Shown: positions 1 to 64,000 of the stretch, in pieces | Layout of the letters: each line of letters opens with the position of its first letter | How positions within the stretch are numbered: position 1 is the first letter of the stretch | The notes under the pieces: model-generated | The model's database searches: none | Seen by the model: the letters and a program-made list of their open reading frames with translations, nothing else | What the model was told of the DNA's origin: nothing | NCBI RefSeq assembly: GCF_022601975.1 | Contig: NZ_JAKVIR010000028.1 | Location: forward strand, 1 to 64,000 | Source of the DNA: Pontibacter sp. E15-1 | Lineage (GTDB): Bacteria; Bacteroidota; Bacteroidia; Cytophagales; Hymenobacteraceae | DNA length: 64,000 bases | Reading direction: 5' to 3' | Position numbers and translations under genes: made by a program

Positions 1-14
1 TCTGCTAAAGGTGC

Positions 15-33
15 TTGGCTTCTTGTTAGCCAA
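15..33. terminator. Small hairpin at the window edge, possible terminator
   Basis: A 6-bp stem (TTGGCT at 15-20, AGCCAA at 28-33) with a 7-nt loop is followed on the plus strand by a pyrimidine-rich run ending in TTTTT. An outer pair CTAAAGGT (5-12) / ACCTTTAG (48-55) encloses it. It could end a plus-strand gene lying before the window, or the AraC gene on the minus strand. The T-run favours the plus direction. Confidence 0.3.
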
Positions 34-76
34 CCATTTCTCTTTTTACCTTTAGAGCCTACCACACAACTTGAGT

Positions 77-949
77 TTATATAATCACGCAGGAGCTGGC
101 GTAATTAAGACGGAACTCCTTGGGGGTACACCCCTTCTCGCGTTTGAAAATGCGGTTGAAATAGGACAGGTTATTGAAACCGCACTTGTAGGAGATCTCC
201 GAAATCGTTTCAGTCGTGTCGATCAGCATGCGGGACGCGTGGCCGAGCCGAATCTCGTTCAGGCTCTCGATAAAGGTTTTCCCTGTGCGTTTCTTGATGA
301 ACCGGCTGAAGGACACCTCCGGCATGTTCACCACTTTCGACAGGTCTGCCAGTGAGATGTCTTTGTCGTAATAGGCTTGCATGTACTCAAACGCCTTCTC
401 GATACGGCGGCTGTAATAGCTGAATTGCTCCGAGTTGAACGAGCTGTTGGACAGCGTGCGCATGTTGCGGGAGAGCGACAGGTCGTGCAGGATCGAGATG
501 AGCTCCAGCACCGAGTCGAAGCCGCTTTTCTGGGCCAGTTGCTCGATCCGGGGCTTAAAGGCCTCCTTTGTCTCCCGAGAAAAAGAAATGCCCTTTGAAG
601 ATCGCTCCAGCAGCGTCCGGATAAAGCTCAGCTGGTTGCGCCGCAGAAACTTATCGTCCAGCAAGTCGCGGTGAAACTGTATGGTTACCTCGCTGATGCG
701 CTCGCTCTGGCAATTGTGCGTGAACCAGCCGTGGGGCAGGTTGCTGCCCACCAGCACCAGCTCCAGGTCGTCCAGTTCTTCCATGTGGTCCCCGACAACG
801 CGTTTGGCGCCAGCAGCGTTCGAGATCAGGTTCAGCTCAAACTCCTCGTGGTAGTGCAGCGGGAATTTAAACTCCTGCTTGTTTCTGGAAAAGATCGTGA
901 AGCAATCGTTCTGGGTCAGGGGCGTGATTTCTCTGTAAACAGTCGTCAT
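77..949 (-). CDS. AraC family transcriptional regulator
   Basis: A 290-residue AraC-type activator. The N-terminal half has a cupin-like ligand pocket (FPLHYHEEFELN, then a glycine/histidine-rich strand pair ending LPHGW). The C-terminal ~100 residues carry the double helix-turn-helix, including SLADLSKVVNMPEVSFSRFI and the family signature ISEISYKCGFNNLSYFNRIF. I chose the ATG at 949 because it has an AGAGGA ribosome-binding site five bases upstream and gives a normal AraC length; an in-frame upstream ATG at 1006 would add 19 unconserved residues. It is divergent from the mannan genes that start at 1494, so it is the obvious candidate regulator of them, sensing a sugar such as mannobiose. 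That link is inferred from position only. Confidence 0.88.
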   Translation of the reverse strand: MTTVYREITPLTQNDCFTIFSRNKQEFKFPLHYHEEFELNLISNAAGAKRVVGDHMEELDDLELVLVGSNLPHGWFTHNCQSERISEVTIQFHRDLLDDKFLRRNQLSFIRTLLERSSKGISFSRETKEAFKPRIEQLAQKSGFDSVLELISILHDLSLSRNMRTLSNSSFNSEQFSYYSRRIEKAFEYMQAYYDKDISLADLSKVVNMPEVSFSRFIKKRTGKTFIESLNEIRLGHASRMLIDTTETISEISYKCGFNNLSYFNRIFKREKGCTPKEFRLNYASSCVII

Positions 950-1493
950 AAGTCCTCTACTTTTAGGGCGGCACCTCCCGCTACGCAGGATTGTGCCGGG
1001 AAACATGGTGAAACAAGAACAGCAGCGCCAGCATGCAGGGCACTCATACCTGGCAGGCGGTATAAACTTGGCTATACCCCCACGGCCACAGGCTTACGCG
1101 CATAAAAGACGGTGTGTGGGCACCGCCCTAAACTGCAAATCCTGTTGCGTATAACTTCTCAGGATAAGGCAGCCGCTACAACTAAATGGTTAAACTTCGT
1201 TTCGTGTTACTAATTAACTATAATGAAAGCAGATGTATGCAAGGGTACGATGAATTAGTCAAGTATTTGATAAAATAGTATTATAAACGAGGGGTAAATC
1301 TATCTAGTTTTGTAATGTGAGGTATAAGCGCCTCATTGCATTAGTTTGTTGCTGTAATGTGCTGGATACCCATGGTTTATCTAAAATGATATGACACCGG
1401 GTACCCGAAGTCCGGTAATGCCAGCAGTAACCTGTAACGAAAGAAACCTGGTGGCGTGTCCGAAAGCCATCCGAATAGTATAACCGAAATGCC
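950..1493. other. Divergent regulatory gap between AraC gene and mannan operon
   Basis: A 544-bp gene-free interval. The left part is GC-rich and contains several ATACC/GGTAT pentamers; the right part (about 1200-1310) is AT-rich and holds the likely promoter of the GH26 gene. Short ORFs here show no recognisable protein. It is the place to look for AraC operator sites; I could not identify a convincing direct repeat by eye. Confidence 0.5.
1305..1312 (+). promoter_or_regulatory. Putative Bacteroidota -7 element for the mannan operon
   Basis: TAGTTTTG matches the Bacteroidota sigma-A -7 consensus TAnnTTTG. No TTG sits at the usual 19-20 nt upstream, which would fit an activator-dependent promoter (AraC-type). 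It would give a leader of roughly 170-180 nt before the GH26 start. Confidence 0.35.
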
Positions 1494-2693
1494 ATGTCCC
1501 GAATCGTTGTTGCCTTCATGCTCGCCTCATGCTTTTTGCAGGTATCCTGCTCCCGGAAAATGCAGTTCGCGGCCTCCAAGAGCCTGCCGGTGAACCTGCA
1601 GGCCACGCAGGAAACCCGTCATCTGTATGCCAACCTGAAGCAGCTCTCGAAAAAGGGCGTGATGTTCGGCCATCAGGATGACCTGGCCTATGGCCTGGGC
1701 TGGAAATACGAGGAGGGAAGGTCTGACATCAAGGACGTGGTGGGTGACTACCCCGCAGTGGTTGGCTGGGACCTGGGCCACCTGGAGTTGGGCAGTACCA
1801 TGAACCTGGACAGCGTGCCCTTTGACCAGATGCGCGGCTTTGCCCGGCAGGTATACGAGCGGGGCGGACTGAACACCTTTAGCTGGCACCTCAACAACCC
1901 GCTGGACCCCGCAAAAACCAGCTGGGACCCGATGGACTCCACCATACAGCGGCTGTTCTCAGACCCGGCTGCCCTGAAAGTATATGATGGCTGGCTGGAT
2001 AAAGTGGCGGACTATCTCACAAGCCTCAAAGGCCCGAACGGCGAGCTGATTCCGGTGGTGTTCCGGCCGCTGCACGAGCATACCGGCAGCTGGTTCTGGT
2101 GGGGGCGCAACCACGTGTCGCCGGAGGATTACAAGAAAATGTGGCGCTATACCGTAAAACACCTCCGCGACAAGGGCGCCAACAACATCCTGATCGCCTA
2201 TTCCACCGACCGGTTCACCTCCCGCGAGGATTACCTGGAGCGCTACCCCGGCGATGACTATGTGGATGTGCTGGGCTTCGACCTCTACCACCGCCCCAGA
2301 ATCGATTCCACGGATACCTCACCGGCCCCCGACACAGCCTTTATCAGAGATGCCCGCCGGATGGTGGAAACCGTGCGCCAACTGGGGCAGGAGAAAAACA
2401 AGCTATGGGCCTTTACCGAAACCGGTCTCGGCAACCTGCCCCTGGCCAATTGGTGGACCAGCACGGTGCTGCCGGTAGTGCAGGATGCAGGCCTTTCGTA
2501 CGTGCTGGTATGGCGCAACGCCAACAACAGCCATTACTTCGCGCCGTTCCCGGGGCAGAAAAGCGCGGAAGACTTTAAAAATCTCTATAACCGCCCGGAC
2601 GTGTTCTTCATGAAAGACGTGCAGGCAGCGGATATTTACAGCGCACCGCCCAAAGGCAAACAGAAAAAGCCCGTCGCGCTGGGCGACAATTAG
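1494..2693 (+). CDS. GH26 beta-1,4-mannanase, lipoprotein
   Basis: A 399-residue GH26 glycosidase that cuts beta-1,4-mannan backbones, probably at the cell surface or in the periplasm. A type II signal peptide has the lipobox LQVSC (Cys19). The family's (beta/alpha)8 barrel is visible with the start motif GVMFGHQDDLAYG, the acid/base Glu195 in RPLHEHTGSWFWWG and the nucleophile Glu309 in FTETG. The downstream symporter, GH130 phosphorylase and 2-epimerase match the Bacteroides fragilis mannobiose operon, in which the GH26 enzyme releases mannobiose. This makes mannobiose release a good inference, although endo versus exo action cannot be read from the sequence. The C-terminus is basic and low-complexity (KGKQKK). 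Confidence 0.9.
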   Translation: MSRIVVAFMLASCFLQVSCSRKMQFAASKSLPVNLQATQETRHLYANLKQLSKKGVMFGHQDDLAYGLGWKYEEGRSDIKDVVGDYPAVVGWDLGHLELGSTMNLDSVPFDQMRGFARQVYERGGLNTFSWHLNNPLDPAKTSWDPMDSTIQRLFSDPAALKVYDGWLDKVADYLTSLKGPNGELIPVVFRPLHEHTGSWFWWGRNHVSPEDYKKMWRYTVKHLRDKGANNILIAYSTDRFTSREDYLERYPGDDYVDVLGFDLYHRPRIDSTDTSPAPDTAFIRDARRMVETVRQLGQEKNKLWAFTETGLGNLPLANWWTSTVLPVVQDAGLSYVLVWRNANNSHYFAPFPGQKSAEDFKNLYNRPDVFFMKDVQAADIYSAPPKGKQKKPVALGDN

Positions 2694-2765
2694 CTGGCCA
2701 TATAGCCAGGCACCCGAACCGATATATACTTCCATACATACAAGATCAGCTAAAAGATATCATAC

Positions 2766-4637
2766 ATGAAACTAACCGCGATTGACGTAGGCATTGTGCT
2801 CCTATACCTGGTTGCCGTCGCCTCGATAGGCCTCATCATGCAGCGGAGGGCGAAGGTGAACAAGGATGCCTACCTGCTGGGCGGCAACACCCTGCCCTGG
2901 TATGCCCTGGGCCTGTCCAACGCCTCCGGTATGTTCGATATCTCCGGCACCATGTGGATGGTGATGCTGTCTTTTGTGTATGGCCTCAAAAGCATCTGGA
3001 TCCCGTGGCTCTGGCCTTCCTTCAACCAGATTTTCCTGATGATGTTCCTGGCGGCCTGGCTGCGCCGGTCTAACGTAACCACGGGCGCTGAGTGGATGCT
3101 GACCCGTTTTGGCAGGGGAGGCTATGCCAACAAATCGCATGGCATCGTGGTGGTGTTCGCGCTCATCAGCTGCCTCGGCTTCCTGGCCTATGGTTTTATC
3201 GGGTTGGGCAAGTTTGTGGAGATATTTGTGCCCTGGGCGTATGTCCAGCCTTATATCCCATTTGAGGTGGCCGCCGAGTTTGTGCCGCACTTTTACGGGC
3301 TTGTGTTTACCTCCTTCGCCGTTTTCTACTCCATTCTGGGGGGCATGGCCAGTATCGTGTGGGCCGATGTGCTACAGTTCGTGATCATGACTGTGGCCGC
3401 CGTGGTAATCGGGGTGATGGCCATGAACAACCTCGACACGGCCGCTCTAAACGTGCCCGAGGCCTGGAGAACGCCTTTCTTCGGGGCCACGCTGCAGGAC
3501 CTGGACTGGACTGGGATTATCGATGAGGTGAACGTGAAGATAAACCAGGACGGCTACTCCATGTTCGGGGTGTTTTTTATGCTGATGGTGTTCAAGGGTA
3601 TCCTGGCCAGTGTGGCGGGGCCAACGCCGAATTACGACATGCAGAAGATCCTGTCGTCGCGCTCGCCGCAGGATGCCGCCAAGATGAGCGGGTTCGTGTC
3701 GCTGGTGCTTATCCCGACGCGCTACCTCATGATCATCGGCTTCACGGTGCTGGCCCTGCTCAACTACCAGCAACTCAATTTGCAGTCGCCCTCGGGCATC
3801 GACTTCGAGCGGATATTGCCGGCCGCCATCCAGAACTTTGCCCCGACCGGGGTGATGGGACTGATCCTGGCGGGACTGCTGGCGGCTTTCATCGGTACTT
3901 TTGCGGGCACCCTCAACGCGGCGCAGGCCTACATCGTCAACGATATTTATTTAAAGTACGTGAACCCCAACGCTACCAACACCACGGTCAGCCGCATGAA
4001 CTATACCACCGGCGTGGTGGTGGTGCTGATCAGCGTGGCCATCAGCTTTTTCGCCAAAGACGTGAACACCATCCTGCAGTGGATCGTGGCGGGGCTGTAT
4101 GGGGGCTATATCTCGGCCAACGTGCTGAAGTGGTACTGGTGGCGCTTCAACAGCAGCGGCTTTTTCTGGGGCATGCTGGCCGGTATCCTCCCTGCGCTCA
4201 TCTTCCCGTACATATTCGACGGGCTGGACCTCTACTACTTTCCGCTGTTGCTGGTGATCTCGCTGGCCGGAAGCATCATCGGCACGCTCACCTCGCCGCC
4301 TACCGATGTGGAGACCCTGAAAAGCTTTTACCTGAGTGTGCGCCCCTGGGGATTCTGGAAACCGATTGCGGAGCTGGTGAAGGCCGAGAACCCGGAGGCC
4401 ACCGAAAACAAGAACTTCAAACGCGATATGTTCAACGTGGTGATCGGGGTGTTGGGACAGATGTGCCTGACGCTCGCCCCGATCTACCTGGTCATCCGGA
4501 TGCACACCGAGCTGTACGTTACCCTGGGCATCCTGCTGGTCGTGTGCCTGATCCTGAAGAAGACCTGGTGGGACAAGCTGGATCAGAACAACGCCGCCAT
4601 CCCGAAACACAAAAAAGACGCGCTCGTTACCCGATAG
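2766..4637 (+). CDS. Sodium:solute symporter (SSS family), putative mannobiose importer
   Basis: A 623-residue inner-membrane transporter of the SSS family with about 13-14 hydrophobic segments. It begins with LTAIDVGIVLLYLVAVASIG, followed by the family's early motif GGNTLPWYALGLSNASG. It lies 72 bp after the GH26 gene and 79 bp before the GH130 gene, the same position held by the sugar symporter in the B. fragilis mannan operon. The substrate is therefore inferred to be beta-1,4-mannobiose, imported with sodium. The cytoplasmic segment after residue 510 (KAENPEATENKNFKRDMFN) is hydrophilic and precedes the last two helices. The family is certain; the substrate rests on context. Confidence 0.88.
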   Translation: MKLTAIDVGIVLLYLVAVASIGLIMQRRAKVNKDAYLLGGNTLPWYALGLSNASGMFDISGTMWMVMLSFVYGLKSIWIPWLWPSFNQIFLMMFLAAWLRRSNVTTGAEWMLTRFGRGGYANKSHGIVVVFALISCLGFLAYGFIGLGKFVEIFVPWAYVQPYIPFEVAAEFVPHFYGLVFTSFAVFYSILGGMASIVWADVLQFVIMTVAAVVIGVMAMNNLDTAALNVPEAWRTPFFGATLQDLDWTGIIDEVNVKINQDGYSMFGVFFMLMVFKGILASVAGPTPNYDMQKILSSRSPQDAAKMSGFVSLVLIPTRYLMIIGFTVLALLNYQQLNLQSPSGIDFERILPAAIQNFAPTGVMGLILAGLLAAFIGTFAGTLNAAQAYIVNDIYLKYVNPNATNTTVSRMNYTTGVVVVLISVAISFFAKDVNTILQWIVAGLYGGYISANVLKWYWWRFNSSGFFWGMLAGILPALIFPYIFDGLDLYYFPLLLVISLAGSIIGTLTSPPTDVETLKSFYLSVRPWGFWKPIAELVKAENPEATENKNFKRDMFNVVIGVLGQMCLTLAPIYLVIRMHTELYVTLGILLVVCLILKKTWWDKLDQNNAAIPKHKKDALVTR

Positions 4638-4716
4638 CGCGCCTGCTGTCAGCGACCTGCAAGCAGGGAATGCCGCTGCAACCTAACAATTTAAACACCG
4701 ATAGTATACGCTTGTC

Positions 4717-5937
4717 ATGAAAACTGCCTTCAACAAAAGACTGGTGCACCTACAGAGCGCACACCAACGCCTGGTTACACGGCAAAACGAGAAACAGCCT
4801 TTGGGCAATGGGGTGTACGACCGGTATACCTACCCCATCCTGACGGCAGCGCACGCGCCGCTCACCTGGCGCTTCGACTTTAACCCCGACAGCAACCCAT
4901 ACCTGATGGAACGCATCGGCGTGAACGCGGCTTTCAACGCGGGTGCCATCAAACTGAACGGCAGGTACCTGCTGGTGGTGCGCGTGGAGGGTATGGACCG
5001 CAAGTCTTTCTTCGCAGTGGCGGAGAGCCCCAATGGCGTGGACAATTTTCAGTTCTGGGAGCGCCCGATCACGCTGCCGGAAACAGACGAGCCCGACATC
5101 AATGTGTATGACATGCGCCTGACGCAGCATCAGGACGGCTGGATATACGGACTTTTCTGCACCGAGCGCAAAGACCCAAACGCGCCGCTGGGCGACGAGT
5201 CGGCGGCCAACGCGCAGTGCGGTATTGCCCGCACCAAAGACCTGATTACCTGGGAGCGCCTGCCCGACCTGAAAACCAGCTCGCCGCAGCAGCGCAACGT
5301 GGTGCTGCACCCTGAGTTTGTGCAGGGCAGGTACGCACTCTATACCCGTCCGCAGGATTCCTTCATCGAGGCGGGCTCGCGCGGGGGCATCGGTTTTGGC
5401 CTCGTCGATTCGATGGAAAATGCGGTGGTGCCGGAGGAAATCATCCTGGACGAGAAGCGCTACCATACCGTGTATGAAGTGAAGAACGGGCAGGGGCCGG
5501 CCCCGCTCAAAACAGACAAAGGCTGGCTGCACATGGCGCACGGCGTGCGCAACACAGCCGCCGGACTGCGCTACGTGCTGTATGTTTTCATGACCGACCT
5601 CCACGACATCACCAAAGTGATTCACAAACCCGCCGGATACTTTATTGCCCCGGAAGGCGAAGAGCGCGTCGGCGACGTGTCGAATGTGGTGTTTGCCAAC
5701 GGCTGGATCCTGGACGATGACGGCACGGTGTTCATCTACTACGCCTCCTCCGACACCCGCATGCACGTGGCGACCTCAACGGTGGATCGCTTGCTGGATT
5801 ATACCGTCAACACCCCCGAAGACGGCTTCAGGTCTGCCGCATCCGTGCACCAGATCAACGACCTGATCAACCAAAACCTGGCTTACCTCGAGGCAGCCAA
5901 CGCAGAACCGGTAGCCCACCACGAAGGGCTTGTGTAG
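4717..5937 (+). CDS. mgp: GH130 4-O-beta-D-mannosyl-D-glucose phosphorylase
   Basis: A 406-residue cytoplasmic GH130 enzyme with no signal peptide. It should convert mannosyl-1,4-glucose plus phosphate to alpha-mannose-1-phosphate and glucose. The five-bladed propeller family is recognised from [25 protein letters not shown] near the N-terminus, and the presumed catalytic Asp at about residue 132 in NVYDMRLT, which matches the catalytic Asp131 known for the B. fragilis enzyme. Length and motifs fit the GH130_1 (mannosylglucose) group better than the mannan-oligosaccharide group. The next gene, the epimerase that makes its substrate, starts one base after its stop codon, so the two are probably translationally coupled. 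Confidence 0.9.
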
Positions 5938-5938
5938 G

Positions 5939-7168
5939 ATGGCCGTAGCAGAAAAAGGCACCGGCCATACCCTTGCGGTATACCAGCAGGAGGCTGCGGC
6001 AGAGCTCACCCGCATTCTGGACTTCTGGATGCTGTATGCACCTGATGAAGCGCACGGAGGCTTTATCGGCCAGATGGACAGCCAGGGCCATATCGTGCCG
6101 GATGCCCCAAAGGGCGGCGTGCTCAATGCCCGCATTCTCTGGACGTTCTCCGCTGCCTGCCGCCATACCCAAAACGAAGGATACCGCCTGATGGCCGACA
6201 GGGCTTATACCTATCTGCGGCGGTATTTTCTGGATAAAGAATACGGTGGCACGTACTGGTCTGTGGATGCGCTGGGGAATCCGTTGAGCACCCGGAAGCA
6301 GGTTTATGCGCTGGCTTTCACCATTTACGGTCTCACGGAGTATTACCTGGCAACCCGGAACGAGGCAGCGCTGGAAACATCAAAAGAGCTTTTTAACTGG
6401 ATCGAGCAGCATAGTTTTGATCCGGAGCAGGGCGGTTATTTCGAGGCGTTCAGCAGGGAAGGGGAGTTGCTGGAAGACTTGCGCCTGAGCGAGAAAGACC
6501 GCAACGACCCCAAGACGATGAACACGCACCTGCACATCCTGGAGGCCTACGCCAACCTCTACCGCGTGTGGCCCGACAAGCACCTGGCGCAGCAGTTGGA
6601 AGGCTTGTTGATGCTTTTCCTAAAGAGAATTGTAGCTGCCGACGGCCACATGAAGCTGTTCCTGACAGCTGACTGGGTACCTACCGCCGATCTGGTGTCC
6701 TATGGCCACGACATCGAGGCTTCCTGGCTATTGCTGGAGGCGGCTGAGGTGCTGGGAAAGCAGGAACTGATCCAACGGGTAAAAGAAGTAGCCGTTCAGA
6801 TGGCGCAGGTCACCGCCGAAGCCCTGCAGCCCGACGGCAGTTTATACCATGAGCTCAACCGCACAAACGGACACACGGACACCCACCGCGAGTGGTGGGT
6901 GAGCGCCGAGGCGATGGTCGGCTTCCTGAACGCCTATCAACTGACACAGCAAGCGACTTTCCTGGAGCATTCGCGCAACGCCTGGGCGTTCTCAAAAAAG
7001 CACCTGCTGGACAAAGTGCGAGGCGAGTGGATCTGGGGGGTATACGACGATTATACCTCCATGACAACCGAGGACAAGATCGGTTTCTGGAAATGCCCTT
7101 ACCACAACGCACGGGCCTGCCTGGAGGTGGTGCATCGCTGCGAGCAACTGCTTTTTAATGCTGAATAA
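5939..7168 (+). CDS. Cellobiose/mannobiose 2-epimerase (AGE family)
   Basis: A 409-residue (alpha/alpha)6-barrel enzyme of the N-acylglucosamine/cellobiose 2-epimerase family. It would turn mannobiose into mannosyl-glucose for the GH130 enzyme upstream. Family marks are the internal helical repeats, GGVLNARILWTFSAACR, MNTHLHILEAYANLYRVWP (with a conserved His), YGHDIEASWLLLEAAE, REWWVSAEAMVGF and the C-terminal KCPYHNARACLEV. I start it at ATG 5939, one base after the phosphorylase stop codon; a TTG at 5930 would add only three residues. Cytoplasmic: no signal peptide. The function is well supported by both sequence and the four-gene context. Confidence 0.9.
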   Translation: MAVAEKGTGHTLAVYQQEAAAELTRILDFWMLYAPDEAHGGFIGQMDSQGHIVPDAPKGGVLNARILWTFSAACRHTQNEGYRLMADRAYTYLRRYFLDKEYGGTYWSVDALGNPLSTRKQVYALAFTIYGLTEYYLATRNEAALETSKELFNWIEQHSFDPEQGGYFEAFSREGELLEDLRLSEKDRNDPKTMNTHLHILEAYANLYRVWPDKHLAQQLEGLLMLFLKRIVAADGHMKLFLTADWVPTADLVSYGHDIEASWLLLEAAEVLGKQELIQRVKEVAVQMAQVTAEALQPDGSLYHELNRTNGHTDTHREWWVSAEAMVGFLNAYQLTQQATFLEHSRNAWAFSKKHLLDKVRGEWIWGVYDDYTSMTTEDKIGFWKCPYHNARACLEVVHRCEQLLFNAE

Positions 7169-7241
7169 GTGTAACTTAGCGTAAGGCACAGCGCGCCCTT
7201 ATGCTGTGAAAATGAAAAACCGCTTTTAAAGATCATACCTG

Positions 7242-8645
7242 ATGATAAGAAAATCAATTCTCCTTCCCTTACTGGTCGTGTTAGGTTTAAGTGTGTCGCA
7301 CAGGGCGAAAGCCGTGTCTGTGCCGGCTATTTTCGGCAGCCACATGGTGTTGCAGCAAAAGGCAGAGATCACGATATGGGGCTCTGGCAAATCCGGGGAG
7401 GAGGTGACCGTGACCGGAAGCTGGGATGCGCAGCCCATCAAAACCAAGGCCAGCAACCAGGCGAAATGGCAGGTAAAGCTAACCACGCCAGCCGCAGGCG
7501 GGCCGTATACCGTCACCATCAAAGGCTACAACACCATTGTGCTGGAAGATGTGCTGGTGGGGGAGGTATGGCTTGCCTCCGGGCAGTCGAACATGGAGTG
7601 GCCGGTTGGTGGCGGGATAGAGAAAGGCGAGCAGGAAATCCCGAAGGCCAATTACCCGGAGATACGGTTTTTCAGCGTGGCGCACCAGACCGCCGACGGC
7701 CCGCAACTCGACCTGCAGGGGGAGTGGGTGGTGAGCACCCCGGAAACGGTGAAGAACTTCAGCGCCGTGGGCTACTTTTTCGGGCGGGACGTGCACCAGG
7801 CGCTCGATGTGCCGGTGGGCATCATCAACAGCAGTTGGGGCGGCACGCCGGGGGAGGTATGGGTGAGCCCCGGGACAATCGCCGGCGACCCCGTGCTGAA
7901 GGCAGCAGCGGCAACGCAAAAGGAAGTGCCGTGGGGGCCTATCCAGCCGGGTAAAGCCTACCATGCCATGATCGCTCCGCTTATACCCTACCGGATTGCC
8001 GGTGCGCTGTGGTATCAGGGCGAGTCGAACACCGGGAGCCCGGAAGCCTATGCCACGCTATTGCCCGCCCTCATCCAGAACTGGCGCACCGACTGGGGGT
8101 ATGATTTCCCGTTCTATTTTGTGCAGATCGCGCCCTACAAAGACTACGGTCCGCAGGCGGGTGCGATTTTGCGCGATGCGCAGCGCCGCAGTCTGAAGGT
8201 GCCAAACACGGGTATGGTTGTGGTAAGCGACATCGGCAACAATGACGACATCCATCCCAGAAACAAAATTGACGTGGGCGCGCGCCTGGCCAACCTGGCG
8301 CTACACAAAACCTACGGCAAAACCGACCGCCCTGCCTCGGGGCCGCTCTACCGGGACATGCAGGTGAAGGGCAGCAAAGCAACGCTTTCTTTTGACTACG
8401 CGGCCGGTGGGCTGGTGCTGAAAGGCAAAGAGCTGCAGAATTTTGAAGTGGCCGGCGAAGATCACCAGTTTGTGCCGGCCAGCGCCAGGCTCGTGGGCAA
8501 CACCGTGGTGGTGCAGGCAAAGTCGGTGAAGCACCCGGTGGCCGTGCGTTACGAGTGGAGCAACGCCGTGACGCCCACGCTGTTCAACAAAGCTGGGCTT
8601 CCGGCCTCTACCTTCAGCACGGAGAACGAAGCCGTCGTTCAATAA
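7242..8645 (+). CDS. Sialate O-acetylesterase-like SGNH hydrolase, secreted
   Basis: A 467-residue esterase with a cleavable signal peptide (SVSHRAKA site). It contains the SGNH blocks GEVWLASGQSNMEW (nucleophile Ser116) and LWYQGESNTG, and a late DDIHPRNK block carrying the Asp and His. Proteins of this family (DUF303, sialate-O-acetylesterase) remove acetyl groups from sugars. Coming 73 bp after the mannobiose genes, it probably deacetylates acetylated (gluco)mannan before mannanase action; the substrate is inferred. The start is followed by a good n-region (MIRKS). Its transcript can end at the strong hairpin at 8871-8911. Confidence 0.85.
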   Translation: MIRKSILLPLLVVLGLSVSHRAKAVSVPAIFGSHMVLQQKAEITIWGSGKSGEEVTVTGSWDAQPIKTKASNQAKWQVKLTTPAAGGPYTVTIKGYNTIVLEDVLVGEVWLASGQSNMEWPVGGGIEKGEQEIPKANYPEIRFFSVAHQTADGPQLDLQGEWVVSTPETVKNFSAVGYFFGRDVHQALDVPVGIINSSWGGTPGEVWVSPGTIAGDPVLKAAAATQKEVPWGPIQPGKAYHAMIAPLIPYRIAGALWYQGESNTGSPEAYATLLPALIQNWRTDWGYDFPFYFVQIAPYKDYGPQAGAILRDAQRRSLKVPNTGMVVVSDIGNNDDIHPRNKIDVGARLANLALHKTYGKTDRPASGPLYRDMQVKGSKATLSFDYAAGGLVLKGKELQNFEVAGEDHQFVPASARLVGNTVVVQAKSVKHPVAVRYEWSNAVTPTLFNKAGLPASTFSTENEAVVQ

Positions 8646-8718
8646 TGCAATGTGAACCTTTGTAGTTGTACAGGTTTTAAATTTTTGTAGATGCTATAAA
8701 TCAATAAGTTACATTATT

Positions 8719-8752
8719 TCCCTTCTCGGAGAGGGTAGGGGTGGGTTATTTG
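8719..8752. repeat. GGGTAGGGGTGGG-type intergenic repeat
   Basis: A short G-rich/C-rich segment (CCCTTCTCGG...AGGGTAGGGGTGGG) resembling the sequences at 19775-19812 and 19990-20030 in this window. It looks like one copy of a dispersed intergenic repeat; there is no ORF. Confidence 0.4.
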
Positions 8753-8782
8753 GTCAGAAGGCCATACCGTCAGCCGACATGT

Positions 8783-8833
8783 GGGGATTAGGAAATCCCC
8801 GGCAGGTGGCTTTCGGGCTGGGAAGCCCGAAAG
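8783..8833. repeat. Two tandem hairpins with 4-nt loops
   Basis: Hairpin 1: GGGGATT (8783-8789), loop AGGA, AATCCCC (8794-8800). Hairpin 2: CTTTCGGGCT (8810-8819), loop GGGA (a GNRA loop), AGCCCGAAAG (8824-8833). Both stems are perfect. They lie between the acetylesterase stop and the terminator at 8871, in an interval with no ORF. Function unknown; possibly a REP-like or RNA-stabilising element. Confidence 0.5.
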
Positions 8834-8870
8834 AGCAGAGTGCAAATTCTACTGATAATGGTATACATTA

Positions 8871-8911
8871 AAACAGGAACGCCCCGTCTACATGCCGGGG
8901 CGTTCCTGTTT
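8871..8911. terminator. Bidirectional rho-independent terminator
   Basis: A perfect 16-bp stem (AAACAGGAACGCCCCG at 8871-8886, its complement at 8896-8911) with a 9-nt loop. It sits between convergent genes, the acetylesterase (plus) and the SDR gene (minus), and can serve both. Confidence 0.8.
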
Positions 8912-8948
8912 CTTAATTGCATCGGAGGGTTATACCTGTCTTCTTGCT

Positions 8949-10043
8949 TTAAGCACTAAAGAACGGAAGCCGCTTCGGGCCATTCTTTTTGTTTTTCCCC
9001 TTACTCTTTTTCTTCTTTTTCGTGGTTTTGCCGTTGCCGCCAGCCAGCATGCCACCCAGCAGTAAGCCGCCGAGGGCGAGTACCCCGGTCAGCACTTTGT
9101 CGCGGTGAAGGCTGAGCCATACCTGCGGACTGGAGTAGGTAGCCTTGTCGTCGAAGGTGCCGTGCGCGCCGTGGTCGCCGGGGATCGGCTCCCAGAGGTT
9201 GTTCTTGCGGTTCGGGTCTTCCGGTACGTTCGTTTGCTGCCCTTCGAAGCCGGTTTTTGCCAGCACGTAATCAGCAAACCCCGGGGCGATCTTGTTCCCG
9301 ATGATTGCCTGCAAAGTGGGATAGCCCACACGGTACTCGCGGCGATTGTGCTCGGCGGCATATAAAATGACTTTGGCCGCTACTTCGGGCTGGTAGATCT
9401 TGCCCATCGGCTGGGGCTTGTTCGGGAGCCGCGACTTCACGAAGCCAAACTGCGTGGTATTCATGGCCGGAAGCTGCACCATTGTTGCCTGCACGTTGCT
9501 TTTGTCGTGCATCAGCTCGGTGCGCAGCGAGTCGTAAAAGCCCTGGATGGCGTGCTTGGAGCCGCAGTACGCCGACTGCAGCGGAATGCCGCGGTAGGCG
9601 AGTGCCGAGCCCACCAGTATAATAGAACCGCGGTCGCGGGGCAGCATGCGCTTGAGCGCCGAGAGCGTGCCATATACCTGGCCCAGGTAGGTTACCTCGG
9701 TCACGCGTTTGTACTCTTCGGCCTTCATTTCCTTCACCGGGCTGAAAACGCTGTTCATGGCATTGTTCACCCATACCTCAATCTCACCGAGTTCCTGTTC
9801 TATTTTCTCCGCCGCTGCTTCCACAGCGTCAGCGTCGGCCACATCCACCGGATAATACGCCGCTTTGCGGCCCATCTCCTCAATCTCTTTTTTGGCGCCC
9901 TCCAGGCCATCCACGCCGCGGGCAAGCAGCGCCACGTCATACCCATTCCGGGCAAACTCCCGGGCAATGGAGCGGCCAAGCCCGGCCGAGGCTCCCGTAA
10001 CAACCGCTACACCTTTGCGGCCTTCATGCTGATTGTATTTCAT
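8949..10043 (-). CDS. SDR family oxidoreductase with basic C-terminal tail
   Basis: A 364-residue short-chain dehydrogenase. The N-terminal Rossmann motif is TGASAGLGRSIA; the catalytic Tyr/Lys are in YCGSKHA, preceded by the Ser-bearing strand SIILVGSALAYRG. Classical SDRs are about 250 residues; the extra 100 residues here hold a linker, a short glycine-rich hydrophobic stretch (VLTGVLALGGLLLGGMLAGG) that could be a membrane anchor, and a lysine-rich end (KTTKKKKKSKGKNKK). The substrate is unknown. The family is common in Bacteroidota. It is convergent with the mannan operon and stands alone. Confidence 0.85.
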   Translation of the reverse strand: MKYNQHEGRKGVAVVTGASAGLGRSIAREFARNGYDVALLARGVDGLEGAKKEIEEMGRKAAYYPVDVADADAVEAAAEKIEQELGEIEVWVNNAMNSVFSPVKEMKAEEYKRVTEVTYLGQVYGTLSALKRMLPRDRGSIILVGSALAYRGIPLQSAYCGSKHAIQGFYDSLRTELMHDKSNVQATMVQLPAMNTTQFGFVKSRLPNKPQPMGKIYQPEVAAKVILYAAEHNRREYRVGYPTLQAIIGNKIAPGFADYVLAKTGFEGQQTNVPEDPNRKNNLWEPIPGDHGAHGTFDDKATYSSPQVWLSLHRDKVLTGVLALGGLLLGGMLAGGNGKTTKKKKKSKGKNKKNGPKRLPFFSA

Positions 10044-10373
10044 AGTTTTTTCTGATTAGCTACACTCAATTTCTTTTGCTGATGGTACGCCTGCCCTCGG
10101 GGTTAAGTTGTAGGTATGTCAGATCGGTGTTGCGGGCAGCGGATGGGCCACAGGATTTTGGCGCACGATAGGGTATGAAGCAGTATTGCCGATGCCGCTA
10201 CAGTGGCATTAGCGCCAGGGGTGGTTTGTCAGGCATTGGTAAGCGCATGATATTAAGCCGTTTATACTGGTTTAATATTAGTGGAGGTCTGGTTTAGTAT
10301 AATAAAAATACGTTTATATATAATATTACCGACCAAATAATGCGTGTTCATTTTATACTTAAAGCAAAACACT
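10044..10373. other. Divergent intergenic gap
   Basis: A 330-bp interval between the SDR gene (minus) and the PQQ-type lipoprotein (plus). It becomes very AT-rich from about 10250 to 10370, as expected of promoter DNA. I found no clear TAnnTTTG element, ORF or strong hairpin. Confidence 0.4.
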
Positions 10374-11708
10374 ATGAAACATTTTATCAAACTTACACTT
10401 TTTACGGTTTGCCTGCTCGTGTTCTCGTGCCACGAGGACGACTTCCCGATTCATGTGGGGGGCGGCGATGCCGTTGAGCTCGACCTGGTGGCCGAAAACC
10501 TGACTTCGCCGGTTTTCCTTGCCCAGGCGCCGGGTGACAAGCGCAGGCTTTTTGTGCTGGACCAGATCGGGGAGATTCGCCTGATAAAGGACGGAACGCT
10601 ACAGGAAACGCCTTTCCTGGATCTGAAGAGCAAACTGGTGTCGCTCAATCCAAACTACGACGAGCGGGGCTTGCTCGGGCTTGCCTTTCACCCCGACTAC
10701 GCCTACAATGGCCGTTTCTTTGTGTACTACAGCGCCCCGTTGCGCGGCGGTGCCCCGGCCAACTTCAACCATACCAGCCATATCGCGGAGTTCCGGATGA
10801 TGCAGGGCAACCCCGACATGGCCGATCCCTCCTCTGAACGAATCATACTGGCAGTGGACCAACCCCAGGGCAACCACAACGGCGGCACGCTCCATTTCAG
10901 CCCGATAGACAAGTACCTTTATATCTCCCTGGGTGACGGGGGCGGGGCAAACGACGTGGGCGTGGGCCACGTGGAAGACTGGTATGCGGAAAACGCCGGG
11001 GGCAACGGGCAGGATATCTCCCAGAACCTGCTGGGTAGCGTGCTCCGCATCGACGTGAACAGCGGCATGCCCTACTCCATACCCGGCGACAACCCGTTTG
11101 TGGGCAAGGAGGGGCTTGACGAAATCTATGCTTTCGGTTTCCGGAACCCGTACCGCTACTCCTTCGACCGCCAAACCGGCATGCTGGTTTTGGGCGATGC
11201 CGGACAGGCGCTGTATGAGGAGATTGACGTGGTGACCAAAGGAGGCAACTACGGCTGGAACATCAAGGAGGGCCGCCACTGCTTTAACGCCGCCGACAAC
11301 AAGAACCCGCTGGTGCAGTGCCCGGATGTGGACATCTGGGGAAACCTGCTGATAGACCCGGTGATTGAGTTTAAGAACAGCAGCAATTTTGCCGATGGCC
11401 TGGGCTTAGTGGTAGTAGGCGGCTATGTATACCGGGGCAAAGACAACTATATCGATCTCGGAGGCCAGTACCTGTTTGGGGTATGGTCGGAGGGGCAGGG
11501 CGGTGGCGGCGCACTGTATGCGGCAAACGCAAAGGCCGGCAGCCCCAACTGGCGCTTCAGGAAACTGGACATCGAAAACAACCCGGACCAGGAACTGGGC
11601 CACTTTCTGCTTGGCTTCGGAGAGGATAACAACGGCGAGGTATACGTCCTGACCACCGACAACGTAGGTCCACAGGGCAATACAGGCATGGTCTTCAGGG
11701 TGGATTAA
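10374..11708 (+). CDS. PQQ-dependent sugar dehydrogenase-like lipoprotein
   Basis: A 444-residue beta-propeller protein of the soluble glucose/aldose dehydrogenase (YliI/HHIP-like) family. The start is the ATG at 10374, which directly precedes a type II signal peptide with lipobox LVFSC; a GTG at 10344 would add ten unlikely residues. Family motifs include GLLGLAFHPDYAYNGRFFVYYS, QPQGNHNGGTLHF (with the conserved catalytic-type His), YISLGDGGG, AFGFRNPYRYSFD and GGNYGWNIKEG. Members oxidise aldose sugars with PQQ in the periplasm, but many Bacteroidota homologues are untested and no PQQ biosynthesis genes are in this window. It is followed by a strong terminator. Confidence 0.85.
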   Translation: MKHFIKLTLFTVCLLVFSCHEDDFPIHVGGGDAVELDLVAENLTSPVFLAQAPGDKRRLFVLDQIGEIRLIKDGTLQETPFLDLKSKLVSLNPNYDERGLLGLAFHPDYAYNGRFFVYYSAPLRGGAPANFNHTSHIAEFRMMQGNPDMADPSSERIILAVDQPQGNHNGGTLHFSPIDKYLYISLGDGGGANDVGVGHVEDWYAENAGGNGQDISQNLLGSVLRIDVNSGMPYSIPGDNPFVGKEGLDEIYAFGFRNPYRYSFDRQTGMLVLGDAGQALYEEIDVVTKGGNYGWNIKEGRHCFNAADNKNPLVQCPDVDIWGNLLIDPVIEFKNSSNFADGLGLVVVGGYVYRGKDNYIDLGGQYLFGVWSEGQGGGGALYAANAKAGSPNWRFRKLDIENNPDQELGHFLLGFGEDNNGEVYVLTTDNVGPQGNTGMVFRVD

Positions 11709-11782
11709 CGCGCCATACCTACGCATATTATGGAAAGACGCAAGGTGAGAGGGTATAAACCGGCTTCCAAACCCGTTTTCCT

Positions 11783-11834
11783 GAAACGCACAGAGGGCAA
11801 CCCTACATTGGTGGGATTGCCCTCTGTGCGTTTC
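11783..11834. terminator. Bidirectional rho-independent terminator
   Basis: An 18-bp perfect stem (GAAACGCACAGAGGGCAA at 11783-11800, complement at 11817-11834) with a 16-nt loop and a short T-rich run after it. It lies between the convergent PQQ-type gene and the conserved hypothetical gene. Confidence 0.75.
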
Positions 11835-11852
11835 TTTTGCGGCGTTTCGCTT

Positions 11853-12500
11853 CTATTCCTCGCCTTTCTCAATCGGCTCTGCTTCCTCCAGGTGCACGAG
11901 GTAGCGCGTGAGCTTGTCCCACTGTAGCGCCTGTATGCCCGCCCAGCCCCCTTCGGCTACCAGCGTGTTCATCAGGGCGCGGTCACCGGCCTCTTCGCCC
12001 TGGTTGTTGATGCCCTCGTTTTTTCCGATCTCAAAGGCATGCAGCGTGTTGCCCTCCCGCAAGACCCGGAACGTGCTGCTGGCCTCCTTGATAAAGAAAT
12101 GCTCGATTGTTTTTTCGCCGTGGCCTATTTCCTGGGGCTTCTCGCTCGGGTGTACGATAAACTCAGCCAGGTTATCCTCAACCCGAATATCTGTAATCTG
12201 CACCCAATTCTCGATGGTGGAGGCTGGCAGGATGATCTCTATATAAAACCCGACCTCGGGCCTTTGGGCCGTGGTGCGTTGCCCGTTGCCGTCGTGCAAA
12301 TGGAACTCCGAGTTGAAACCGGCCATTTTGGTCCACTGGTTCACGTCAAAGAGTTTTTGCTTGGCCCGCTCCAGTTCCTGTATGGCGGTGGCTTCGTCGG
12401 CAAACTCATGATGGTTCGTGTAGACCTTGTCTTTCGTCTCCTCGCCCTGCATCACCTTCACTTCTTTTTTCAGATTCTCAAACAAGTCTTTCAGTCCCAT
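11853..12500 (-). CDS. Conserved hypothetical protein
   Basis: A 215-residue acidic, cytoplasmic-looking protein without a signal peptide or membrane segment. It starts with an amphipathic helix (GLKDLFENLKKEVK), then a charged helix (ATAIQELERAKQKLF), and later predicted beta-strands such as VGFYIEIILPAS and EHFFIKEASSTFRVL. The C-terminus is rich in Glu. I recognise no catalytic motif and do not assign a function. It is monocistronic, ending at the shared terminator; upstream lies a 194-bp gap separating it from the divergent SPW/VKOR gene. Confidence 0.65.
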   Translation of the reverse strand: MGLKDLFENLKKEVKVMQGEETKDKVYTNHHEFADEATAIQELERAKQKLFDVNQWTKMAGFNSEFHLHDGNGQRTTAQRPEVGFYIEIILPASTIENWVQITDIRVEDNLAEFIVHPSEKPQEIGHGEKTIEHFFIKEASSTFRVLREGNTLHAFEIGKNEGINNQGEEAGDRALMNTLVAEGGWAGIQALQWDKLTRYLVHLEEAEPIEKGEE

Positions 12501-12694
12501 ACCGTGTGCTGCGTTTCGAATGCTTTAAAATGATTTATTTCAATGTCATAGTCAGAGAGAATACGGTTTGGCAGGGCTGAAGTTGGTGCCGCGCCATCAA
12601 TTGCAGCGTCTTGGCCGTGGCAATATCCTTTGAGCTGATGCCTCGTATGCAAAGGGGCGTGTAAACGTTCAGAAGTACTTAATTAGCCACATCT

Positions 12695-14251
12695 ATGGAC
12701 AAAAACGATAACAAAAATGGCCAAGGCGGCCACCACGAAATGGGCATGCGCGGCGTAACCCGACCCATGGCCGAGAAAGAAGTGCGGCAGCACAACAAGG
12801 AAATGCACGGCGACGGAAAGGAGAAAGAGGACAAAGGCGACATGAAGATGAGCGGTGAGATGCGCCAGAAAATGTTGGAGATGCATCACATGCAAACCCT
12901 CTGGGTATACTGGATGATCATCCTGCTCGGCGCCTGGGTGTTGCTCTCGCCCCTCACCTTCGACTATAGCGTGGGCACGGTGGAGCCGTCCGGTGGGCGC
13001 GAGGTATGGCTCTCGCTGGAGCAGCGCATCCAGTTCATGAAGTGGAGCGACATCATCAGTGGGGCCTTGCTGCTGTTTTTCGGGTGGCGCGGCCTCACCC
13101 CGAACCGACCGGTCAGCCTCTGGATCTGCTGCTTTGTGGGTATCTGGCTTACCATGGCCCCGCTGCTGTTCTGGTCGCCCACGGCGGTGGCCTACCTCAA
13201 CGATACCATGGTGGGTGCCCTCATCATCGCCCTCACCATCCTGATACCGGGCATGCCCAACATGATCATGTACATGAAGATGGGCCCCGATACCCCTCCG
13301 GGCTGGAGCTACAACCCCTCCAGCTGGCCGCAGCGCTGGATCATGATGGTGCTCGGTTTCTTCGGTTGGGTGGTTTCTCGTTACCTGGCGGCGTTTCAGC
13401 TCGGCTACATCAACACCGTGTGGGACCCTTTTTTCGGGGAATCCAGCATGCAGGTGCTCAATTCCAGCATGTCGCACGCAATGCCCGTTTCTGACGCGGG
13501 CCTGGGGGCAATTGCCTATACCTTTGAGTTTCTGATGGGGTGGATGGGCGCGCCCTCCCGCTGGCGCACCATGCCCTGGATGGTGGCTGTTTTCGGCATT
13601 CTGGTAATCCCGCTTGGTTTTGTGCACATCTTCCTGGTGATCAGCCAGCCGATTCTGGTGGGTGCCTGGTGCTCGTTCTGCCTGCTGGCCGCCATCATCA
13701 TGCTGCCCATGATTCCGTTGGAAGTGGATGAAGTGGTGGCGATGGTGCAGTTCATGAAAAAGAAAATGAAGCAGGGCGAAGGCTTCTGGAAGCTGTTCTG
13801 GAAAGGCGGCACCATCGAGAGCGACGCAAAGGACGAGGCACCGGAGCTGATGGCGTTTCCGCAAAAGCCGGGGCCTGTGTACAGTGCGTCTATCTGGGGT
13901 ATAAGCTTCCCGTGGACACTGGTGGTATCGGTGTTGCTGGGCGCTGCGCTGGTGGCGGCCCCGGCCTTTTTTGGCGTGGGTATACAGGAAACCGCCGCAG
14001 ACGTGTTCCATCTCTGCGGCTCCCTGATCGTGGTGTTTGCAGCGGTGAGCATGGGAGAGCCCATGCGCATTTGCCGGTATGCCAACATCCTGCTGGGCCT
14101 TGCCCTGGCGGTGGCTCCCTGGTTTGTGAGCGGCAACACCACGGGCCTGGGCATCACGGGTGTGGTGCTTGGCCTGGCAGTGGCGGCGCTGTCGTTGCCG
14201 CTGGGCCCGGTTACGCAGCGCTATGCCGGTTGGAACGCTTACATTAAATAA
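12695..14251 (+). CDS. SPW-repeat / VKOR-like integral membrane protein
   Basis: A 518-residue protein with a charged, His/Met/Lys-rich cytoplasmic N-terminus (about 65 residues) followed by roughly 12 membrane segments. Segments near residues 70-180 and 405-515 resemble SPW repeats (WMIILLGAWVLLSPL and its paired helices). The middle, about residues 220-350, resembles vitamin K epoxide reductase with the active-site-like pair Cys326-Ser-Phe-Cys329 (GAWCSFCLLAA). The second, loop cysteine pair of VKOR is absent, so disulfide relay activity is doubtful. No neighbouring DsbA-like partner is present. Function unknown; membrane redox or quinone binding is possible. Confidence 0.75.
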   Translation: MDKNDNKNGQGGHHEMGMRGVTRPMAEKEVRQHNKEMHGDGKEKEDKGDMKMSGEMRQKMLEMHHMQTLWVYWMIILLGAWVLLSPLTFDYSVGTVEPSGGREVWLSLEQRIQFMKWSDIISGALLLFFGWRGLTPNRPVSLWICCFVGIWLTMAPLLFWSPTAVAYLNDTMVGALIIALTILIPGMPNMIMYMKMGPDTPPGWSYNPSSWPQRWIMMVLGFFGWVVSRYLAAFQLGYINTVWDPFFGESSMQVLNSSMSHAMPVSDAGLGAIAYTFEFLMGWMGAPSRWRTMPWMVAVFGILVIPLGFVHIFLVISQPILVGAWCSFCLLAAIIMLPMIPLEVDEVVAMVQFMKKKMKQGEGFWKLFWKGGTIESDAKDEAPELMAFPQKPGPVYSASIWGISFPWTLVVSVLLGAALVAAPAFFGVGIQETAADVFHLCGSLIVVFAAVSMGEPMRICRYANILLGLALAVAPWFVSGNTTGLGITGVVLGLAVAALSLPLGPVTQRYAGWNAYIK

Positions 14252-14269
14252 ACGCTTCCTTCGGCTGTG

Positions 14270-14320
14270 CCATACCTGTCTCCCTGTCGCGTTTACGATG
14301 AGGCTTGGGAGCAGGTATGG
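14270..14320. repeat. Imperfect inverted repeat after the SPW/VKOR gene
   Basis: CCATACCTG (14270-14278) plus CTCCC pairs with GGGAG plus CAGGTATGG (to 14320), with a one-base offset and a ~23-nt loop. It could act as a terminator but lacks a T-run. The arms are built on the ATACC/GGTAT pentamer that is frequent throughout this window. Confidence 0.4.
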
Positions 14321-14398
14321 TGCCCGCCTGCCGGTGCATATACCAACGCAGGAAAGTAAATAAAACGAAACCATTCAGTCCATACCAAACCCGAGCCC

Positions 14399-15703
14399 GT
14401 GGAGGAAATCAAAGATCAGGAGATAACAGAGCAGGAAATTGAGGAGCGTGTACGGCAGCTGCTGTTCGAAAACATGATTGAGGGTAGCAATGGCGGTTAC
14501 ACGTTTCACTATACCAAGCCTTCGCCCGACACCTATCCCTTTCAGTATTTCTGGGACACCTGTTTCCATGTGAACACGCTCACCAGCCTGGGAGAGCACG
14601 AGATGGCCAAAAAACACATCCGCAGTCTGTTTTTGCTCCAGGATGAGGACGGGTTTGTGGGGCACATCCTTTACTGGAAGCATCCCTTTCCGGCACGCAT
14701 CACAGATATTTTCCAGCTTCGGCCCAAGGATTTGCTCCGGCTGCACAAACCCCACTCGTCGGCGCTGATACAGCCGCCGCTGGTGGCGCAGGCCGTGGAG
14801 CGCATCTACCAGCGCACCCACGACAAAGCCTTTCTGGAGGAGATGCTGCCCAAGCTGAAGCGCTACTATAAGTGGCTGATGCAAAACCGCGACTTCGAGC
14901 AGGAGGGCCTCTTGTCAATCATCACGCCCTACGAATCGGGTATGGACTGGAAGGCGAGCTATGACCCGGTGCTGAATTACAGCAGGGGAAAGGCGGGCAA
15001 AATGCTGTTCCTGAAAGTGATGTGGCTCGAGATGGGCAACTTCCGGCGTGGGTATGATTTGAAGAAGATCTACGCCCAGGACAATTTCATTGTAAAGGAT
15101 GTGGCCTTTAACACCCTTTACGCGCTGAACCTGCTTGCGCTGGCAGACCTGTGCGCGGAGGCAGGCGATACGGAGCAGCAGTTTTTCCGGGACAAAGCGC
15201 AACAGTGCAGCGCCAGCATCCTGAAGTATATGTATAATGCCGAAGATCAGGCGTTTTACGACCTCGCGGGCCACAGCATGCGACAGCTGAAGGTGGCCAC
15301 GGCTACCGTTTTCTTCCCGGTGGCGCTACCTAACATACCCGATGCGGTGTGCAAGGCGGTGCTGGAGCGGCACCTTTTTCACAAAGACGGTTTCCGTGTG
15401 CCATACCCAGTGCCCTCGCTGTCGGTGCATGAGCCCGCCTTCGACCCGGGCGAGTCAGTATACATCTGGCGGGGGCCCACCTGGGTCATGTTCAACTGGT
15501 TTATGCACCGCTTCCTGCTAGACAAAGGGTATACCCAAGAGGCAGCGGAACTGCTGCGCAGCGTGAAGGAATTGATTGCCAAAAGCGGTTTCCGGGAGTA
15601 CTACAATCCGTTTACCGGCGAGGGCCTGGGCGCGCACAGCTTTACCTGGTCGGGGCTGGTTCTGGACATGATGCAGGCCCAGAACGGTGCCTCAGCCAAC
15701 TGA
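14399..15703 (+). CDS. Six-hairpin glycosidase, GH63/mannosylglycerate-hydrolase-like
   Basis: A 434-residue (alpha/alpha)6 glycosidase with no signal peptide. It starts at GTG 14399, giving a Glu-rich helix; no in-frame ATG precedes the conserved domain. Family signatures include FQYFWDTCFHVN (substrate-binding Trp-Asp), LIQPPLVAQAVERIY, TPYESGMDWKASYDP (general acid Asp region) and the C-terminal YIWRGPTWVMFNWFMHRFL plus EYYNPFTGEGLGAHSFTWSG. These are typical of GH63-like/MGH1-type enzymes acting on alpha-glucosides or mannosylglycerate. The precise substrate cannot be read from sequence. No glycan partner gene is adjacent. Confidence 0.8.
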   Translation: MEEIKDQEITEQEIEERVRQLLFENMIEGSNGGYTFHYTKPSPDTYPFQYFWDTCFHVNTLTSLGEHEMAKKHIRSLFLLQDEDGFVGHILYWKHPFPARITDIFQLRPKDLLRLHKPHSSALIQPPLVAQAVERIYQRTHDKAFLEEMLPKLKRYYKWLMQNRDFEQEGLLSIITPYESGMDWKASYDPVLNYSRGKAGKMLFLKVMWLEMGNFRRGYDLKKIYAQDNFIVKDVAFNTLYALNLLALADLCAEAGDTEQQFFRDKAQQCSASILKYMYNAEDQAFYDLAGHSMRQLKVATATVFFPVALPNIPDAVCKAVLERHLFHKDGFRVPYPVPSLSVHEPAFDPGESVYIWRGPTWVMFNWFMHRFLLDKGYTQEAAELLRSVKELIAKSGFREYYNPFTGEGLGAHSFTWSGLVLDMMQAQNGASAN

Positions 15704-15838
15704 TTTCACAGTTCGTGGCTGAATTGTCTAGCAAAATGTTGAATAAATGTATTTTTATGCTTAACTCATTGGGAAAGTGTTCGTTGGAAATAGAGGAAGG
15801 ATTTGTGTTGAACGAACAACCATAAAACGGTGGAACCA

Positions 15839-16072
15839 ATGGGAGACTTTTTTTTAGGTATGGGGATTATCGGCATGCTGCTGGGCCTGTTGATCCTGAT
15901 TGTGTATGTATGGAGCATCGTGTGGTCCTACAAAGACGCGGAGCAGCGAAACAGGCCGGGATGGCTGGTGGCCATTGTGGTGGCATTTCTGGCCTGGCCG
16001 CTTGGTTTATTCGTGTGGCTGCTGGTGCGCCCAAACCATACCAAGGCTTATCACCGGCACAACCATTTGTAG
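15839..16072 (+). CDS. Small two-helix membrane protein
   Basis: A 77-residue protein with two hydrophobic segments (IIGMLLGLLILIVYVWSIVW and WLVAIVVAFLAWPLGLFVWLL), separated by a charged turn (YKDAEQRNRPG) and ending in a His-rich tail (HTKAYHRHNHL). The layout resembles PLDc_N or phage-shock-type small membrane proteins, but I do not assign a role. ATG 15839 is preferred over GTG 15830, which adds three residues. It stops one base before the converging DMT-family gene ends. Confidence 0.65.
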   Translation: MGDFFLGMGIIGMLLGLLILIVYVWSIVWSYKDAEQRNRPGWLVAIVVAFLAWPLGLFVWLLVRPNHTKAYHRHNHL

Positions 16073-16073
16073 C

Positions 16074-16529
16074 TTACTTTCTGTTGATCAGGTAGGCTCC
16101 CAGGATCAGGCTTGCCACCCCGGCCAGCCGTGTCAGCGTGATGGGGCTTTGGCGTACGCCCAGCAACCCGAAGTGGTCGTAAATGAGCGCTAGGATAAAC
16201 TGGCCAGCCACCACCAGCGAGAAGATGTTGGCTACACTCAGCCGCTGCACCGACAGAATCACGACGGTGATAAAAAATGCGCCCAGCAAGCCCCCCGACA
16301 GTTTGTATACCTCTATCTCGGAGAACTGCTTCAGGGTGGGTATTTCCTGCCGGGTCAGGAGCACAAGCGTGCCCAACACGAGCGTGCCAATGCTGAAAGA
16401 GATAAAAGCCGTTAGCAGCGGGCTATGTACCGCCGTGCGCAGTTGCCCGTTAATAGCCGTCTGCGTGGTAACCGCCATACCGGCCAGAAAAGGGAGTAGA
16501 AGAATCCAGTTGAGGGAGATTGAAGGCAT
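16074..16529 (-). CDS. DMT-type transporter, DUF606 (YdcZ) family
   Basis: A 151-residue inner-membrane protein with five hydrophobic helices. It begins LNWILLLPFLAGMAVTTQTAINGQLR and includes GGLLGAFFITVVILSVQRLSVA and ASLILGAYLIN, which match the short DMT-superfamily DUF606 proteins. These usually work as dimers of half-transporters, and their substrate is unknown. It is a single-gene unit converging with the small membrane protein. Confidence 0.8.
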   Translation of the reverse strand: MPSISLNWILLLPFLAGMAVTTQTAINGQLRTAVHSPLLTAFISFSIGTLVLGTLVLLTRQEIPTLKQFSEIEVYKLSGGLLGAFFITVVILSVQRLSVANIFSLVVAGQFILALIYDHFGLLGVRQSPITLTRLAGVASLILGAYLINRK

Positions 16530-16812
16530 AAAGAGAGATTTTTACACCTGAAGTTAACAAATTTCTCAAGTATAGTTTTTTATACTTCCTTAGCCCCTTT
16601 TATACCCTCAATCGTCAAAACGATTTTATTGCCTTTCAAAGGGTATAGAAGTTACTCTTAGTTTTGGAATCTAAACTGGAGAAGCACTAACGCAGGTATA
16701 GCTTGTACACCTCATTTTCCGCTACAAATATCACTTCCTGGGGGCAATTTGGTTATGAAATCATAAAATTAAATATACGGCACAAATGATTGGGTATAAG
16801 GCTATGTACCAG

Positions 16813-17556
16813 CTACTTTACACCGGAATGCTTTCCGTCCTTGCCAAATAGCGGAAATGCCACTGATAGATTCAACCTTAAACCACTCCAGCCTGGCTCC
16901 AGGGATTTACCGTCGGCGTTGCGGGTCAATTTATTTTTCGGCTTGCCGGGCTCATGGAAGGGGGCGCTTGCGCTGGCCATATACCCTACACTAAGACGCA
17001 GCGGCAGATGAACCACTGGGTACTGCAGCCCCACGAAAGGCTTAATGCCTACACCGATGGCTTTGAAAGTGTCCTCACTTTCAGCGGATTCAGTATAAAT
17101 GCGCCAATACTCTTTATGCACCAACTTGCTGAAAAAGGCGTTCAACTCCATACCACTGAAAAAATGAAGCTTGCTCTCTCGAATGGCATAATGTGAGTAG
17201 AGCATGCCACCCACCGCGTTGTAACTCATCAGGTCATCGATCAGGATCTCGCCGGAGTAATCCCGGTAACTCACGCGGCCACCCGTTGAGCCATGCTCCA
17301 CGAAAATGCCTGCACGCGTATTTTCATTCAGGTCTTTCAGCACGTTTGCACCAAACTGCACGTATGGCCCGAAGGTATCGGTGGTTTTGGCATCAATTCC
17401 AGATGTATGGACCGCCTGTTGCTGCAGTTCCTTCATCGACTTCATGCCAAAGGTGCCCGCACCCGCCCTAAGCTCCAGGTATACGCCCGACTGAGCGGCA
17501 GCATCGAACACAAGCGGCAACAGGAGCACAAACAGATATAAATTCAGCTTTTGCAT
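16813..17556 (-). CDS. Putative outer-membrane beta-barrel protein
   Basis: A 247-residue secreted protein with a signal peptide (MQKLNLYLFVLLLPLVFDAA, cleavage before QSGVY). Alternating aromatic/hydrophobic strands such as GVYLELRAGAGTF, RAGIFVEHGS, LRLSVGYMAS and LRLNLSVAFPLF suggest an 8-10-stranded outer-membrane barrel of the PorT/OmpW-like type. No enzyme motif is present. It starts only three bases after the stop codon of the upstream beta-propeller lipoprotein, so the two are one transcription unit and likely one surface complex (inference). Confidence 0.65.
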   Translation of the reverse strand: MQKLNLYLFVLLLPLVFDAAAQSGVYLELRAGAGTFGMKSMKELQQQAVHTSGIDAKTTDTFGPYVQFGANVLKDLNENTRAGIFVEHGSTGGRVSYRDYSGEILIDDLMSYNAVGGMLYSHYAIRESKLHFFSGMELNAFFSKLVHKEYWRIYTESAESEDTFKAIGVGIKPFVGLQYPVVHLPLRLSVGYMASASAPFHEPGKPKNKLTRNADGKSLEPGWSGLRLNLSVAFPLFGKDGKHSGVK

Positions 17557-17559
17557 GGC

Positions 17560-19383
17560 TTAGAGGGGGATGTACCGGTCGGAGGAGAAAATCTTGTCTT
17601 TAAAAAGGAATATGTCAATCCCGTTTTGTGCCAGCTTTTGTTTTCGCACAAGCCTGCCTGTCTCGAGGTTGTAAACGTAAAGGGTGTTTTCGGCTGTTCC
17701 GTAGAGGAAACCGGAGGCAGCGTCTATGCTGAAGCGATTGAGTTTCACTTCAGTAGCGATTGCCGTTTGTAATGCTCCACTGTGTATCGCGTAAAACTCC
17801 AGCCTCGTATCGGTTTGAATCCCGTACCAAGGCTTATCTGGATGGAAAATCAGTCTTAAAGTAGTTTCGGTGTCGCCAATTGCCTGCTTTTGCCAGTTGC
17901 CATTGCCCTGCTCCACTAAGTAGGCATCGTATATGCGCAGGGCTTTGCCGTCCGGACTTATAGTGGTTTCCCTTGGATACGCGGCTGAATGCTGCTGCTT
18001 AAGCAATTTTTTCTGGTGCATATCCACCACATATATAGAGTCCCTGTACGAAGAGGTTTTGGCGCCTATCACCAGTCTGTTCGTGTTGCTGCAGCCTTCT
18101 AAGCTGATGTTACCATAAAAGCCATCGGCACTCAACAGTGCTTGTATACGGTAGATCGCAATTGATTCAAGTGTGCGCGGGTCGAGTTTATACACTGTAT
18201 CATTTTCTATGGCATACACATGCTGGCCGTTGGCGGAGACTGTTAAATGAGGGAATTCGGGTGTATGGAATGAAGTCCTGCGCTTGTGTTTGACTTGGAG
18301 CGTAGAGGCGTCTGTCACTTCCAGCCAATTATCCTTACCCGTATAGAACAGGTTTTCCTGCGTGTTTACCCAAAGGCTGGCCAGCGGTTGAGGCCCCCAG
18401 GCAGTTCCATACCCAGCTACCTTGTTGTAGGTGGAATGCGTATTATAGTAATACTCTTTATTGACTTTTTTGGGATAAGCAACCAGCCGAAAGGCGAAAT
18501 CAGTACCGAAACCAGGGTCCTCAAAGGTTACGACCGTGTCTGTTTGAACTTCAGAGAGATAGCTTAACCCCTGCGGGGAAGTAAGGGCGTAGCTTTCGAA
18601 GTTTTTGTAGAAAGGCGTCGTGGTGAAAGCCACTGTAAGCCGATGTGCGGCATCGTAGCTTTGCTGTACGATTGTGGGGAGCGGGTAATGATACGTGTAA
18701 GTAGGCCCTGTAGTATATTTGTCGTAACTGTCCTGCAACTCGGACACGGTAATCCAATAACTGACAAGGCCGCCAATATACGTGGTGTCACGCCAGGAGG
18801 TCTGCTTCACGTCTGAGATGGAGGCCATCAACTCCAAGGGGCCTCCTAATCTTATACGGTAGAGTTCATACTTGGCAAATGTCCGCCAGCTGCTCTGTTG
18901 CCACTCAAGGCGGAGTGTTCCGTTCTCGGGTTCAACCTTTGTGATGGCTACCGCCGCAGGAGGGCCGTTTTCGATGTATATGGTCCAGGTACGGTATACC
19001 TCTAGCACCTCCGCGCCAACCTTATCGGCCAGGCTGCCTGTGCCCGAGTTACCCTGCGCCGAAAGTTGAAGGGTATGGAAACCGTTGCCGTAGTTACCAG
19101 AAATAAAAGCGTGTGTATCAGCGTCTTTGTAGCCTTCAGTGAGCAGCGTGCCATCTAGCTTCAACTGGTACATTCGCAGGGCTCGGCCAGGCAGCGAAAT
19201 CGAAAAGTCAAACAGGATCAGACCGCGGACATAGAGCGTGTCCTTATCCGGGTGGAGGGTTAAATCTGCAAGCACCGCCGGCTTCGGGTTGATCTCCTCG
19301 TAGTGCTCTCCAGAAGGGCTGTAATCACAGGAAAAGAACAGGAACGGCAAAGCCAGCACCAGTAGGAGTATACGTTGTTTCAT
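17560..19383 (-). CDS. Surface lipoprotein with Ig/FnIII-like and propeller-like regions
   Basis: A 607-residue lipoprotein. The start is ATG 19383 (MKQRILLLVLALPFLFFSC), as the promoter at 19421-19450 rules out the longer reading. After the lipobox FFSC come Ig/FnIII-like domains (about residues 40-330: VRGLILFDFSISLPG, AVAITKVEPENGTLRLEW, TTYIGGLVSYWITVSEL). The C-terminal half has repeated beta-strand units (LTVSANGQHVYAIENDTVYKL, TTISPDGKALRIYD, FSIDAASGFLYGTAENTLYVY) typical of a seven-bladed propeller. No catalytic motif is seen. It is co-transcribed with the barrel protein that follows. Confidence 0.7.
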   Translation of the reverse strand: MKQRILLLVLALPFLFFSCDYSPSGEHYEEINPKPAVLADLTLHPDKDTLYVRGLILFDFSISLPGRALRMYQLKLDGTLLTEGYKDADTHAFISGNYGNGFHTLQLSAQGNSGTGSLADKVGAEVLEVYRTWTIYIENGPPAAVAITKVEPENGTLRLEWQQSSWRTFAKYELYRIRLGGPLELMASISDVKQTSWRDTTYIGGLVSYWITVSELQDSYDKYTTGPTYTYHYPLPTIVQQSYDAAHRLTVAFTTTPFYKNFESYALTSPQGLSYLSEVQTDTVVTFEDPGFGTDFAFRLVAYPKKVNKEYYYNTHSTYNKVAGYGTAWGPQPLASLWVNTQENLFYTGKDNWLEVTDASTLQVKHKRRTSFHTPEFPHLTVSANGQHVYAIENDTVYKLDPRTLESIAIYRIQALLSADGFYGNISLEGCSNTNRLVIGAKTSSYRDSIYVVDMHQKKLLKQQHSAAYPRETTISPDGKALRIYDAYLVEQGNGNWQKQAIGDTETTLRLIFHPDKPWYGIQTDTRLEFYAIHSGALQTAIATEVKLNRFSIDAASGFLYGTAENTLYVYNLETGRLVRKQKLAQNGIDIFLFKDKIFSSDRYIPL

Positions 19384-19420
19384 AGGCTGATAAAATAAAT
19401 TGGGGGGCACTCTGTGCGAG

Positions 19421-19450
19421 CAAATATACACATTAACAGGATGTTGCCAA
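19421..19450 (-). promoter_or_regulatory. Bacteroidota promoter of the propeller lipoprotein operon
   Basis: On the minus strand TTG (19450-19448), a 19-nt spacer and TATATTTG (19428-19421) match the -33/-7 consensus TTTG...TAnnTTTG with ideal spacing. Transcription would start near 19414, about 30 nt before ATG 19383. Confidence 0.7.
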
Positions 19451-19769
19451 TTTTTTTTATCAGTGCAATTTTTGAAGCTACCTTGCCTTTTGGGGTTAAG
19501 AATCGACTTTTGTAAAGGATTGTAAAGTGCAATTTAATAGTTCCCCCTGACACGCAAAAAGCGCTGTGCCCCGAGCCTCTGTGTTATCAACATCACTCCT
19601 TTTCAACGATTGGATTTTTAGGGTGTTCTCCTTTAGAATGGCGCAATGCTCCAGCGCTGCGCAGTGCACCGCTGATAGAGTGCTGTTGGAGTGCTGTGCT
19701 GTGCGATGATCCGGCCTTGATCTTATACCAATATCAATTGATAAGCGCATACAGCGTTGCCTTTCATTA

Positions 19770-20030
19770 GAGCAATTCCCCTCGTGGGGGTAGGGGCCCT
19801 CTTGGGAGGGTAGGGTCGTTAAGTTCTAACGAAAATTGTCCCCTTGAGGGGACCGCAGGGGTGTAAAGCCAGCGAAAATAACCTTCCGCAAAGAGCAAAC
19901 ACCCCTCTAACTCCCCTCAAGGGGAGAATCGTTTTTCTGCTATATTAAATCTTTACGTGAAGACATGGTGCAAATTCTTAGAACTTAACGGCCCTACCTC
20001 TTGGGAGGGGGAGAGGTAGGTTATTCTGCA
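19770..20030. repeat. MITE-like nested inverted repeat in a 752-bp gene-free stretch
   Basis: The interval 19384-20135 has no convincing gene. Within it, TAGGGTCGTTAAGTTCTA (19811-19828) is inverted at 19979-19996 with one mismatch. Inside lie a second pair built on CCCCTTGAGGGG (about 19839-19852) and CCCCTCAAGGGG (19913-19924) with GGGGTG/CACCCC flanks. Outside are copies of a CTCTTGGGAGGG motif (19800-19810 and 19998-20009). The symmetry suggests a non-autonomous mobile or REP-like repeat; I see no terminal duplication. Confidence 0.5.
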
Positions 20031-20086
20031 CAAACACTTATACATGCGCAGAATCTATTTGATAAGGGTATAATACCTGAAATAAA

Positions 20087-20116
20087 AAGGCAGAGCAGCC
20101 TGCGCCACTCTGCCTT
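20087..20116 (-). terminator. Rho-independent terminator of the metal-efflux operon
   Basis: Stem AAGGCAGAG (20087-20095) / CTCTGCCTT (20108-20116), 12-nt loop, followed on the minus strand by a T-run. It lies 20 nt after the DUF3347 gene's stop codon. Confidence 0.8.
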
Positions 20117-20135
20117 CCCAAATAAAAAAGGTTTA

Positions 20136-20756
20136 CTAGTTCTTGTACGTCTCTTGGGTACTGCCGCACTTCAGCATCTTGTCGCCGAAGTATGGGTTGC
20201 GGATTTCCTGGGTTGTGCTGATCCAGTAAGCGCCCTCGTTGTTGTTGGCCATGGGGCAGTGCTGGTAGTAAAGCTCCTGGTTTGTGGCACCAAACGCCTT
20301 TGCCATCGAGAACACCGACTCAGACAACTTGTCCAGGCTGGCGCGCTGCGCGTCAATATCCGAGGCATTGGCAATAGCGGAGGCGCTTTCCTTTACCTGA
20401 GCTGTCTTTTCCTCTGCGTAGGCCTTCTCATCGCCTGTCAGGGTAGCCACTGGCATCGCGTTGGCAAGTGTCAGCACGCTGTTGGCTGCTTTTTTGGCTG
20501 CTTCGGCGTCGGCGCTTACCAGGGCCTCTTTCAGGTTCAGGTACTCGTCTACCAACTGCTTGATCTGCGTCTGCACGGGCTCGGCTACGGTGGTATAATC
20601 CGGTGTTTCTACCACAACGGTAGCAGGGGTAGCCATTTCTTCCTGTGCTGCCGCGCTGTTTTCGGCGGTGGCTTCAGTGTCAGCGGTCTTGTTTTCTGAA
20701 CATGCCGAGAAGGTGAATGCAGCGACGAACGCTGCTGCTAAAAACGTCTTTTTCAT
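20136..20756 (-). CDS. DUF3347 lipoprotein, metal-efflux accessory
   Basis: A 206-residue lipoprotein (lipobox FSAC, then an Ala/Glu/Thr-rich linker to about residue 50). A helical DUF3347 domain follows, with QIKQLVDEYLNLKEALVSAD, LDKLSESVFSMAKAF and the metal-ligand-like YYQHCPMANNNEGAYW. The same domain is often fused to the C-terminus of CusB-type adaptors. It is the last gene of the efflux operon, 110 bp after the second adaptor, and probably binds copper or a related cation in the periplasm. The role is inferred from the family and the neighbours. Confidence 0.8.
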   Translation of the reverse strand: MKKTFLAAAFVAAFTFSACSENKTADTEATAENSAAAQEEMATPATVVVETPDYTTVAEPVQTQIKQLVDEYLNLKEALVSADAEAAKKAANSVLTLANAMPVATLTGDEKAYAEEKTAQVKESASAIANASDIDAQRASLDKLSESVFSMAKAFGATNQELYYQHCPMANNNEGAYWISTTQEIRNPYFGDKMLKCGSTQETYKN

Positions 20757-20866
20757 GATTAGAATTTTGAGTTATTGAATAATTGGTTGTTGAATTCTGC
20801 TTTGGTATACTGGCTGCCTGCAGGAGAGAGTTATAATGCGCTCCTCCTTAATGCAGCCATTCAGTG

Positions 20867-22072
20867 TTAGTGATTGTGCCCGGCCATGGGGTTTGCGCCT
20901 TTCTTGAGCACAAACTCGCTATACAGCAGGTATGCCCCGGATGTCACCACCTGGTCATTCTCTTTCACGCCGCTCAGAATCGAGGCGTTGTCGGCGCTGG
21001 CTTCTCCCAGCGTAACCATGCGGGCCTGAAAGGTGTTGCTGCCGGTCTTTACCCATACATGGCTGCCTTGCCCGTCGCGGATCACGGCATCGGTGGGCAC
21101 GAGCAGTGCCGCCCCGTTTTTGCCCGGAAGCACCACGTTTGCCTGCATGCCAGGCAGGTACTGCGCGTCTTTATTTGGCAGCTCGGCGCGTAACACCGTT
21201 ACCTGGCTGCCTTGTCGCAACTCCGGGCTGATGAAGGTAACCTTGGCTGGCACCGATTTGCTGAATCCCTGCACAGCCACCTGCACATTGTCGCCGGCCT
21301 GCACAGCCGCCACTTCCTGCGGGTATAGCTCTGCCTCCACCCAAATGCTGCCTAAATTGCCCAGGCGGTATAGCACGGCCCCTTCGGCCACGTACTGGCC
21401 CTCGGCGGCGGCAATCTCGGTAATTACCCCAGCGGCAGGGGCTACAAAGGTAATGCGGGGAGATAGTTGCTCCGTTTTCCCCAGAGTTCTGATTTGCCCC
21501 TCGGTGAGCCCGTAGAGCAGGAGCTTGCTTTTGGCGGCCTTTAGGAAGGAGGCGAACCGCGGGTTTTGGGTACCCAGTTCCTGCTGCTGCTTCAGGGCCA
21601 GCAGGTACTCCCGCTGCAGCGTCAGCAGCTCTTCGGAATACAGCTCATACAGGGGCTGCCCTTTCCGGACCTGCTGCCCTGTTTCCTTTTGGAAGAGGCG
21701 CTCCACACGGCCCGCCGCCCGGCTGCTGATCACATCAGTCTGTGTCTCGTCCAGCACCAGCTTTCCGGTCAGGATGGCGTTGCTGGCGAGTTCCCCGGAC
21801 TGCACTTTGGAGGTCTTGATATTGCCCAGCAGCATCTGGTTTTCGCTCAGCATTAGCTCGCCGCTGTCTTTGCCGCTCTGCGAAACAGGCACCAGGTCCA
21901 TGTGGCACACGGGGCAGGTGCCCGGCTCCTGTTGCACCACCTGCGGGTGCATCGGGCAGGTATAGGTGGTGCCATCGGCAAGGGCATCGTCGTGCTCATG
22001 GCTCAGCTCACTCTGGCAGGCAACGGTGGCCAGGGCCAACACGAGCAGCACTATATTTCGGTATCGTTTCAT
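20867..22072 (-). CDS. CusB-like periplasmic adaptor with metal-binding module (second copy)
   Basis: A 401-residue membrane-fusion protein of a heavy-metal RND pump. The lipobox is ATVAC. Residues 33-65 form the heavy-metal-binding module CPMHPQVVQ...CPVCHMDLVPV. A barrel-sandwich/hairpin region follows (VISSRAAGRVERLFQKETGQQVRKGQPLYELY and a helical pair with LLTLQREYLLALKQQQEL), then a beta-barrel domain and membrane-proximal domain (DGQGSHVWVKTGSNTFQARMV). It ends MAGHNH, a possible extra metal site. It lies downstream of a paralogous adaptor; HME pumps usually have one adaptor gene, so the two may form mixed hexamers or serve different states. Confidence 0.88.
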   Translation of the reverse strand: MKRYRNIVLLVLALATVACQSELSHEHDDALADGTTYTCPMHPQVVQQEPGTCPVCHMDLVPVSQSGKDSGELMLSENQMLLGNIKTSKVQSGELASNAILTGKLVLDETQTDVISSRAAGRVERLFQKETGQQVRKGQPLYELYSEELLTLQREYLLALKQQQELGTQNPRFASFLKAAKSKLLLYGLTEGQIRTLGKTEQLSPRITFVAPAAGVITEIAAAEGQYVAEGAVLYRLGNLGSIWVEAELYPQEVAAVQAGDNVQVAVQGFSKSVPAKVTFISPELRQGSQVTVLRAELPNKDAQYLPGMQANVVLPGKNGAALLVPTDAVIRDGQGSHVWVKTGSNTFQARMVTLGEASADNASILSGVKENDQVVTSGAYLLYSEFVLKKGANPMAGHNH

Positions 22073-22156
22073 GTCTTTCTACTTTTTACTTCTGACTACC
22101 TGAATGATTGAATCGGGATGGGCTTGCTGGTTTACATTCCATCGTGCAGGAGTCCC

Positions 22157-23452
22157 TTATTCAACATTTACTTTCACAAAGCTCTCGCTGTCGACCAGGA
22201 ACTGGGCGTTGGCGGCGATGGTGTCGGTGGGTTTCAGGCCATCCAGCACCTGCACCTCATCGCCTGCCACGGCACCCAGGGTAATGGGCACAGGCTTGAA
22301 AATGCCCTTCGAGGGGATAAACGCAACTGTCTGCGTGCCCAGGTCCAGCACCGCCGTGCGCGGCACCCATATACCAGGGGCCGTAGGGTAGGAGGCCGTA
22401 GCCGTCACCAGCGTGCCCACACGGGCCAGATTCTGGGAGCCGGGCAGGTATGCGCGTATTTTCGCAAAATTCTCGCCAGCCTCATAAAACGGCTGCAGAA
22501 AGTCTACTTTGGCCTCCAGCCGCTCGCCCGGCAGTTGCGGAAACGTGATCTGGAGCGGCGCGCCCTTGGCCAGCGCGCTCACCTCTCCGGCCGGGACATT
22601 GAACTCCGCCCAAAGCGTGGAAGTGTTCACGACGCTGAACAGGGGCTGGCCTGTGCTCACATACATACCCTCCCGCAAGGGCGTCGCCTGTCCGCCGGGT
22701 GCAGTACTGCCTGCGGGAGTGGGGGCGCTGCCGCCCATACCCCCACCCATACCACCTGCCGCTGGCGCTGCACTTGCCTGGCCCGGGGTGGCCGCTGGGG
22801 CCGACGTGTTCAGGTTCACTACATACCCGTCGTAGGGGCTATAGATCGCGAAGGCATAGCTGGCCTCCCCGGTGCGCAGCAGCCGGTTTACCTGTGCGTC
22901 GGTGGCGCCAAGCAGCAGGAGCCGTTGTCTGGCCGCCGCCTGCATGGCCTTGTCTTCCGGGGCCGACCGGACCAGGTAGAGCAGTTCCTTCTGGGCAGTG
23001 ACCAGGTCCGGGCTGTATAGCTCCATCAGCTTCTGCCCCTTGTGCACCGGCTGGAAGTTATACTGCACCAGCAGTTTCTCGATGCGGCCACCCACCTGTG
23101 CCGGTATGGTATACACCCGGCGCTCGTCGTAGGTCACGATGCCTTCCAACTCCACGGAGGCTTGCACCGTTTTCTGCGCGGGCTTCACGGTCGTCACCGA
23201 CGACAGGATCGCCTCATTAGTGGGCTGCAGCAGGTACGTCAGGTCGCCGGTCAGCTCCACGTCTGCGCCGGCGGCATTCTGAGGCACCAGGTCCATGCCG
23301 CAGATAGGGCAGGTACCCGGCTCATTCTGTACCACCTGGGGGTGCATCGGGCAGGTATAAGTAGTGCCTTCGGCGTGTTCGTGCTCCTGCTCAGAACAGG
23401 CGCTGAAGACCACGAACAGCAATAATAAGAGTATGCTCAGGTATCGTTTCAT
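22157..23452 (-). CDS. CusB-like periplasmic adaptor with metal-binding module (first copy)
   Basis: A 431-residue lipoprotein adaptor (lipobox VFSAC). The heavy-metal-binding module CPMHPQVVQ...CPICGMDLVPQ sits at about residues 33-62. The hairpin and lipoyl region includes YTIPAQVGGRIEKLLVQYNFQPVHKGQKLMELYSPDLVTAQKELLYL. Between the lipoyl half-motifs is an insertion of about 45 residues rich in Ala, Gly, Pro and Met (with GGMGGGMGGS). The Met cluster may add soft-metal ligands or simply be a flexible linker. It should couple the split CusA-like pump to the TolC-like channel encoded just upstream. Confidence 0.88.
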   Translation of the reverse strand: MKRYLSILLLLLFVVFSACSEQEHEHAEGTTYTCPMHPQVVQNEPGTCPICGMDLVPQNAAGADVELTGDLTYLLQPTNEAILSSVTTVKPAQKTVQASVELEGIVTYDERRVYTIPAQVGGRIEKLLVQYNFQPVHKGQKLMELYSPDLVTAQKELLYLVRSAPEDKAMQAAARQRLLLLGATDAQVNRLLRTGEASYAFAIYSPYDGYVVNLNTSAPAATPGQASAAPAAGGMGGGMGGSAPTPAGSTAPGGQATPLREGMYVSTGQPLFSVVNTSTLWAEFNVPAGEVSALAKGAPLQITFPQLPGERLEAKVDFLQPFYEAGENFAKIRAYLPGSQNLARVGTLVTATASYPTAPGIWVPRTAVLDLGTQTVAFIPSKGIFKPVPITLGAVAGDEVQVLDGLKPTDTIAANAQFLVDSESFVKVNVE

Positions 23453-23460
23453 ATGTGTTT

Positions 23461-23508
23461 AATTTTGAATGATTGAATTCTGAATGAATACCTCCCCAAT
23501 TCAAAATT
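23461..23508. repeat. AATTTTGAAT inverted repeat in the efflux operon
   Basis: AATTTTGAAT (23461-23470) is inverted at 23499-23508 (ATTCAAAATT), with TTGAAT/TGAATGA units between. The same words form the arms around the four-helix-bundle element at 26737-27195, and fragments recur in the gaps at about 22100 and 20765. Confidence 0.5.
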
Positions 23509-23530
23509 CAGTTATTCAGGTATCCAAAAC

Positions 23531-24847
23531 TTACTTTTCAAGCTCCCGCTCATAGTTCACGGTCAGCAGGTAGAGGGCCTGCAGGTTGTTGAGGTACTCC
23601 ATCTGGGCCATGTTCAGGGCTTCCCAGGCATCGATCACCTCGGGCAGCTGGGCGTTGTTCTCCTCGTAAGAGAGCATGGTCACGTCGTAGTTCTTTGTCA
23701 GGGCCGGGATGATCTTGGTGCGGTAGTTCTCTGTCTGTTCCCGCTTGGCGTTCAGCTCCAGGGCCATGTTGCGCACCATCCCCTGGGCCTCGTTGAGGAT
23801 GTTCTCGCGCTCCCGCAGCATGGCGTCAATCTCCAGGCCCATGGCTTTGGTATTGGCTTTGTACATTTTGCTCGACCATGGCGCAATCGGGATGGAAATC
23901 ATACCCATGGCCGTGAACTGGTTCGGCATCATGCTGTTGCGGGGCGTCATGTGGTCGAAGCGCACTTTAAAATCCGGCTTGCGCTCCAGCCTTTCCTGCT
24001 CCACGCCCAGGCGCATGCTCTCAACGGTGCGGTCGAGCTGGCGGAGGTCGCTGCGGGTGTTGTTCAGGTATACCGTGTCGGCCGCAAGTGGCACCGCGTC
24101 GGGGATGCTGCCCAGGGAGTCGATCTGAAACTGCTGCTCTTTGGGCAGGTTCATGAGGGTGTTGAGCTGCACACGCTGCTGGGCAATCTCATTGCGGGTC
24201 ATCAGCTGCATGTTCTCCACCTCGTGCAGGCGCCCCTCCGCCTTGTAGACGCTGCCCAGGCTCCCCTGACTGTAGGGGTAGCGGATGCGCGCCAGTTTCA
24301 GCATATACGCCATCAGGTCGGCGTTATCCTGCAGCACATCCAGTTTCTTTTCCAGCACGGCCCAGCTGTAGTAAGCGGCCTTGGCCTGGCTGCGGAGCTC
24401 GTTGTAGGTCACTTCCGCCTTGGCAAGCTCAATGGCTGCCCGCGAGTCGAAAACGGCCTGCTTGGCCCGCTGCTTGGCCGGGTTGGGTATGGCCTGCTCC
24501 GCCGAGATCATGAAAGAGCCTTCACGCTCGTCGCTCTCCACGTTCTGGCCCGGATAGGGCAGCATAAACACGCCTCCGCCCACCATGGGGGCCATCCAGC
24601 TCGTTGCCCCCTCGGCATAGGCATCCTGTGCCTTGGCCCGCAGGTCGTACTGCTGCAGCATGGGGTTGTTGCTGCGGATGGCGCTGAGCACGCTGTCCAG
24701 GGGCACGGGCTGCTGGGCCAGGGCAGGGGCGCTAACCGACAGCATGAGTAGCGCAGCCACAGCAGCGGCGAAACATCCGCCTACCCACTTCCGGAGCAGC
24801 GTCTTGAGCGCAGTGGTTTTCAAGGTATATAGCTTAGTGCTTGACAT
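23531..24847 (-). CDS. TolC-like outer-membrane channel of the metal-efflux system
   Basis: A 438-residue outer-membrane factor. A long n-region precedes a signal peptide (cleavage near APALAQ). The family's duplicated helix-strand repeat is visible: SVLSAIRSNNPMLQQYDLRAKAQDAYAEG... and LEIDAMLRERENILNEAQGMVRNMALELNAKREQ, with long alpha-helical coiled-coil stretches. Like CusC it would give the RND pump an exit through the outer membrane. Its start codon lies 14 bp inside the end of the pump gene, so the two are translationally coupled. Confidence 0.88.
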   Translation of the reverse strand: MSSTKLYTLKTTALKTLLRKWVGGCFAAAVAALLMLSVSAPALAQQPVPLDSVLSAIRSNNPMLQQYDLRAKAQDAYAEGATSWMAPMVGGGVFMLPYPGQNVESDEREGSFMISAEQAIPNPAKQRAKQAVFDSRAAIELAKAEVTYNELRSQAKAAYYSWAVLEKKLDVLQDNADLMAYMLKLARIRYPYSQGSLGSVYKAEGRLHEVENMQLMTRNEIAQQRVQLNTLMNLPKEQQFQIDSLGSIPDAVPLAADTVYLNNTRSDLRQLDRTVESMRLGVEQERLERKPDFKVRFDHMTPRNSMMPNQFTAMGMISIPIAPWSSKMYKANTKAMGLEIDAMLRERENILNEAQGMVRNMALELNAKREQTENYRTKIIPALTKNYDVTMLSYEENNAQLPEVIDAWEALNMAQMEYLNNLQALYLLTVNYERELEK

Positions 24848-26729
24848 CGTAGATCTCTAGTTTACCGTGTTTCTTCAATTCATACTGTTTCGTCATCTCA
24901 AACACCACCGGGGTTACCAGCAGGATGTGGATCGAGGAGGTGAACACGCCGCCGATCATCGGCAGCACGATCGGCAGCATCACGTCGCTGCCCACGCCGG
25001 TGGCCCACAGTACCGGGATCAGGCCGAACAGGGCCACCGACACGGTCATGATTTTCGGGCGCAGGCGCTTGGCAGCCCCCATGAAAACATAATCGGACAC
25101 ATCCTGCTTTGTGATGGTCTCGGACGAGTTTCCCTTTGCGTCGGCCAGGTCCTTCATGGCCTCGTTGAGGTAGACCACCATCACCATGGCCGTCTCAATG
25201 GCCAGTCCGAAGAGGGCGATGAAGCCCACCGCCACCGCCACCGACAGGTTGACGCCATAGAAATACACGATAAATACGCCGCCCACCAGCGCAAACGGGA
25301 TGGTGATCAGGTTGAGCAGGGCCTCCTTCATGGACTTGAATGAGAAGTAGAGAATCAGGAAGATGATCACCAGCACCAGCGGGATGATGAGCTGTAGCGT
25401 CTGGTTGGCGCGCACCTGGTTTTCCCACTGCCCGCTCCACTCCAGGTAGTAGCCCTCCGGCATGATCTTGCCCTCGGCGTTTATCTTCTCCATCGCCTCT
25501 TTCACCGTGCTGCCCAGGTCGCGGTCGCGCACGTTGAAGAGCACTGCCCCGCGCAGCTGCGCATTCTCAGAGTTGATCATCGGCGGACCGTTGGTGAAGC
25601 GGATGTCAGCCACAGACGAGAGGGGTATGGTGCCGGAGGAGGTTTCGAGCGGGATGCGCTGAATGCGCTCCAGGCTGTTGCGGTACTCCTGCGCCAGCCG
25701 CACGTTAATGGCGAAGCGCTCGCGCCCCTCAATGGTGTTGCCGATCGTTGCCCCGCCCAGCGCCGACTCCACCGTCATGTTCACGGCGTCTATCGTCAGG
25801 CCATAGCGGCCCAGGGCGTTGCGGTCGATGTCGATCTCCATGTACTTGCCCCCCGTAATGGGGTCCACGTACAGGTCCTTCACGCCGGGCACGGCCTCGA
25901 GGGCCGATTTTACCCGCTCTGACACGGCGTATACCGAGTCGAGGTCCTGGCCATATACCTTCACGCCCACATCGGTGCGGATACCGGTGGCCAGCATGTT
26001 GATGCGGTTGATGATGGGCTGCGTCCAGCCGTTGACCACACCGGGGATCTGCAGCTTCTCGTCCAGCTCCCGGATGATGTCCTTTTTCGTGATTCCCTCG
26101 CGCCACTCTTCCCGCGGCTTGAGCATGATGATGGTCTCGATCATGCTGATCGGGGAGTTGTCGGTGGCGGTGCTGGCGCGCCCGGCCTTGCCCAGCACAC
26201 TCTTCACCTCGGGCACCGACTTGATGATCTTGTCCTGCACCTGCAGGATGCGCTTGGCCTCGGCATTCGACACGTCGGGCAGCGTAACCGGCATGAACAG
26301 GATGGAACCCTCGTTGAGTGGCGGCATAAACTCGGTGCCCAGGCTGAGCAGCATGGGTATGGCCACCAGCAGGGCGAGCACGTTCAGGCCGATGGTGGTT
26401 TTGCGCCAGTTCAGGCACCATTTCAGCAGCGGGCCATACACCCGCTCCAGCCCCCGGTTGATCGGGTTGGCGTTATCGTCCCGGAACTTTCCCTTCAGGA
26501 AGAAGGAGATGAGCACCGGCGTGAGGGTGATCGCCACCACCGCATCCACCAGTAGGATAAAGGTCTTTGTCCAGGCCAGCGGGCTGAACAGTTTGCCTTC
26601 CTGGCCTGTCAGCAGAAACACCGGCAGGAAGGAGGTGATCACGATGATTGTGCTCCAGAACACGCTAGGGCCAACCTGCTTGGAGGCTTTCTCGATGATG
26701 CGGAGTCTGGTTTCTTTATCTAGTTTCAT
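24834..26729 (-). CDS. cusA: CusA/CzcA-like RND pump, C-terminal part of a split gene
   Basis: A 631-residue product equal to the C-terminal 60% of a heavy-metal efflux RND pump. It starts in the TM4-TM5 cytoplasmic loop (MKLDKETRLRIIEKASKQVG), then TM5 onward (STIIVITSFLPVFLLTGQEG), the second porter/docking region (GTEFMPPLNEGSILFMPVTLP, ...GKAGRASTATDNSP) and TM8-12 (ALLNLITIPFALVGGVFIVYF, RLRPKIMTVSVALFGLIPVLW). The N-terminal part is a separate ORF at 27202-28488, with a four-helix-bundle gene between. Together the halves make 1059 residues, the normal size, and nothing conserved appears missing. It has its own ATG eight bases from the inverted-repeat arm, so a functional two-chain pump is possible. 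Confidence 0.9.
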   Translation of the reverse strand: MKLDKETRLRIIEKASKQVGPSVFWSTIIVITSFLPVFLLTGQEGKLFSPLAWTKTFILLVDAVVAITLTPVLISFFLKGKFRDDNANPINRGLERVYGPLLKWCLNWRKTTIGLNVLALLVAIPMLLSLGTEFMPPLNEGSILFMPVTLPDVSNAEAKRILQVQDKIIKSVPEVKSVLGKAGRASTATDNSPISMIETIIMLKPREEWREGITKKDIIRELDEKLQIPGVVNGWTQPIINRINMLATGIRTDVGVKVYGQDLDSVYAVSERVKSALEAVPGVKDLYVDPITGGKYMEIDIDRNALGRYGLTIDAVNMTVESALGGATIGNTIEGRERFAINVRLAQEYRNSLERIQRIPLETSSGTIPLSSVADIRFTNGPPMINSENAQLRGAVLFNVRDRDLGSTVKEAMEKINAEGKIMPEGYYLEWSGQWENQVRANQTLQLIIPLVLVIIFLILYFSFKSMKEALLNLITIPFALVGGVFIVYFYGVNLSVAVAVGFIALFGLAIETAMVMVVYLNEAMKDLADAKGNSSETITKQDVSDYVFMGAAKRLRPKIMTVSVALFGLIPVLWATGVGSDVMLPIVLPMIGGVFTSSIHILLVTPVVFEMTKQYELKKHGKLEIYDVKH

Positions 26730-26736
26730 ATATTAG

Positions 26737-27195
26737 TTTTGAATGAGCGGGTGAGTGAATGAGTGAATTTTATCTGGTAGTATTTTTTCTGGCCTTTGCC
26801 AAAACAGATAAAATCTCAGTCGTTTCTTTTACCAGTGGTGTTGTCGTCAATTTGCTGGTGATGCCAGATTCCTCAAGTAGCTCAAGCCAGAAAATTGTCT
26901 CATCCGCCTCTTCAATCACGATGCTCACTTTTGAATAAAATTCTGCTGCTGACCTTGCGCGGCAAGCAGCTCTATAATTTGCTCCTACTGATGTGGCTGA
27001 GCGCAATAACTGCCTTTTCATGATGTTTGCTTCCTCTGATTTGGGTAAACCTTGGCTAAAGCGAATGACATCGAGCGCAAGTTTTTTGGTGCGCTGGCGG
27101 AATAGTTCAACAAACTCTTCCTTAGGGGTTTTATTTAAATCACTCATGGCTAATCCATTTAAGATTCACACATTCACTCAAACACTCATTCAAAA
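26737..27195 (-). mobile_element. IR-bounded four-helix-bundle element splitting cusA
   Basis: A 459-bp unit. The arms at 26737-26768 and 27164-27195 are inverted copies matching at 28 of 32 positions (core words TTTTGAATGAG, TGAGTGAATG, GTGAAT). Between them lies a single complete ORF (26770-27147) whose stop codon is one base from one arm. The element sits seven bases after the stop codon of the cusA N-part and seven before the start codon of the C-part. There is no transposase. Organisation resembles the intervening sequences of 23S rRNA genes, which carry the same protein family inside a stem. Mobility is inferred. Confidence 0.65.
26770..27147 (-). CDS. Four-helix-bundle protein (S23/IVS family)
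   Basis: A 125-residue all-helical protein of the four-helix-bundle family found in intervening sequences of 23S rRNA genes and related to the Avd protein of diversity-generating retroelements. Marks are KKLALDVIRFSQGLPKSEEA, the conserved IMKRQLLRSATSVGANYRAA, and the acidic helix VSIVIEEADETIFWLELLEES. The helices are rich in exposed Lys/Arg and Glu; the family forms pentamers thought to bind nucleic acid. Here it interrupts the CusA-like pump gene and is flanked by inverted repeats. Its own function is unknown. There is no rRNA or reverse transcriptase nearby, so an Avd role is unlikely. Confidence 0.85.
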   Translation of the reverse strand: MSDLNKTPKEEFVELFRQRTKKLALDVIRFSQGLPKSEEANIMKRQLLRSATSVGANYRAACRARSAAEFYSKVSIVIEEADETIFWLELLEESGITSKLTTTPLVKETTEILSVLAKARKNTTR

Positions 27196-27201
27196 TTTCT
27201 C

Positions 27202-28488
27202 CTATTCCTCCTCCATCCACTTTTTGCTCTTTGCTGCTTCTGCCAGGTGCCGGTAGGAGTTTTCTACCATCACGATGGCGTCGTCCACGATCACACCCAC
27301 AGACAGGGCGATACCCGTCAGGGACATGATGTTGGAGGAAATATCGAAGGCGTTGAGCAGGATAAAGCCGATGGCCACGGAGAGCGGCAGCTGAATGATA
27401 ATGACCAGGGCGCTGCGCCAGTGGAAGAGAAAGAGGAACACCACGACAGAAGCCACGATCATCTCCTCGATGAGGGTGGTTCTCACGGAGCTCACGCTTT
27501 CGTTGATCAGGCCGCTGCGGTCATACACGATGTTGAACTTTACCCCCTCGGGCAAGCCCTTGGAAATCTCGGCCATCTTGGCCTTCACATTGTCAATCAC
27601 CTCGGCGGCGTTCTCGCCGTAGCGCATCACCACAATGCCCCCCACGGCCTCGCCCTCGCCGTTCAGGTCGAAGATGCCAAGGCGGCTCTCGCCCGTCATC
27701 TGCACGGTGGCCACGTCCTGCACGCGCACGGGTATGGTGTTGTTGGTGGTGATGGCGATGTTCTCGATCTCCCCCGCCGACTTCAGGTAGCCGGTGGTTT
27801 TGATGATGTAGCCGATGTCGGATCGCTCAAACTTGCGCCCGCCCGCCTCGTTGTTGTTGGCGCGCACGGCCTGAATCACCTGGGGCACCGTGATGTTGTA
27901 GTAAGTGAGCTTGTTGGGGTCCACGGTAACCTGGTACTGCTTCTGGAAACCGCCGAAGGAGGCCACCTCGCTCACGCCACTCACGTTCTGCAAGGCAAAC
28001 TTCACATACCAGTCCTGCACGGCGCGCTGCTCGCCAAGGTCCATGCCGGGGGCATCCAGGGTATACCACAGCACGTGCCCGACGCCGGTGCCGTCAGGCC
28101 CCAGGGTTGGAGTAACGCCCTCAGGCAGCATGTTGCCAACCGTGCTCAGCCGCTCCAGCACCCGCGAGCGGGCCCAGTACACGTCAGTGTCCTCATCGAA
28201 AATGATATAGATAAAGCTCATGCCGAACATGGAGCTGCCGCGCACATACTTCACCTCGGGCAGGCCCTGGAGGTTAGTGACCAGCGGGTAGGTAACCTGG
28301 TCTTCGATGATCTGGGGGCTGCGGCCCATCCACTCGGTGAAAACGATAACCTGGTTCTCAGACAGATCCGGTATGGCGTCTACCTTGTTGGCTTGCACAG
28401 AATAAAGTCCCCAGCCAAAGAGTATGGCCGAGACGAGCAGCACGAGCACGCGGTTGCGCAGCGAAAAGGAAATGAACTTCTCAATCAT
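27202..28488 (-). CDS. cusA: CusA/CzcA-like RND pump, N-terminal part of a split gene
   Basis: A 428-residue product starting at ATG 28488 (MIEKFISFSLRNRVLVLLVS; the upstream in-frame ATG adds 16 residues). It contains TM1, the porter subdomains PN1/PN2 (DAIPDLSENQVIVFTEWMGRSP, GVTPTLGPDGTGVG, IGYIIKTTGYLKSAGEIENI) and TM2-TM4 with the proton-relay aspartates in GVIVDDAIVMVENSYRHL. It stops at KKWMEEE in the cytoplasmic loop, where intact homologues run on into the sequence found at 26729. Upstream by 161 bp is the HYC_CC_PP gene. A single chain without the second half cannot pump, so activity requires the C-terminal product. Confidence 0.9.
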   Translation of the reverse strand: MIEKFISFSLRNRVLVLLVSAILFGWGLYSVQANKVDAIPDLSENQVIVFTEWMGRSPQIIEDQVTYPLVTNLQGLPEVKYVRGSSMFGMSFIYIIFDEDTDVYWARSRVLERLSTVGNMLPEGVTPTLGPDGTGVGHVLWYTLDAPGMDLGEQRAVQDWYVKFALQNVSGVSEVASFGGFQKQYQVTVDPNKLTYYNITVPQVIQAVRANNNEAGGRKFERSDIGYIIKTTGYLKSAGEIENIAITTNNTIPVRVQDVATVQMTGESRLGIFDLNGEGEAVGGIVVMRYGENAAEVIDNVKAKMAEISKGLPEGVKFNIVYDRSGLINESVSSVRTTLIEEMIVASVVVFLFLFHWRSALVIIIQLPLSVAIGFILLNAFDISSNIMSLTGIALSVGVIVDDAIVMVENSYRHLAEAAKSKKWMEEE

Positions 28489-28649
28489 GGAGAAAGATGT
28501 TTTAAACCAATACAGAACAGAAACAAGCAGCTGCATGACAGCTGTCGGGGAGTGCCTGAAACAGGGGTATGGCCGGGGAATGCGTTAGCGTGTGGACCAA
28601 AAAGGCCACGGGTGGTCAGCATGCCCGGGAGGCACTCCGGTCTGTATGG

Positions 28650-29090
28650 TTATAGGAGGAAAGACTGCACCAGCAACGGAATGTCGCGGGCAAAAGGAGG
28701 TGACGTGTAAGCGGTATACCTCGGGGCAAGTGTGGACTCGGACGCGTAAAACTGCAGCACGACCGCTTTTACGATAGCCAGCAGCTTGATGTGCTGCAGC
28801 TTGTGCAGGTCAATGGACGACTGGGTGTCTGTAGCGGAATCATGGCGTTCGGCCACTGTTTTGTGGTCCTGGCAGCAGCCGTCATTGTCAGGTTTGGCTT
28901 GCTTTGGGGTATGGCACGGGGGCTGTGGCTCCTGAAGCACTTGCCGCATCGGGCAGTCGGAGGAGGCGCCAAACAGGGTCACGTCACGCAACTCACCGCC
29001 ACACAGGTGCACACCCACCGCCATACCCGTCGAGGAGACGAGCACCAGCAGCGCAAGCGTGAGGAGTATGATTTGGCGGTATAGCTTCAT
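28650..29090 (-). CDS. HYC_CC_PP family protein
   Basis: A 146-residue secreted or membrane-anchored protein with an N-terminal hydrophobic segment (IILLTLALLVLVSSTGMAVG). The three features that name the family are present: HLCGGE near residue 28, CCQDH near residue 71 and a C-terminal SPPFARDIPLLVQSFLL. The Cys/His pattern suggests transition-metal binding. In Bacteroidota this family is regularly found upstream of CusA/CzcA genes, as here, where it is the first gene of the efflux operon. Its mechanism is unknown. Confidence 0.8.
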   Translation of the reverse strand: MKLYRQIILLTLALLVLVSSTGMAVGVHLCGGELRDVTLFGASSDCPMRQVLQEPQPPCHTPKQAKPDNDGCCQDHKTVAERHDSATDTQSSIDLHKLQHIKLLAIVKAVVLQFYASESTLAPRYTAYTSPPFARDIPLLVQSFLL

Positions 29091-29104
29091 GTTAATTTTT
29101 GATA

Positions 29105-30061
29105 CTACAAAGGTATAAGCTCTGCAGCAAGCGGCCTTACAAAATTAGCAAAATTATTTACAGAATTCTGGAAACGGCCCAGGGGGCCAGTCTGATAACA
29201 GGCATACCGGTAAAGAAGTTGCCGGTATGCCTGCCTTTTATACCCGTTGCCGCAACAGCCTTTGTCGCTGAAGCCGGGGTAGAGCGTCATGCCGCCGTCC
29301 ACGTACAGGGTGGTGCCGGTGATGTAGTCTGCCTCGTCGGTTGCCAGCCACACGGCCACTTTAGCGACGTCCTCCGGCTCCCCGATGCGGCCATAGGGGA
29401 TGAGCGAGAGCATGCCCGCGCTGCCTTCTCTGGTTTCCCATACCTCCTGGTTGATCCCGGTTTTGATGGCGCCGGGGGCAATGCTGTTTACCCGGATCTT
29501 GTTGGGGGCGAGCTCCTGGGCCAGCGTCTTCATCAGCATCTGTACCCCGCCCTTGGCTGTGGCATAGTTCACATGGCCTGCCCACGGGATGATATCGTGC
29601 ACGGAGCTGATGAAGAGGATATGCCCGGCCGCCGTTCTTGCTTCCGGGTCAACCTTGCGCTTCGTAAACTCGCGGGCCGCTGCCTGGGCACACAAAAAGT
29701 AGCCGGTCAGGTTGGTGTCGATCACCTGTTGCCATTCTTCCAGGGTCATGTCCAGCACAGCGGCGTCCCGCTGTATGCCTGCGTTGCTCACCAGAATGTC
29801 CACGGTGCCAAATGCGTCTGTGGCGGCCCTGAAAAGCCGCTCCACGTCTGCCGGGTTGCCCGTGTCGGCCTGTACCACCACCGCCTTGCCGCCTCCCTCC
29901 TCCAGCCGGGCTTTCAGCTCCTGTGCCGGTGCCTCATTCGCGTGGTAGTTAATCACGACACTTGCGCCTTCCTGGCCCATGGCCAGCGCGATGGCCTGGC
30001 CTATACCGGCGCTCGACCCGGTAACCACCGCTACTTTTCCCTGTAACCTTTTGTTTTTCAT
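29105..30061 (-). CDS. SDR family oxidoreductase, glucose 1-dehydrogenase-like, with C-terminal extension
   Basis: A 318-residue short-chain dehydrogenase beginning at ATG 30061 (MKNKRLQGKVAVVTGSSAG). It has the cofactor motif TGSSAGIGQAIA, NAG, the Ser of FISSVHDI, the catalytic YATAKGG and the typical glucose-dehydrogenase ending TGTTLYVDGGMTLYPGF. Normal members stop within a few residues of that point, at about 270 residues. Here the frame continues for about 48 residues (Arg/Tyr/Cys-rich, unlike a conserved domain) through a hairpin at 29199-29233, suggesting loss of the original stop. The substrate is unknown; NAD(P)-dependent sugar or general alcohol oxidation is likely. It lies 14 bp before the efflux operon on the same strand. 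Confidence 0.82.
   Translation of the reverse strand: MKNKRLQGKVAVVTGSSAGIGQAIALAMGQEGASVVINYHANEAPAQELKARLEEGGGKAVVVQADTGNPADVERLFRAATDAFGTVDILVSNAGIQRDAAVLDMTLEEWQQVIDTNLTGYFLCAQAAAREFTKRKVDPEARTAAGHILFISSVHDIIPWAGHVNYATAKGGVQMLMKTLAQELAPNKIRVNSIAPGAIKTGINQEVWETREGSAGMLSLIPYGRIGEPEDVAKVAVWLATDEADYITGTTLYVDGGMTLYPGFSDKGCCGNGYKRQAYRQLLYRYACYQTGPLGRFQNSVNNFANFVRPLAAELIPL
29108..29115 (-). promoter_or_regulatory. Possible -7 element of the metal-efflux operon
   Basis: The minus strand reads TACCTTTG, a TAnnTTTG match 18 bases before ATG 29090. No TTG lies at the optimal 19-20 nt upstream (nearest spacings 12 and 24), and the site overlaps the last codons of the SDR reading frame. Tentative. 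Confidence 0.35.
29199..29233. repeat. Perfect 12-bp hairpin at the 3' end of the SDR frame
   Basis: CAGGCATACCGG (29199-29210) pairs with CCGGTATGCCTG (29222-29233) across an 11-nt loop. It looks like a terminator-type stem but falls inside the open reading frame's C-terminal extension and has no long T-run on either strand. Confidence 0.55.
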
Positions 30062-30229
30062 CGTGTTTGTTTCATGTGCTTTCTCCTGTGTGCCCGGCCA
30101 GGTGCGCGTGCAGTGGCCGGAGGTGTTTTCGCTTTCCATCTGCTAACGGCTAAACCCGGCCGCAGTTGCCTGAAACGATTGCACAGCCACAAGCCAGCCC
30201 CAGCAGGCCACGGGTTCAGTTGCGCGGGG

Positions 30230-30260
30230 TTGTCTGATAGGAGTTATCCTTGTACATTTG
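30230..30260 (+). promoter_or_regulatory. Bacteroidota promoter of the PUL regulator gene
   Basis: TTG (30230-30232), a 20-nt spacer and TACATTTG (30253-30260) match the -33/-7 consensus. Transcription from about 30267 gives a leader near 100 nt and excludes the longer reading that starts at 30250, fixing the regulator's start at ATG 30367. Confidence 0.65.
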
Positions 30261-30366
30261 TCTGAGCAAAGCAGGCCAAATACGCAGGCATGCAGCATCA
30301 TGTATGATACAGCACTGTCAGATTCGCCTTTGCCCGGTGCCGCCCTATGGTGGGGCAGGGGAGCGA

Positions 30367-33312
30367 ATGACCAAAACCGGATATTTAAGGATGATGGGTG
30401 CAGCACTCTCACATAAAGCGGGCTTCAGGGCGGTATTTTTGCTGCTGTTGCAGGCGATCCTCTGTTTTTTGCCTTCCCAAGCAGACGCCGCGCCGGATGC
30501 CGGGTTCCCCTATGTCCAGAACTTCACAAAATTGGCGTACCAGGCGGGCAACCAGAACTGGGGTATCGCGCAGGGCCCCGACGGAGTGGTATACTATGCC
30601 AACGCCAACGGGCTACTGGCCTACGACGGAAACCACTGGCAGCTATACCCCTTGCCCAACAACCAGATTGTCCGGGCGGTGGCCTCCGATAACAAAGGGC
30701 GTATCTATACCGGAGCCTACGGCGAGATGGGCTACTGGAGCTACAGCCAGGAGGGCCGCTTCACCTATACCTCCCTAACGGGCCTGATTCCGGGCAAACA
30801 GGCGCTGGCCGATGAGATATGGAAAATCTATACCGACGGCAGCCGGGTGCTCTTCCAGTCGTTTGGCAGCATTTATATATATGAGGACGGCAAGATAGAC
30901 GTAGTGAAGGCAACGCGGCCCTACCTGTTCCTGCTCAAAGCCGCAGACCGATTTTTTGTGGAGGTGATCGGGGAGGGGTTTTATGAGCTGAAGGGCAAGG
31001 AGCTGGTTCAACTTGTTCCTGCCGGGGTGCCTGGCACCGCCGGAATTCTGTCGGTGCTTCCATACCGGAAGGGGCAGTTTCTGGTGGGCACCAACCGGAA
31101 CGGCCTTTTTATATACGACGGCAACACGCTGAAGCCCTGGGAGAACCAGGTGAATCAGCTCCTGATCGAAAACCAACTGAACAATGGCGTACGGCTGCCG
31201 CACGATGTTTTTGCCTTCGGCACCATCCTGAAGGGCGTTGTGATGGTAGATACCGCCGGCAACCTGGTGCAGCAGATAAACAAGAACAGCGGGCTGCAGA
31301 ACAACACGGTGCTGAGCATGTTCGCGGATGCCAGCGACAACCTGTGGCTGGGGCTCGACAATGGCATCGACCACATCGACGTGAACTCGCCACTCTACTT
31401 CTACTTCGATAAAACCGGCAAGTTCGGGACGGTATACGCCAGCACGATCTTCCGGGGGAAAATATACCTGGGCACGAATCAGGGCCTTTTTTACAGCGAA
31501 TGGGCGGGCAATAACAGTGCAGCCCTTTTCCAGAACCTCGACTTTAAGATGATCCCCGGTTCGCAGGGGCAGGTATGGGATCTGTCGGTGCAGGACGGCG
31601 AGCTGCTGTGCGGCCACAACGACGGCACGTTTCGGGTGGAGGGCGACCAGCTGGTGAAAATAGCGAACATCAAAGGCGGCTGGGTGCTGCAACGGCTGCA
31701 GGCAAACCCCGACTACCTGTTGCAGGGCACCTACAACGGGCTGGCGCTGTTCCGCAAGGATGAACAGGGGAATTGGGCGCTGTGGCGCCAGATAGAGGGC
31801 TTTGGCGCGCCCTCGCGGTATGTGGAGCAGGACAACAGCGGGCACATCTGGGTGAGCCATGCCTACAAAGGGCTGTTCCGGCTAACGCTGGGTAAAGAGC
31901 TGTGGAAGGTGAAGGAGAGCAGCAGCTTTAACGAGGCGCAGGGCCTGCCCAGCGATTACAGGATCAACATCTCCAGGCTCTTCAACCGCATCCTTTTTTC
32001 GTCGGATGATGGCTTTTATGTGTTTGATGAGGTCGGCAGCAAGTTTGAGCCATACCAGGAGCTGAACCGGAAGCTCGGCAGCTTCGCCACTTCCAACCGC
32101 GTCATCAAAGCCAACGACTCGACGTACTGGTTCATCAACCACGGCAAGGTCGCGCTGGTGGGCTTCGGCAGCGACGGCACGCTTACCCTCAACACCAACC
32201 AGTTCAGCATCCTGGACAACCGCATGGTGCAGAAGTATGAGAACATCAGCCAGATACGCGCCTCCGACTACCTCATCAGCATAGACGACGGTTTCGTGGT
32301 ATACAGTTCCGGCACCAGGCCACAGCCGTTTGCCCTGCCGCCCGTCCTGATCAGGAGGGTGGAGCACGCCACCGAGGGCAGTGCGCTCCTCAGCGACAGG
32401 GGCGGCACTGACGGTGCGCTGGAGCTTCCGTTTGCCCACAACAACCTGCGCATTTCCTATGCCCTGCCCCTTTACCAGCAGGCCACTGTCAAGTTTCAGT
32501 ATTTTCTGGAAGGGTACTCCCGGCAGTGGTCGGCCTGGAGCAGCGCCGACCAGAAGGAGTTTACCAACCTGCCCTACGGCCGGTATACCTTTCGGGTGCG
32601 CGCCCGCGTGAATGACAACCAGCTGACGAAGGATGCGGCGTATACCTTCACGATCCTTCCGCCCTGGTATGCCACCACCTGGGCCTTTCTGGGGTATGCC
32701 GTGCTGGCTGTTTTGCTGGCCCTGCTCCTCCGCAGGCTTTACCACCGGAAACTGCAGCGCGACCATGCGCGGATACAGCACCGGCTGGAGCAGGAAAAGC
32801 AGGAGCACCTGCAGCGCGAGGCGCTGCTAAACGAGCAGAAGATCGTGAAGCTGCGTAACGAGCAGCTGAAGGCAGAGCTGTCGGGCAAGAGCCGCGAGCT
32901 GGCCAATACCGCCCTGAACATCGTGTCTAAAAACGAGCTGCTGCAAAACCTGCGGGTGGAAGTGAACAAACTGGAGGACGGCGACGGCAAAAAGCTGCCT
33001 GCGGCCAAGCTTAGGAAAATCCAAAAAATAATTGAAGAGGGTATGGGCGACCAGCAGGACTGGAACCTGTTTGAGAACAGTTTCGACGAGGCCCACGCCA
33101 ACTACTTTAAGAAGCTGAAGGAAGAGTACCCGGACCTGACCCCAAATGACCTGAAATTGAGTGCTTACCTACGCATGAACATGAGCAGCAAAGAGATTGC
33201 CTCGCTGCTCCATATCACGGTGCGGAGCGTGGAGCTGCGGCGCTACCGGCTGCGCAAAAAGCTTAACATGGAGCACGATAAGAACTTGGTGGAGTTTTTT
33301 CTGGAGCTATAA
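30367..33312 (+). CDS. Membrane-tethered sensor-regulator: propeller, Y_Y_Y domain, LuxR-like HTH
   Basis: A 981-residue one-piece signal transducer. The start is ATG 30367, behind a strong GGGGAG ribosome-binding site. A signal-anchor/signal peptide is followed by a periplasmic two-component-type propeller (about residues 45-640, with repeats such as NWGIAQGPDGVVYYANANG and LGLDNGIDHIDV). A Y_Y_Y domain follows (FQYFLEGYSRQWSAWSS ... LPYGRYTFRVRA), then a membrane helix near residues 768-790, a long coiled coil (LEQEKQEHLQREALLNEQKI) and a C-terminal LuxR-like HTH (LTPNDLKLSAYLRMNMSSKE, then IASLLHITVRSVELRRYRLR). No kinase or receiver is present. It should sense oligosaccharide in the periplasm and control the SusCD locus immediately downstream. 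Confidence 0.88.
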   Translation: MTKTGYLRMMGAALSHKAGFRAVFLLLLQAILCFLPSQADAAPDAGFPYVQNFTKLAYQAGNQNWGIAQGPDGVVYYANANGLLAYDGNHWQLYPLPNNQIVRAVASDNKGRIYTGAYGEMGYWSYSQEGRFTYTSLTGLIPGKQALADEIWKIYTDGSRVLFQSFGSIYIYEDGKIDVVKATRPYLFLLKAADRFFVEVIGEGFYELKGKELVQLVPAGVPGTAGILSVLPYRKGQFLVGTNRNGLFIYDGNTLKPWENQVNQLLIENQLNNGVRLPHDVFAFGTILKGVVMVDTAGNLVQQINKNSGLQNNTVLSMFADASDNLWLGLDNGIDHIDVNSPLYFYFDKTGKFGTVYASTIFRGKIYLGTNQGLFYSEWAGNNSAALFQNLDFKMIPGSQGQVWDLSVQDGELLCGHNDGTFRVEGDQLVKIANIKGGWVLQRLQANPDYLLQGTYNGLALFRKDEQGNWALWRQIEGFGAPSRYVEQDNSGHIWVSHAYKGLFRLTLGKELWKVKESSSFNEAQGLPSDYRINISRLFNRILFSSDDGFYVFDEVGSKFEPYQELNRKLGSFATSNRVIKANDSTYWFINHGKVALVGFGSDGTLTLNTNQFSILDNRMVQKYENISQIRASDYLISIDDGFVVYSSGTRPQPFALPPVLIRRVEHATEGSALLSDRGGTDGALELPFAHNNLRISYALPLYQQATVKFQYFLEGYSRQWSAWSSADQKEFTNLPYGRYTFRVRARVNDNQLTKDAAYTFTILPPWYATTWAFLGYAVLAVLLALLLRRLYHRKLQRDHARIQHRLEQEKQEHLQREALLNEQKIVKLRNEQLKAELSGKSRELANTALNIVSKNELLQNLRVEVNKLEDGDGKKLPAAKLRKIQKIIEEGMGDQQDWNLFENSFDEAHANYFKKLKEEYPDLTPNDLKLSAYLRMNMSSKEIASLLHITVRSVELRRYRLRKKLNMEHDKNLVEFFLEL

Positions 33313-33354
33313 CACGGGCCGTACACCACATCATTACCTCTCATGCCACCCCTC

Positions 33355-33378
33355 AAAAGCCTCTCAGAGGCTTTTTTT
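33355..33378 (+). terminator. Rho-independent terminator after the regulator gene
   Basis: AAAAGCCT (33355-33362), loop CTCAG, AGGCTTTT (33368-33375), then more T. It separates the regulator from susC, whose promoter must lie in 33379-33590; I could not find a clear TAnnTTTG there. Confidence 0.75.
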
Positions 33379-33590
33379 GTCTTCGTGCTGCCCACCCCGG
33401 GTTTGTGTGCGTATAGGAGAATATCCCGCCAACGCCCTGTAAAACAGTGTGTAAGTGCTTGCTCACACGCTACTTTAAAGTATTTGCTCCCCTGATGTGG
33501 CGATGTAGTGGTGGCTTTTTTGGTTCGGGTGGCATTAAGTGAGACTTTTGGCTTAAAATCAACTTTCTACCAATCAAACAACAACGGCGT

Positions 33591-36566
33591 ATGAAAAAAT
33601 ATTTTTTACTGTTCTGTATGTGTTTGCTAACGATCGGAATGCTGTATGCACAGGGGGATCTCTCTGTGAGCGGAAGACTGACGGACGCGGACAGTGGCCA
33701 GCCTCTTATTGGAGCAGGGGTGGCAGTGAAGGGAACCACCCGCGGAACACAAACCGACGCAAATGGTAATTTTACAATTACCGCTCCAGCAAACGGCACG
33801 CTTGTCGTGAATTATATTGGCTACCAGCGCAAGGAAGTTCCCGTGAACGGGCAAACCAACCTCGACATCTCACTCGCTATTTCTTCTGAGCAATTGGCAC
33901 AGGTGGTAGTGGTAGGGTATGGTGTACAGGAGAAGCGCGACGTGACGGGCTCAATTGCTTCTGTAGATGGGGAGGAGTTGAACAAGCAATCCTCGCAGAA
34001 CCCGGTAAGCTCGCTGCAGGGTAAAGTGGCAGGTGTGCAGATTACGAACAATGGGCAGCCTGGTTCTTCACCAAGCGTGCGTATCCGTGGTACGGGATCT
34101 GTGTTCGGAACAGTGGAGCCACTCTATGTAGTAGACGGTACTTTTGTGGATGACCTGACATTCCTCAACCCGAATGACATTGAGTCGATGGAAGTGTTGA
34201 AAGATGCCTCCAGTGCTTCTATCTATGGTCTGCGTGCTGCAAACGGTGTGATTTTGGTTACAACCAAGCGAGGTAAGGCTGGTAAGCCACGCATTAACTA
34301 CAACGGCTTTGTAGGAACTAAATCAGCAACCAATAAGCTGGAAATGGCTAATGCCAGCCAGTATGCCACGCTGCTGAACGAGAAACTGAACACAGACAGG
34401 TTTAACACAAATCAGCCATCTACCGACTGGTATGATGAGGTGTTGCAGACGGCTACGATTCATAACCATCAGTTAAGCCTTTCGGGTGGTACCGAGAAAA
34501 TCACTTACAGCTTTAGCGGCGGTTACTTGAACGAGGAAGGTATCGTTAAAGGTAATGACTATGAGCGCATTACGGCTCGCCTGCAGACGGATGCGAACCT
34601 GACCGACAATATCAAAGTAGGCTACAACGCCATCTTTAGTGATTACGACTCGAAGGATGTGCCGGGTGGCGTGTTATACCAGGCCTTTGTGGCTCCGCCT
34701 ATATTGCCGGTGTTTAAGGCGAACGGCAACTATGGAGACCCTGCTGATATTGGTGTGGGTAATTTTGCAAACCCACGCGCCACCTTGGACCGCTTCAACC
34801 AGATATCCGGAGGTCAGCGCCTTGTTAGCAACGCCTTTGCAGAGGTGGACTTTCTGAAAAGCCTTAAATTCCGCTCCAGCCTTGGTCTGGAGTATGGCAT
34901 CAACGAGTTTAGAAACTACCAGGCAAAAGATTCGCTTACAACTGTTCAGTTTGCTGATAGAAGCACTCTGACCAAAGGACGTTCGAAGAATACGCTATGG
35001 TTATGGGAAAACACGCTTACCTATGATAGAACGATTGGCGATCATCAGTTTACGTTGTTAGCCGGAACCTCAGCGCAGGAAAAGCGCAGCGAGTCATTTA
35101 GCGGATCAGCCAAAGACGTGCCTTTCGACTCTGAGGCGACCCTGTTCCTGGAACTAGGTGACCCAACAACCTACAGCCTGACAAACCGCGCTTCCTTAGA
35201 AACGCTTAACTCATACTTCGGTAGAATTAACTACTCTTTCAGAGACCGCTACCTTTTAACGGCTACACTGCGCCGCGATGGCTCCTCTAAGTTCCCTTCA
35301 GACAGCCGCTGGGATAACTTCCCTTCTATAGGCTTGGGCTGGATCGTTTCAGACGAGTCTTTCATGCAAGGCATATCTGCCATTGACTACCTGAAGCTGC
35401 GTGCCAGCTGGGGTAAACTGGGCAATGCAGGGGTGCCTTCCAATATCACTGACGTTGTTGCCGACTATAACCCACGCTACACGGCAATATTCGGTATACC
35501 GCCTATGCCCTATGTTGGGGCCAGTATCGTAGCCGCTGTACCAGACGATCTGCTTTGGGAAGTGGTGAAGGAGCTGGACTTTGGCGCCGAGTTCGCTTTC
35601 CTGAACAATAGGCTGACACTTGAAGCCGACTGGTATCAGAAGAAAACGGAAGATGCCATTTTCCAGGCGCCTATCCTGGGTTCTCAGGGTACCTCAAGCC
35701 AGTTTATACTTGGCAACTTCGCTGACTTCAAAAATACGGGCCTAGAGCTGGTGGCTGGTTGGAAAGACGACCTGAACACCGAGATTAGCTACGGTGTGAG
35801 CGCTAACGTTTCCTTCAACAAAAATGAAGTGACGAATCTGGCCACAGGCCGAACCGACCTCCTGTCTGGCGGGTTGCCGGTAGGTGGTTACCTGACCACT
35901 GTGTCGCGTGTTGGGCAACCGATCGGCTCTTTCTATGGCTACGAGGTGGTGGGCATCTTCCAGAATGAGCAGGAAGTAGCCAACTCGGCCCAGATGAACG
36001 CCACGCCAGGCAGCTTCCGGTATCGCGATGTGAACGAAGACGGTGTTATTGACACGAAAGACCGGGTATTGCTGGGCAACCCGAACCCAGGGGTATACTA
36101 CGGCATCAATATGAACATGAATTACAAGAACTTCGACTTGCTGCTCGACCTGCAGGGCGTAGGGGATGTAGATGTGTATAATGCCAACAAAGGCGTTCGT
36201 TACGGCAACGAAAACTACACCAAAGAGTTCTTCGACAACCGCTGGAACGGGGCAGGCACATCAAACTCATACCCATCGGCAAATTTGTCTGGCTCAAACC
36301 TGGACCCCAACAGCTGGTATGTAGAAGACGGAAGCTACTTCCGTATCCGAAACATCCAGGTGGGGTATACCCTGACTAGCTCATTTGTGAGCAGCCTAAA
36401 AATGCAGAGCGTGCGCTTTTACGCCAACGCCCAGAACCCGGTTACCTGGTTCAATTACAATGGCTTTACCCCAGAGGTGGGCGGTGGGCCAACCAACGCA
36501 GGCATCGACCTGAACGTGTACCCTCTGTCGGCTACTTATAACTTTGGTGTGAACGTGAATTTCTAA
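33591..36566 (+). CDS. susC: SusC-family TonB-dependent outer-membrane transporter
   Basis: A 991-residue outer-membrane importer. Signal peptide (to MLYAQ), then a carboxypeptidase-D-like domain (VSGRLTDADSGQPLIGAGVA ... VNYIGYQRKEVPVNG), the TonB box region (QVVVVGYGVQEKRDVTGSIA), the plug (GKVAGVQITNNGQPGSSPSV ... RGTGS, DIESMEVLKDASSASIYG) and a 22-strand barrel ending in NFGVNVNF. It pairs with the SusD lipoprotein encoded 18 bp downstream to import oligosaccharides. It begins a polysaccharide utilisation locus whose enzymes point to beta-glucan. Codon usage here is somewhat more AT-rich than in neighbouring enzymes, common for susC. Confidence 0.93.
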   Translation: MKKYFLLFCMCLLTIGMLYAQGDLSVSGRLTDADSGQPLIGAGVAVKGTTRGTQTDANGNFTITAPANGTLVVNYIGYQRKEVPVNGQTNLDISLAISSEQLAQVVVVGYGVQEKRDVTGSIASVDGEELNKQSSQNPVSSLQGKVAGVQITNNGQPGSSPSVRIRGTGSVFGTVEPLYVVDGTFVDDLTFLNPNDIESMEVLKDASSASIYGLRAANGVILVTTKRGKAGKPRINYNGFVGTKSATNKLEMANASQYATLLNEKLNTDRFNTNQPSTDWYDEVLQTATIHNHQLSLSGGTEKITYSFSGGYLNEEGIVKGNDYERITARLQTDANLTDNIKVGYNAIFSDYDSKDVPGGVLYQAFVAPPILPVFKANGNYGDPADIGVGNFANPRATLDRFNQISGGQRLVSNAFAEVDFLKSLKFRSSLGLEYGINEFRNYQAKDSLTTVQFADRSTLTKGRSKNTLWLWENTLTYDRTIGDHQFTLLAGTSAQEKRSESFSGSAKDVPFDSEATLFLELGDPTTYSLTNRASLETLNSYFGRINYSFRDRYLLTATLRRDGSSKFPSDSRWDNFPSIGLGWIVSDESFMQGISAIDYLKLRASWGKLGNAGVPSNITDVVADYNPRYTAIFGIPPMPYVGASIVAAVPDDLLWEVVKELDFGAEFAFLNNRLTLEADWYQKKTEDAIFQAPILGSQGTSSQFILGNFADFKNTGLELVAGWKDDLNTEISYGVSANVSFNKNEVTNLATGRTDLLSGGLPVGGYLTTVSRVGQPIGSFYGYEVVGIFQNEQEVANSAQMNATPGSFRYRDVNEDGVIDTKDRVLLGNPNPGVYYGINMNMNYKNFDLLLDLQGVGDVDVYNANKGVRYGNENYTKEFFDNRWNGAGTSNSYPSANLSGSNLDPNSWYVEDGSYFRIRNIQVGYTLTSSFVSSLKMQSVRFYANAQNPVTWFNYNGFTPEVGGGPTNAGIDLNVYPLSATYNFGVNVNF

Positions 36567-36584
36567 TCTAGAAAGAGAAAGACC

Positions 36585-38048
36585 ATGAATACGATCCTAT
36601 ATAAATCGAAAAGAAAAATTACCATGCTTGGGTGCGTGCTGGCTCTGGGTGGGCTTTACTCCTGCAAAGAAGACTTTCTGGATGTTGACCCGCAAGGGCA
36701 ACCCCGTGGGGAGGACTTCTTTGTGACGCAGGAACACGCCCTACAGTCGGTAAACGCCATCTACGGTAACCTGCGTGAGTGGAAACTTGCTGCATTTGCC
36801 AACCTGGCCGTAACCAACATCGCCTCTGATAATGCCGATAAGGGCAGTGATCCGGGGGATGCCACGTTCATGAACGACTTCGACAACTTTACCTTCACCC
36901 CAACGCAGTTTATCCTGAACGACTACTGGACGGGGCAGTACCAGGGCATCAACCTGACCAACCAGGCCCTGGACAACATCCCGAACATCAGTATGGACCA
37001 GACGCTGCAACAGCGTTTGCTGGCTGAGGCAAAGTTCCTGAGAGCTCACCATTACTTTAATCTGGTGCGTGCCTTTGGCGATGTGCCGTTGTTGACACGC
37101 GTGCCGCAGACTCCGGAGGAGATCAACCCGGTGCGCGCGCCAAAAGAGGAAGTATACCAGCAGATTATTAAGGATTTGCAGGAGGCAGCAACTGTGCTGC
37201 CGGCAAATTACGATGCCGTGAACGTGGGCCGTGCCACCAAAGGCGCGGCACTTACCCTGCTTGCCAAAGTGAACCTGTACCAGAAAAACTGGCAGCAGGT
37301 GCTGGACCTGACCAACCAAGTGATGGGCATGGGCTATTCGCTGACACCAAACTACAACGACATCTTCCGCATTTCGGGGGAGAACAACAGCGAGTCTATC
37401 TTTGAGGTGCAGGCCCTGACGCTGCCCGGCAACTGCGGCGCATCGAACATCCAGTGGGCGGAGGTGCAAGGCGTGCGCGGCCAGTTTGGCTGGGGCTTTG
37501 CCATCCCTTCGGAGAATCTGGTGAACGCCTTCGAAGAAGGGGATGTACGTATGGACGCCACGATTCTTTTCAGGGGTGAAACCACACCGGAAGGCGACAA
37601 GATCAAAGACGATGTCCCGAACCCGTACTACAACCAGAAAGCTTACGTGCCGAGCTTTGTAACCCGCGACTGCGGCTACGGGAAGGACCAAAACATGCGA
37701 ATCCTGCGCTACGCCGAGGTGTTGCTGATGCACGCCGAGGCGGCTAACGAGCTGGGTATGACCTCAGAGGCGCTGAGCTCCTTGAACATGGTGCGTGTGC
37801 GTGCCAAGCTCGACCCGATTGAGACAGCCACGCAGCAGGAGTTGCGCAACATCATCTGGCAGGAGCGCCGCGTAGAGCTGGCCCTGGAGGGCGACCGCTT
37901 CTATGACCTGGTGCGCCAGGGAAGAGCCGCGGAAGTGCTGCAGGCCGCAGGCAAGCAGTTCACCGCCGGTAAAAACGAGTTGTACGCCATTCCACAACGG
38001 CAGATTGACCTGAGCGGCGGAACGCTGACCCAAAACCCCGGCTATTAA
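36585..38048 (+). CDS. susD: SusD-family surface glycan-binding lipoprotein
   Basis: A 487-residue lipoprotein (lipobox GLYSC after a long n-region). It shows the SusD/RagB pattern: FLDVDPQGQPRGEDFF at the mature N-terminus, TPR-like helices (LLAEAKFLRAHHYFNLVRAFGDVPLLTR), ATKGAALTLLAKVNLYQKNW, and the C-terminal RILRYAEVLLMHAEAANELG and IIWQERRVELALEGDRFYDLVRQG. It caps the SusC barrel and binds the imported oligosaccharide. A strong terminator follows, so the SusCD pair can be expressed above the enzymes downstream. Confidence 0.92.
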   Translation: MNTILYKSKRKITMLGCVLALGGLYSCKEDFLDVDPQGQPRGEDFFVTQEHALQSVNAIYGNLREWKLAAFANLAVTNIASDNADKGSDPGDATFMNDFDNFTFTPTQFILNDYWTGQYQGINLTNQALDNIPNISMDQTLQQRLLAEAKFLRAHHYFNLVRAFGDVPLLTRVPQTPEEINPVRAPKEEVYQQIIKDLQEAATVLPANYDAVNVGRATKGAALTLLAKVNLYQKNWQQVLDLTNQVMGMGYSLTPNYNDIFRISGENNSESIFEVQALTLPGNCGASNIQWAEVQGVRGQFGWGFAIPSENLVNAFEEGDVRMDATILFRGETTPEGDKIKDDVPNPYYNQKAYVPSFVTRDCGYGKDQNMRILRYAEVLLMHAEAANELGMTSEALSSLNMVRVRAKLDPIETATQQELRNIIWQERRVELALEGDRFYDLVRQGRAAEVLQAAGKQFTAGKNELYAIPQRQIDLSGGTLTQNPGY

Positions 38049-38064
38049 TCGGGTAGTATAGTGC

Positions 38065-38103
38065 GGATGGGGCCATATTGGGGTATGGCTCCATCCTTTT
38101 TTT
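38065..38103 (+). terminator. Strong terminator/attenuator between susD and the enzyme genes
   Basis: A 13-bp stem (38065-38077 with 38084-38096; one G-T wobble), a 6-nt loop and seven T residues. It lies 17 nt after susD and just before the first GH144 gene, so the enzymes are expressed by readthrough or from an internal promoter. Confidence 0.8.
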
Positions 38104-38108
38104 AATGA

Positions 38109-39755
38109 ATGATCTTCTTCAGCATGATCCAAAAACAACTTTTGTTTTATTGTCTGCTCCTGATGTGCGCTTTGCTGTCCTGCTCCGGCGATCCAGACAA
38201 GGCACCAGTACCAGACCCGACCACCGATCCCGACACACCGCTTACACCTACCACCACCGAAGATCGGGCCCTGCTCGACAAGGTACAGGAAACAACTTTT
38301 CGCTATTTCTGGGATTATGCCCACCCTGCCAGCGGCATGGCCCGCGAGCGCACCGGCTCCGGTGACCTCGTGACCTCCGGGGGCACAGGCTTTGGCGTGC
38401 AGGCCATCATCGTGGGGGCGCAGCGCGGCTGGATTACCCGGGCGCAGGCCACCGAACGACTTACCAAACTAACCGATTTCCTGGCAACTGCCGACCGCTT
38501 CCATGGGGTATGGCCGCACTGGCTGAACGGCAGCACTGGCGCAGTCATCCCCTTCAGCCCCAAAGACAACGGGGGCGACCTGATCGAGACTTCCTTCCTG
38601 ATGAACGGCCTGCTGACGGCCCGCGCCTATTTCGACGGAGCCGGGCAAGAGGCTGCGCTGCGAACCAAAATCACGCAGCTCTGGGAAACCGTGGAGTGGG
38701 ACTGGTATGCCTCGCGGGGCAACGGCCTGCTGTACTGGCATTGGAGTCCGAACCATGCCTGGGAGATGAACATGCCGATCCGGGGATGGAACGAGGGCCT
38801 GATCGCCTACGTGCTGGCGCTTGCCTCGCCCACCCACGCCATCTCCCCGGAGGTATACCAAAACACGTGGGTCAATGCCAGCTTCGGGCAGCCCCAGGAC
38901 TTTGCGGGCTATACCCTGAAAATGGGCCCCAGCTACGGCGGACCGCTGTTCTTTGCGCACTATTCCTTCCTGAGCCTGGACCCGCGCCAGATGCAGGATA
39001 CCTATACGAACTACTGGCAACAGAACCAGCACCATACCATGGTGAACCGAAGCTACAGCCTCAAGTTCGCGCCACAGGGGTATGGCTACGCCGAAAACTT
39101 TTGGGGCCTCACCGCCTCCGACGACCCGGACGGGTATGCCGCGCACTCGCCCACCAACGACAACGGCACCGTGGCCCCGACGGCCGCGCTCGGCTCGTTC
39201 CCCTATACCCCTTATTACAGCATGCAGGCACTGCGCAATTTCTACAAAGGTTTCGGCGGCAGGCTGATCGGGGAGTATGGACTGAAAGACGCTCATAACA
39301 AAACCCGCAACTGGACGGCCTCCGACCACCTGGCCATCGACCAGGGGCCGATCGTGGCGATGATTGAGAATTACCGGAGCGGCCTGCTGTGGGGCCTGTT
39401 CACGGACCTGCCCGAGATCCAGAACGGCCTGGCGAAAGCCGGCATACGCAAGCCAACCTACGAAACCGGTTTCCCGCTGGAGGTGCCCGATGTATTCACC
39501 AATCAGGTAGACCTGCTGAAACACCCGGACCGGGAGAACTACTTTGTCGGGGTGGCCACGAAGGAGGCGGGCGTTTATACCCTCAAGCTGCTGAAAGAGG
39601 ACGGTACAGAGGTAAAAACGATCTGGAACGCAGCCAGCAAAGCCGCCAACGGCCTGGAGCAGGTAGCGCTGGGCGCGGAACTGGTGGCCGGCAAGTACAA
39701 GCTGCTGCTCAGTTCTTCCGCTACATCCAAAGAAGTAACCCTGTTTCTGCATTAA
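38109..39755 (+). CDS. GH144-type glucanase lipoprotein with C-terminal beta domain
   Basis: A 548-residue lipoprotein (lipobox CALLSC; ATG 38124 is an equally good start). After a Pro/Thr/Asp-rich linker comes the (alpha/alpha)6 'glucoamylase' domain of GH144 (about residues 55-450): TFRYFWDYAHPASGMARER, DRFHGVWPHWLNG, KDNGGDLIETSFLMNGLL, YWHWSPNHAWEMN and ASDHLAIDQGPIVAMIENYR. A further ~85 residues form a beta-rich domain (GVYTLKLLKEDGTEV). Characterised GH144 enzymes cut beta-1,2-glucan or its oligosaccharides. The linker plus lipobox suggests a surface endo-enzyme; this assignment is inferred. Confidence 0.82.
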   Translation: MIFFSMIQKQLLFYCLLLMCALLSCSGDPDKAPVPDPTTDPDTPLTPTTTEDRALLDKVQETTFRYFWDYAHPASGMARERTGSGDLVTSGGTGFGVQAIIVGAQRGWITRAQATERLTKLTDFLATADRFHGVWPHWLNGSTGAVIPFSPKDNGGDLIETSFLMNGLLTARAYFDGAGQEAALRTKITQLWETVEWDWYASRGNGLLYWHWSPNHAWEMNMPIRGWNEGLIAYVLALASPTHAISPEVYQNTWVNASFGQPQDFAGYTLKMGPSYGGPLFFAHYSFLSLDPRQMQDTYTNYWQQNQHHTMVNRSYSLKFAPQGYGYAENFWGLTASDDPDGYAAHSPTNDNGTVAPTAALGSFPYTPYYSMQALRNFYKGFGGRLIGEYGLKDAHNKTRNWTASDHLAIDQGPIVAMIENYRSGLLWGLFTDLPEIQNGLAKAGIRKPTYETGFPLEVPDVFTNQVDLLKHPDRENYFVGVATKEAGVYTLKLLKEDGTEVKTIWNAASKAANGLEQVALGAELVAGKYKLLLSSSATSKEVTLFLH

Positions 39756-39785
39756 CCCAAACGAAAAAGACGACACGAACTGATT

Positions 39786-41150
39786 ATGAGAAAACAACTA
39801 CTCGCCATACCCTTACTCGCTGCGCAGCTTTTTTACGGTTGCCAGGGTGCCAAAGTAAACACTGCCACCGAGCCCACCGCCACCACCTCTGAATCCCTTT
39901 CCGACGACGAGCTGCTCACCAAAGTGCAGGAACGCACCTTTCAGTATTTCTGGGAGGGGGCCGAACCGACTTCCGGGCTGGCCCGCGAGCGCATCCACAT
40001 GGACAATGTATACCCCTCCAACGACCGCAACGTGGTGACGACGGGTGCCACGGGCTTTGGCCTGATGGCGATACTGGTAGGTATCGAGCGCGGCTTCATC
40101 ACCCGCGACGAGGGCGTGCGGCACCTGCAGAAGATGGTGAATTACCTGGATACGGCCGACCGCTTCCACGGGGCCTGGCCACACTGGATTGAGGGCGAGA
40201 CAGGCAAGGTGAAGCCATTCGGCAAGAAAGACAACGGCGGCGATCTGGTGGAGACCGCCTTTCTGGTGCAGGGCCTGCTAACAGTGCGTCAGTACCTGCA
40301 GGACGGCACCCCACAGGAGCAGGCGCTGGCTGGCAAAATCGACAAGCTCTGGAAAGAGGTAGACTGGAACTGGTACCGCAAGGGCGGCGAGAACGTGCTG
40401 TACTGGCACTGGAGCCCGGAGTATGCCTGGGAGATGAACTTCCCGGTGAGCGGCTACAACGAGTGCCTCGTGATGTATGTGCTGGCCGCCTCGTCGCCCA
40501 CGCACGGGGTGCCGGCGGAGGTATACCACGAGGGCTGGGCACAGAATGGGGCCATCAAATCGGATGCGCGCATGTATGGCCGCGATGTGGTGCTGAACCA
40601 CAACGGACATCAGGGCAGCGTCGGGCCGATGTTCTGGGCGCACTACTCATACCTGGGCCTAGACCCGCGCGGCCTCAAAGACAGGTATGCCGACTACTGG
40701 AAGCTCAACCAGAACCATACCCTGATCCAGCGCGACTACTGCGTGGACAACCCGAAAAACTTTAAAGGCTACGGAGAGGATGCCTGGGGCCTGACTTCCA
40801 GCTACTCACCTGCAGGCTATGCCGGACACAGCCCAAAACACGACCTGGGTGTGATCTCGCCCACGGCAGCCTTGTCATCCTACCCGTACGCCCCAAAAGA
40901 ATCCATGACAGTGATCCGCCACCTCTACGAGGACCTGGGCGACAAGGTATGGGGCACGTATGGCTTTTACGATGCCTTCTCCGAGGAAAAAGACTGGTAC
41001 ACGCCCCGCTACCTGGGCATCGACCAGGGGCCGATCGTGGTGATGCTGGAGAACGGACGCAGTGGTTTGCTCTGGGACCTGTTCATGAGCGCCCCAGAAG
41101 TGCAGCAGGGCCTAAAAAAGCTGGGGTTTGAGAGCCCGAAAATTAAGTAA
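39786..41150 (+). CDS. GH144-type glucanase lipoprotein, second copy
   Basis: A 454-residue lipoprotein (lipobox LFYGC) with the same (alpha/alpha)6 domain as the preceding gene but no extra C-terminal domain. Motifs: TFQYFWEGAEPTSGLARER, DRFHGAWPHWIEG, KKDNGGDLVETAFLVQGLL, YWHWSPEYAWEMNFPVSGYN and LGIDQGPIVVMLENGRSG. It starts 31 bp after its paralogue. This arrangement is the more typical GH144 form found in Bacteroidota beta-1,2-glucan loci. With the GH3 enzyme downstream it could depolymerise beta-1,2-glucan to sophorose and glucose; substrate by family analogy only. Confidence 0.84.
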   Translation: MRKQLLAIPLLAAQLFYGCQGAKVNTATEPTATTSESLSDDELLTKVQERTFQYFWEGAEPTSGLARERIHMDNVYPSNDRNVVTTGATGFGLMAILVGIERGFITRDEGVRHLQKMVNYLDTADRFHGAWPHWIEGETGKVKPFGKKDNGGDLVETAFLVQGLLTVRQYLQDGTPQEQALAGKIDKLWKEVDWNWYRKGGENVLYWHWSPEYAWEMNFPVSGYNECLVMYVLAASSPTHGVPAEVYHEGWAQNGAIKSDARMYGRDVVLNHNGHQGSVGPMFWAHYSYLGLDPRGLKDRYADYWKLNQNHTLIQRDYCVDNPKNFKGYGEDAWGLTSSYSPAGYAGHSPKHDLGVISPTAALSSYPYAPKESMTVIRHLYEDLGDKVWGTYGFYDAFSEEKDWYTPRYLGIDQGPIVVMLENGRSGLLWDLFMSAPEVQQGLKKLGFESPKIK

Positions 41151-41268
41151 GCAGCCCGGCCTGGGCAATCCGGAAGCGAATAAAAGGAAACAGTGGAGTA
41201 TGCCATACTTAACGCAAAAAGGTTATATTAGGCAGAACGCTTCTCTCACCATACTAAAAAACGAAACG

Positions 41269-41952
41269 ATGAATCGAACGAAACCACTGTTTACAAGCTG
41301 GATCACTTTACTGTTGATCGGGTGGCTGGTGCTGCCAGCGGCGCAGGCGCAGGAGAACACACCGCCTTTCTGGGACGAGATCCAGGCCTTTAAGCAGCAG
41401 GACAGCCGGCAGATGCCCCCAAAAAACGCCGTGCTGTTTGTAGGCAGCTCGTCGCTGCGGATGTGGAAGGACATGCAGGAAATGCTGCCCGGTTATACCG
41501 TCATTAACCGCGGCTTTGGGGGCTCTAACCTCCTGGACCTGAACCGCTACCTGCCCGACATCGTGTACCCATACCAGCCGAAGCAGATCGTGATTTACTC
41601 CGGCGAGAACGACATTGCCTCCGACACGGTGCAGGCCCCGGAGGTGCTGGCCCGATTCAAGGACGTGTTTCAGCGCATCCGGCAGGAGATGCCGGGAGTA
41701 CCGGTGGTGTTTATCTCCATCAAGCCGAGCCCCTCGCGGTGGCACTACAAGCCGATCATCGTGGAGGCAAACCAGCAGATCCGCAAGTACCTGAAATCGC
41801 AGCCCAAAACGCAGTATGTGGATGTATACCGCCCCATGCTGAACGCCGGAAAAAGACCAAAGCCCGAGATTTTTATCCAGGATAGCCTGCACATGAACAA
41901 CAAGGGGTATGAAATCTGGGCCAAAACCCTCACCCCGTATTTACTGAAGTAA
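41269..41952 (+). CDS. Secreted SGNH/GDSL hydrolase
   Basis: A 227-residue esterase-type protein starting at ATG 41269 (MNRTKPLFTSW), with a signal peptide ending VLPAAQA. SGNH blocks: nucleophile Ser in LFVGSSSLRMW, Gly in NRGFGGSNLLDL, Asn in IYSGENDIA and the Asp/His pair in DSLHMNNKGYEIW. It probably removes an acyl substituent from the glycan handled by this locus. It lies between the GH144 and GH3 genes on the same strand with short spacers, indicating co-transcription. Acyl group and glycan unknown. Confidence 0.83.
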   Translation: MNRTKPLFTSWITLLLIGWLVLPAAQAQENTPPFWDEIQAFKQQDSRQMPPKNAVLFVGSSSLRMWKDMQEMLPGYTVINRGFGGSNLLDLNRYLPDIVYPYQPKQIVIYSGENDIASDTVQAPEVLARFKDVFQRIRQEMPGVPVVFISIKPSPSRWHYKPIIVEANQQIRKYLKSQPKTQYVDVYRPMLNAGKRPKPEIFIQDSLHMNNKGYEIWAKTLTPYLLK

Positions 41953-41973
41953 AGAACTGACAACCTCAATAAC

Positions 41974-44322
41974 ATGAGAAAAACATCTACCGCCTTCGCA
42001 CTGCTGCTTTTAGCCGGCTGTGCCCAGCCAATTGCGCAACCAGACACCGCAACGCAAACAGCCACAGCCCCGCAGGCAAATGCCGCCAGTGCGCCGGCAA
42101 GCCAATCCGCCGACCCCGAAATGGACGCGTTTATCAGCGACCTGATGGCCAAAATGACGCTGGACGAGAAAATCGGGCAACTGAACCTGGCGGCTGTGGG
42201 CTTCGACGTGACCGGCCCGGTGGTGAGCCAGAACGTGGACGAGAACATCCGCAAGGGCAACATCGGGGGCGTGTTCAACACCTTTACCCCGGTGGCGGCC
42301 CGCAAGCTGCAGGAAATGGCAGTGAAAAACACGCGCCTGCACATCCCGCTGCTGTTTGGGTATGACGTGATCCATGGGCACCGCACCATTTTCCCGATCC
42401 CGCTGGGCATTTCCACGAGCTGGGACATGGACGTGGTGGAGCGCAGCGCGCGCATTGCCGCTGAGGAAGCCTCGGCTGACGGCCTGAACTGGGTTTTCTC
42501 GCCAATGGTGGACATTGCCCGTGACCCGCGCTGGGGACGCATCGCCGAAGGTGCCGGAGAGGATACCTGGTACGGTTCGCAGGTGGCCAAGGCCATGGTG
42601 CGCGGCTACCAGGGCACCGACCTGACCAAGGAAAACACTGTGATGGCCTGCCTGAAGCACTTTGCCCTGTATGGCGCCGCCGAAGCCGGTCGGGATTACA
42701 ACACCGTGGATATGAGCATGCTGCGCATGTACCAGGAGTACCTGCCGCCTTACAAAGCAGCGATCGAGGCTGGCGTGGGCAGCGTGATGACCTCCTTCAA
42801 CGAGGTGAACGGCGTGCCTGCCACGGCCAACAAGTGGCTGATGACGGAGTTGCTGCGCGACGAGTGGGGCTTCGACGGCTTCGTGGTAACAGATTATACC
42901 GCCATCAACGAGCTGGTGCCGCACGGCCTGGGCACGGAGGCAGAAGTGGGTGCGCTGACACTCAAGGCTGGCGTGGACATGGACATGGTGGGCGAGGTGT
43001 TTCTCAAGCACCTGAACCAGCAGGTAAAAGACGGCTCAGTGAGCGAGGCCGATATCGACAAAGCGTGTCGCCGCATCCTGGAGGCCAAGTATAAACTCGG
43101 ACTTTTTGAGGACCCATACCGGTATACCAACGAGCAGCGCGCCACCGAGACGATCATGAAGCCCGAGTTCATCGAGGCTACCCGCGACATTGCCCGCAAG
43201 AGCATGGTGCTCCTGAAGAACAGCAAGCAGACGCTTCCGCTCAAAAAGACCGGCAGCATTGCCTTGGTCGGGCCGTTGGCCAAGAGCCAGCGCGACATGA
43301 TCGGGAACTGGAGCGGTGCCGGCGACTGGAAACAGGCGGTGTCGCTGGAGCAGGGTATCCGGAACGTGGCCGGCAATGGCCTCAAGATAAACTACGCCAA
43401 AGGCGCCAACTTTACCGACGACAAGCAGATGATCGACCGCCTGAACGCACATGGCGGCGAGTTGCAGATCGATACCCGCACCTCGCAGCAAATGATTGCC
43501 GAGGCCGTGAAAGCCGCGCAGGCATCTGATGTGATCGTGGCCGTGGTGGGCGAGTCGCAGGGGATGACCGGTGAGGCAGCCAGCCGTGCCGACATTACCT
43601 TGCCCGGTCAGCAGCAGGAACTGCTGAAAGCGCTGAAGAAGACCGGCAAGCCGCTGGTAGTGGTGCTGATGAACGGCCGTCCGCTGGCCCTGCAGTGGGA
43701 AGAGGAGAACGCCGATGCCATGCTGGAGACCTGGTTTGCCGGCACACAGGCCGGTAACGCCATCGCCGATGTGCTGTTCGGAGCCTACAACCCATCGGGC
43801 AAACTGACGACCACCTTTCCGCAGGTGGTAGGCCAGGTGCCGCTGTACTACAACCACAAAGCTACCGGCCGCCCCTACGGTGGCCAGATGCTCGATAAGT
43901 ATAAGTCGCGCTACATGGACGTGTCGAACGAGCCGCTGTATCCGTTTGGGTATGGCCTGAGCTATACCACGTTCAGCTACGGCAAACCGCAGCTAAGCAA
44001 AACCAGCATTACCCCAACCGAGACGCTGGAGGTGACGGTAAACGTGACGAACAGCGGTAACTTCGATGGGGAGGAAGTGGTGCAGCTCTACCTGCAGGAC
44101 GTGCATGCCTCGGTTACGCGCCCTGTCAAAGAGCTGAAGAACTTCCAGAAAATCAACCTGAAAAAAGGGGAGAGCAAAACCGTGACGTTCCGGGTAACGC
44201 AGGAAGACCTCAAGTTTTACAACACCGACCTGGAGTATGTATATGAGCCCGGAGCCTTCAAGTTATATGTAGGCACCAACTCCCGCGACGTGCAGGAGGC
44301 AGATTTTACACTGACAAAATAG
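41974..44322 (+). CDS. bglX: GH3 beta-glucosidase, lipoprotein
   Basis: A 782-residue GH3 enzyme with lipobox LLAGC and an Ala/Thr/Gln-rich linker. Domain 1 (TIM barrel): LFGYDVIHGHRTIFPIPLG, ACLKHFALYG, and the nucleophile Asp in GFVVTDYTAINEL. Domain 2 (alpha/beta sandwich): SIALVGPLAKSQRDMIGNW and DVIVAVVGESQGMTGEAASR, followed by the C-terminal fibronectin-III domain (LEVTVNVTNSGNFDGEEVVQ). The overall length and the NEPLYPFGYGLSYT block match BglX-type enzymes. In a GH144 locus it most plausibly hydrolyses sophorose-type beta-1,2-glucooligosaccharides, as a Bacteroides thetaiotaomicron GH3 does; specificity is not readable from sequence. Confidence 0.9.
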   Translation: MRKTSTAFALLLLAGCAQPIAQPDTATQTATAPQANAASAPASQSADPEMDAFISDLMAKMTLDEKIGQLNLAAVGFDVTGPVVSQNVDENIRKGNIGGVFNTFTPVAARKLQEMAVKNTRLHIPLLFGYDVIHGHRTIFPIPLGISTSWDMDVVERSARIAAEEASADGLNWVFSPMVDIARDPRWGRIAEGAGEDTWYGSQVAKAMVRGYQGTDLTKENTVMACLKHFALYGAAEAGRDYNTVDMSMLRMYQEYLPPYKAAIEAGVGSVMTSFNEVNGVPATANKWLMTELLRDEWGFDGFVVTDYTAINELVPHGLGTEAEVGALTLKAGVDMDMVGEVFLKHLNQQVKDGSVSEADIDKACRRILEAKYKLGLFEDPYRYTNEQRATETIMKPEFIEATRDIARKSMVLLKNSKQTLPLKKTGSIALVGPLAKSQRDMIGNWSGAGDWKQAVSLEQGIRNVAGNGLKINYAKGANFTDDKQMIDRLNAHGGELQIDTRTSQQMIAEAVKAAQASDVIVAVVGESQGMTGEAASRADITLPGQQQELLKALKKTGKPLVVVLMNGRPLALQWEEENADAMLETWFAGTQAGNAIADVLFGAYNPSGKLTTTFPQVVGQVPLYYNHKATGRPYGGQMLDKYKSRYMDVSNEPLYPFGYGLSYTTFSYGKPQLSKTSITPTETLEVTVNVTNSGNFDGEEVVQLYLQDVHASVTRPVKELKNFQKINLKKGESKTVTFRVTQEDLKFYNTDLEYVYEPGAFKLYVGTNSRDVQEADFTLTK

Positions 44323-44421
44323 GGGAGGAGCACATCGCCGGGAGGACACGGTGAAGTTAATAACTCTCCTGCTTCAGCCGTTACATCAGTATATGCAGAC
44401 AAACCCTAACATGTTTTGATC

Positions 44422-46743
44422 ATGGACTCCAGTTGTAAAAAAACATATATGCGGAGCACGACCCACAGCCTGCGGACCTGTTGCCTTGCAGCGCTGGGCC
44501 TGCTCACTATCTTTGGCTGCGACCAAAAAAACCCCTCTACCTCAGCCGAGCAGACATTCGAGCGAAAAGTAGTAGACAAAAACCCGCCCTCCACGCCCTT
44601 GTCGCCGGAGGAGAGCATGAGCAAGGTGCAGCTGCCGCCCGGCTACCGCATCGAGCTGGTGGCCAGCGAGCCGATGGTGCAGGAGCCTGTTGCCATTGCC
44701 TGGGACGGAAACGGCAGGATGTACGTGGCCGAGATGAACACCTATATGAAGGATGCGACGGGAAGCGGCCAGTTTGAGCGCACCAGCCGGATCAAGCTGC
44801 TGGAAGACACCGACGGCGATGGCCAGATGGACAAGGCCACCGTGTTTGCCGACAGCCTGCTGCTGCCGCGCGCCGTGCTGCCCGTAGGCGATCAGGTGCT
44901 GGTGCAGGAAACCAACGTGCAGCACATCTGGAGCTTCCGCGACACCAACGGCGACGGCGTGGCGGATGAGAAAAAAATGGTTTTCCGAAACGACGCCATC
45001 GACCTGCGGAACCTGGAGCACCAGAACGGCGGCCTGCTCTGGAACATGGACAACTGGATATACCCCACTCGCGACAACCTGCGCTACAAATACACCAACG
45101 GCAAGCTGGTGGCCGACACCCTGATCGATAACATGACCGGGCAGTGGGGCATCACCGCCGATGACTATGGTCGCCTGTATTTCTCAGAGGCCGGTCCGGG
45201 TTTGCCCGCGGTGCAGATTGAGCAGATGCCCGCGTATGGGGCCCTGAACTTCAAAGACCAGTATACCCCGGATTTTGCGGTGCCGTGGCCCATTATCGGT
45301 ACGCTGGACGCACAGGGCGGGAAAGACGCACTGCGGCCCGAGGACAACACGCTGAGCCACTTCACCTCTGGAGCCGGGCAGTCCATCTACCGGGGCGACC
45401 GCCTGCCCGCAGACATGCAGGGAGATTACTTTATACCCGAGCCGGTTGGGCGCATCATCAAGCGGGGCCGGGTGGTGAACAAAGATGGCAAGATACAGAT
45501 CCAGAATGTGTACGAGGGCAAAGACTGGCTGGCGTCCGCCGACATGAACTTTCGCCCGATCAACACTTATACCGGTCCTGACGGTGCCTTTTACATCGTG
45601 GACATGTACCACGGCATCATACAGGAGAGCGAGTGGTCGGGGCCAGGCACCTACCTCTACGACATCATCCAGGAGAAAGAACTCTTCAAAAACAGGGGTA
45701 TGGGGCGTATCTATCGGATCGTTCACGACGATTTCAAGCCCGACCCGACAAGACCCAACATGCTGAACGAACCTGCCAGCAAACTGGTGAGCTACCTGGA
45801 GCACCCGAACGGCTGGTGGCGCGACAATGCGCAGGCCCTGCTTGTGGTGCGCAACGACAAATCCGTGGTGCCCACGCTCCGGAAAATCGTACTGGGGGAG
45901 AAAGCCACCCTCCGCAAAAAGCCAAACCCCGTGACCCGCATCCACGCGCTATGGACGCTGGAAGGCCTGGGCGCGCTGAACAAGGACATCCTCTTCGAGG
46001 CCCTGGCTGCTGATGCGCCCGAAACCAGGAAGGCAGCGGTATGGATCAGCGAGATGTATATCCGCCAGAATGATCAGGAGGTGCTCCGGAAGCTGGGCGC
46101 GATGACCGAGGACCCGAGCGCGGACGTGCGGATACAGCTCATGCTCTCGCTCCGCGAAAACAAAACAGCCGAGGCGCAGGCCACCGTGAAAAAGCTGCTG
46201 GCCGCCAACCCGCAAAACGAACTGATGCAGAAGTCCTATGCCGCCTTTATCGACACCCGCCAGAAAATCGCGGCAGAGAAAGAACGCGTCAAGAACATCA
46301 GCCCCGAGGATCGGGAGCTTATTGCCAAAGGCGCGACCATATACAAGCAGCTTTGCACCAACTGCCACGGCCCCGCGGGCAAAGGGATACAGGTCGGCGA
46401 CCGCATGCCGGCCCCACCGCTTGCCGGCTCTCCGCGCATGAAAGGCGCTGACAGAATCCTGCCCATCGAGATCCTGCTGCACGGCATGAAAGGCCCTATC
46501 GATGGCGTGGAGTATACCGATATGATGCCCTCCATGGCGGGACAGAGCGACGAATGGATTGCGGCTGTGCTCAGTTATGTGCGCAACAGCAGCGAGGTCG
46601 GGAACAAGGCCTCCGTCATCAAGCCGGAGGAGGTAAAAGAAGTGCGCGGCCGAACAGAGCTGATACCCGGCGGCGCAACTTTGCAGTATCTGGAGGTACA
46701 CAAAGGCTACCGCACCACCCAGCGAAACTGGGCAAAAGACTAA
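44422..46743 (+). CDS. Membrane-bound dehydrogenase lipoprotein with C-terminal c-type cytochrome
   Basis: A 773-residue lipoprotein (lipobox TIFGC) starting at ATG 44422. Residues ~50-430 form a propeller of the large PVC-type 'membrane-bound dehydrogenase' family (LPPGYRIELVASEPMVQEPV, DGNGRMYVAEM, calcium-loop-like DTDGDGQMDKA and DTNGDGVADEKK, YIVDMYHGIIQES). A HEAT-like helical section (~450-620) follows. A class I cytochrome c domain has the heme site CTNCHG near residue 645 and a likely distal Met in MMPSMAGQ. It probably oxidises a sugar or glycan end periplasmically and passes electrons on through its heme. It sits with DUF1080 and sulfatase genes after the GH3 gene. Confidence 0.82.
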   Translation: MDSSCKKTYMRSTTHSLRTCCLAALGLLTIFGCDQKNPSTSAEQTFERKVVDKNPPSTPLSPEESMSKVQLPPGYRIELVASEPMVQEPVAIAWDGNGRMYVAEMNTYMKDATGSGQFERTSRIKLLEDTDGDGQMDKATVFADSLLLPRAVLPVGDQVLVQETNVQHIWSFRDTNGDGVADEKKMVFRNDAIDLRNLEHQNGGLLWNMDNWIYPTRDNLRYKYTNGKLVADTLIDNMTGQWGITADDYGRLYFSEAGPGLPAVQIEQMPAYGALNFKDQYTPDFAVPWPIIGTLDAQGGKDALRPEDNTLSHFTSGAGQSIYRGDRLPADMQGDYFIPEPVGRIIKRGRVVNKDGKIQIQNVYEGKDWLASADMNFRPINTYTGPDGAFYIVDMYHGIIQESEWSGPGTYLYDIIQEKELFKNRGMGRIYRIVHDDFKPDPTRPNMLNEPASKLVSYLEHPNGWWRDNAQALLVVRNDKSVVPTLRKIVLGEKATLRKKPNPVTRIHALWTLEGLGALNKDILFEALAADAPETRKAAVWISEMYIRQNDQEVLRKLGAMTEDPSADVRIQLMLSLRENKTAEAQATVKKLLAANPQNELMQKSYAAFIDTRQKIAAEKERVKNISPEDRELIAKGATIYKQLCTNCHGPAGKGIQVGDRMPAPPLAGSPRMKGADRILPIEILLHGMKGPIDGVEYTDMMPSMAGQSDEWIAAVLSYVRNSSEVGNKASVIKPEEVKEVRGRTELIPGGATLQYLEVHKGYRTTQRNWAKD

Positions 46744-46755
46744 AGCAAAGACATC

Positions 46756-47583
46756 ATGCGCATGAAACGGAACCCCCTGTTGCTGCTTCCCCTCTTGTTG
46801 CTTTGTGGCTGTGCCCTTACTGCGCAGGAGCCCGCCTATACCAACCCCGTCGGGATGGAGTTTGTGCTGATAAAGCCCGGCAGCTTGGTGGTGGGCCAGT
46901 ACCAGCCCACCGTAGGCAAACCCGACAGGAGCAACACCAACAGGCAATGGCTACCCGACTCGGTATATGCCGTGGCGGAGGAAATGGCCCGCAATGCGGC
47001 CATGCCCGGTTTTGAGGTAACCATCGAGCGGCCCTACTACCTCGGTAAGTTTGAGGTGACGCAGGCGCAGTGGCAGCAGGTGATGGGCAGCAACCCGTCC
47101 TTCTTCCAGGGCGACAAGGTGCCCGACGACGCGAAACAGCACCCGGTGGAAAACGTGACCTGGGAAGATGCGCAGGCCTTTGTAAAGACGCTGAACACGC
47201 TGGATAAAAAGCATACTTACCGCCTGCCCACTGAGTTTGAGTGGGAGTATGCAGCCAGAGCCGGGGCAAAGGATGATATTCCGTGGGCGGAGATGAACAA
47301 GGTGGCCGTGAAAGGCGGCAACACGACCAGCGCCATAGGGCAGAAGCAACCGAATGCCTGGGGGATGTATGACATGCTGGGCAACGTATGGGAATGGGTG
47401 CAGGACTATTACAACGAGAAGATTTTCGCGGACCCGGTGCCGCCGCGTTCCGGCAAGCAGCATGTACTGAAGGGCGCTTCCTTTACCGGCGACGCGAAAA
47501 ATGCCACCTACAAAACGCACGCCGCCGGTCCGGGCAACGGCTTCGACGTGGGGCTGCGGGTGGTGATGGAAGCCAATAAATAA
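46756..47583 (+). CDS. SUMF1-fold (formylglycine-generating-like) lipoprotein lacking catalytic Cys
   Basis: A 275-residue exported protein (lipobox-like LLLCGC) with the formylglycine-generating-enzyme fold: YYLGKFEVTQAQWQQVMGSN, HPVENVTWEDAQAFVKTLN, YRLPTEFEWEYAARAGA and GMYDMLGNVWEWVQDYY. True formylglycine-generating enzymes carry two active-site cysteines in a GGSF...C....C segment; here that place (residues ~239-253) reads KGASFTGDAKNATY with no cysteine. It is thus unlikely to mature the sulfatase two genes downstream and may instead bind glycan or protein, or stand in for another SUMF1-fold activity. It begins 12 bp after the dehydrogenase stop. Confidence 0.82.
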   Translation: MRMKRNPLLLLPLLLLCGCALTAQEPAYTNPVGMEFVLIKPGSLVVGQYQPTVGKPDRSNTNRQWLPDSVYAVAEEMARNAAMPGFEVTIERPYYLGKFEVTQAQWQQVMGSNPSFFQGDKVPDDAKQHPVENVTWEDAQAFVKTLNTLDKKHTYRLPTEFEWEYAARAGAKDDIPWAEMNKVAVKGGNTTSAIGQKQPNAWGMYDMLGNVWEWVQDYYNEKIFADPVPPRSGKQHVLKGASFTGDAKNATYKTHAAGPGNGFDVGLRVVMEANK

Positions 47584-47612
47584 GTATACACGAAACTGGG
47601 ATAAGAAGCCGT

Positions 47613-48320
47613 ATGCAGCTAAAAAGTATCACCTTGTTCCTCTTCTCTGTTTTGCTGAGCCTCACGGCGGGCGCACAGGCACCCGCGGGGTTCAGGCCCA
47701 TTTTTAACGGCCAAAACCTGGAGGGCTGGCATATCAGCCGCACCACGCACCAGGGCACTACGCCCGATGTGCGGGTGGAGGACGGTGCGATTGTGCTACG
47801 GCAGCAACCCTACGGACAAGGCGGCGTGTTGCTGTCGGATAAAAAATACAAGAACTTTGAGCTGTATGTAGAGGCGAAAATCGACACTTTCTCGAATGGC
47901 GGCATTTTTCTGCGCTCCTCCGAAAGCGGCATCGCTTACCAGATTGAGCTGGACGAGACGGCGGGCAGCACGGGCAGCCTCTTGGGAGAGCGCATGCCGG
48001 TCAGCAATAGCGTGAAGGCGACTGAGCGGGAGCGGGTATGGAAAGCCAACGACTGGAACGCGTTCCGGATTCGGATGGTGGGCGAGGAGCCGCACCTCAC
48101 GCTCTGGATAAACGGCGTGCAGATGTGGGACGTGACGCAACCCAAAAACGATTTCGTGGCAGGGGCCACCGAGGGTATGATCGGCTTCCAGTCGCACTGG
48201 ACGGCGCTTTTCTCTCCGGCAGCCTTCGACTGGAACGGCCTGGAGTCGTGGGCTCCCGGGGCAACGCATCGCTTCCGCAACATCGCCATCAAAGAACTGG
48301 ACAAGGAACTAACGGAATAA
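47613..48320 (+). CDS. DUF1080 (3-keto-disaccharide hydrolase-like) secreted protein
   Basis: A 235-residue protein with a signal peptide (cleavage near TAGAQA). It has the DUF1080 concanavalin-like sandwich: GFRPIFNGQNLEGWHISRTT, YKNFELYVEAKIDTFSNGGIFLRS, the conserved WNAFRIRMVGEEPHLTLWINGVQMWD and IGFQSHW...HRFRNIAIKEL. Members are laminin-G-like and some cleave 3-keto-glycosides produced by sugar 3-dehydrogenases. Placed beside a periplasmic cytochrome dehydrogenase, a 'oxidise then cleave' role on a glycoside is attractive but unproven. Confidence 0.83.
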   Translation: MQLKSITLFLFSVLLSLTAGAQAPAGFRPIFNGQNLEGWHISRTTHQGTTPDVRVEDGAIVLRQQPYGQGGVLLSDKKYKNFELYVEAKIDTFSNGGIFLRSSESGIAYQIELDETAGSTGSLLGERMPVSNSVKATERERVWKANDWNAFRIRMVGEEPHLTLWINGVQMWDVTQPKNDFVAGATEGMIGFQSHWTALFSPAAFDWNGLESWAPGATHRFRNIAIKELDKELTE

Positions 48321-48425
48321 AACCGCGCGCATACAGCGCTTGCATACAGGTATTTGAATTATTCGCAGTATAAAAGCCGCTTCTATATGTCGTGCCGGCT
48401 ACTGCATCACTTAAACGAAAGAAAC

Positions 48426-49970
48426 ATGAAAGAGACGTTTACTTTCCTGCGCACCCCTTTTCGGGCGGCTGCGCTCCTGATGATCACGCTGCAGATGCTC
48501 TGCGCTGCCGGAACAGTGCAGGCCCAGAAGAAACAGGCCGAAGCGAAGCCCCTGAACGTGATTTTCATCCTGAGCGATGACCACCGGTATGATTTCATGG
48601 GTTTCATGAACAAGGTGCCGGGCCTAAAAACCCCGAACATGGACCGCATGGCCAAAGAGGGCGCGCACCTGCAGAATGCCTTTGTCACGACCTCGCTCTG
48701 CTCGCCCAGCCGCGCCTCCATCCTGACCGGGCAGTATGCCCATACCCACCAGATCGTGGACAACAGCGCCGCCTTGCCCGAGGGGCTTACCTTCTTCCCG
48801 CAGTATCTGCAGGAGAAGGGCTACCAGACCGGCTTTTTCGGGAAGTGGCACATGGGCAACACCGACGACCAGCCGCAGCCCGGCTTTACCAAGTGGGTGA
48901 GCTTCAAGGGCCAGGGGGTATACTACAGCCCGACCTTCAACGTAGACGGCAAGGAAGTAAAACAACCCGACAGCAGCTATACCACCGACCTGCTGACGGA
49001 TTATACCCTGAACTGGCTGAAGCAGCGCGACAAGAACAAGCCGTTTTTCGCCTACCTCTCGCACAAGGGCGTGCACTCGGAGTTTATGCCAGCCAAACGG
49101 CACCGGGACGTGTATAAAAACATCCAGGTGGTGAGCCCGCCCTCCATGTACCTCACCGCTACCGATTCGAGCAAGCGCTGGGGTATGGTGCAGGCCCCAA
49201 CAACTCCCGTGAACACCCGTGACATCCCGGAGTGGGTGCGCAGGCAGCGCAACAGCTGGCACGGCGTGGACGGCATGTATGACGGAGCGATTCAGTTCGA
49301 CGACTTCTATCGGCAGTACCTCGAAACCCTCCTGAGCGTGGACGAGAGCATTGGCCGCGTGCTGGACTGGCTGAAGAAAGAGGGCCTCGACAAGAACACG
49401 ATGGTGATCTATATGGGCGACAACGGCTTCCAGTTCGGGGAATTGGGCCTGATCGACAAGCGGGACATGTATGAGGCGTCTATCCGGGTGCCGCTGCTGG
49501 CCCGCGCCCCCGGCCTTATCAAGCCGGGTACGAAAGTGCCGCAGATGGTGATGAACGTGGACATCGCCCCGACCGTGCTGGAGATGGCCGGTATGGAGAA
49601 GCCCGCGCAGATGCAAGGAAACTCCTTCCTGCCCCTGCTGAAGGGCGAGCAAATTGCGTGGCGCAACAAAATGTACTATGAGTATTACTGGGAATGGGCT
49701 TTCCCGCAGACGCCCACGATTTTCGGCGTCCGCACCGACCAGTACAAGTACATCTACAACCACGGCGTGTGGGACATCAACGAGCTGTACGACATCCAGA
49801 AAGACCCACAGGAGATGAACAACCTCATCCGAAACCCGGAATACGAGGCGGTAGCCAAAGAACTGAAAGCAGATATGTGGAACTGGCTGGAAGCTACGAA
49901 CGGCTTGCAGATACCGCTCAAAAACTCTCCCTACCGCCGTATCGACCTGCCATTTAAAGGTACTTACTAA
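48426..49970 (+). CDS. Secreted sulfatase (formylglycine type)
   Basis: A 514-residue type I sulfatase starting at ATG 48426 (MKETFTFLRT), with a signal peptide ending TVQA. It has the active-site motif Cys92-Ser-Pro-Ser-Arg (SLCSPSRASILTG), the first metal site VIFILSDDHRYD, the second metal site MGDNGFQFGELG, and a C-terminal DINELYDIQKDPQEMNNL. It would remove sulfate esters from a glycan in the periplasm. The Cys must become formylglycine; the SUMF1-like protein nearby lacks the catalytic residues, so a maturase elsewhere is needed. Closest resemblance is to the N-acetylglucosamine-6-/choline-type sulfatase group, but substrate is not assignable. Confidence 0.88.
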   Translation: MKETFTFLRTPFRAAALLMITLQMLCAAGTVQAQKKQAEAKPLNVIFILSDDHRYDFMGFMNKVPGLKTPNMDRMAKEGAHLQNAFVTTSLCSPSRASILTGQYAHTHQIVDNSAALPEGLTFFPQYLQEKGYQTGFFGKWHMGNTDDQPQPGFTKWVSFKGQGVYYSPTFNVDGKEVKQPDSSYTTDLLTDYTLNWLKQRDKNKPFFAYLSHKGVHSEFMPAKRHRDVYKNIQVVSPPSMYLTATDSSKRWGMVQAPTTPVNTRDIPEWVRRQRNSWHGVDGMYDGAIQFDDFYRQYLETLLSVDESIGRVLDWLKKEGLDKNTMVIYMGDNGFQFGELGLIDKRDMYEASIRVPLLARAPGLIKPGTKVPQMVMNVDIAPTVLEMAGMEKPAQMQGNSFLPLLKGEQIAWRNKMYYEYYWEWAFPQTPTIFGVRTDQYKYIYNHGVWDINELYDIQKDPQEMNNLIRNPEYEAVAKELKADMWNWLEATNGLQIPLKNSPYRRIDLPFKGTY

Positions 49971-50016
49971 CCCGAGTGAACTCGAGAATTTATACATATA
50001 CCTCAACATCAGCAAC

Positions 50017-50805
50017 ATGATAAAACACACCTGCTTTTTCGCCTTCCTGCTATGTCTGTTTTTCACTGCGGCAGGAGTACAGGCACAGGGAGAACTGGAT
50101 GCCTATGCCCGGAAAACATATGTGAAAGGGAATGACACCTTGCCCTACCGCATCCTATACCCCAAAAATTTTGACCCTGCCAGAAAGTACCCGCTGGTGC
50201 TGGTGCTGCATGGTGCCGGTGAGCGGGGAGACGACAACCAGAAGCAACTGGTGTATGGCGCAAAGCGCTTTCTGGAGGAGCAGGAACAGTTTCCGGCGAT
50301 TGTTGTTTTTCCACAATGCCCCACAGATTCCTATTGGTCCAACGTGGACATCGTGAAAGACGAGGCGGGCAAGCGTACCTTCAACTTTCAGGAGAAAGGC
50401 AAGCCCACCGAAGCGATGCGCTCCCTGATGGGCCTGCTGAAGCAGCTGGAGAAAAGCGGCTCTATCGACAAAGAGCGGATGTATCTGGGCGGCCTCTCGA
50501 TGGGCGGGATGGGCACCTTCGAGTTGCTGCGCCGCAAGCCCAACACGTTTGCGGCTGCTTTCCCGATTTGCGGGGGCGGACACCCGGCTACCGCCAGAAA
50601 GTATGCGAAAAAAGTGGACCTCTGGGTTTTCCACGGGGAAGATGACAGCGTGGTGCCGGTGGAGAAATCCAGGATTATGGCTGCCGCGCTTGAAGACGCC
50701 GGAGGCGACGTGCAGCTGACGATTTATCCGGGAGTAAACCACAACAGCTGGGACTATGCGTTTAAAGAGCCCGCGCTGCTGGAATGGCTCTTCTCTCACC
50801 AATAG
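50017..50805 (+). CDS. Secreted alpha/beta hydrolase (carboxylesterase / dienelactone-hydrolase-like)
   Basis: A 262-residue secreted hydrolase with a signal peptide ending GVQAQ. Fold marks: YPLVLVLHGAGERGDDN (oxyanion-hole HG), nucleophile elbow GLSMGGMGTF, the acid region DLWVFHGEDDSVVPVEKS and the His of PGVNHNSWDYAF. It belongs to the PHB-depolymerase/phospholipase-carboxylesterase group common in PULs, where it removes acyl or feruloyl-type esters. It is the last plus-strand gene of the locus. A weak hairpin (50827-50855) follows between it and the converging GH15 gene. Confidence 0.82.
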   Translation: MIKHTCFFAFLLCLFFTAAGVQAQGELDAYARKTYVKGNDTLPYRILYPKNFDPARKYPLVLVLHGAGERGDDNQKQLVYGAKRFLEEQEQFPAIVVFPQCPTDSYWSNVDIVKDEAGKRTFNFQEKGKPTEAMRSLMGLLKQLEKSGSIDKERMYLGGLSMGGMGTFELLRRKPNTFAAAFPICGGGHPATARKYAKKVDLWVFHGEDDSVVPVEKSRIMAAALEDAGGDVQLTIYPGVNHNSWDYAFKEPALLEWLFSHQ

Positions 50806-50826
50806 GGTGATTCAGGGGTACTTATA

Positions 50827-50855
50827 GATGCCTGGCGGAGGTATAAACAGGCATC
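50827..50855. terminator. Hairpin between convergent genes
   Basis: GATGCCTG (50827-50834) pairs with CAGGCATC (50848-50855) across a 13-nt loop, between the alpha/beta hydrolase (plus) and GH15 (minus). No clear T-run, so only a possible terminator. Confidence 0.4.
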
Positions 50856-50892
50856 CGCTAGCCAGCTCCGAGCAGGGAAATGCGCGTTTACG

Positions 50893-52737
50893 TTAGGTAT
50901 ACAGTGGGTTTTTCTCTCCGCCTTTCTTCGTGGAAAGGCTTTTGTTTAGCTCTACGGCGGCGCTGATCAGGGCCAGGTGGGTGAACGCTTGCGGGAAGTT
51001 ACCGAGCAACTCACCCTGCAGCCCGATCTCTTCGGAGTATAGCCCCAGATGGCTGGCGTAGCCCAGCATCTTCTCGAAGTGCAGCCGCGCCTTGTCTACC
51101 TGCCCGGCTTTGCTGAGGTTTTCGATGTACCAGAACGAGCAGATGCTGAAGGTGCCCTCTGTGCCATCCAGACCGTCGGAAGCGCCGCGCTCGGTGCTGT
51201 AACGGTATACCAGCGAGTCGGTCACGAGGTTTTCCTCAATGGCTTTCAGTGTGGCCTGCCAGCGCGGGTCTGCCGGACTGAGCATCCGCACCAGGGGCAT
51301 CACCAGCGCAGAGGCGTCCAGCACGGTAGCGCCACGGTACTGCACAAACGCCTGGCGCTCCTCGCTCCAGTAGTTCTCATACACATCTTTGTAAATCGCG
51401 TCGCGCGCTTCGAGCCACTGCGCTAGCGGCGCCGGGAAAGAACGGTCGCGGGCAATCCGGATGGCCCGGTCCAGCGCCACCCAGGCCATCACCTTAGAGT
51501 ACAGGAACTCCCGTTTCTCGTTGCGCACCTCCCAGATGCCATGGTCCGGCTGCTTCCAGTTCTCGACCACAAAATCGACGAATACGGTCAGGTCTTTCCA
51601 GAAGGCATACGTGATGGGGCCACCATGCTTGTTGTAGAGGTAGATGGTGTCGATGAGCTCGCCGTAGATATCCAGCTGGAACTGCTGGAAAGCCGCATTG
51701 CCGATGCGCACCGGGCCGGAGCCCACATACCCCTCCAGATGGTCCAGCACCTGCTCCTGCAGCTGCGTCTCGCCATCCACGGCATACATCAGCTGCAGAT
51801 CCGAGGCCTTAACCATATCCTTGCACCGCAGGATGATCCATTGCAGAAAGTGCTTCGCCTCGCCGATAAAGCCCAGCCGCAGAAACGCATACATCGTGAA
51901 GGCCGCGTCGCGGATCCAGGTGAAGCGGTAGTCCCAGTTCCGGCTACCGCCCAGCACCTCGGGTAGGCCGAAGGTGGCAGCGGCGATGGTGGAGCCGTGT
52001 TCCAGGGAGGTCATCAGCTTGAGGGTGATGGCAGAGCGGAGGACCATCTCGCGCCAGCGCCCCTGGTAGGTGCTCTGCTCGGCCCAGTCGCGCCAGTAAG
52101 CAACGGTGTCGGCAAAGGCGATGTCGGTATAATACTGCAGCTCCCGGCCCTTAAAGGAACTTTCCTCCTGCGGCACGGCCTCCAGCACAAAAGAGGCCTG
52201 GCTTCCCTGCTCCATCGTCCACTCGCCCAGCAGGTCGCCCTCCTGCACCTGCACCGGCTGGTCGGAGATAAACCGGAACTCGGCCTTGTCGGCCCCCTTG
52301 CTCCGGATGAGCAGCGCGCCGTCCTCGTTCAGCACCTCGTGGCTGGCACGGGCATAATCAGGGCGCGGCCTGCACTCCATCCCGAACGTCATGCTCCCCT
52401 TGATCACGGTGAGCATGCGCACCACCGAGCAACTGAAGTTGTTGCGCCGGAGCGGCATGAAATCCGTCAGCTCGCCCATACCCTCAGGTGTGAAAAAACG
52501 GGTGATCAGGACGCCGGTGTCTGGCAGGTACAGCTGTTTGTAGCGTGTTTCGGGGTGCTTCGGCTTGATTTGCCAATACCCGCCCTTGTTCTTGTCCAGC
52601 AGCGCCGTGAAAATAGTGGGGGAGTCGAAGCGGGTAAAGGGCAGGTAATCAATAGAGGCGTATTTCGATACCAGGGCCACGGTGTGCATGTTGCCGATGA
52701 TACCGTAATTGGCGATGGGGCAGTAGTCTGTTTGCAT
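50893..52737 (-). CDS. GH15 glucan/trehalose hydrolase
   Basis: A 614-residue cytoplasmic (alpha/alpha)6 enzyme of the GH15 family with the N-terminal super-sandwich domain. It starts at ATG 52737 ([20 protein letters not shown]); an ATG four codons upstream is possible. Motifs: [37 protein letters not shown] with the substrate-binding Arg/Asp, [24 protein letters not shown] with a catalytic Glu, and [14 protein letters not shown]. Bacterial GH15 members of this architecture are glucoamylase- or trehalase-type. It is a single gene converging on the PUL and has no obvious operon partner, so it may be unrelated to that glycan. Confidence 0.87.
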
Positions 52738-53012
52738 GGGCAGGGGCATTTGGTGCTCTTATCTCCTAACGGCTGGCTGTGGGTTGCGTTGTGCCGGAAG
52801 CGGGCGGAATCCTTCCTTTTGCAGTGCAATCCGGAGGGGGGAAAGATCTCCCAGAAAAAATGGTGATGAGGCTTTCGGGGGTATAATGAAAATCGGTTCA
52901 GTTACGTTGTAGACAAGGCAGATTTCGCTTTTAGGTATGGCACGGGATTTGGATCTATGCAGCGGCTTCCGCCTGTTAAACCGGTCATCATACACATTAA
53001 TAACACGATACC

Positions 53013-53486
53013 ATGAATAAGAAAACTATCCTGCTACCGCTGCTGTTTGCCCTGTTTTTAAGTATGGCCAGTGCCTTTACCCAGCAAATAGCCGCCGCCG
53101 GCGAGAAATGGAATTTGGATTATGAAGCAGCCAGTAAAACGGCAAAAGCCGAACACAAGCCCATCCTGATGGTATTTGGCGGTTCGGACTGGTGCAAACC
53201 CTGTATCATGCTGCGCAAGGAGGTATGGGAGTCGGAAGCGTTTAAACGCTATGCCGCAGACAACCTGGTGCTGGTGGAGCTGGACTTCCCGAGGTTGAAG
53301 AAAAACCAGCTGCCCGCCGAGCAGGTGCAACAAAACGAGGCGCTTGCTGCCCGCTATAATAAGCAGGGCGTGTTCCCGCTGGTGGTGCTGACCGATGAAT
53401 ACGGTAAGGTGCTGGCCACGACGGGCTACCAGGCAGGCGGGCCGGAAAAATACATCGAACACCTGAACACACTGCTGCAGCATTAA
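53013..53486 (+). CDS. Thioredoxin-fold periplasmic protein
   Basis: A 157-residue secreted protein with a signal peptide (to about ASAFTQQ) and a thioredoxin_7 domain: the redox site Trp60-Cys61-Lys-Pro-Cys64 (FGGSDWCKPCIMLRKEVW), LVELDFPRLKKNQLP and the cis-Pro segment YNKQGVFPLVVLTDEYGKVL. It probably reduces or inserts disulfides, or delivers reductant outside the cytoplasm. It is the first gene of the group containing ApbE, DUF4266 and DUF3570. A terminator and a long inverted repeat separate it from those three, so expression may be uncoupled. Confidence 0.87.
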   Translation: MNKKTILLPLLFALFLSMASAFTQQIAAAGEKWNLDYEAASKTAKAEHKPILMVFGGSDWCKPCIMLRKEVWESEAFKRYAADNLVLVELDFPRLKKNQLPAEQVQQNEALAARYNKQGVFPLVVLTDEYGKVLATTGYQAGGPEKYIEHLNTLLQH

Positions 53487-53493
53487 ATGCCTG

Positions 53494-53520
53494 AACCCGC
53501 CTCCCACAGAGGCGGGTTTT
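53494..53520 (+). terminator. Rho-independent terminator after the thioredoxin gene
   Basis: AACCCGCCTC (53494-53503), loop CCACA, GAGGCGGGTT (53509-53518), then TTT. It lies 8 nt after the stop codon. Confidence 0.85.
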
Positions 53521-53534
53521 TACTTTCTGTAAAG

Positions 53535-53608
53535 CAGGTATAACGGAAACGCAGGTATAAATTTCACTTCCCAAAACGAAATTTATACCTGCGTTTCCGT
53601 TATACTTG
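53535..53608. repeat. 31-bp near-perfect inverted repeat between thioredoxin and apbE
   Basis: The left arm (53535-53565) and right arm (53578-53608) are complementary at 30 of 31 positions around a 12-nt loop. Each arm contains the word AGGTATAA or its near copy twice, separated by CGGAAACGC. The repeat lacks an ORF and a T-run, and a normal terminator already lies just upstream. It may be a REP-like element or a protein-binding/attachment site. Confidence 0.7.
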
Positions 53609-53685
53609 TTGTTTAAACCTTAAACCCTTTTGATTAGATGGCGCAGCGGTTTTTTGCGTATGCCAACATACTACCCGATCGTTGT

Positions 53686-54747
53686 ATGCCGCGCTCTCTT
53701 TTTTTACTTCTCCTTTTTATGTGCATGGTCCTGCCACCAGCACGTGCCCAACGACTCCCGACCAAAGAGCCAAACACGTACAGGAAGGTTTTGCTATTGA
53801 TGGGCACCCGCTTCGAGCTGGCAGTTGTTACCCGCGACGAGCAGCGGGGGTGGGAGGCGATAGCGGCGGGCATTACGGAAATAAAACGCATCGAGGCGCT
53901 GATCTCCGAATGGCAACCCACCTCCCAAACCAGCGCGATTAACCGGAACGCAGGTATAAAGCCCGTTGCGGTAGCTTCCGAACTGTATGACCTGATCAGC
54001 CGCAGTAACCGCATTTCTGAGATGACCGGCGGCGCCTTCGATATCTCATTTGCCGCTATCGACAAGGTATGGCACTTTGATGGCTCGATGAAAACCCTGC
54101 CCACGCAAGCACAGGTGGCAGCATCCGTTTCTAAAATCAACTACAGAAACATCATCCTGAACCCGGCAGACCACTCTGTGTTCCTGAAGGAAACCGGTAT
54201 GAAAATAGGCTTTGGGGGTATAGGCAAGGGGTATGCCGCCAACCGCGCCCGCGATGTGATGCGGGAGATGGGTATGGCAGGCGGTGTAGTAAACGCTGCC
54301 GGCGACCTGGTGACCTGGGGCAAACAGGCTGATGGACAGCCCTGGTACGTGGGCGTGGCCGACCCTGCCGAGAAGGACAAGGTGTTCTCGTGGCTAACGG
54401 CAGACGAAACCTCGGTGGTGACATCCGGCAACTATGAAAAGAACGTAACGCTGAATGGCAAGCGGTATTCCCATATCATCGACCCGCGCACCGGGTTTCC
54501 GGTGTCGGGCCTCAAAAGCGTGACCATTGTCTGCGCAAACGGCGAGTTGGCCGATGCACTGGCAACGGCCGTCTCGGTGCTGGGACGCGAGGAGGGATTA
54601 TACCTGATCAACCAACTGAAAGGGGTAGAGTGCCTGCTGCTGACGGACACCGATGAAATGGTGACGTCGGATAACCTGCACCTGCATTTTTACAACAACC
54701 AAAAAAATACTGCTGGCAATACTGCTCAGCCGGTTCCCTTAAAGTGA
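53686..54747 (+). CDS. apbE: FAD:protein FMN transferase (ApbE)
   Basis: A 353-residue exported flavin transferase that attaches FMN from FAD to Ser/Thr residues of extracytoplasmic proteins. The start is ATG 53686 (MPRSLFLLLLFMCMVLPPAR) rather than 53638, because the signal peptide begins there. Motifs: LLMGTRFELAVV, LISEWQPTSQTSAINRNAG, MKIGFGGIGKGYAANRARD (flavin-binding Gly/Lys), NAAGDLVTWG and the C-terminal SHIIDPRTGFPV with the conserved His and Asp. It precedes DUF4266 by 4 bp, which suggests a dedicated substrate in this cassette. No classic Dxx(S/T)GA(S/T) target is evident in the neighbours. Confidence 0.9.
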   Translation: MPRSLFLLLLFMCMVLPPARAQRLPTKEPNTYRKVLLLMGTRFELAVVTRDEQRGWEAIAAGITEIKRIEALISEWQPTSQTSAINRNAGIKPVAVASELYDLISRSNRISEMTGGAFDISFAAIDKVWHFDGSMKTLPTQAQVAASVSKINYRNIILNPADHSVFLKETGMKIGFGGIGKGYAANRARDVMREMGMAGGVVNAAGDLVTWGKQADGQPWYVGVADPAEKDKVFSWLTADETSVVTSGNYEKNVTLNGKRYSHIIDPRTGFPVSGLKSVTIVCANGELADALATAVSVLGREEGLYLINQLKGVECLLLTDTDEMVTSDNLHLHFYNNQKNTAGNTAQPVPLK

Positions 54748-54751
54748 TGGC

Positions 54752-54979
54752 ATGAAAAAGCACCTGAGATATTGTATTGTTGGCTCCTCCCTGGCCCTGA
54801 TGGCGCTCGCGAGCAGTTGCCAGGCGGTAATGCCCTATCAGAAAACCTACCTTAACGAGGAGGAGATGAAGCTCAGTACCCGCGGGCTGGAGTCGTTTGA
54901 GGTGAACTTCGAATCATACCGCGAGGGAAGCTCGGGCGCAAACGGCGGTAAAGTGGGAGGAGGGTGCGGATGCAACTAA
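54752..54979 (+). CDS. DUF4266 small lipoprotein, Cys-rich C-terminus
   Basis: A 75-residue lipoprotein: signal peptide with lipobox ASSC (Cys23), the DUF4266 core QAVMPYQKTYLNEEEMKL, then a Gly/Ser-rich tail and terminal GGGCGCN. The Cys-Gly-Cys end resembles a metal- or disulfide-active site and would fit a thioredoxin partner. The segment EGSSGAN recalls the ApbE flavinylation signal but has Asn where a Thr/Ser acceptor is needed. It overlaps the DUF3570 start by 10 bp. Family function is not established. Confidence 0.85.
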   Translation: MKKHLRYCIVGSSLALMALASSCQAVMPYQKTYLNEEEMKLSTRGLESFEVNFESYREGSSGANGGKVGGGCGCN

Positions 54980-56181
54980 GGCTTTTAGTTTATGGGATGC
55001 TGGCCCTGGCATTTTTTCTAGTAGCCACTGCTGCCTTCGGGCAGGAGGGCAATTCCGCCAAGCGCGTGCAACAACTGCCTCCTTCCGATGTGAACATACT
55101 GGCCAGTTACTATAGCCAGGACGGCAACCACTCGCCGGTAACAGGCGGCATCGGGACGGAAGAGCTCACCGATTTTACACCCACTATCATCGTAAACGTG
55201 CCGCTGGATACGGTCACGAACCTGAACGTGAATTTCGGCATGGACTATTATACCTCCGCCTCCACCGACCGCATCGACTTTAACGTTTCCTCCGCCTCCA
55301 GTTCTGATACCCGCACCCACATCAACGTGGGCCTGAGCCGCCGAAACAGCGTCCGCCGCACAATTAAAAGCATTACGGTGGGCGGTTCTACGGAGTATGA
55401 TTACCAGTCGCTGTCGCTCGGGTTGGGCTGGTCTCAGGAGTCGCGGGACGGGAACCGCGAACTGAGCGTGGGTGGGCAGGTGTACTTTGATACCTGGAAG
55501 CTGATCTACCCCATAGAGTTGCGGGGACAGGGAAGTCTGGTAGACACAGACAAGCGCCAGTCGTACAACTTTTCCGCCACCCTTTCGCAGGTTATCAGCA
55601 AGCGTTTGCAGGGGTCGATCTCGGCAGACCTGGTGTACCAGACCGGCCTGCTTTCGACGCCATTTCACAGGGTATACTTCCGGGAGCAGCAGACGGTCCA
55701 GGTAGAACAGTTGCCGGACAGCCGCCTGAAATACCCGATTGGGTTGCGTCTGAACTACTACGTCAGCGACCTGATCACGATGCGCCTCTTCTACCGCTTT
55801 TATGCCGATAGCTGGGGCCTGATCGGGAATACCGCTGAGGTGGAGGTGCCGTTTAAAATTGGGCCGTTTTTCTCGATATACCCTTTCTACCGCTACCATA
55901 CGCAAAAGGCCGCCGACTATTTCGCGGCTTTTAAAGAACACAGCCTGAGTGAGGAGTTTTATACCTCCGATTATGATCTCTCAAATTTTAATAGTCAAAA
56001 GCTAGGGTTAGGCGTGCGTTACTCGCCGCTGTTCGGTATCGCCAAGTTCGGACTGCCCTTCACGAGCAACAGCACCCAACTCAAGAGCATCGACCTGCGG
56101 GCTGGCCGCTATTGGCGCAGTGACGGCTTAACCTCCATGATTTTCAGCACCGACTTTGGCTTTACCATACCGAGCGAGTAA
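54970..56181 (+). CDS. DUF3570 outer-membrane beta-barrel protein
   Basis: A 403-residue exported protein. ATG 54970 overlaps the DUF4266 stop and follows a strong GGGAGGAGG ribosome-binding site; GTG 54964 would add two residues. Signal peptide to about AAFG. DUF3570 shows at DVNILASYYSQDGNHSPVTG and many amphipathic strands (NVNFGMDYYTSAS, RSRR-like turns, LGLGWSQESRDGNRELSVGG, IGLRLNYYVSDLITMRLFYRF), ending in an aromatic strand STDFGFTIPSE. The pattern fits a 16-plus-stranded barrel. It is always paired with DUF4266 in the genomes I know of, so it may export, anchor or display that peptide. Confidence 0.83.
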   Translation: MQLRLLVYGMLALAFFLVATAAFGQEGNSAKRVQQLPPSDVNILASYYSQDGNHSPVTGGIGTEELTDFTPTIIVNVPLDTVTNLNVNFGMDYYTSASTDRIDFNVSSASSSDTRTHINVGLSRRNSVRRTIKSITVGGSTEYDYQSLSLGLGWSQESRDGNRELSVGGQVYFDTWKLIYPIELRGQGSLVDTDKRQSYNFSATLSQVISKRLQGSISADLVYQTGLLSTPFHRVYFREQQTVQVEQLPDSRLKYPIGLRLNYYVSDLITMRLFYRFYADSWGLIGNTAEVEVPFKIGPFFSIYPFYRYHTQKAADYFAAFKEHSLSEEFYTSDYDLSNFNSQKLGLGVRYSPLFGIAKFGLPFTSNSTQLKSIDLRAGRYWRSDGLTSMIFSTDFGFTIPSE

Positions 56182-56183
56182 AA

Positions 56184-56222
56184 GAAAGCGGGCCTCAACT
56201 GTGTAAGCTGCGGCCCGCTTTC
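56184..56222. terminator. Bidirectional terminator between DUF3570 and eboF
   Basis: GAAAGCGGGCC (56184-56194) / GGCCCGCTTTC (56212-56222) with a 17-nt loop and a downstream AT-rich run. It ends the redox cassette and may also end the minus-strand ebo operon. Confidence 0.75.
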
Positions 56223-56347
56223 AATTTATACTGCCTATGTACTCGACCAATTTAATTACCAGAATTAGCATTTGTTTTTATATGACTAGAAACGGCTTTA
56301 TGCCTCATTTCTAATTCTTAATTTATAATTTGGAGGAGCACTAAATG

Positions 56348-57739
56348 CTACGGCATCACTTCCTGTTTCGCTATTTCTAAATGCTGCAGGATCACATCAA
56401 ACACATCCACGGCCTGTAGCTCCTGGGGTAGCGGCTGCTTGTTTTTGGTGAGCAGCACCGGCCACTCGGCTTTGTCTTCCTGGATGCGGCCATGCGAGCC
56501 CTTGATGAGCGTGGCGTCCAGCGGGATAATGTCCATCACCATCCGGAAACCCAGCTTCTTCTTCAGCACCTTCCCGATCACTTTTGGCATCAGGAACTTG
56601 ATGGTCGGGTCGGCAAACATCTCCACGGGGTCGTAACCTGGTTTTTTATGGATATCCACCATGCGGGCGTAGTCCGGGGCACGGCTATCGTCGAGCCAGA
56701 AATAGTAGGTAAACCAGGATTTGGCATCGGCAATTACCACCAACTCGCCGCACCGCTCGTGGGACAGGTGATATTTGTCGCGCTCCGCTCCGGCCAGTAC
56801 TTCCTGCACGCCCGGAACTTGCCGCAGCAACTCCTGCACCGCCGGTATATCGGCTGGGTTCTGGATGTAGACATGCGCGATCTGGTGGTCGGCAACGGCG
56901 AAGGCTTTGCTCATGGCCGTGTCCAGTAGCTCCGTTCCGCGTTCCTCGCGCACGGCAATATAGCCACTGGTGCGTAGCACGCGGTTCAGGTGCACCGGCT
57001 GGCTCACCTCGCTGATGCCATACTCCGACAGCACAATCACCTCGGCGCCTTTGGCCTCATAAAACGTGATCAGGTCGCCCACTACGGCATCTATTTCCCG
57101 CAGGTCTTTGGCCACGCGCGCATCGTTGGGGCCGTGGCGCTGCAGGTTATAGTCCAGGTGTGGCAGGTAGATGAGCGTTAGCGTCGGGTTATACAGGTCG
57201 TCGGTTATTTTGCTGGCATCCGCTATCCACTTGCTCGACTTGATGGAGGTTTTCGGGCCCCAGTAATTGAACAGCGGAAACGTGCCCAGTTTGGCTTGCA
57301 GCGTGTCGCGCAGGTCGGCGGGCTGGGTATAGCAGTCGGGCATTTTACGGCCGTCGGCCAGGTACTGCGGGCGCGGGGTGAGGGTATAATCGGCGGTGGT
57401 GTTCATGTTATACCACCAGCCCATGTTGGCCACCGTGAAGTTCGGGTCTTTGGCTTTCGCCACGTCCCATACCTTCTGCGCCTGCACCAGCTTGTTCGAC
57501 TGCCGCCAGAGCTTCACCTCATCCTCGTCTCGGAAGTACCAGCCGTTGCCCACGATGCCGTGTTCCTCGGGCCATTTTCCGGTGAGGTAAGTGGACTGCG
57601 CCGTGCAGGTGACCGCCGGCACCACCGGGCGAATAATGCTTTGGTTTGCCTCCGCGGCCCATTTAGAAAGGAACGGTGTGTTTTTGCCGAGGAGGGATTG
57701 CGTGAGCCCCACCACGTCCAGCACGACTGTTTTACGCAT
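56348..57739 (-). CDS. eboF: EboF-type alkaline-phosphatase-superfamily protein
   Basis: A 463-residue nucleotide pyrophosphatase/phosphodiesterase-like protein without signal peptide. It shows the alkaline-phosphatase-superfamily core: VVLDVVGLTQSLLG (first metal Asp), nucleophile Thr in TCTAQSTYLTG, HLDYNLQRHGPND with metal-binding Asp/His, VIVLSEYGISEV, and a C-terminal IKGSHGRIQEDKAEWPVLL. Its start overlaps the end of eboE by 8 bp. In ebo operons this gene is the last; the cluster is linked to moving an intermediate into the periplasm in cyanobacteria. The exact reaction is unknown. Confidence 0.85.
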   Translation of the reverse strand: MRKTVVLDVVGLTQSLLGKNTPFLSKWAAEANQSIIRPVVPAVTCTAQSTYLTGKWPEEHGIVGNGWYFRDEDEVKLWRQSNKLVQAQKVWDVAKAKDPNFTVANMGWWYNMNTTADYTLTPRPQYLADGRKMPDCYTQPADLRDTLQAKLGTFPLFNYWGPKTSIKSSKWIADASKITDDLYNPTLTLIYLPHLDYNLQRHGPNDARVAKDLREIDAVVGDLITFYEAKGAEVIVLSEYGISEVSQPVHLNRVLRTSGYIAVREERGTELLDTAMSKAFAVADHQIAHVYIQNPADIPAVQELLRQVPGVQEVLAGAERDKYHLSHERCGELVVIADAKSWFTYYFWLDDSRAPDYARMVDIHKKPGYDPVEMFADPTIKFLMPKVIGKVLKKKLGFRMVMDIIPLDATLIKGSHGRIQEDKAEWPVLLTKNKQPLPQELQAVDVFDVILQHLEIAKQEVMP

Positions 57740-58964
57740 GTTGCCTGTCGTTTATAGTAGTCAGAACCCACTCCAGCTCGCGCTGAATGGACTCTGCAAG
57801 GTCTTTTTTCATGTCTTCGGGAAGCACGTCCCAGGTATAGGTCTCTACCTCGAGGTGGGCAGTGTGTGGCGTGTCCCGCACCAGTTGCAGCACGTCCACA
57901 ATGTCCTGCTGTGTCGATTCAAGGCCATTGTAAGTTTGCGTGAACACCGGCACATGGAAGTGCGTGCGCCATTCCACAGCGTTCGGCTTCCGGATGTGCT
58001 GCAGCGCAAAAGTCAGGTCGGGGTACTGCGTTAGCGTGCCGTCATCGCCGCGCTCCACCACCTGGTGCAGGTATGTGGATTCGGCAAACCCGGCGAGCGC
58101 CTCGGCCAGTTCCCCGCGTGTTTCCACGTCTTTGGGCAGCTCGGTTTTCAGGGCCGCGCTCAGCTGTATCTTCCCGATCTTTATACCCACATGCCTGAGT
58201 TTGGCGAAGGCCTCAGCTGGTTTTTCGTAGGCCAGCGCGAAATGGCAGACATCGTAGCAAAGCTGAATGTGCTGCAGTATGGCGGCCCGGGCTTCTTCTT
58301 TCTCCATCCCCCGCGACTCCAGTAGCGCTTTTATACCTTCCGGCAATAGCCACTCCTGGTAATAATTGATGACCTCCTTGCTGTTCTCCAGCAGCCCGTC
58401 CGGCTCCGGCTCAATGTCGATGTGAATGGTTTTGCCCGTTTCCTCTTTTAAGTTGACCAGCGCCTCCGCCAGCTTGACAAGGCGTTTGGTGGCGCTGTTA
58501 AACACCGATTTTATCTTCGAGTCGTCCTCCCCCATAAACCAGGGCTTGTAGGAAAGGGGCGAGGTGGAAATACCGCCTTCCATACCGGCTGGCAACAGTT
58601 CCACCAGGATGCGTGCGAGGCGTAGGGTATAGTCCAGGCGGGCATCCGTGGTCCAGTCTGGCTTGTGCACGTTGTCCTTCACCGACTGATGGTGGAAGCC
58701 GCCGTACGGGAAACCGTTCATGGTAAACACATACAAATCCTGCTCCGTCAGCCACTGCTTAAACTCCTGCAAATGGTTGCCTTCTAGAATCTCTTCGCTG
58801 GCTAGGTTGGAGAGGCGCAGCCCGATGCCAAAAGGCTGATCCGGGGAAAGTTTTTGTTTGAGCGGCGGGAAATAGGCTTTGAGTTGCTGAAAGACCTCGG
58901 CCCACGATTCGCCGGGATGGATGTTGGTGCAATAGGTAAGATGATGTCCTGTGTCCAGATACAT
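57732..58964 (-). CDS. eboE: EboE, xylose-isomerase-like TIM-barrel protein
   Basis: A 410-residue TIM-barrel protein of the sugar-phosphate-isomerase/epimerase-like group. Landmarks: HLTYCTNIHPGESWAEVFQ, FTMNGFPYGGFH, IDIEPEPDGLLEN, LCYDVCHFALAYEKP, KIGKIQLSAAL and FHVPVF. It is the 'metabolite traffic protein EboE' by motif and position. Metal ligands (Glu, Asp, His) appear in the usual strand ends. It lies 56 bp after eboD and overlaps eboF. Product and substrate are not established. Confidence 0.87.
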   Translation of the reverse strand: MYLDTGHHLTYCTNIHPGESWAEVFQQLKAYFPPLKQKLSPDQPFGIGLRLSNLASEEILEGNHLQEFKQWLTEQDLYVFTMNGFPYGGFHHQSVKDNVHKPDWTTDARLDYTLRLARILVELLPAGMEGGISTSPLSYKPWFMGEDDSKIKSVFNSATKRLVKLAEALVNLKEETGKTIHIDIEPEPDGLLENSKEVINYYQEWLLPEGIKALLESRGMEKEEARAAILQHIQLCYDVCHFALAYEKPAEAFAKLRHVGIKIGKIQLSAALKTELPKDVETRGELAEALAGFAESTYLHQVVERGDDGTLTQYPDLTFALQHIRKPNAVEWRTHFHVPVFTQTYNGLESTQQDIVDVLQLVRDTPHTAHLEVETYTWDVLPEDMKKDLAESIQRELEWVLTTINDRQHA

Positions 58965-59020
58965 GTTTCGTCTGTTTTTTGGTATGAAACAGCGGCCAGC
59001 ATATCACCGGCCCGACTGCT

Positions 59021-60202
59021 CTATAAGTTCGTGGCGGGTTGGCGCTGGTGGCGCTTTTGCAATAGGTTTACGGCCTCCCGCACGAGCGGTTCCTCCATGT
59101 GGTGCACTTCCACGCCTGCACCGATTCTGGTCAGCAGCATGATGGTGAGTTGCCCCCCGAGGTGCTCCCGAAACTCCTGCAGGCCTTTCCACACGCTCAG
59201 ATGCCCGGTACCGGCTTCTGTCTGTGAAAGCTCAGGCACATAAACGGCAAAGCCCAGGTCCTCCAGCAGTTCGAGGATATCCTCATATTCCGCCTCGGTC
59301 AGCATTCCTTTCAGGAAGGAGTAGGTCACGTCGAGGGCCATGCCGATGGCAACAGCCTCGCCGTGGCGCAGGGTATAGTCCGTGAGTTGCTCCAGTTTGT
59401 GCGCGGCCCAATGCCCGAAATCCAGCGGGCGCGACGAGCCTGACTCAAAGGGGTCGGCTCCGCCGATGTGGTCCACGTGCATTTCAGCGCAGCGATGTAT
59501 GAGCAGCTGCATGGCCGGCAAATCGCGGTGGGCCAGCTTCGTCGCATCCTGCTTGATCTGCTTGTAAAAGGCGGCATCCTTGATAAGGGCCACTTTGATG
59601 GCCTCGGAGATTCCGGCGCGCCAGTCGCGGTCGTCCAGCGTCAGCAGGAAATCACTGTCGTTGATGACGGCGAAGGGCGGGGTAAAAGTGCCAAGGAAGT
59701 TCTTCTTGCCGAAAAAGTTAAAGCTGTTTTTCACACCCACCGCCGAGTCGTCCTGCGACAGCACCGTAGTCGGGATGCGGATATGGCGGATGCCGCGGTG
59801 CGAAATGGCCGCGGCAAAACCGGCCATGTCCAGCACAGCGCCCCCGCCAATAGCCACGAAATAGGCATGGCGGTCGATGCCGTGGATGTTCACCGCTTCC
59901 AGCAGTCGCTGCAGAAGTTCGAGGCTGTTCTTCACTTCCTCGCCGCCGGTTATCACCATCGGCTCGGCCATCAGCTTCATCATACCCTGGTTGGCGGCAG
60001 CGTAGTCTTTTATTTCATCGGCCAGCTGCGGGTGCGCATCGGCCACGCCGCTATCGATCACAAAAAACACTCTGCGCGGGGTAGTGCCTTTATCTTGTTG
60101 CAGCACATCTGTGAACACAGTGTTGTCGGGCTTGAAAAGCCCTGCTGTAAAGTACACGCCGTACTGAAACTGCACTGTAAACGACTGCTCAATTGGCTTC
60201 AT
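59021..60202 (-). CDS. eboD: EboD, 3-dehydroquinate-synthase-like enzyme
   Basis: A 393-residue member of the dehydroquinate synthase/sugar-phosphate cyclase superfamily. It has the NAD-binding block GGGAVLDMAGFAAAISHRGIRHIRIPTTV, the substrate segment NFFGKKNFLGTF, AGISEAIKVALIKD, and the metal-ligand pair FGHWAAHKLE and RHGEAVAIGM. Length and the ebo context point to a specialised cyclase paralogue rather than AroB of the shikimate pathway. It shares the operon with eboABCEF. Confidence 0.87.
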   Translation of the reverse strand: MKPIEQSFTVQFQYGVYFTAGLFKPDNTVFTDVLQQDKGTTPRRVFFVIDSGVADAHPQLADEIKDYAAANQGMMKLMAEPMVITGGEEVKNSLELLQRLLEAVNIHGIDRHAYFVAIGGGAVLDMAGFAAAISHRGIRHIRIPTTVLSQDDSAVGVKNSFNFFGKKNFLGTFTPPFAVINDSDFLLTLDDRDWRAGISEAIKVALIKDAAFYKQIKQDATKLAHRDLPAMQLLIHRCAEMHVDHIGGADPFESGSSRPLDFGHWAAHKLEQLTDYTLRHGEAVAIGMALDVTYSFLKGMLTEAEYEDILELLEDLGFAVYVPELSQTEAGTGHLSVWKGLQEFREHLGGQLTIMLLTRIGAGVEVHHMEEPLVREAVNLLQKRHQRQPATNL

Positions 60203-60316
60203 ATCGAATCGAAAAAGGGTAAATCATGGTTCATGTCAAGCGGCTGCCAAACGGCTTCTGCCTGAAAGGTTGAGGCACTGCCTGAAGGTATAACAGTCGA
60301 AAAGGTGCAACAATTC

Positions 60317-61225
60317 TCAGGTAACGGCAAATTTGCGGGCAATGTATATAGAAACCGGCAGCAACAGCAATACCACGAGGCCATACTGCCAGCCCGCGAA
60401 CCCCGCGGCCATACTGGCGTTCATCACAATCAATGCCAAAATGCCCGCTTTCACCGCTTTTATAATGAGCCGGGGCTCTTTGGTGGGCATGGCTTTGAAA
60501 AGCGGTGGAAAAATGAGGTAGGCAAACAATAGCAAAAAAGGCAGGCTATACAGCAGGTTAAACTGCGGCAAAAACGCCAGGCTGATAATGCCGCCAAACA
60601 CCAGCGCATACATCAGCACGGCGCCGCGCAAAGCAGCCATGTTGCCGCCATGCACCTCGCCCCGGCTCACCATCGTGATGGCGGCAATGTATACAATGGG
60701 GATAAGGGCCATAAACCAAAGTTGCTCTATAGCAGCCGGAACGGCGCTCATACCCAGCAGCAAATTGCCGCCACGGCACGAGCCCATGTTGATCGGCCCC
60801 AGGAAATTGTGGTGCTTGCCTTTCCAGTCGTAAAGCACGGCCAGGCCTGCAACCGCCAGTGCAATGATGGCACTAATGCCGGATACCTGCCACGCCGCCA
60901 GCACGCCCAAAACCAACAGACTTATACCCAGCGTGGCCGCCCCTGAAACTGTAGCTCGACCGCTCGGGATAGGCCGCTCGGGGCGCTCCACGCGGTCGAG
61001 GTCAGCGTCAAACACATCGTTGAACACCACACCGCCGCCATACAGGCCGATGGTTGCCAGCACCAGCCAGCCCAGTGGCTGCAGTGTTTCGACGCTCAGG
61101 CCGTTTTCCCAGAAAGGTGTTGTCAACAGCATCCCGGAGGCCGCAAAGCCCATCAGGATGTCGGCGATGGCGGTAACGATGTTGGCAGGGCGCATGAGGC
61201 GCAGGTATGCTCCGAATCGCGTCAT
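60317..61225 (-). CDS. eboC: EboC, UbiA-family prenyltransferase-like membrane protein
   Basis: A 302-residue integral membrane protein with about nine helices. It carries the UbiA superfamily's two Asp-rich motifs: NDVFDADLDRVERPERPIPSGRA (NDxxDxxxD) and a second acidic loop at DWKGKHH. It should transfer or condense an isoprenoid-like group inside the membrane. Its ATG overlaps the eboB stop codon by one base (TAATG), indicating translational coupling. The real substrate in Bacteroidota is unknown. Confidence 0.87.
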   Translation of the reverse strand: MTRFGAYLRLMRPANIVTAIADILMGFAASGMLLTTPFWENGLSVETLQPLGWLVLATIGLYGGGVVFNDVFDADLDRVERPERPIPSGRATVSGAATLGISLLVLGVLAAWQVSGISAIIALAVAGLAVLYDWKGKHHNFLGPINMGSCRGGNLLLGMSAVPAAIEQLWFMALIPIVYIAAITMVSRGEVHGGNMAALRGAVLMYALVFGGIISLAFLPQFNLLYSLPFLLLFAYLIFPPLFKAMPTKEPRLIIKAVKAGILALIVMNASMAAGFAGWQYGLVVLLLLPVSIYIARKFAVT

Positions 61226-62169
61226 TAACGTACGATGTTTGAGCCCATCTCGCCCTCATCCGCATCCAGGTCGCCTACCACTGGGGTTTGGCCACCGCGC
61301 AGGATGGAGTTGTCGGAGAACTTCTCGCGCTGATCTATCATGTTTTTGTCGAGCCAGTCCGACTCGTGCATCTGGCCGCTCTTGCCAAAGGCATCCAGGG
61401 CATTCTGGTAGCACACCTTGCGTACATCCTCCATCGAAATACCGCGCTCCAGCATCAAAGAGGCCGTTTTCGGCACAGAAAGCGGATCGCTGATGCCCCA
61501 GTCGGCGGCGCTGTTCACGATAATGCGCTCCGAGCCATACTGCTTCACGATCTCCACCATGCGCTCATTGCCCATTTTGGAATGCGGGTAGATGGTGAAG
61601 GCCGTCCAGAAGCCGCGGTCCAGCACGTCCTTCACGGTTTCCTCGTTGTTGTGGTCCACAATCACCATGTCCGGGGCGATGCCATGCTCCAGGCTCACTT
61701 CCATGCTGCGGAGGGTGCCGGATTTCTTGTCGCGGTGGGGGGTATGGATCTGCACGGGCATGCTGGTTTCCTTGGCCAGCTCCAGTTGCAGGCGGTAGTA
61801 CTTGTCCTCGGCCGCGGTCTGGTCGTCATACCCAATCTCACCCACGCCAACCACGCCTTCCTTATAAATGAACAGGGGCAGAAGCTCCATCACCTGCTCG
61901 GCCAGGGCCTCGTTGTTTGCCTCTTTCGAGTTCAGACCGATGGTGCAGTAGTGCTTGATGCCGAACTGGCTCGCCCGGAAACGCTCCCAACCCACCAGGC
62001 TGCTGTAATAGTCCTTGAAAGAGCCGACCTCGGTGCGGGGCTGGCCCAGCCAGAAGGCAGGTTCGATGATGGCCACAATCCCGGCTTTCCGCATGCGCTC
62101 GTAATCGTCGGTGGTGCGGGAGGTCATGTGGATGTGCGGGTCAATCAGCATCAGGTTTTGCGTATTCAT
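61225..62169 (-). CDS. eboB: EboB, TatD-like metal-dependent hydrolase
   Basis: A 314-residue TatD/amidohydrolase-type TIM barrel. Metal-binding HxH in DPHIHMTSRT, GEIGYDD, QIHTPHRDKKSG, VIVDHNNEETV and the Asp of NSAADWGISDPL are all visible. It is longer than classic TatD nucleases and ends with an acidic tail (GDLDADEGEMGSN). In the ebo operon it follows eboA by 53 bp and is coupled to eboC. Confidence 0.88.
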   Translation of the reverse strand: MNTQNLMLIDPHIHMTSRTTDDYERMRKAGIVAIIEPAFWLGQPRTEVGSFKDYYSSLVGWERFRASQFGIKHYCTIGLNSKEANNEALAEQVMELLPLFIYKEGVVGVGEIGYDDQTAAEDKYYRLQLELAKETSMPVQIHTPHRDKKSGTLRSMEVSLEHGIAPDMVIVDHNNEETVKDVLDRGFWTAFTIYPHSKMGNERMVEIVKQYGSERIIVNSAADWGISDPLSVPKTASLMLERGISMEDVRKVCYQNALDAFGKSGQMHESDWLDKNMIDQREKFSDNSILRGGQTPVVGDLDADEGEMGSNIVR

Positions 62170-62222
62170 ATCTAAGTTTTATCTGTGATGTATGGATGGG
62201 TATAAAATCGTCTCTTGTTTCG

Positions 62223-63119
62223 TTAGGCTTTCGCCGCCGCCGCTTGCCCGATGCGGTCCCAGTTTAGCTCGCCATTCTCCACGCGCTGTTTTAAGGCGGT
62301 GTGCGTTGCCAGAAGTTCTTTGGCAGGCCCGAAGCTGCTGCTGGCGCAGGCCAGTGCGGCAGCCTCCCGTTCCGTCTCGTCCGGCTGCACGAAAAGCTTC
62401 TGGATGTCTGGGAGGATCGCTGTGTCAATATGGGGCCCTACCGGCCGCCACAGCTCCGGCGACACGGGCCGACCTGCTGCCCAGCGCTCGTGGGCATAGC
62501 TAGAGAGCATGTGCGCGAGCTTGGGGTTGCTGCGTGTCTCTAGGCCATATATGCGGTAGAGCGGCTTGCCCACAAACAGCGTCTTCAGCACCAGCTGGTT
62601 CCATTGGTCTTCCTCCATATAGTCGGCAGGGTAGGGGTTGTCCAGCGCCACCGCCTCGTACACGTCGCCCATGTTGGTACGCACGCCCTCTGCGGCCCGG
62701 TGCGTAAATCGCTCCGGGTGCGGCAGCAGCGGCAGGCTGCCGTACAGTGCCACCAGTTCGCCCATGTCGGCGGTGCCGAAAAGCGTCTCGATCTGCTTCA
62801 CAAAGGCCTCGGCATCACCCGTCGGGAGCGAGAGCAGCAGCAGCGTACGGGCTGCCCGGTCTGCGGTCCAGCCGCTGGGACTGAAGCCGGGCCGGATGGT
62901 GTTGGCCTGCGCTACCTCGGCATCAGTCAGTTGGAGCTTCTCTTTGCCTACAAACCGGGGGGCGGCACTGAAGGCAAGGTAGAGGTCCCGCGCTTTTGAG
63001 GTGTCGTTTCCCACCAGTTCCATTTTCTGGGTGAGCCAATCGTTGCCTTGCACAGACGTACTGCGCCCGAGGATGCTTTTCAGAAATGCTTTTGTTTCGG
63101 AGATGTTTGCCTGGTACAC
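62223..63119 (-). CDS. eboA: EboA domain protein
   Basis: A 298-residue mostly alpha-helical soluble protein with the EboA pattern: helical repeats (ARDLYLAFSAAPRFV, TLLLLSLPTGDAEAFVKQIE), DMGELVALYGSLPLLPHPERFTHRAAEGVRTNM, NPYPADYMEEDQWNQLVLK and LAHMLSSYAHERWAAGR. It starts at GTG 63119, as there is no in-frame ATG upstream. It is the first gene of the operon. No catalytic motif is known for the family. Confidence 0.87.
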   Translation of the reverse strand: MYQANISETKAFLKSILGRSTSVQGNDWLTQKMELVGNDTSKARDLYLAFSAAPRFVGKEKLQLTDAEVAQANTIRPGFSPSGWTADRAARTLLLLSLPTGDAEAFVKQIETLFGTADMGELVALYGSLPLLPHPERFTHRAAEGVRTNMGDVYEAVALDNPYPADYMEEDQWNQLVLKTLFVGKPLYRIYGLETRSNPKLAHMLSSYAHERWAAGRPVSPELWRPVGPHIDTAILPDIQKLFVQPDETEREAAALACASSSFGPAKELLATHTALKQRVENGELNWDRIGQAAAAKA

Positions 63120-63802
63120 GATATGAATAAGGTTTTAAGATACACAACAAAGCAAAATACAGGTACTTCCGGCATTGCCATACTGCAGCCAACGGCTATG
63201 GCACCCGGCACACAGCCAAATGCACTCCTGTACGGGCTGTGGCTTGTTTGCCTCGTGCAAACTGGTATAAAGTTTAAACAACGACGCCAGCCTGATACCA
63301 AGTGAAGCACAGGTAAAGGTAAAAAGAATGATGCATATATATAAACCTACGGGAAAGGAAATGTTCGGCCGGGATGCAAAGTCCATGCAAAGGGGTATGA
63401 CTGCACCAGCAGCCTACTTTTATCCCCGCCTGAAGAGACTAATTAGTTGGAGAAACCTTGTCTCTCCTACCTTATCGCTTGTGCAAATTTGGCTCACCCA
63501 TCCCATTGGGCGGTAAGTAACGGTATACCTGGTTTTAAGTACAATGCATCATGCTGATTTTCAAATCCAATCGCGCTATTTATTTTGCCAGCGTCAACAG
63601 GAAATGATATCAAAATTAGTATGCATGCCGCTTAGTTAAGTGCTAAAACGATAGATGTTTAAACGTATTAGTTATATCTACCATGTAAATAGTACCTTTC
63701 ACTTAAGATTATGATTTATTTGAAATAATTCATTATATATTTGAACGATACTTCTATTTAACTTGTATACCATGTGTAACCAAAACAACTTAAAAGACCG
63801 CT
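63120..63802. other. 683-bp gene-free stretch upstream of eboA and the last gene
   Basis: Nothing convincing is encoded here; the small ORFs show no family features. It is AT-rich, especially from 63560 to 63790, and must hold divergent promoters for the ebo operon (minus) and for the gene starting at 63803 (plus). The repeated words GGTATA and ATACC occur in it. Confidence 0.5.
63736..63743 (+). promoter_or_regulatory. Putative -7 element of the final gene
   Basis: TATATTTG matches TAnnTTTG, about 60 nt before ATG 63803. The nearest TTTG upstream (63719-63722) gives a 13-nt spacer, shorter than usual. Confidence 0.4.
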
Positions 63803-64000
63803 ATGAAGGAATTAGAAAGAATTGAGAAGGGACTGAACAATAGCAAAACTTTACTGTACAAAATTGACCAGCAAGGTCTCGCCTGTTCTTTTGTGAACGG
63901 CGGCCTGGTGGTAGATTCTTTCGTGATTGAGGATGGGGTGCTGGCAGATGCACTCACAAGCAAGGGACTGAATGGCGTGGTGGAAGGATCTAACTTTGAG
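63803..64000 (+). CDS. Unidentified protein, N-terminal part (cut by the window end)
   Basis: The first 66 codons of an open frame: MKELERIEKGLNNSKTLLYK, then IDQQGLACSFVNGGLVVDSF and an acidic stretch (VIEDGVLADALTSKGLNG). There is no signal peptide. The coding look and the promoter-like sequence at 63736 support a real gene. No family is recognised from this fragment. Confidence 0.55.
   Translation, partial: MKELERIEKGLNNSKTLLYKIDQQGLACSFVNGGLVVDSFVIEDGVLADALTSKGLNGVVEGSNFE

Follow-up and report, generated by a model that had tools for sequence, protein, structure and literature searches.

The described systems closest to the locus studied here include the intervening sequences (IVSs) of 23S rRNA genes. 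In the excerpts of PMC4990558 consulted, an rRNA IVS with an S23 ORF is framed by complementary arms that form a 28-bp stem, the stem is cut by RNase III in vitro, the results are taken to suggest that the IVS protein is not made in vivo, and the S23 protein of Xanthomonas is stated to be a homopentamer. The element in our window (the whole 64-kb stretch of Pontibacter DNA analysed) likewise has an S23-family ORF between complementary arms, but it lies between protein genes, the two halves of a cusA gene, whereas the IVS sits in rRNA. No match to Rfam at gathering score, and no rRNA, was found in 20 S23 loci (seven from the window's genome and 13 named loci with labels of other phyla), and the link to rRNA IVSs is drawn from the protein family and the arm-ORF-arm order. 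Elements of the window type further differ from the described rRNA IVS in their 7- or 8-nt units, their many private arm sequences, and arm mismatches that bear no sign of RNA pairing.

Cyanobacterial STRRs are intergenic 7-nt tandem repeats, and REP/REPIN sequences with their RAYT, as well as MITEs, are small intergenic inverted repeats with autonomous and non-autonomous copies. Unlike REP/REPIN-RAYT systems and MITEs, the S23 elements have arms that are mostly private to each site, and no target duplication was seen. The stem P6b of the Nostoc trnL group I intron is built from either of two motifs of 7 nt, TDNGATT or NNTGAGT, whose classes replaced each other repeatedly in evolution; in contrast to the S23 elements, it is a short stem of a self-splicing intron, and the excerpts of that paper make no mention of an S23 gene (PMC4476775). 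TAACTGA heptamer repeats, which are intergenic 7-nt tandem repeats found also in some Bacteroidetes and Cyanobacteria, repeat a single fixed word in direct orientation and, in the principal genome examined, mostly lie immediately ahead of start codons, according to the parts of PMC4679880 consulted, and S23 or four-helix terms were not found in that text. Among the matches listed for open-licence PMC titles and abstract openings, none linked arms of this kind with S23 genes located between protein genes.

The window element and its cusA junction

On the minus strand, the window element reads in the order cusA N-half, 5' arm, S23 gene, 3' arm, cusA C-half. The S23 gene (26770..27147, minus strand) encodes a 125-aa protein of the S23/Avd-type four-helix-bundle family, as judged from profile matches and the predicted fold. 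The upstream host gene (27202..28536, minus strand) encodes the N-terminal half of a CusA/CzcA-type efflux pump (444 aa, TIGR00914 positions 1-427), and the downstream host gene (24834..26729, minus strand) encodes the C-terminal half (631 aa, positions 431-1041). In the element's sense, the 5' arm (27160..27195) lies beside the N-half, 6 nt past its stop codon, and the 3' arm (26737..26772) lies beside the C-half, 7 nt ahead of its start codon.

An inverted-repeat search of the window gave arms of 41 nt with 83% complementarity (26737-26777/27155-27195), and the best ungapped stretch (26737-26772/27160-27195) scored 23.5, with 31/36 positions complementary. This agrees with the inverted arms around an S23-type gene noticed in the first-pass annotation of the sequence, which had counted 28/32 matches. 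Among inverted repeats with arms at most 2 kb apart and a loop of more than 12 nt, the pair ranked first in the 64-kb window, with the runner-up at 18.5; one short hairpin elsewhere in the window scored 28.5, above the S23 arm pair. The arms are made of octad words of the GAATGAGT type. We regard the framing of the window's S23 gene by arms as confirmed and beyond chance.

Other inverted repeats were recorded in the window. A 190-bp unit with GGTAGGGYCGTTAAGTTCTAA ends (19809-19998) has kin elsewhere in the same genome (G000:C1:58753-58942 and G000:C33:23771-23972), and the flanks of its copies repeat 8-10 bp on both sides by eye (e.g., CGCTAGTG at C33), which is MITE-like. A near-perfect 31-bp palindrome with a 12-nt loop (53535-53608) contains ACGCAGGTATAAA and has an inverted partner at 53940-53960; this 13-mer occurs four times in 864 kb, on both strands.

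The window's S23 ORF matched TIGR02436 (1.9e-24, 86 bits; curated cut-off 24) and PF05635 (5.2e-17, 62.4 bits; curated cut-off 33.8), and its structure, predicted as a monomer, is a four-helix bundle with a mean pLDDT of 94. The best structural matches were 2rld_B (Z 18.6, rmsd 1.5, 111 residues aligned) and 2gsc_D (Z 16.2). The 2rld and 2gsc entries hold five chains apiece, and we infer from these solved relatives that the S23 protein would form a pentameric ring. A PADLOC search with five proteins gave no match to a defence family. To our knowledge, S23 is not a known nuclease.

The model also shares its fold with Avd of diversity-generating retroelements (DGRs; PF22296, phrog_3206), matching the Avd chains of the DGR ribonucleoprotein and 4dwl at Z 13.0-13.8. 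A designed (de novo) bundle in the same list reached Z 13.5, level with the Avd chains, and the aligner itself cautions that helical bundles below about Z 13 may share a common arrangement. In profile searches, the window's own S23 had no Avd sequence match, and two other S23 proteins of the same genome showed weak similarity to bAvd (5e-7 and 2e-5, both below its curated cut-off), and one of these two matched phrog Avd at 2e-9. The link to Avd therefore leans on these two other proteins and on the statement that PF05635 resembles Avd, which is made in the part of PMC10053308 consulted. A further difference is that DGRs have a reverse transcriptase, whereas the window's genome, a 55-contig draft, has no RVT_1 match.

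The host pump gene consists of two genes (24834-28536), cut between TIGR00914 positions 427 and 431. Close matches of the N-half in 37 Pontibacter genomes (at least 84% identity) all had a frame of 429-469 aa (25/25); three of these matches gave no locus for reading the junction, and in the 22 distinct junctions read the N-half ended in a stop codon every time (22/22). Seven of the 22 junctions contained arms and S23; six contained a different payload, a hairpin running from TGTCATTTCGA to TCGAGATGACA; three held arm remnants or other short sequence; and six were short, with 7-27 nt. By eye, arm remnants mostly lay alongside the hairpin in the six junctions with that payload (L044, L046, L047, L048, L053, and L057), so that the payload between the arms seems to be replaceable at cusA. 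We also surveyed CusA in 198 genomes of the phylum (E of 1e-60 or better, with up to 16 candidates scored per genome). Among the matches listed, the other homologues with at least 57% identity all had a short N-half frame of 425-481 aa (14/14), and the 16 with a frame of more than 1000 aa were all at 51-54% identity. Outside the genus, the six cusA junctions read by eye had no arms (13 loci, of which one had no C-half match and six lay unread on the reverse strand).

Since close homologues are split with or without an S23 insert, the split of cusA predates the element, and splitting of the gene by this element was ruled out; an older insert may have been the cause. The first-pass annotation had placed the element inside an mRNA that it would divide. 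Its seat between two cistrons stands, but no gene is interrupted, as the cusA halves are separate in close relatives, and the proposed division does not hold because cusA was already split in every close homologue seen.

S23 arms across genomes and their unit length

The window's genome has seven S23 genes, and S23 was present in 51/59 genomes of its relatives (its own included) and in 114/148 genomes sampled across the phylum. We read 116 S23 loci, of which seven were from the window's genome and 109 from relatives (the best-scoring matches listed, mostly of the same genus). These contained 117 S23 stretches, with none in locus L140. Enough flanking sequence was available for 115 stretches, in 40 junction groups (39 once two cusA groups were merged), and 106 stretches with an ORF of 270-480 nt made up the intact set. 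To score arms, the upstream flank was compared locally with the downstream flank in reverse complement; the best match was taken, and the cut-off was 12.

Arms reaching the cut-off were found around 87/106 intact S23 genes of the genus and order, with a mean score of 17.3 within elements compared with 7.7 for arms paired across sites, where 4.4% of 10464 pairings reached it. The cut-off was reached by 0.5% of 2120 shuffled controls and 0.1% of 843 offset windows. Among small genes other than S23 that were called in 864 kb of the window's genome, none of 148 reached it (best 11.0), in a run that called just one S23 gene, with a score of 12.0. Among the 30 best loci of a search across the phylum, a set in which some ORFs were mis-called, arms were found in 14/30 (offset windows, 0.8% of 239). 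A third set of named loci consisted of the best 80 of 573 matches to a narrow query, and 51 of the 79 that were usable reached the cut-off (offset windows, 0.6% of 816). The armed named loci include records labelled, for the most part as MAGs, Verrucomicrobia (two), Planctomycetales, Chloroflexi, Acidobacteria, Magasanikbacteria, and Deltaproteobacteria, and records labelled Nitrospira, Desulfococcaceae, and Nostoc scored below 12. It should be noted that the genus/order, phylum, and named sets overlap by a few Pontibacter loci, and that an arm pair at the cut-off was absent in 19/106 intact elements and 28/79 named loci. The architecture is real and widespread: the class of elements proposed in the first-pass annotation is borne out by strong enrichment of arms around other S23 copies in the three sets.

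The arms are mostly built of four to five near-tandem units of 7 or 8 nt, and their autocorrelation peaks at 7, 8, and 14. A period was assigned to 145 of 180 elements (arm score of at least 13 and periodicity of at least 0.45 at a lag of 4-11); it was 7 in 73 elements, 8 in 69, and another value in three. When S23 subfamilies were set by simple motifs, under labels of our own, the period was 7 in 63/64 genus/order elements of the NIAEG, LRSGTS, and unclassed groups and 8 in 24/25 of the YRAACR and LLKSG groups. The named loci, all kin to the window's S23 type, had period 8 in 44 cases and 7 in nine. On the S23 protein tree (142 rows), the period changed five times compared with 47.5 times after shuffling (0/500 shuffles as low), in a test that asks about clustering of the label alone and that near-copies favour. 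Because the changes on the tree are few, part of this pattern is accounted for by plain co-inheritance of the gene with its arms. Arm length tracks the unit, with a median of 30 nt for the 7s and 38 nt for the 8s (p 5e-8), corresponding to 4.3 and 4.75 units per arm.

Even where species share a site, their words differ, yet inside each element the words agree. At the junction between a thiolase gene and an acyl-CoA dehydrogenase gene (site 0), with 20 elements of which 19 fall in one S23 clade, the words are of the AGATTTT, GACACAA, GTATCAC, or GACAAAG type depending on the subclade, all about 7 long. By these comparisons, unit length follows the S23 lineage while the letters change.

Arm pairing in DNA or RNA

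Arms of different word types aligned poorly with each other, and covariation of the two arms was judged by swapping arms between species. At the thiolase/acyl-CoA dehydrogenase site, own arms scored 16.4 and swapped arms 10.1, and none of 2000 permutations was as high. Across the 11 sites with at least three elements, p was below 0.05 at five (sites 0, 2, 3, 4, and cusA) and at none of the other six. At cusA (n = 7), own arms scored 22.6 and swapped arms 16.1 (exact p 0.026), and the words fell into two blocks by type. Since one S23 nested in the cusA clade comes from a different junction, the element may have reached cusA on two occasions, and the thiolase/acyl-CoA dehydrogenase site is the cleaner case of co-change. 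Synonymous sites of S23 were near saturation in most pairs compared, and arm pairing that was not kept would therefore have decayed. The dN/dS of S23 was 0.02-0.13 in the three of four compared junction groups with estimable dS, which indicates purifying selection there; at cusA, dS was saturated, with pN of 0.04-0.16 and pS of 0.82-0.87.

Mismatches within the arms offer a view of the level at which pairing is kept. An RNA stem tolerates G.U pairs, and if the RNA stem proposed in the first-pass annotation were what is maintained, more G.U than A.C would be predicted in the sense strand. We counted 123 G.T and 106 A.C mismatches in 85 elements and 65 and 85, respectively, in 49 named elements, or 188 versus 191 in the pooled set. 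Sign tests taken site by site (15 to 9 and 13 to 21) also showed no lean. As G.T and A.C mismatches are equal, the pairing is apparently kept strand-symmetrically, at the DNA level. No other single result weighs as heavily against the RNA reading, or as heavily in favour of a strand-symmetric process, as this equality.

The reading we favour, tentatively and as somewhat short of probable, is that of a transposase-free, mostly vertical S23 element whose Avd-like ring would act on the arms, with their repeated units, in the form of DNA hairpins. The S23 gene and its two private, mutually complementary arms would form one small element, usually seated at the stop codon of a co-directional upstream gene, and S23 would be expressed off the transcript of that gene. 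On single-stranded or hairpin DNA, the ring would bind the unit array at roughly one unit to each subunit and hold the arms together, so that replication or repair could copy one arm from its partner. Such copying would keep the arms alike and in their 7- or 8-nt step while the letters drift, and very rarely the arms and gene would be carried to a new intercistronic junction. Three things suggest that the ring would act on DNA arms: the rule on unit length, the symmetry of mismatches between strands, and the pentamer seen in relatives with solved structures.

Several observations weigh against this DNA-level reading. A loop of 380 nt is long for hairpin-templated correction, and the mean arm has 4.3-4.9 units, not exactly five. 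The swap test gave p below 0.05 at 5/11 sites only, and 19/106 elements and 28/79 named loci have no arm pair at the cut-off. Arm pairs also persist, in smaller numbers, in two genomes that have no S23. On the protein side, a designed bundle equals the Avd Z scores, and the window's S23 has no Avd sequence match. Finally, the reading accounts for the sense bias described below, which points to a role of the transcript, just through retention of expressed copies.

From codon scores, the upstream gene ran in the direction of S23 at 29/31 junction groups called (8/39 uncalled) and in 101/106 elements called (9/115 uncalled), and both neighbours were on the S23 strand at 20 junction groups. This bias speaks for the first-pass view of the insert as part of an mRNA. 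At site 9 (four elements), S23 was antisense to both neighbours, and the arms still scored 15-22. The 5' arm opened a median of 1 nt from the upstream stop codon (76 elements with an identifiable stop at the end of a long frame) and within -6 to +12 of it at 18/26 sites. From translated starts, we take the neighbours of S23 genes to include mraY-murD, GH3-dxr, coaD, radC, scoA-scoB, and tldD.

The sense bias suits the idea, carried over from 23S rRNA IVSs, that the element is an intervening sequence of mRNA whose arms fold into a stem that RNase III cuts, freeing the S23 RNA and parting the cistrons. The protein family and the arm-ORF-arm order are shared with the rRNA IVS as given in the excerpts of PMC4990558, and RNA folding of the window element predicts that the arms pair (z -3.7), with 0/100 shuffles equally stable. 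Against it stand the equal numbers of G.T and A.C mismatches (188 and 191), where an RNA stem would tolerate G.U, and the antisense elements of site 9, which keep their arms nonetheless. We consider this idea unlikely as an account of the element; RNA processing is possible for some step, but it leaves the upkeep of the arms unexplained.

A reading to which we give somewhat less credence still places the ring on RNA. TRAP binds triplet repeats, and an S23 ring could similarly bind units in the nascent mRNA of an operon and set downstream expression, with any movement being incidental. The tie between unit length and protein lineage, the purifying selection on S23 in place, and the opening of the 5' arm at the stop codon would all fit such a regulator. 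For regulation, one arm would suffice, yet two are kept; the arm mismatches are strand-symmetric, and the S23 genes adjoin unrelated genes.

Arm pairs without S23 and the movement of elements

Empty sites, for which the first-pass annotation had suggested looking, exist in relatives at three junctions: cusA, thiolase/acyl-CoA dehydrogenase, and mraY-murD. The latter two were compared across 37 genomes, with 30 loci each and seven genomes each without a locus. The thiolase/acyl-CoA dehydrogenase junction held an insert of 421-476 nt that opens like S23 elements in 18 genomes, 35-39 nt in eight, and other inserts of 152-185 nt in four, two of which retain an arm word. The mraY-murD junction measured 437-462 nt in seven genomes, 4-34 nt in 21, and intermediate lengths in two. 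The short junctions may never have been occupied, or they may be losses. Comparison by eye of the three junctions with and without the element revealed no target duplication, in spacers too diverged for short duplications.

Under a strict filter, 13 arm pairs without S23 were found in 864 kb of the window's genome, nine between co-directional genes, three between convergent genes, and one between divergent genes. Since the strict scan recovered just 2/7 known S23 elements, this number is likely a lower bound. Several of these pairs share words with S23 elements of the same genome. Their orientation, as read from G-rich words, was dropped because an inverted repeat reads alike on both strands. 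In one further observation (G000:C3:144886-145203), 55-nt arms of GACACAAGAC words, 2 nt past a stop codon, enclose a 208-nt payload without S23, and these words match the S23 element at the thiolase junction of the same genome.

If arms were generic 7/8-nt intergenic repeats kept by slippage, with S23 genes merely inhabiting them, such S23-less pairs would be expected, as would the arm remnants with other payloads at cusA; heptamer repeats also occur in other bacteria with S23 unmentioned in the parts of PMC4679880 consulted. This view has difficulty with the period, which follows the S23 lineage, and with the 0/148 other small genes so framed. In addition, the S23-bearing genome of the window had 15 arm pairs in 864 kb (block shuffle, 0), or 17.4 per Mb, compared with four and one in 400 kb each of two Pontibacter genomes without S23, or 10 and 2.5 per Mb, although these numbers are small and two of the four pairs were simple hairpins whose loops measured 4 and 8 nt. 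We hold the generic-repeat view to be quite improbable. Under the favoured DNA-level reading, the S23-less pairs would represent copies that have decayed or are non-autonomous.

A single S23 clade, whose arms are of the GAATGAGT type, occupies three different junctions, which we take to be cusA, the position before coaD, and a position that follows a DUF62-like gene and precedes an hscB-like gene. Gene and arms thus seem to travel together, rarely. Across 37 genomes, the S23 count was unrelated to the RVT_1 count (rho -0.05) and weakly related to the Y1_Tnp count (rho 0.32, p 0.05). S23 was present in 6/6 genomes without a Y1_Tnp match and in 19/20 genomes without an RVT_1 match, the window's own being among the 20. 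By co-occurrence, neither a Y1 transposase nor a reverse transcriptase is needed, in keeping with the first-pass claim that the element lacks a transposase, and a requirement for either in trans was rejected. Movement of S23 as cargo of a MITE or another unit by a REP-type Y1 transposase or reverse transcriptase in trans, for which the weak Y1_Tnp correlation speaks, is very improbable given these genomes, arm sequences that are different at most sites (with words in common at some), and no target duplication recognised by eye.

Separately, one Pontibacter genome (G002, contig C1) had 14 RVT_1 matches, many of them equal-scoring, where the window's genome had none.

TIGR02436 proteins are common, and the family names we found assign them no role outside rRNA. 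The arms offer a candidate substrate for S23 together with a measurable rule, one unit length per lineage. In its boldest form, which we regard as possible but doubtful, the proposal is that S23 rings read, and together with replication or repair in effect rewrite, fixed-unit DNA arrays with one 7- or 8-nt unit per subunit; gene and arms would then make up a transposase-free, multi-phylum element in which spacing, not sequence, is inherited, and rRNA IVSs would be those that landed in rRNA. The arms may thereby join three loose ends: the intervening sequences of rRNA, heptamer repeats whose origin is unexplained, and the ring that Avd forms in retroelements.
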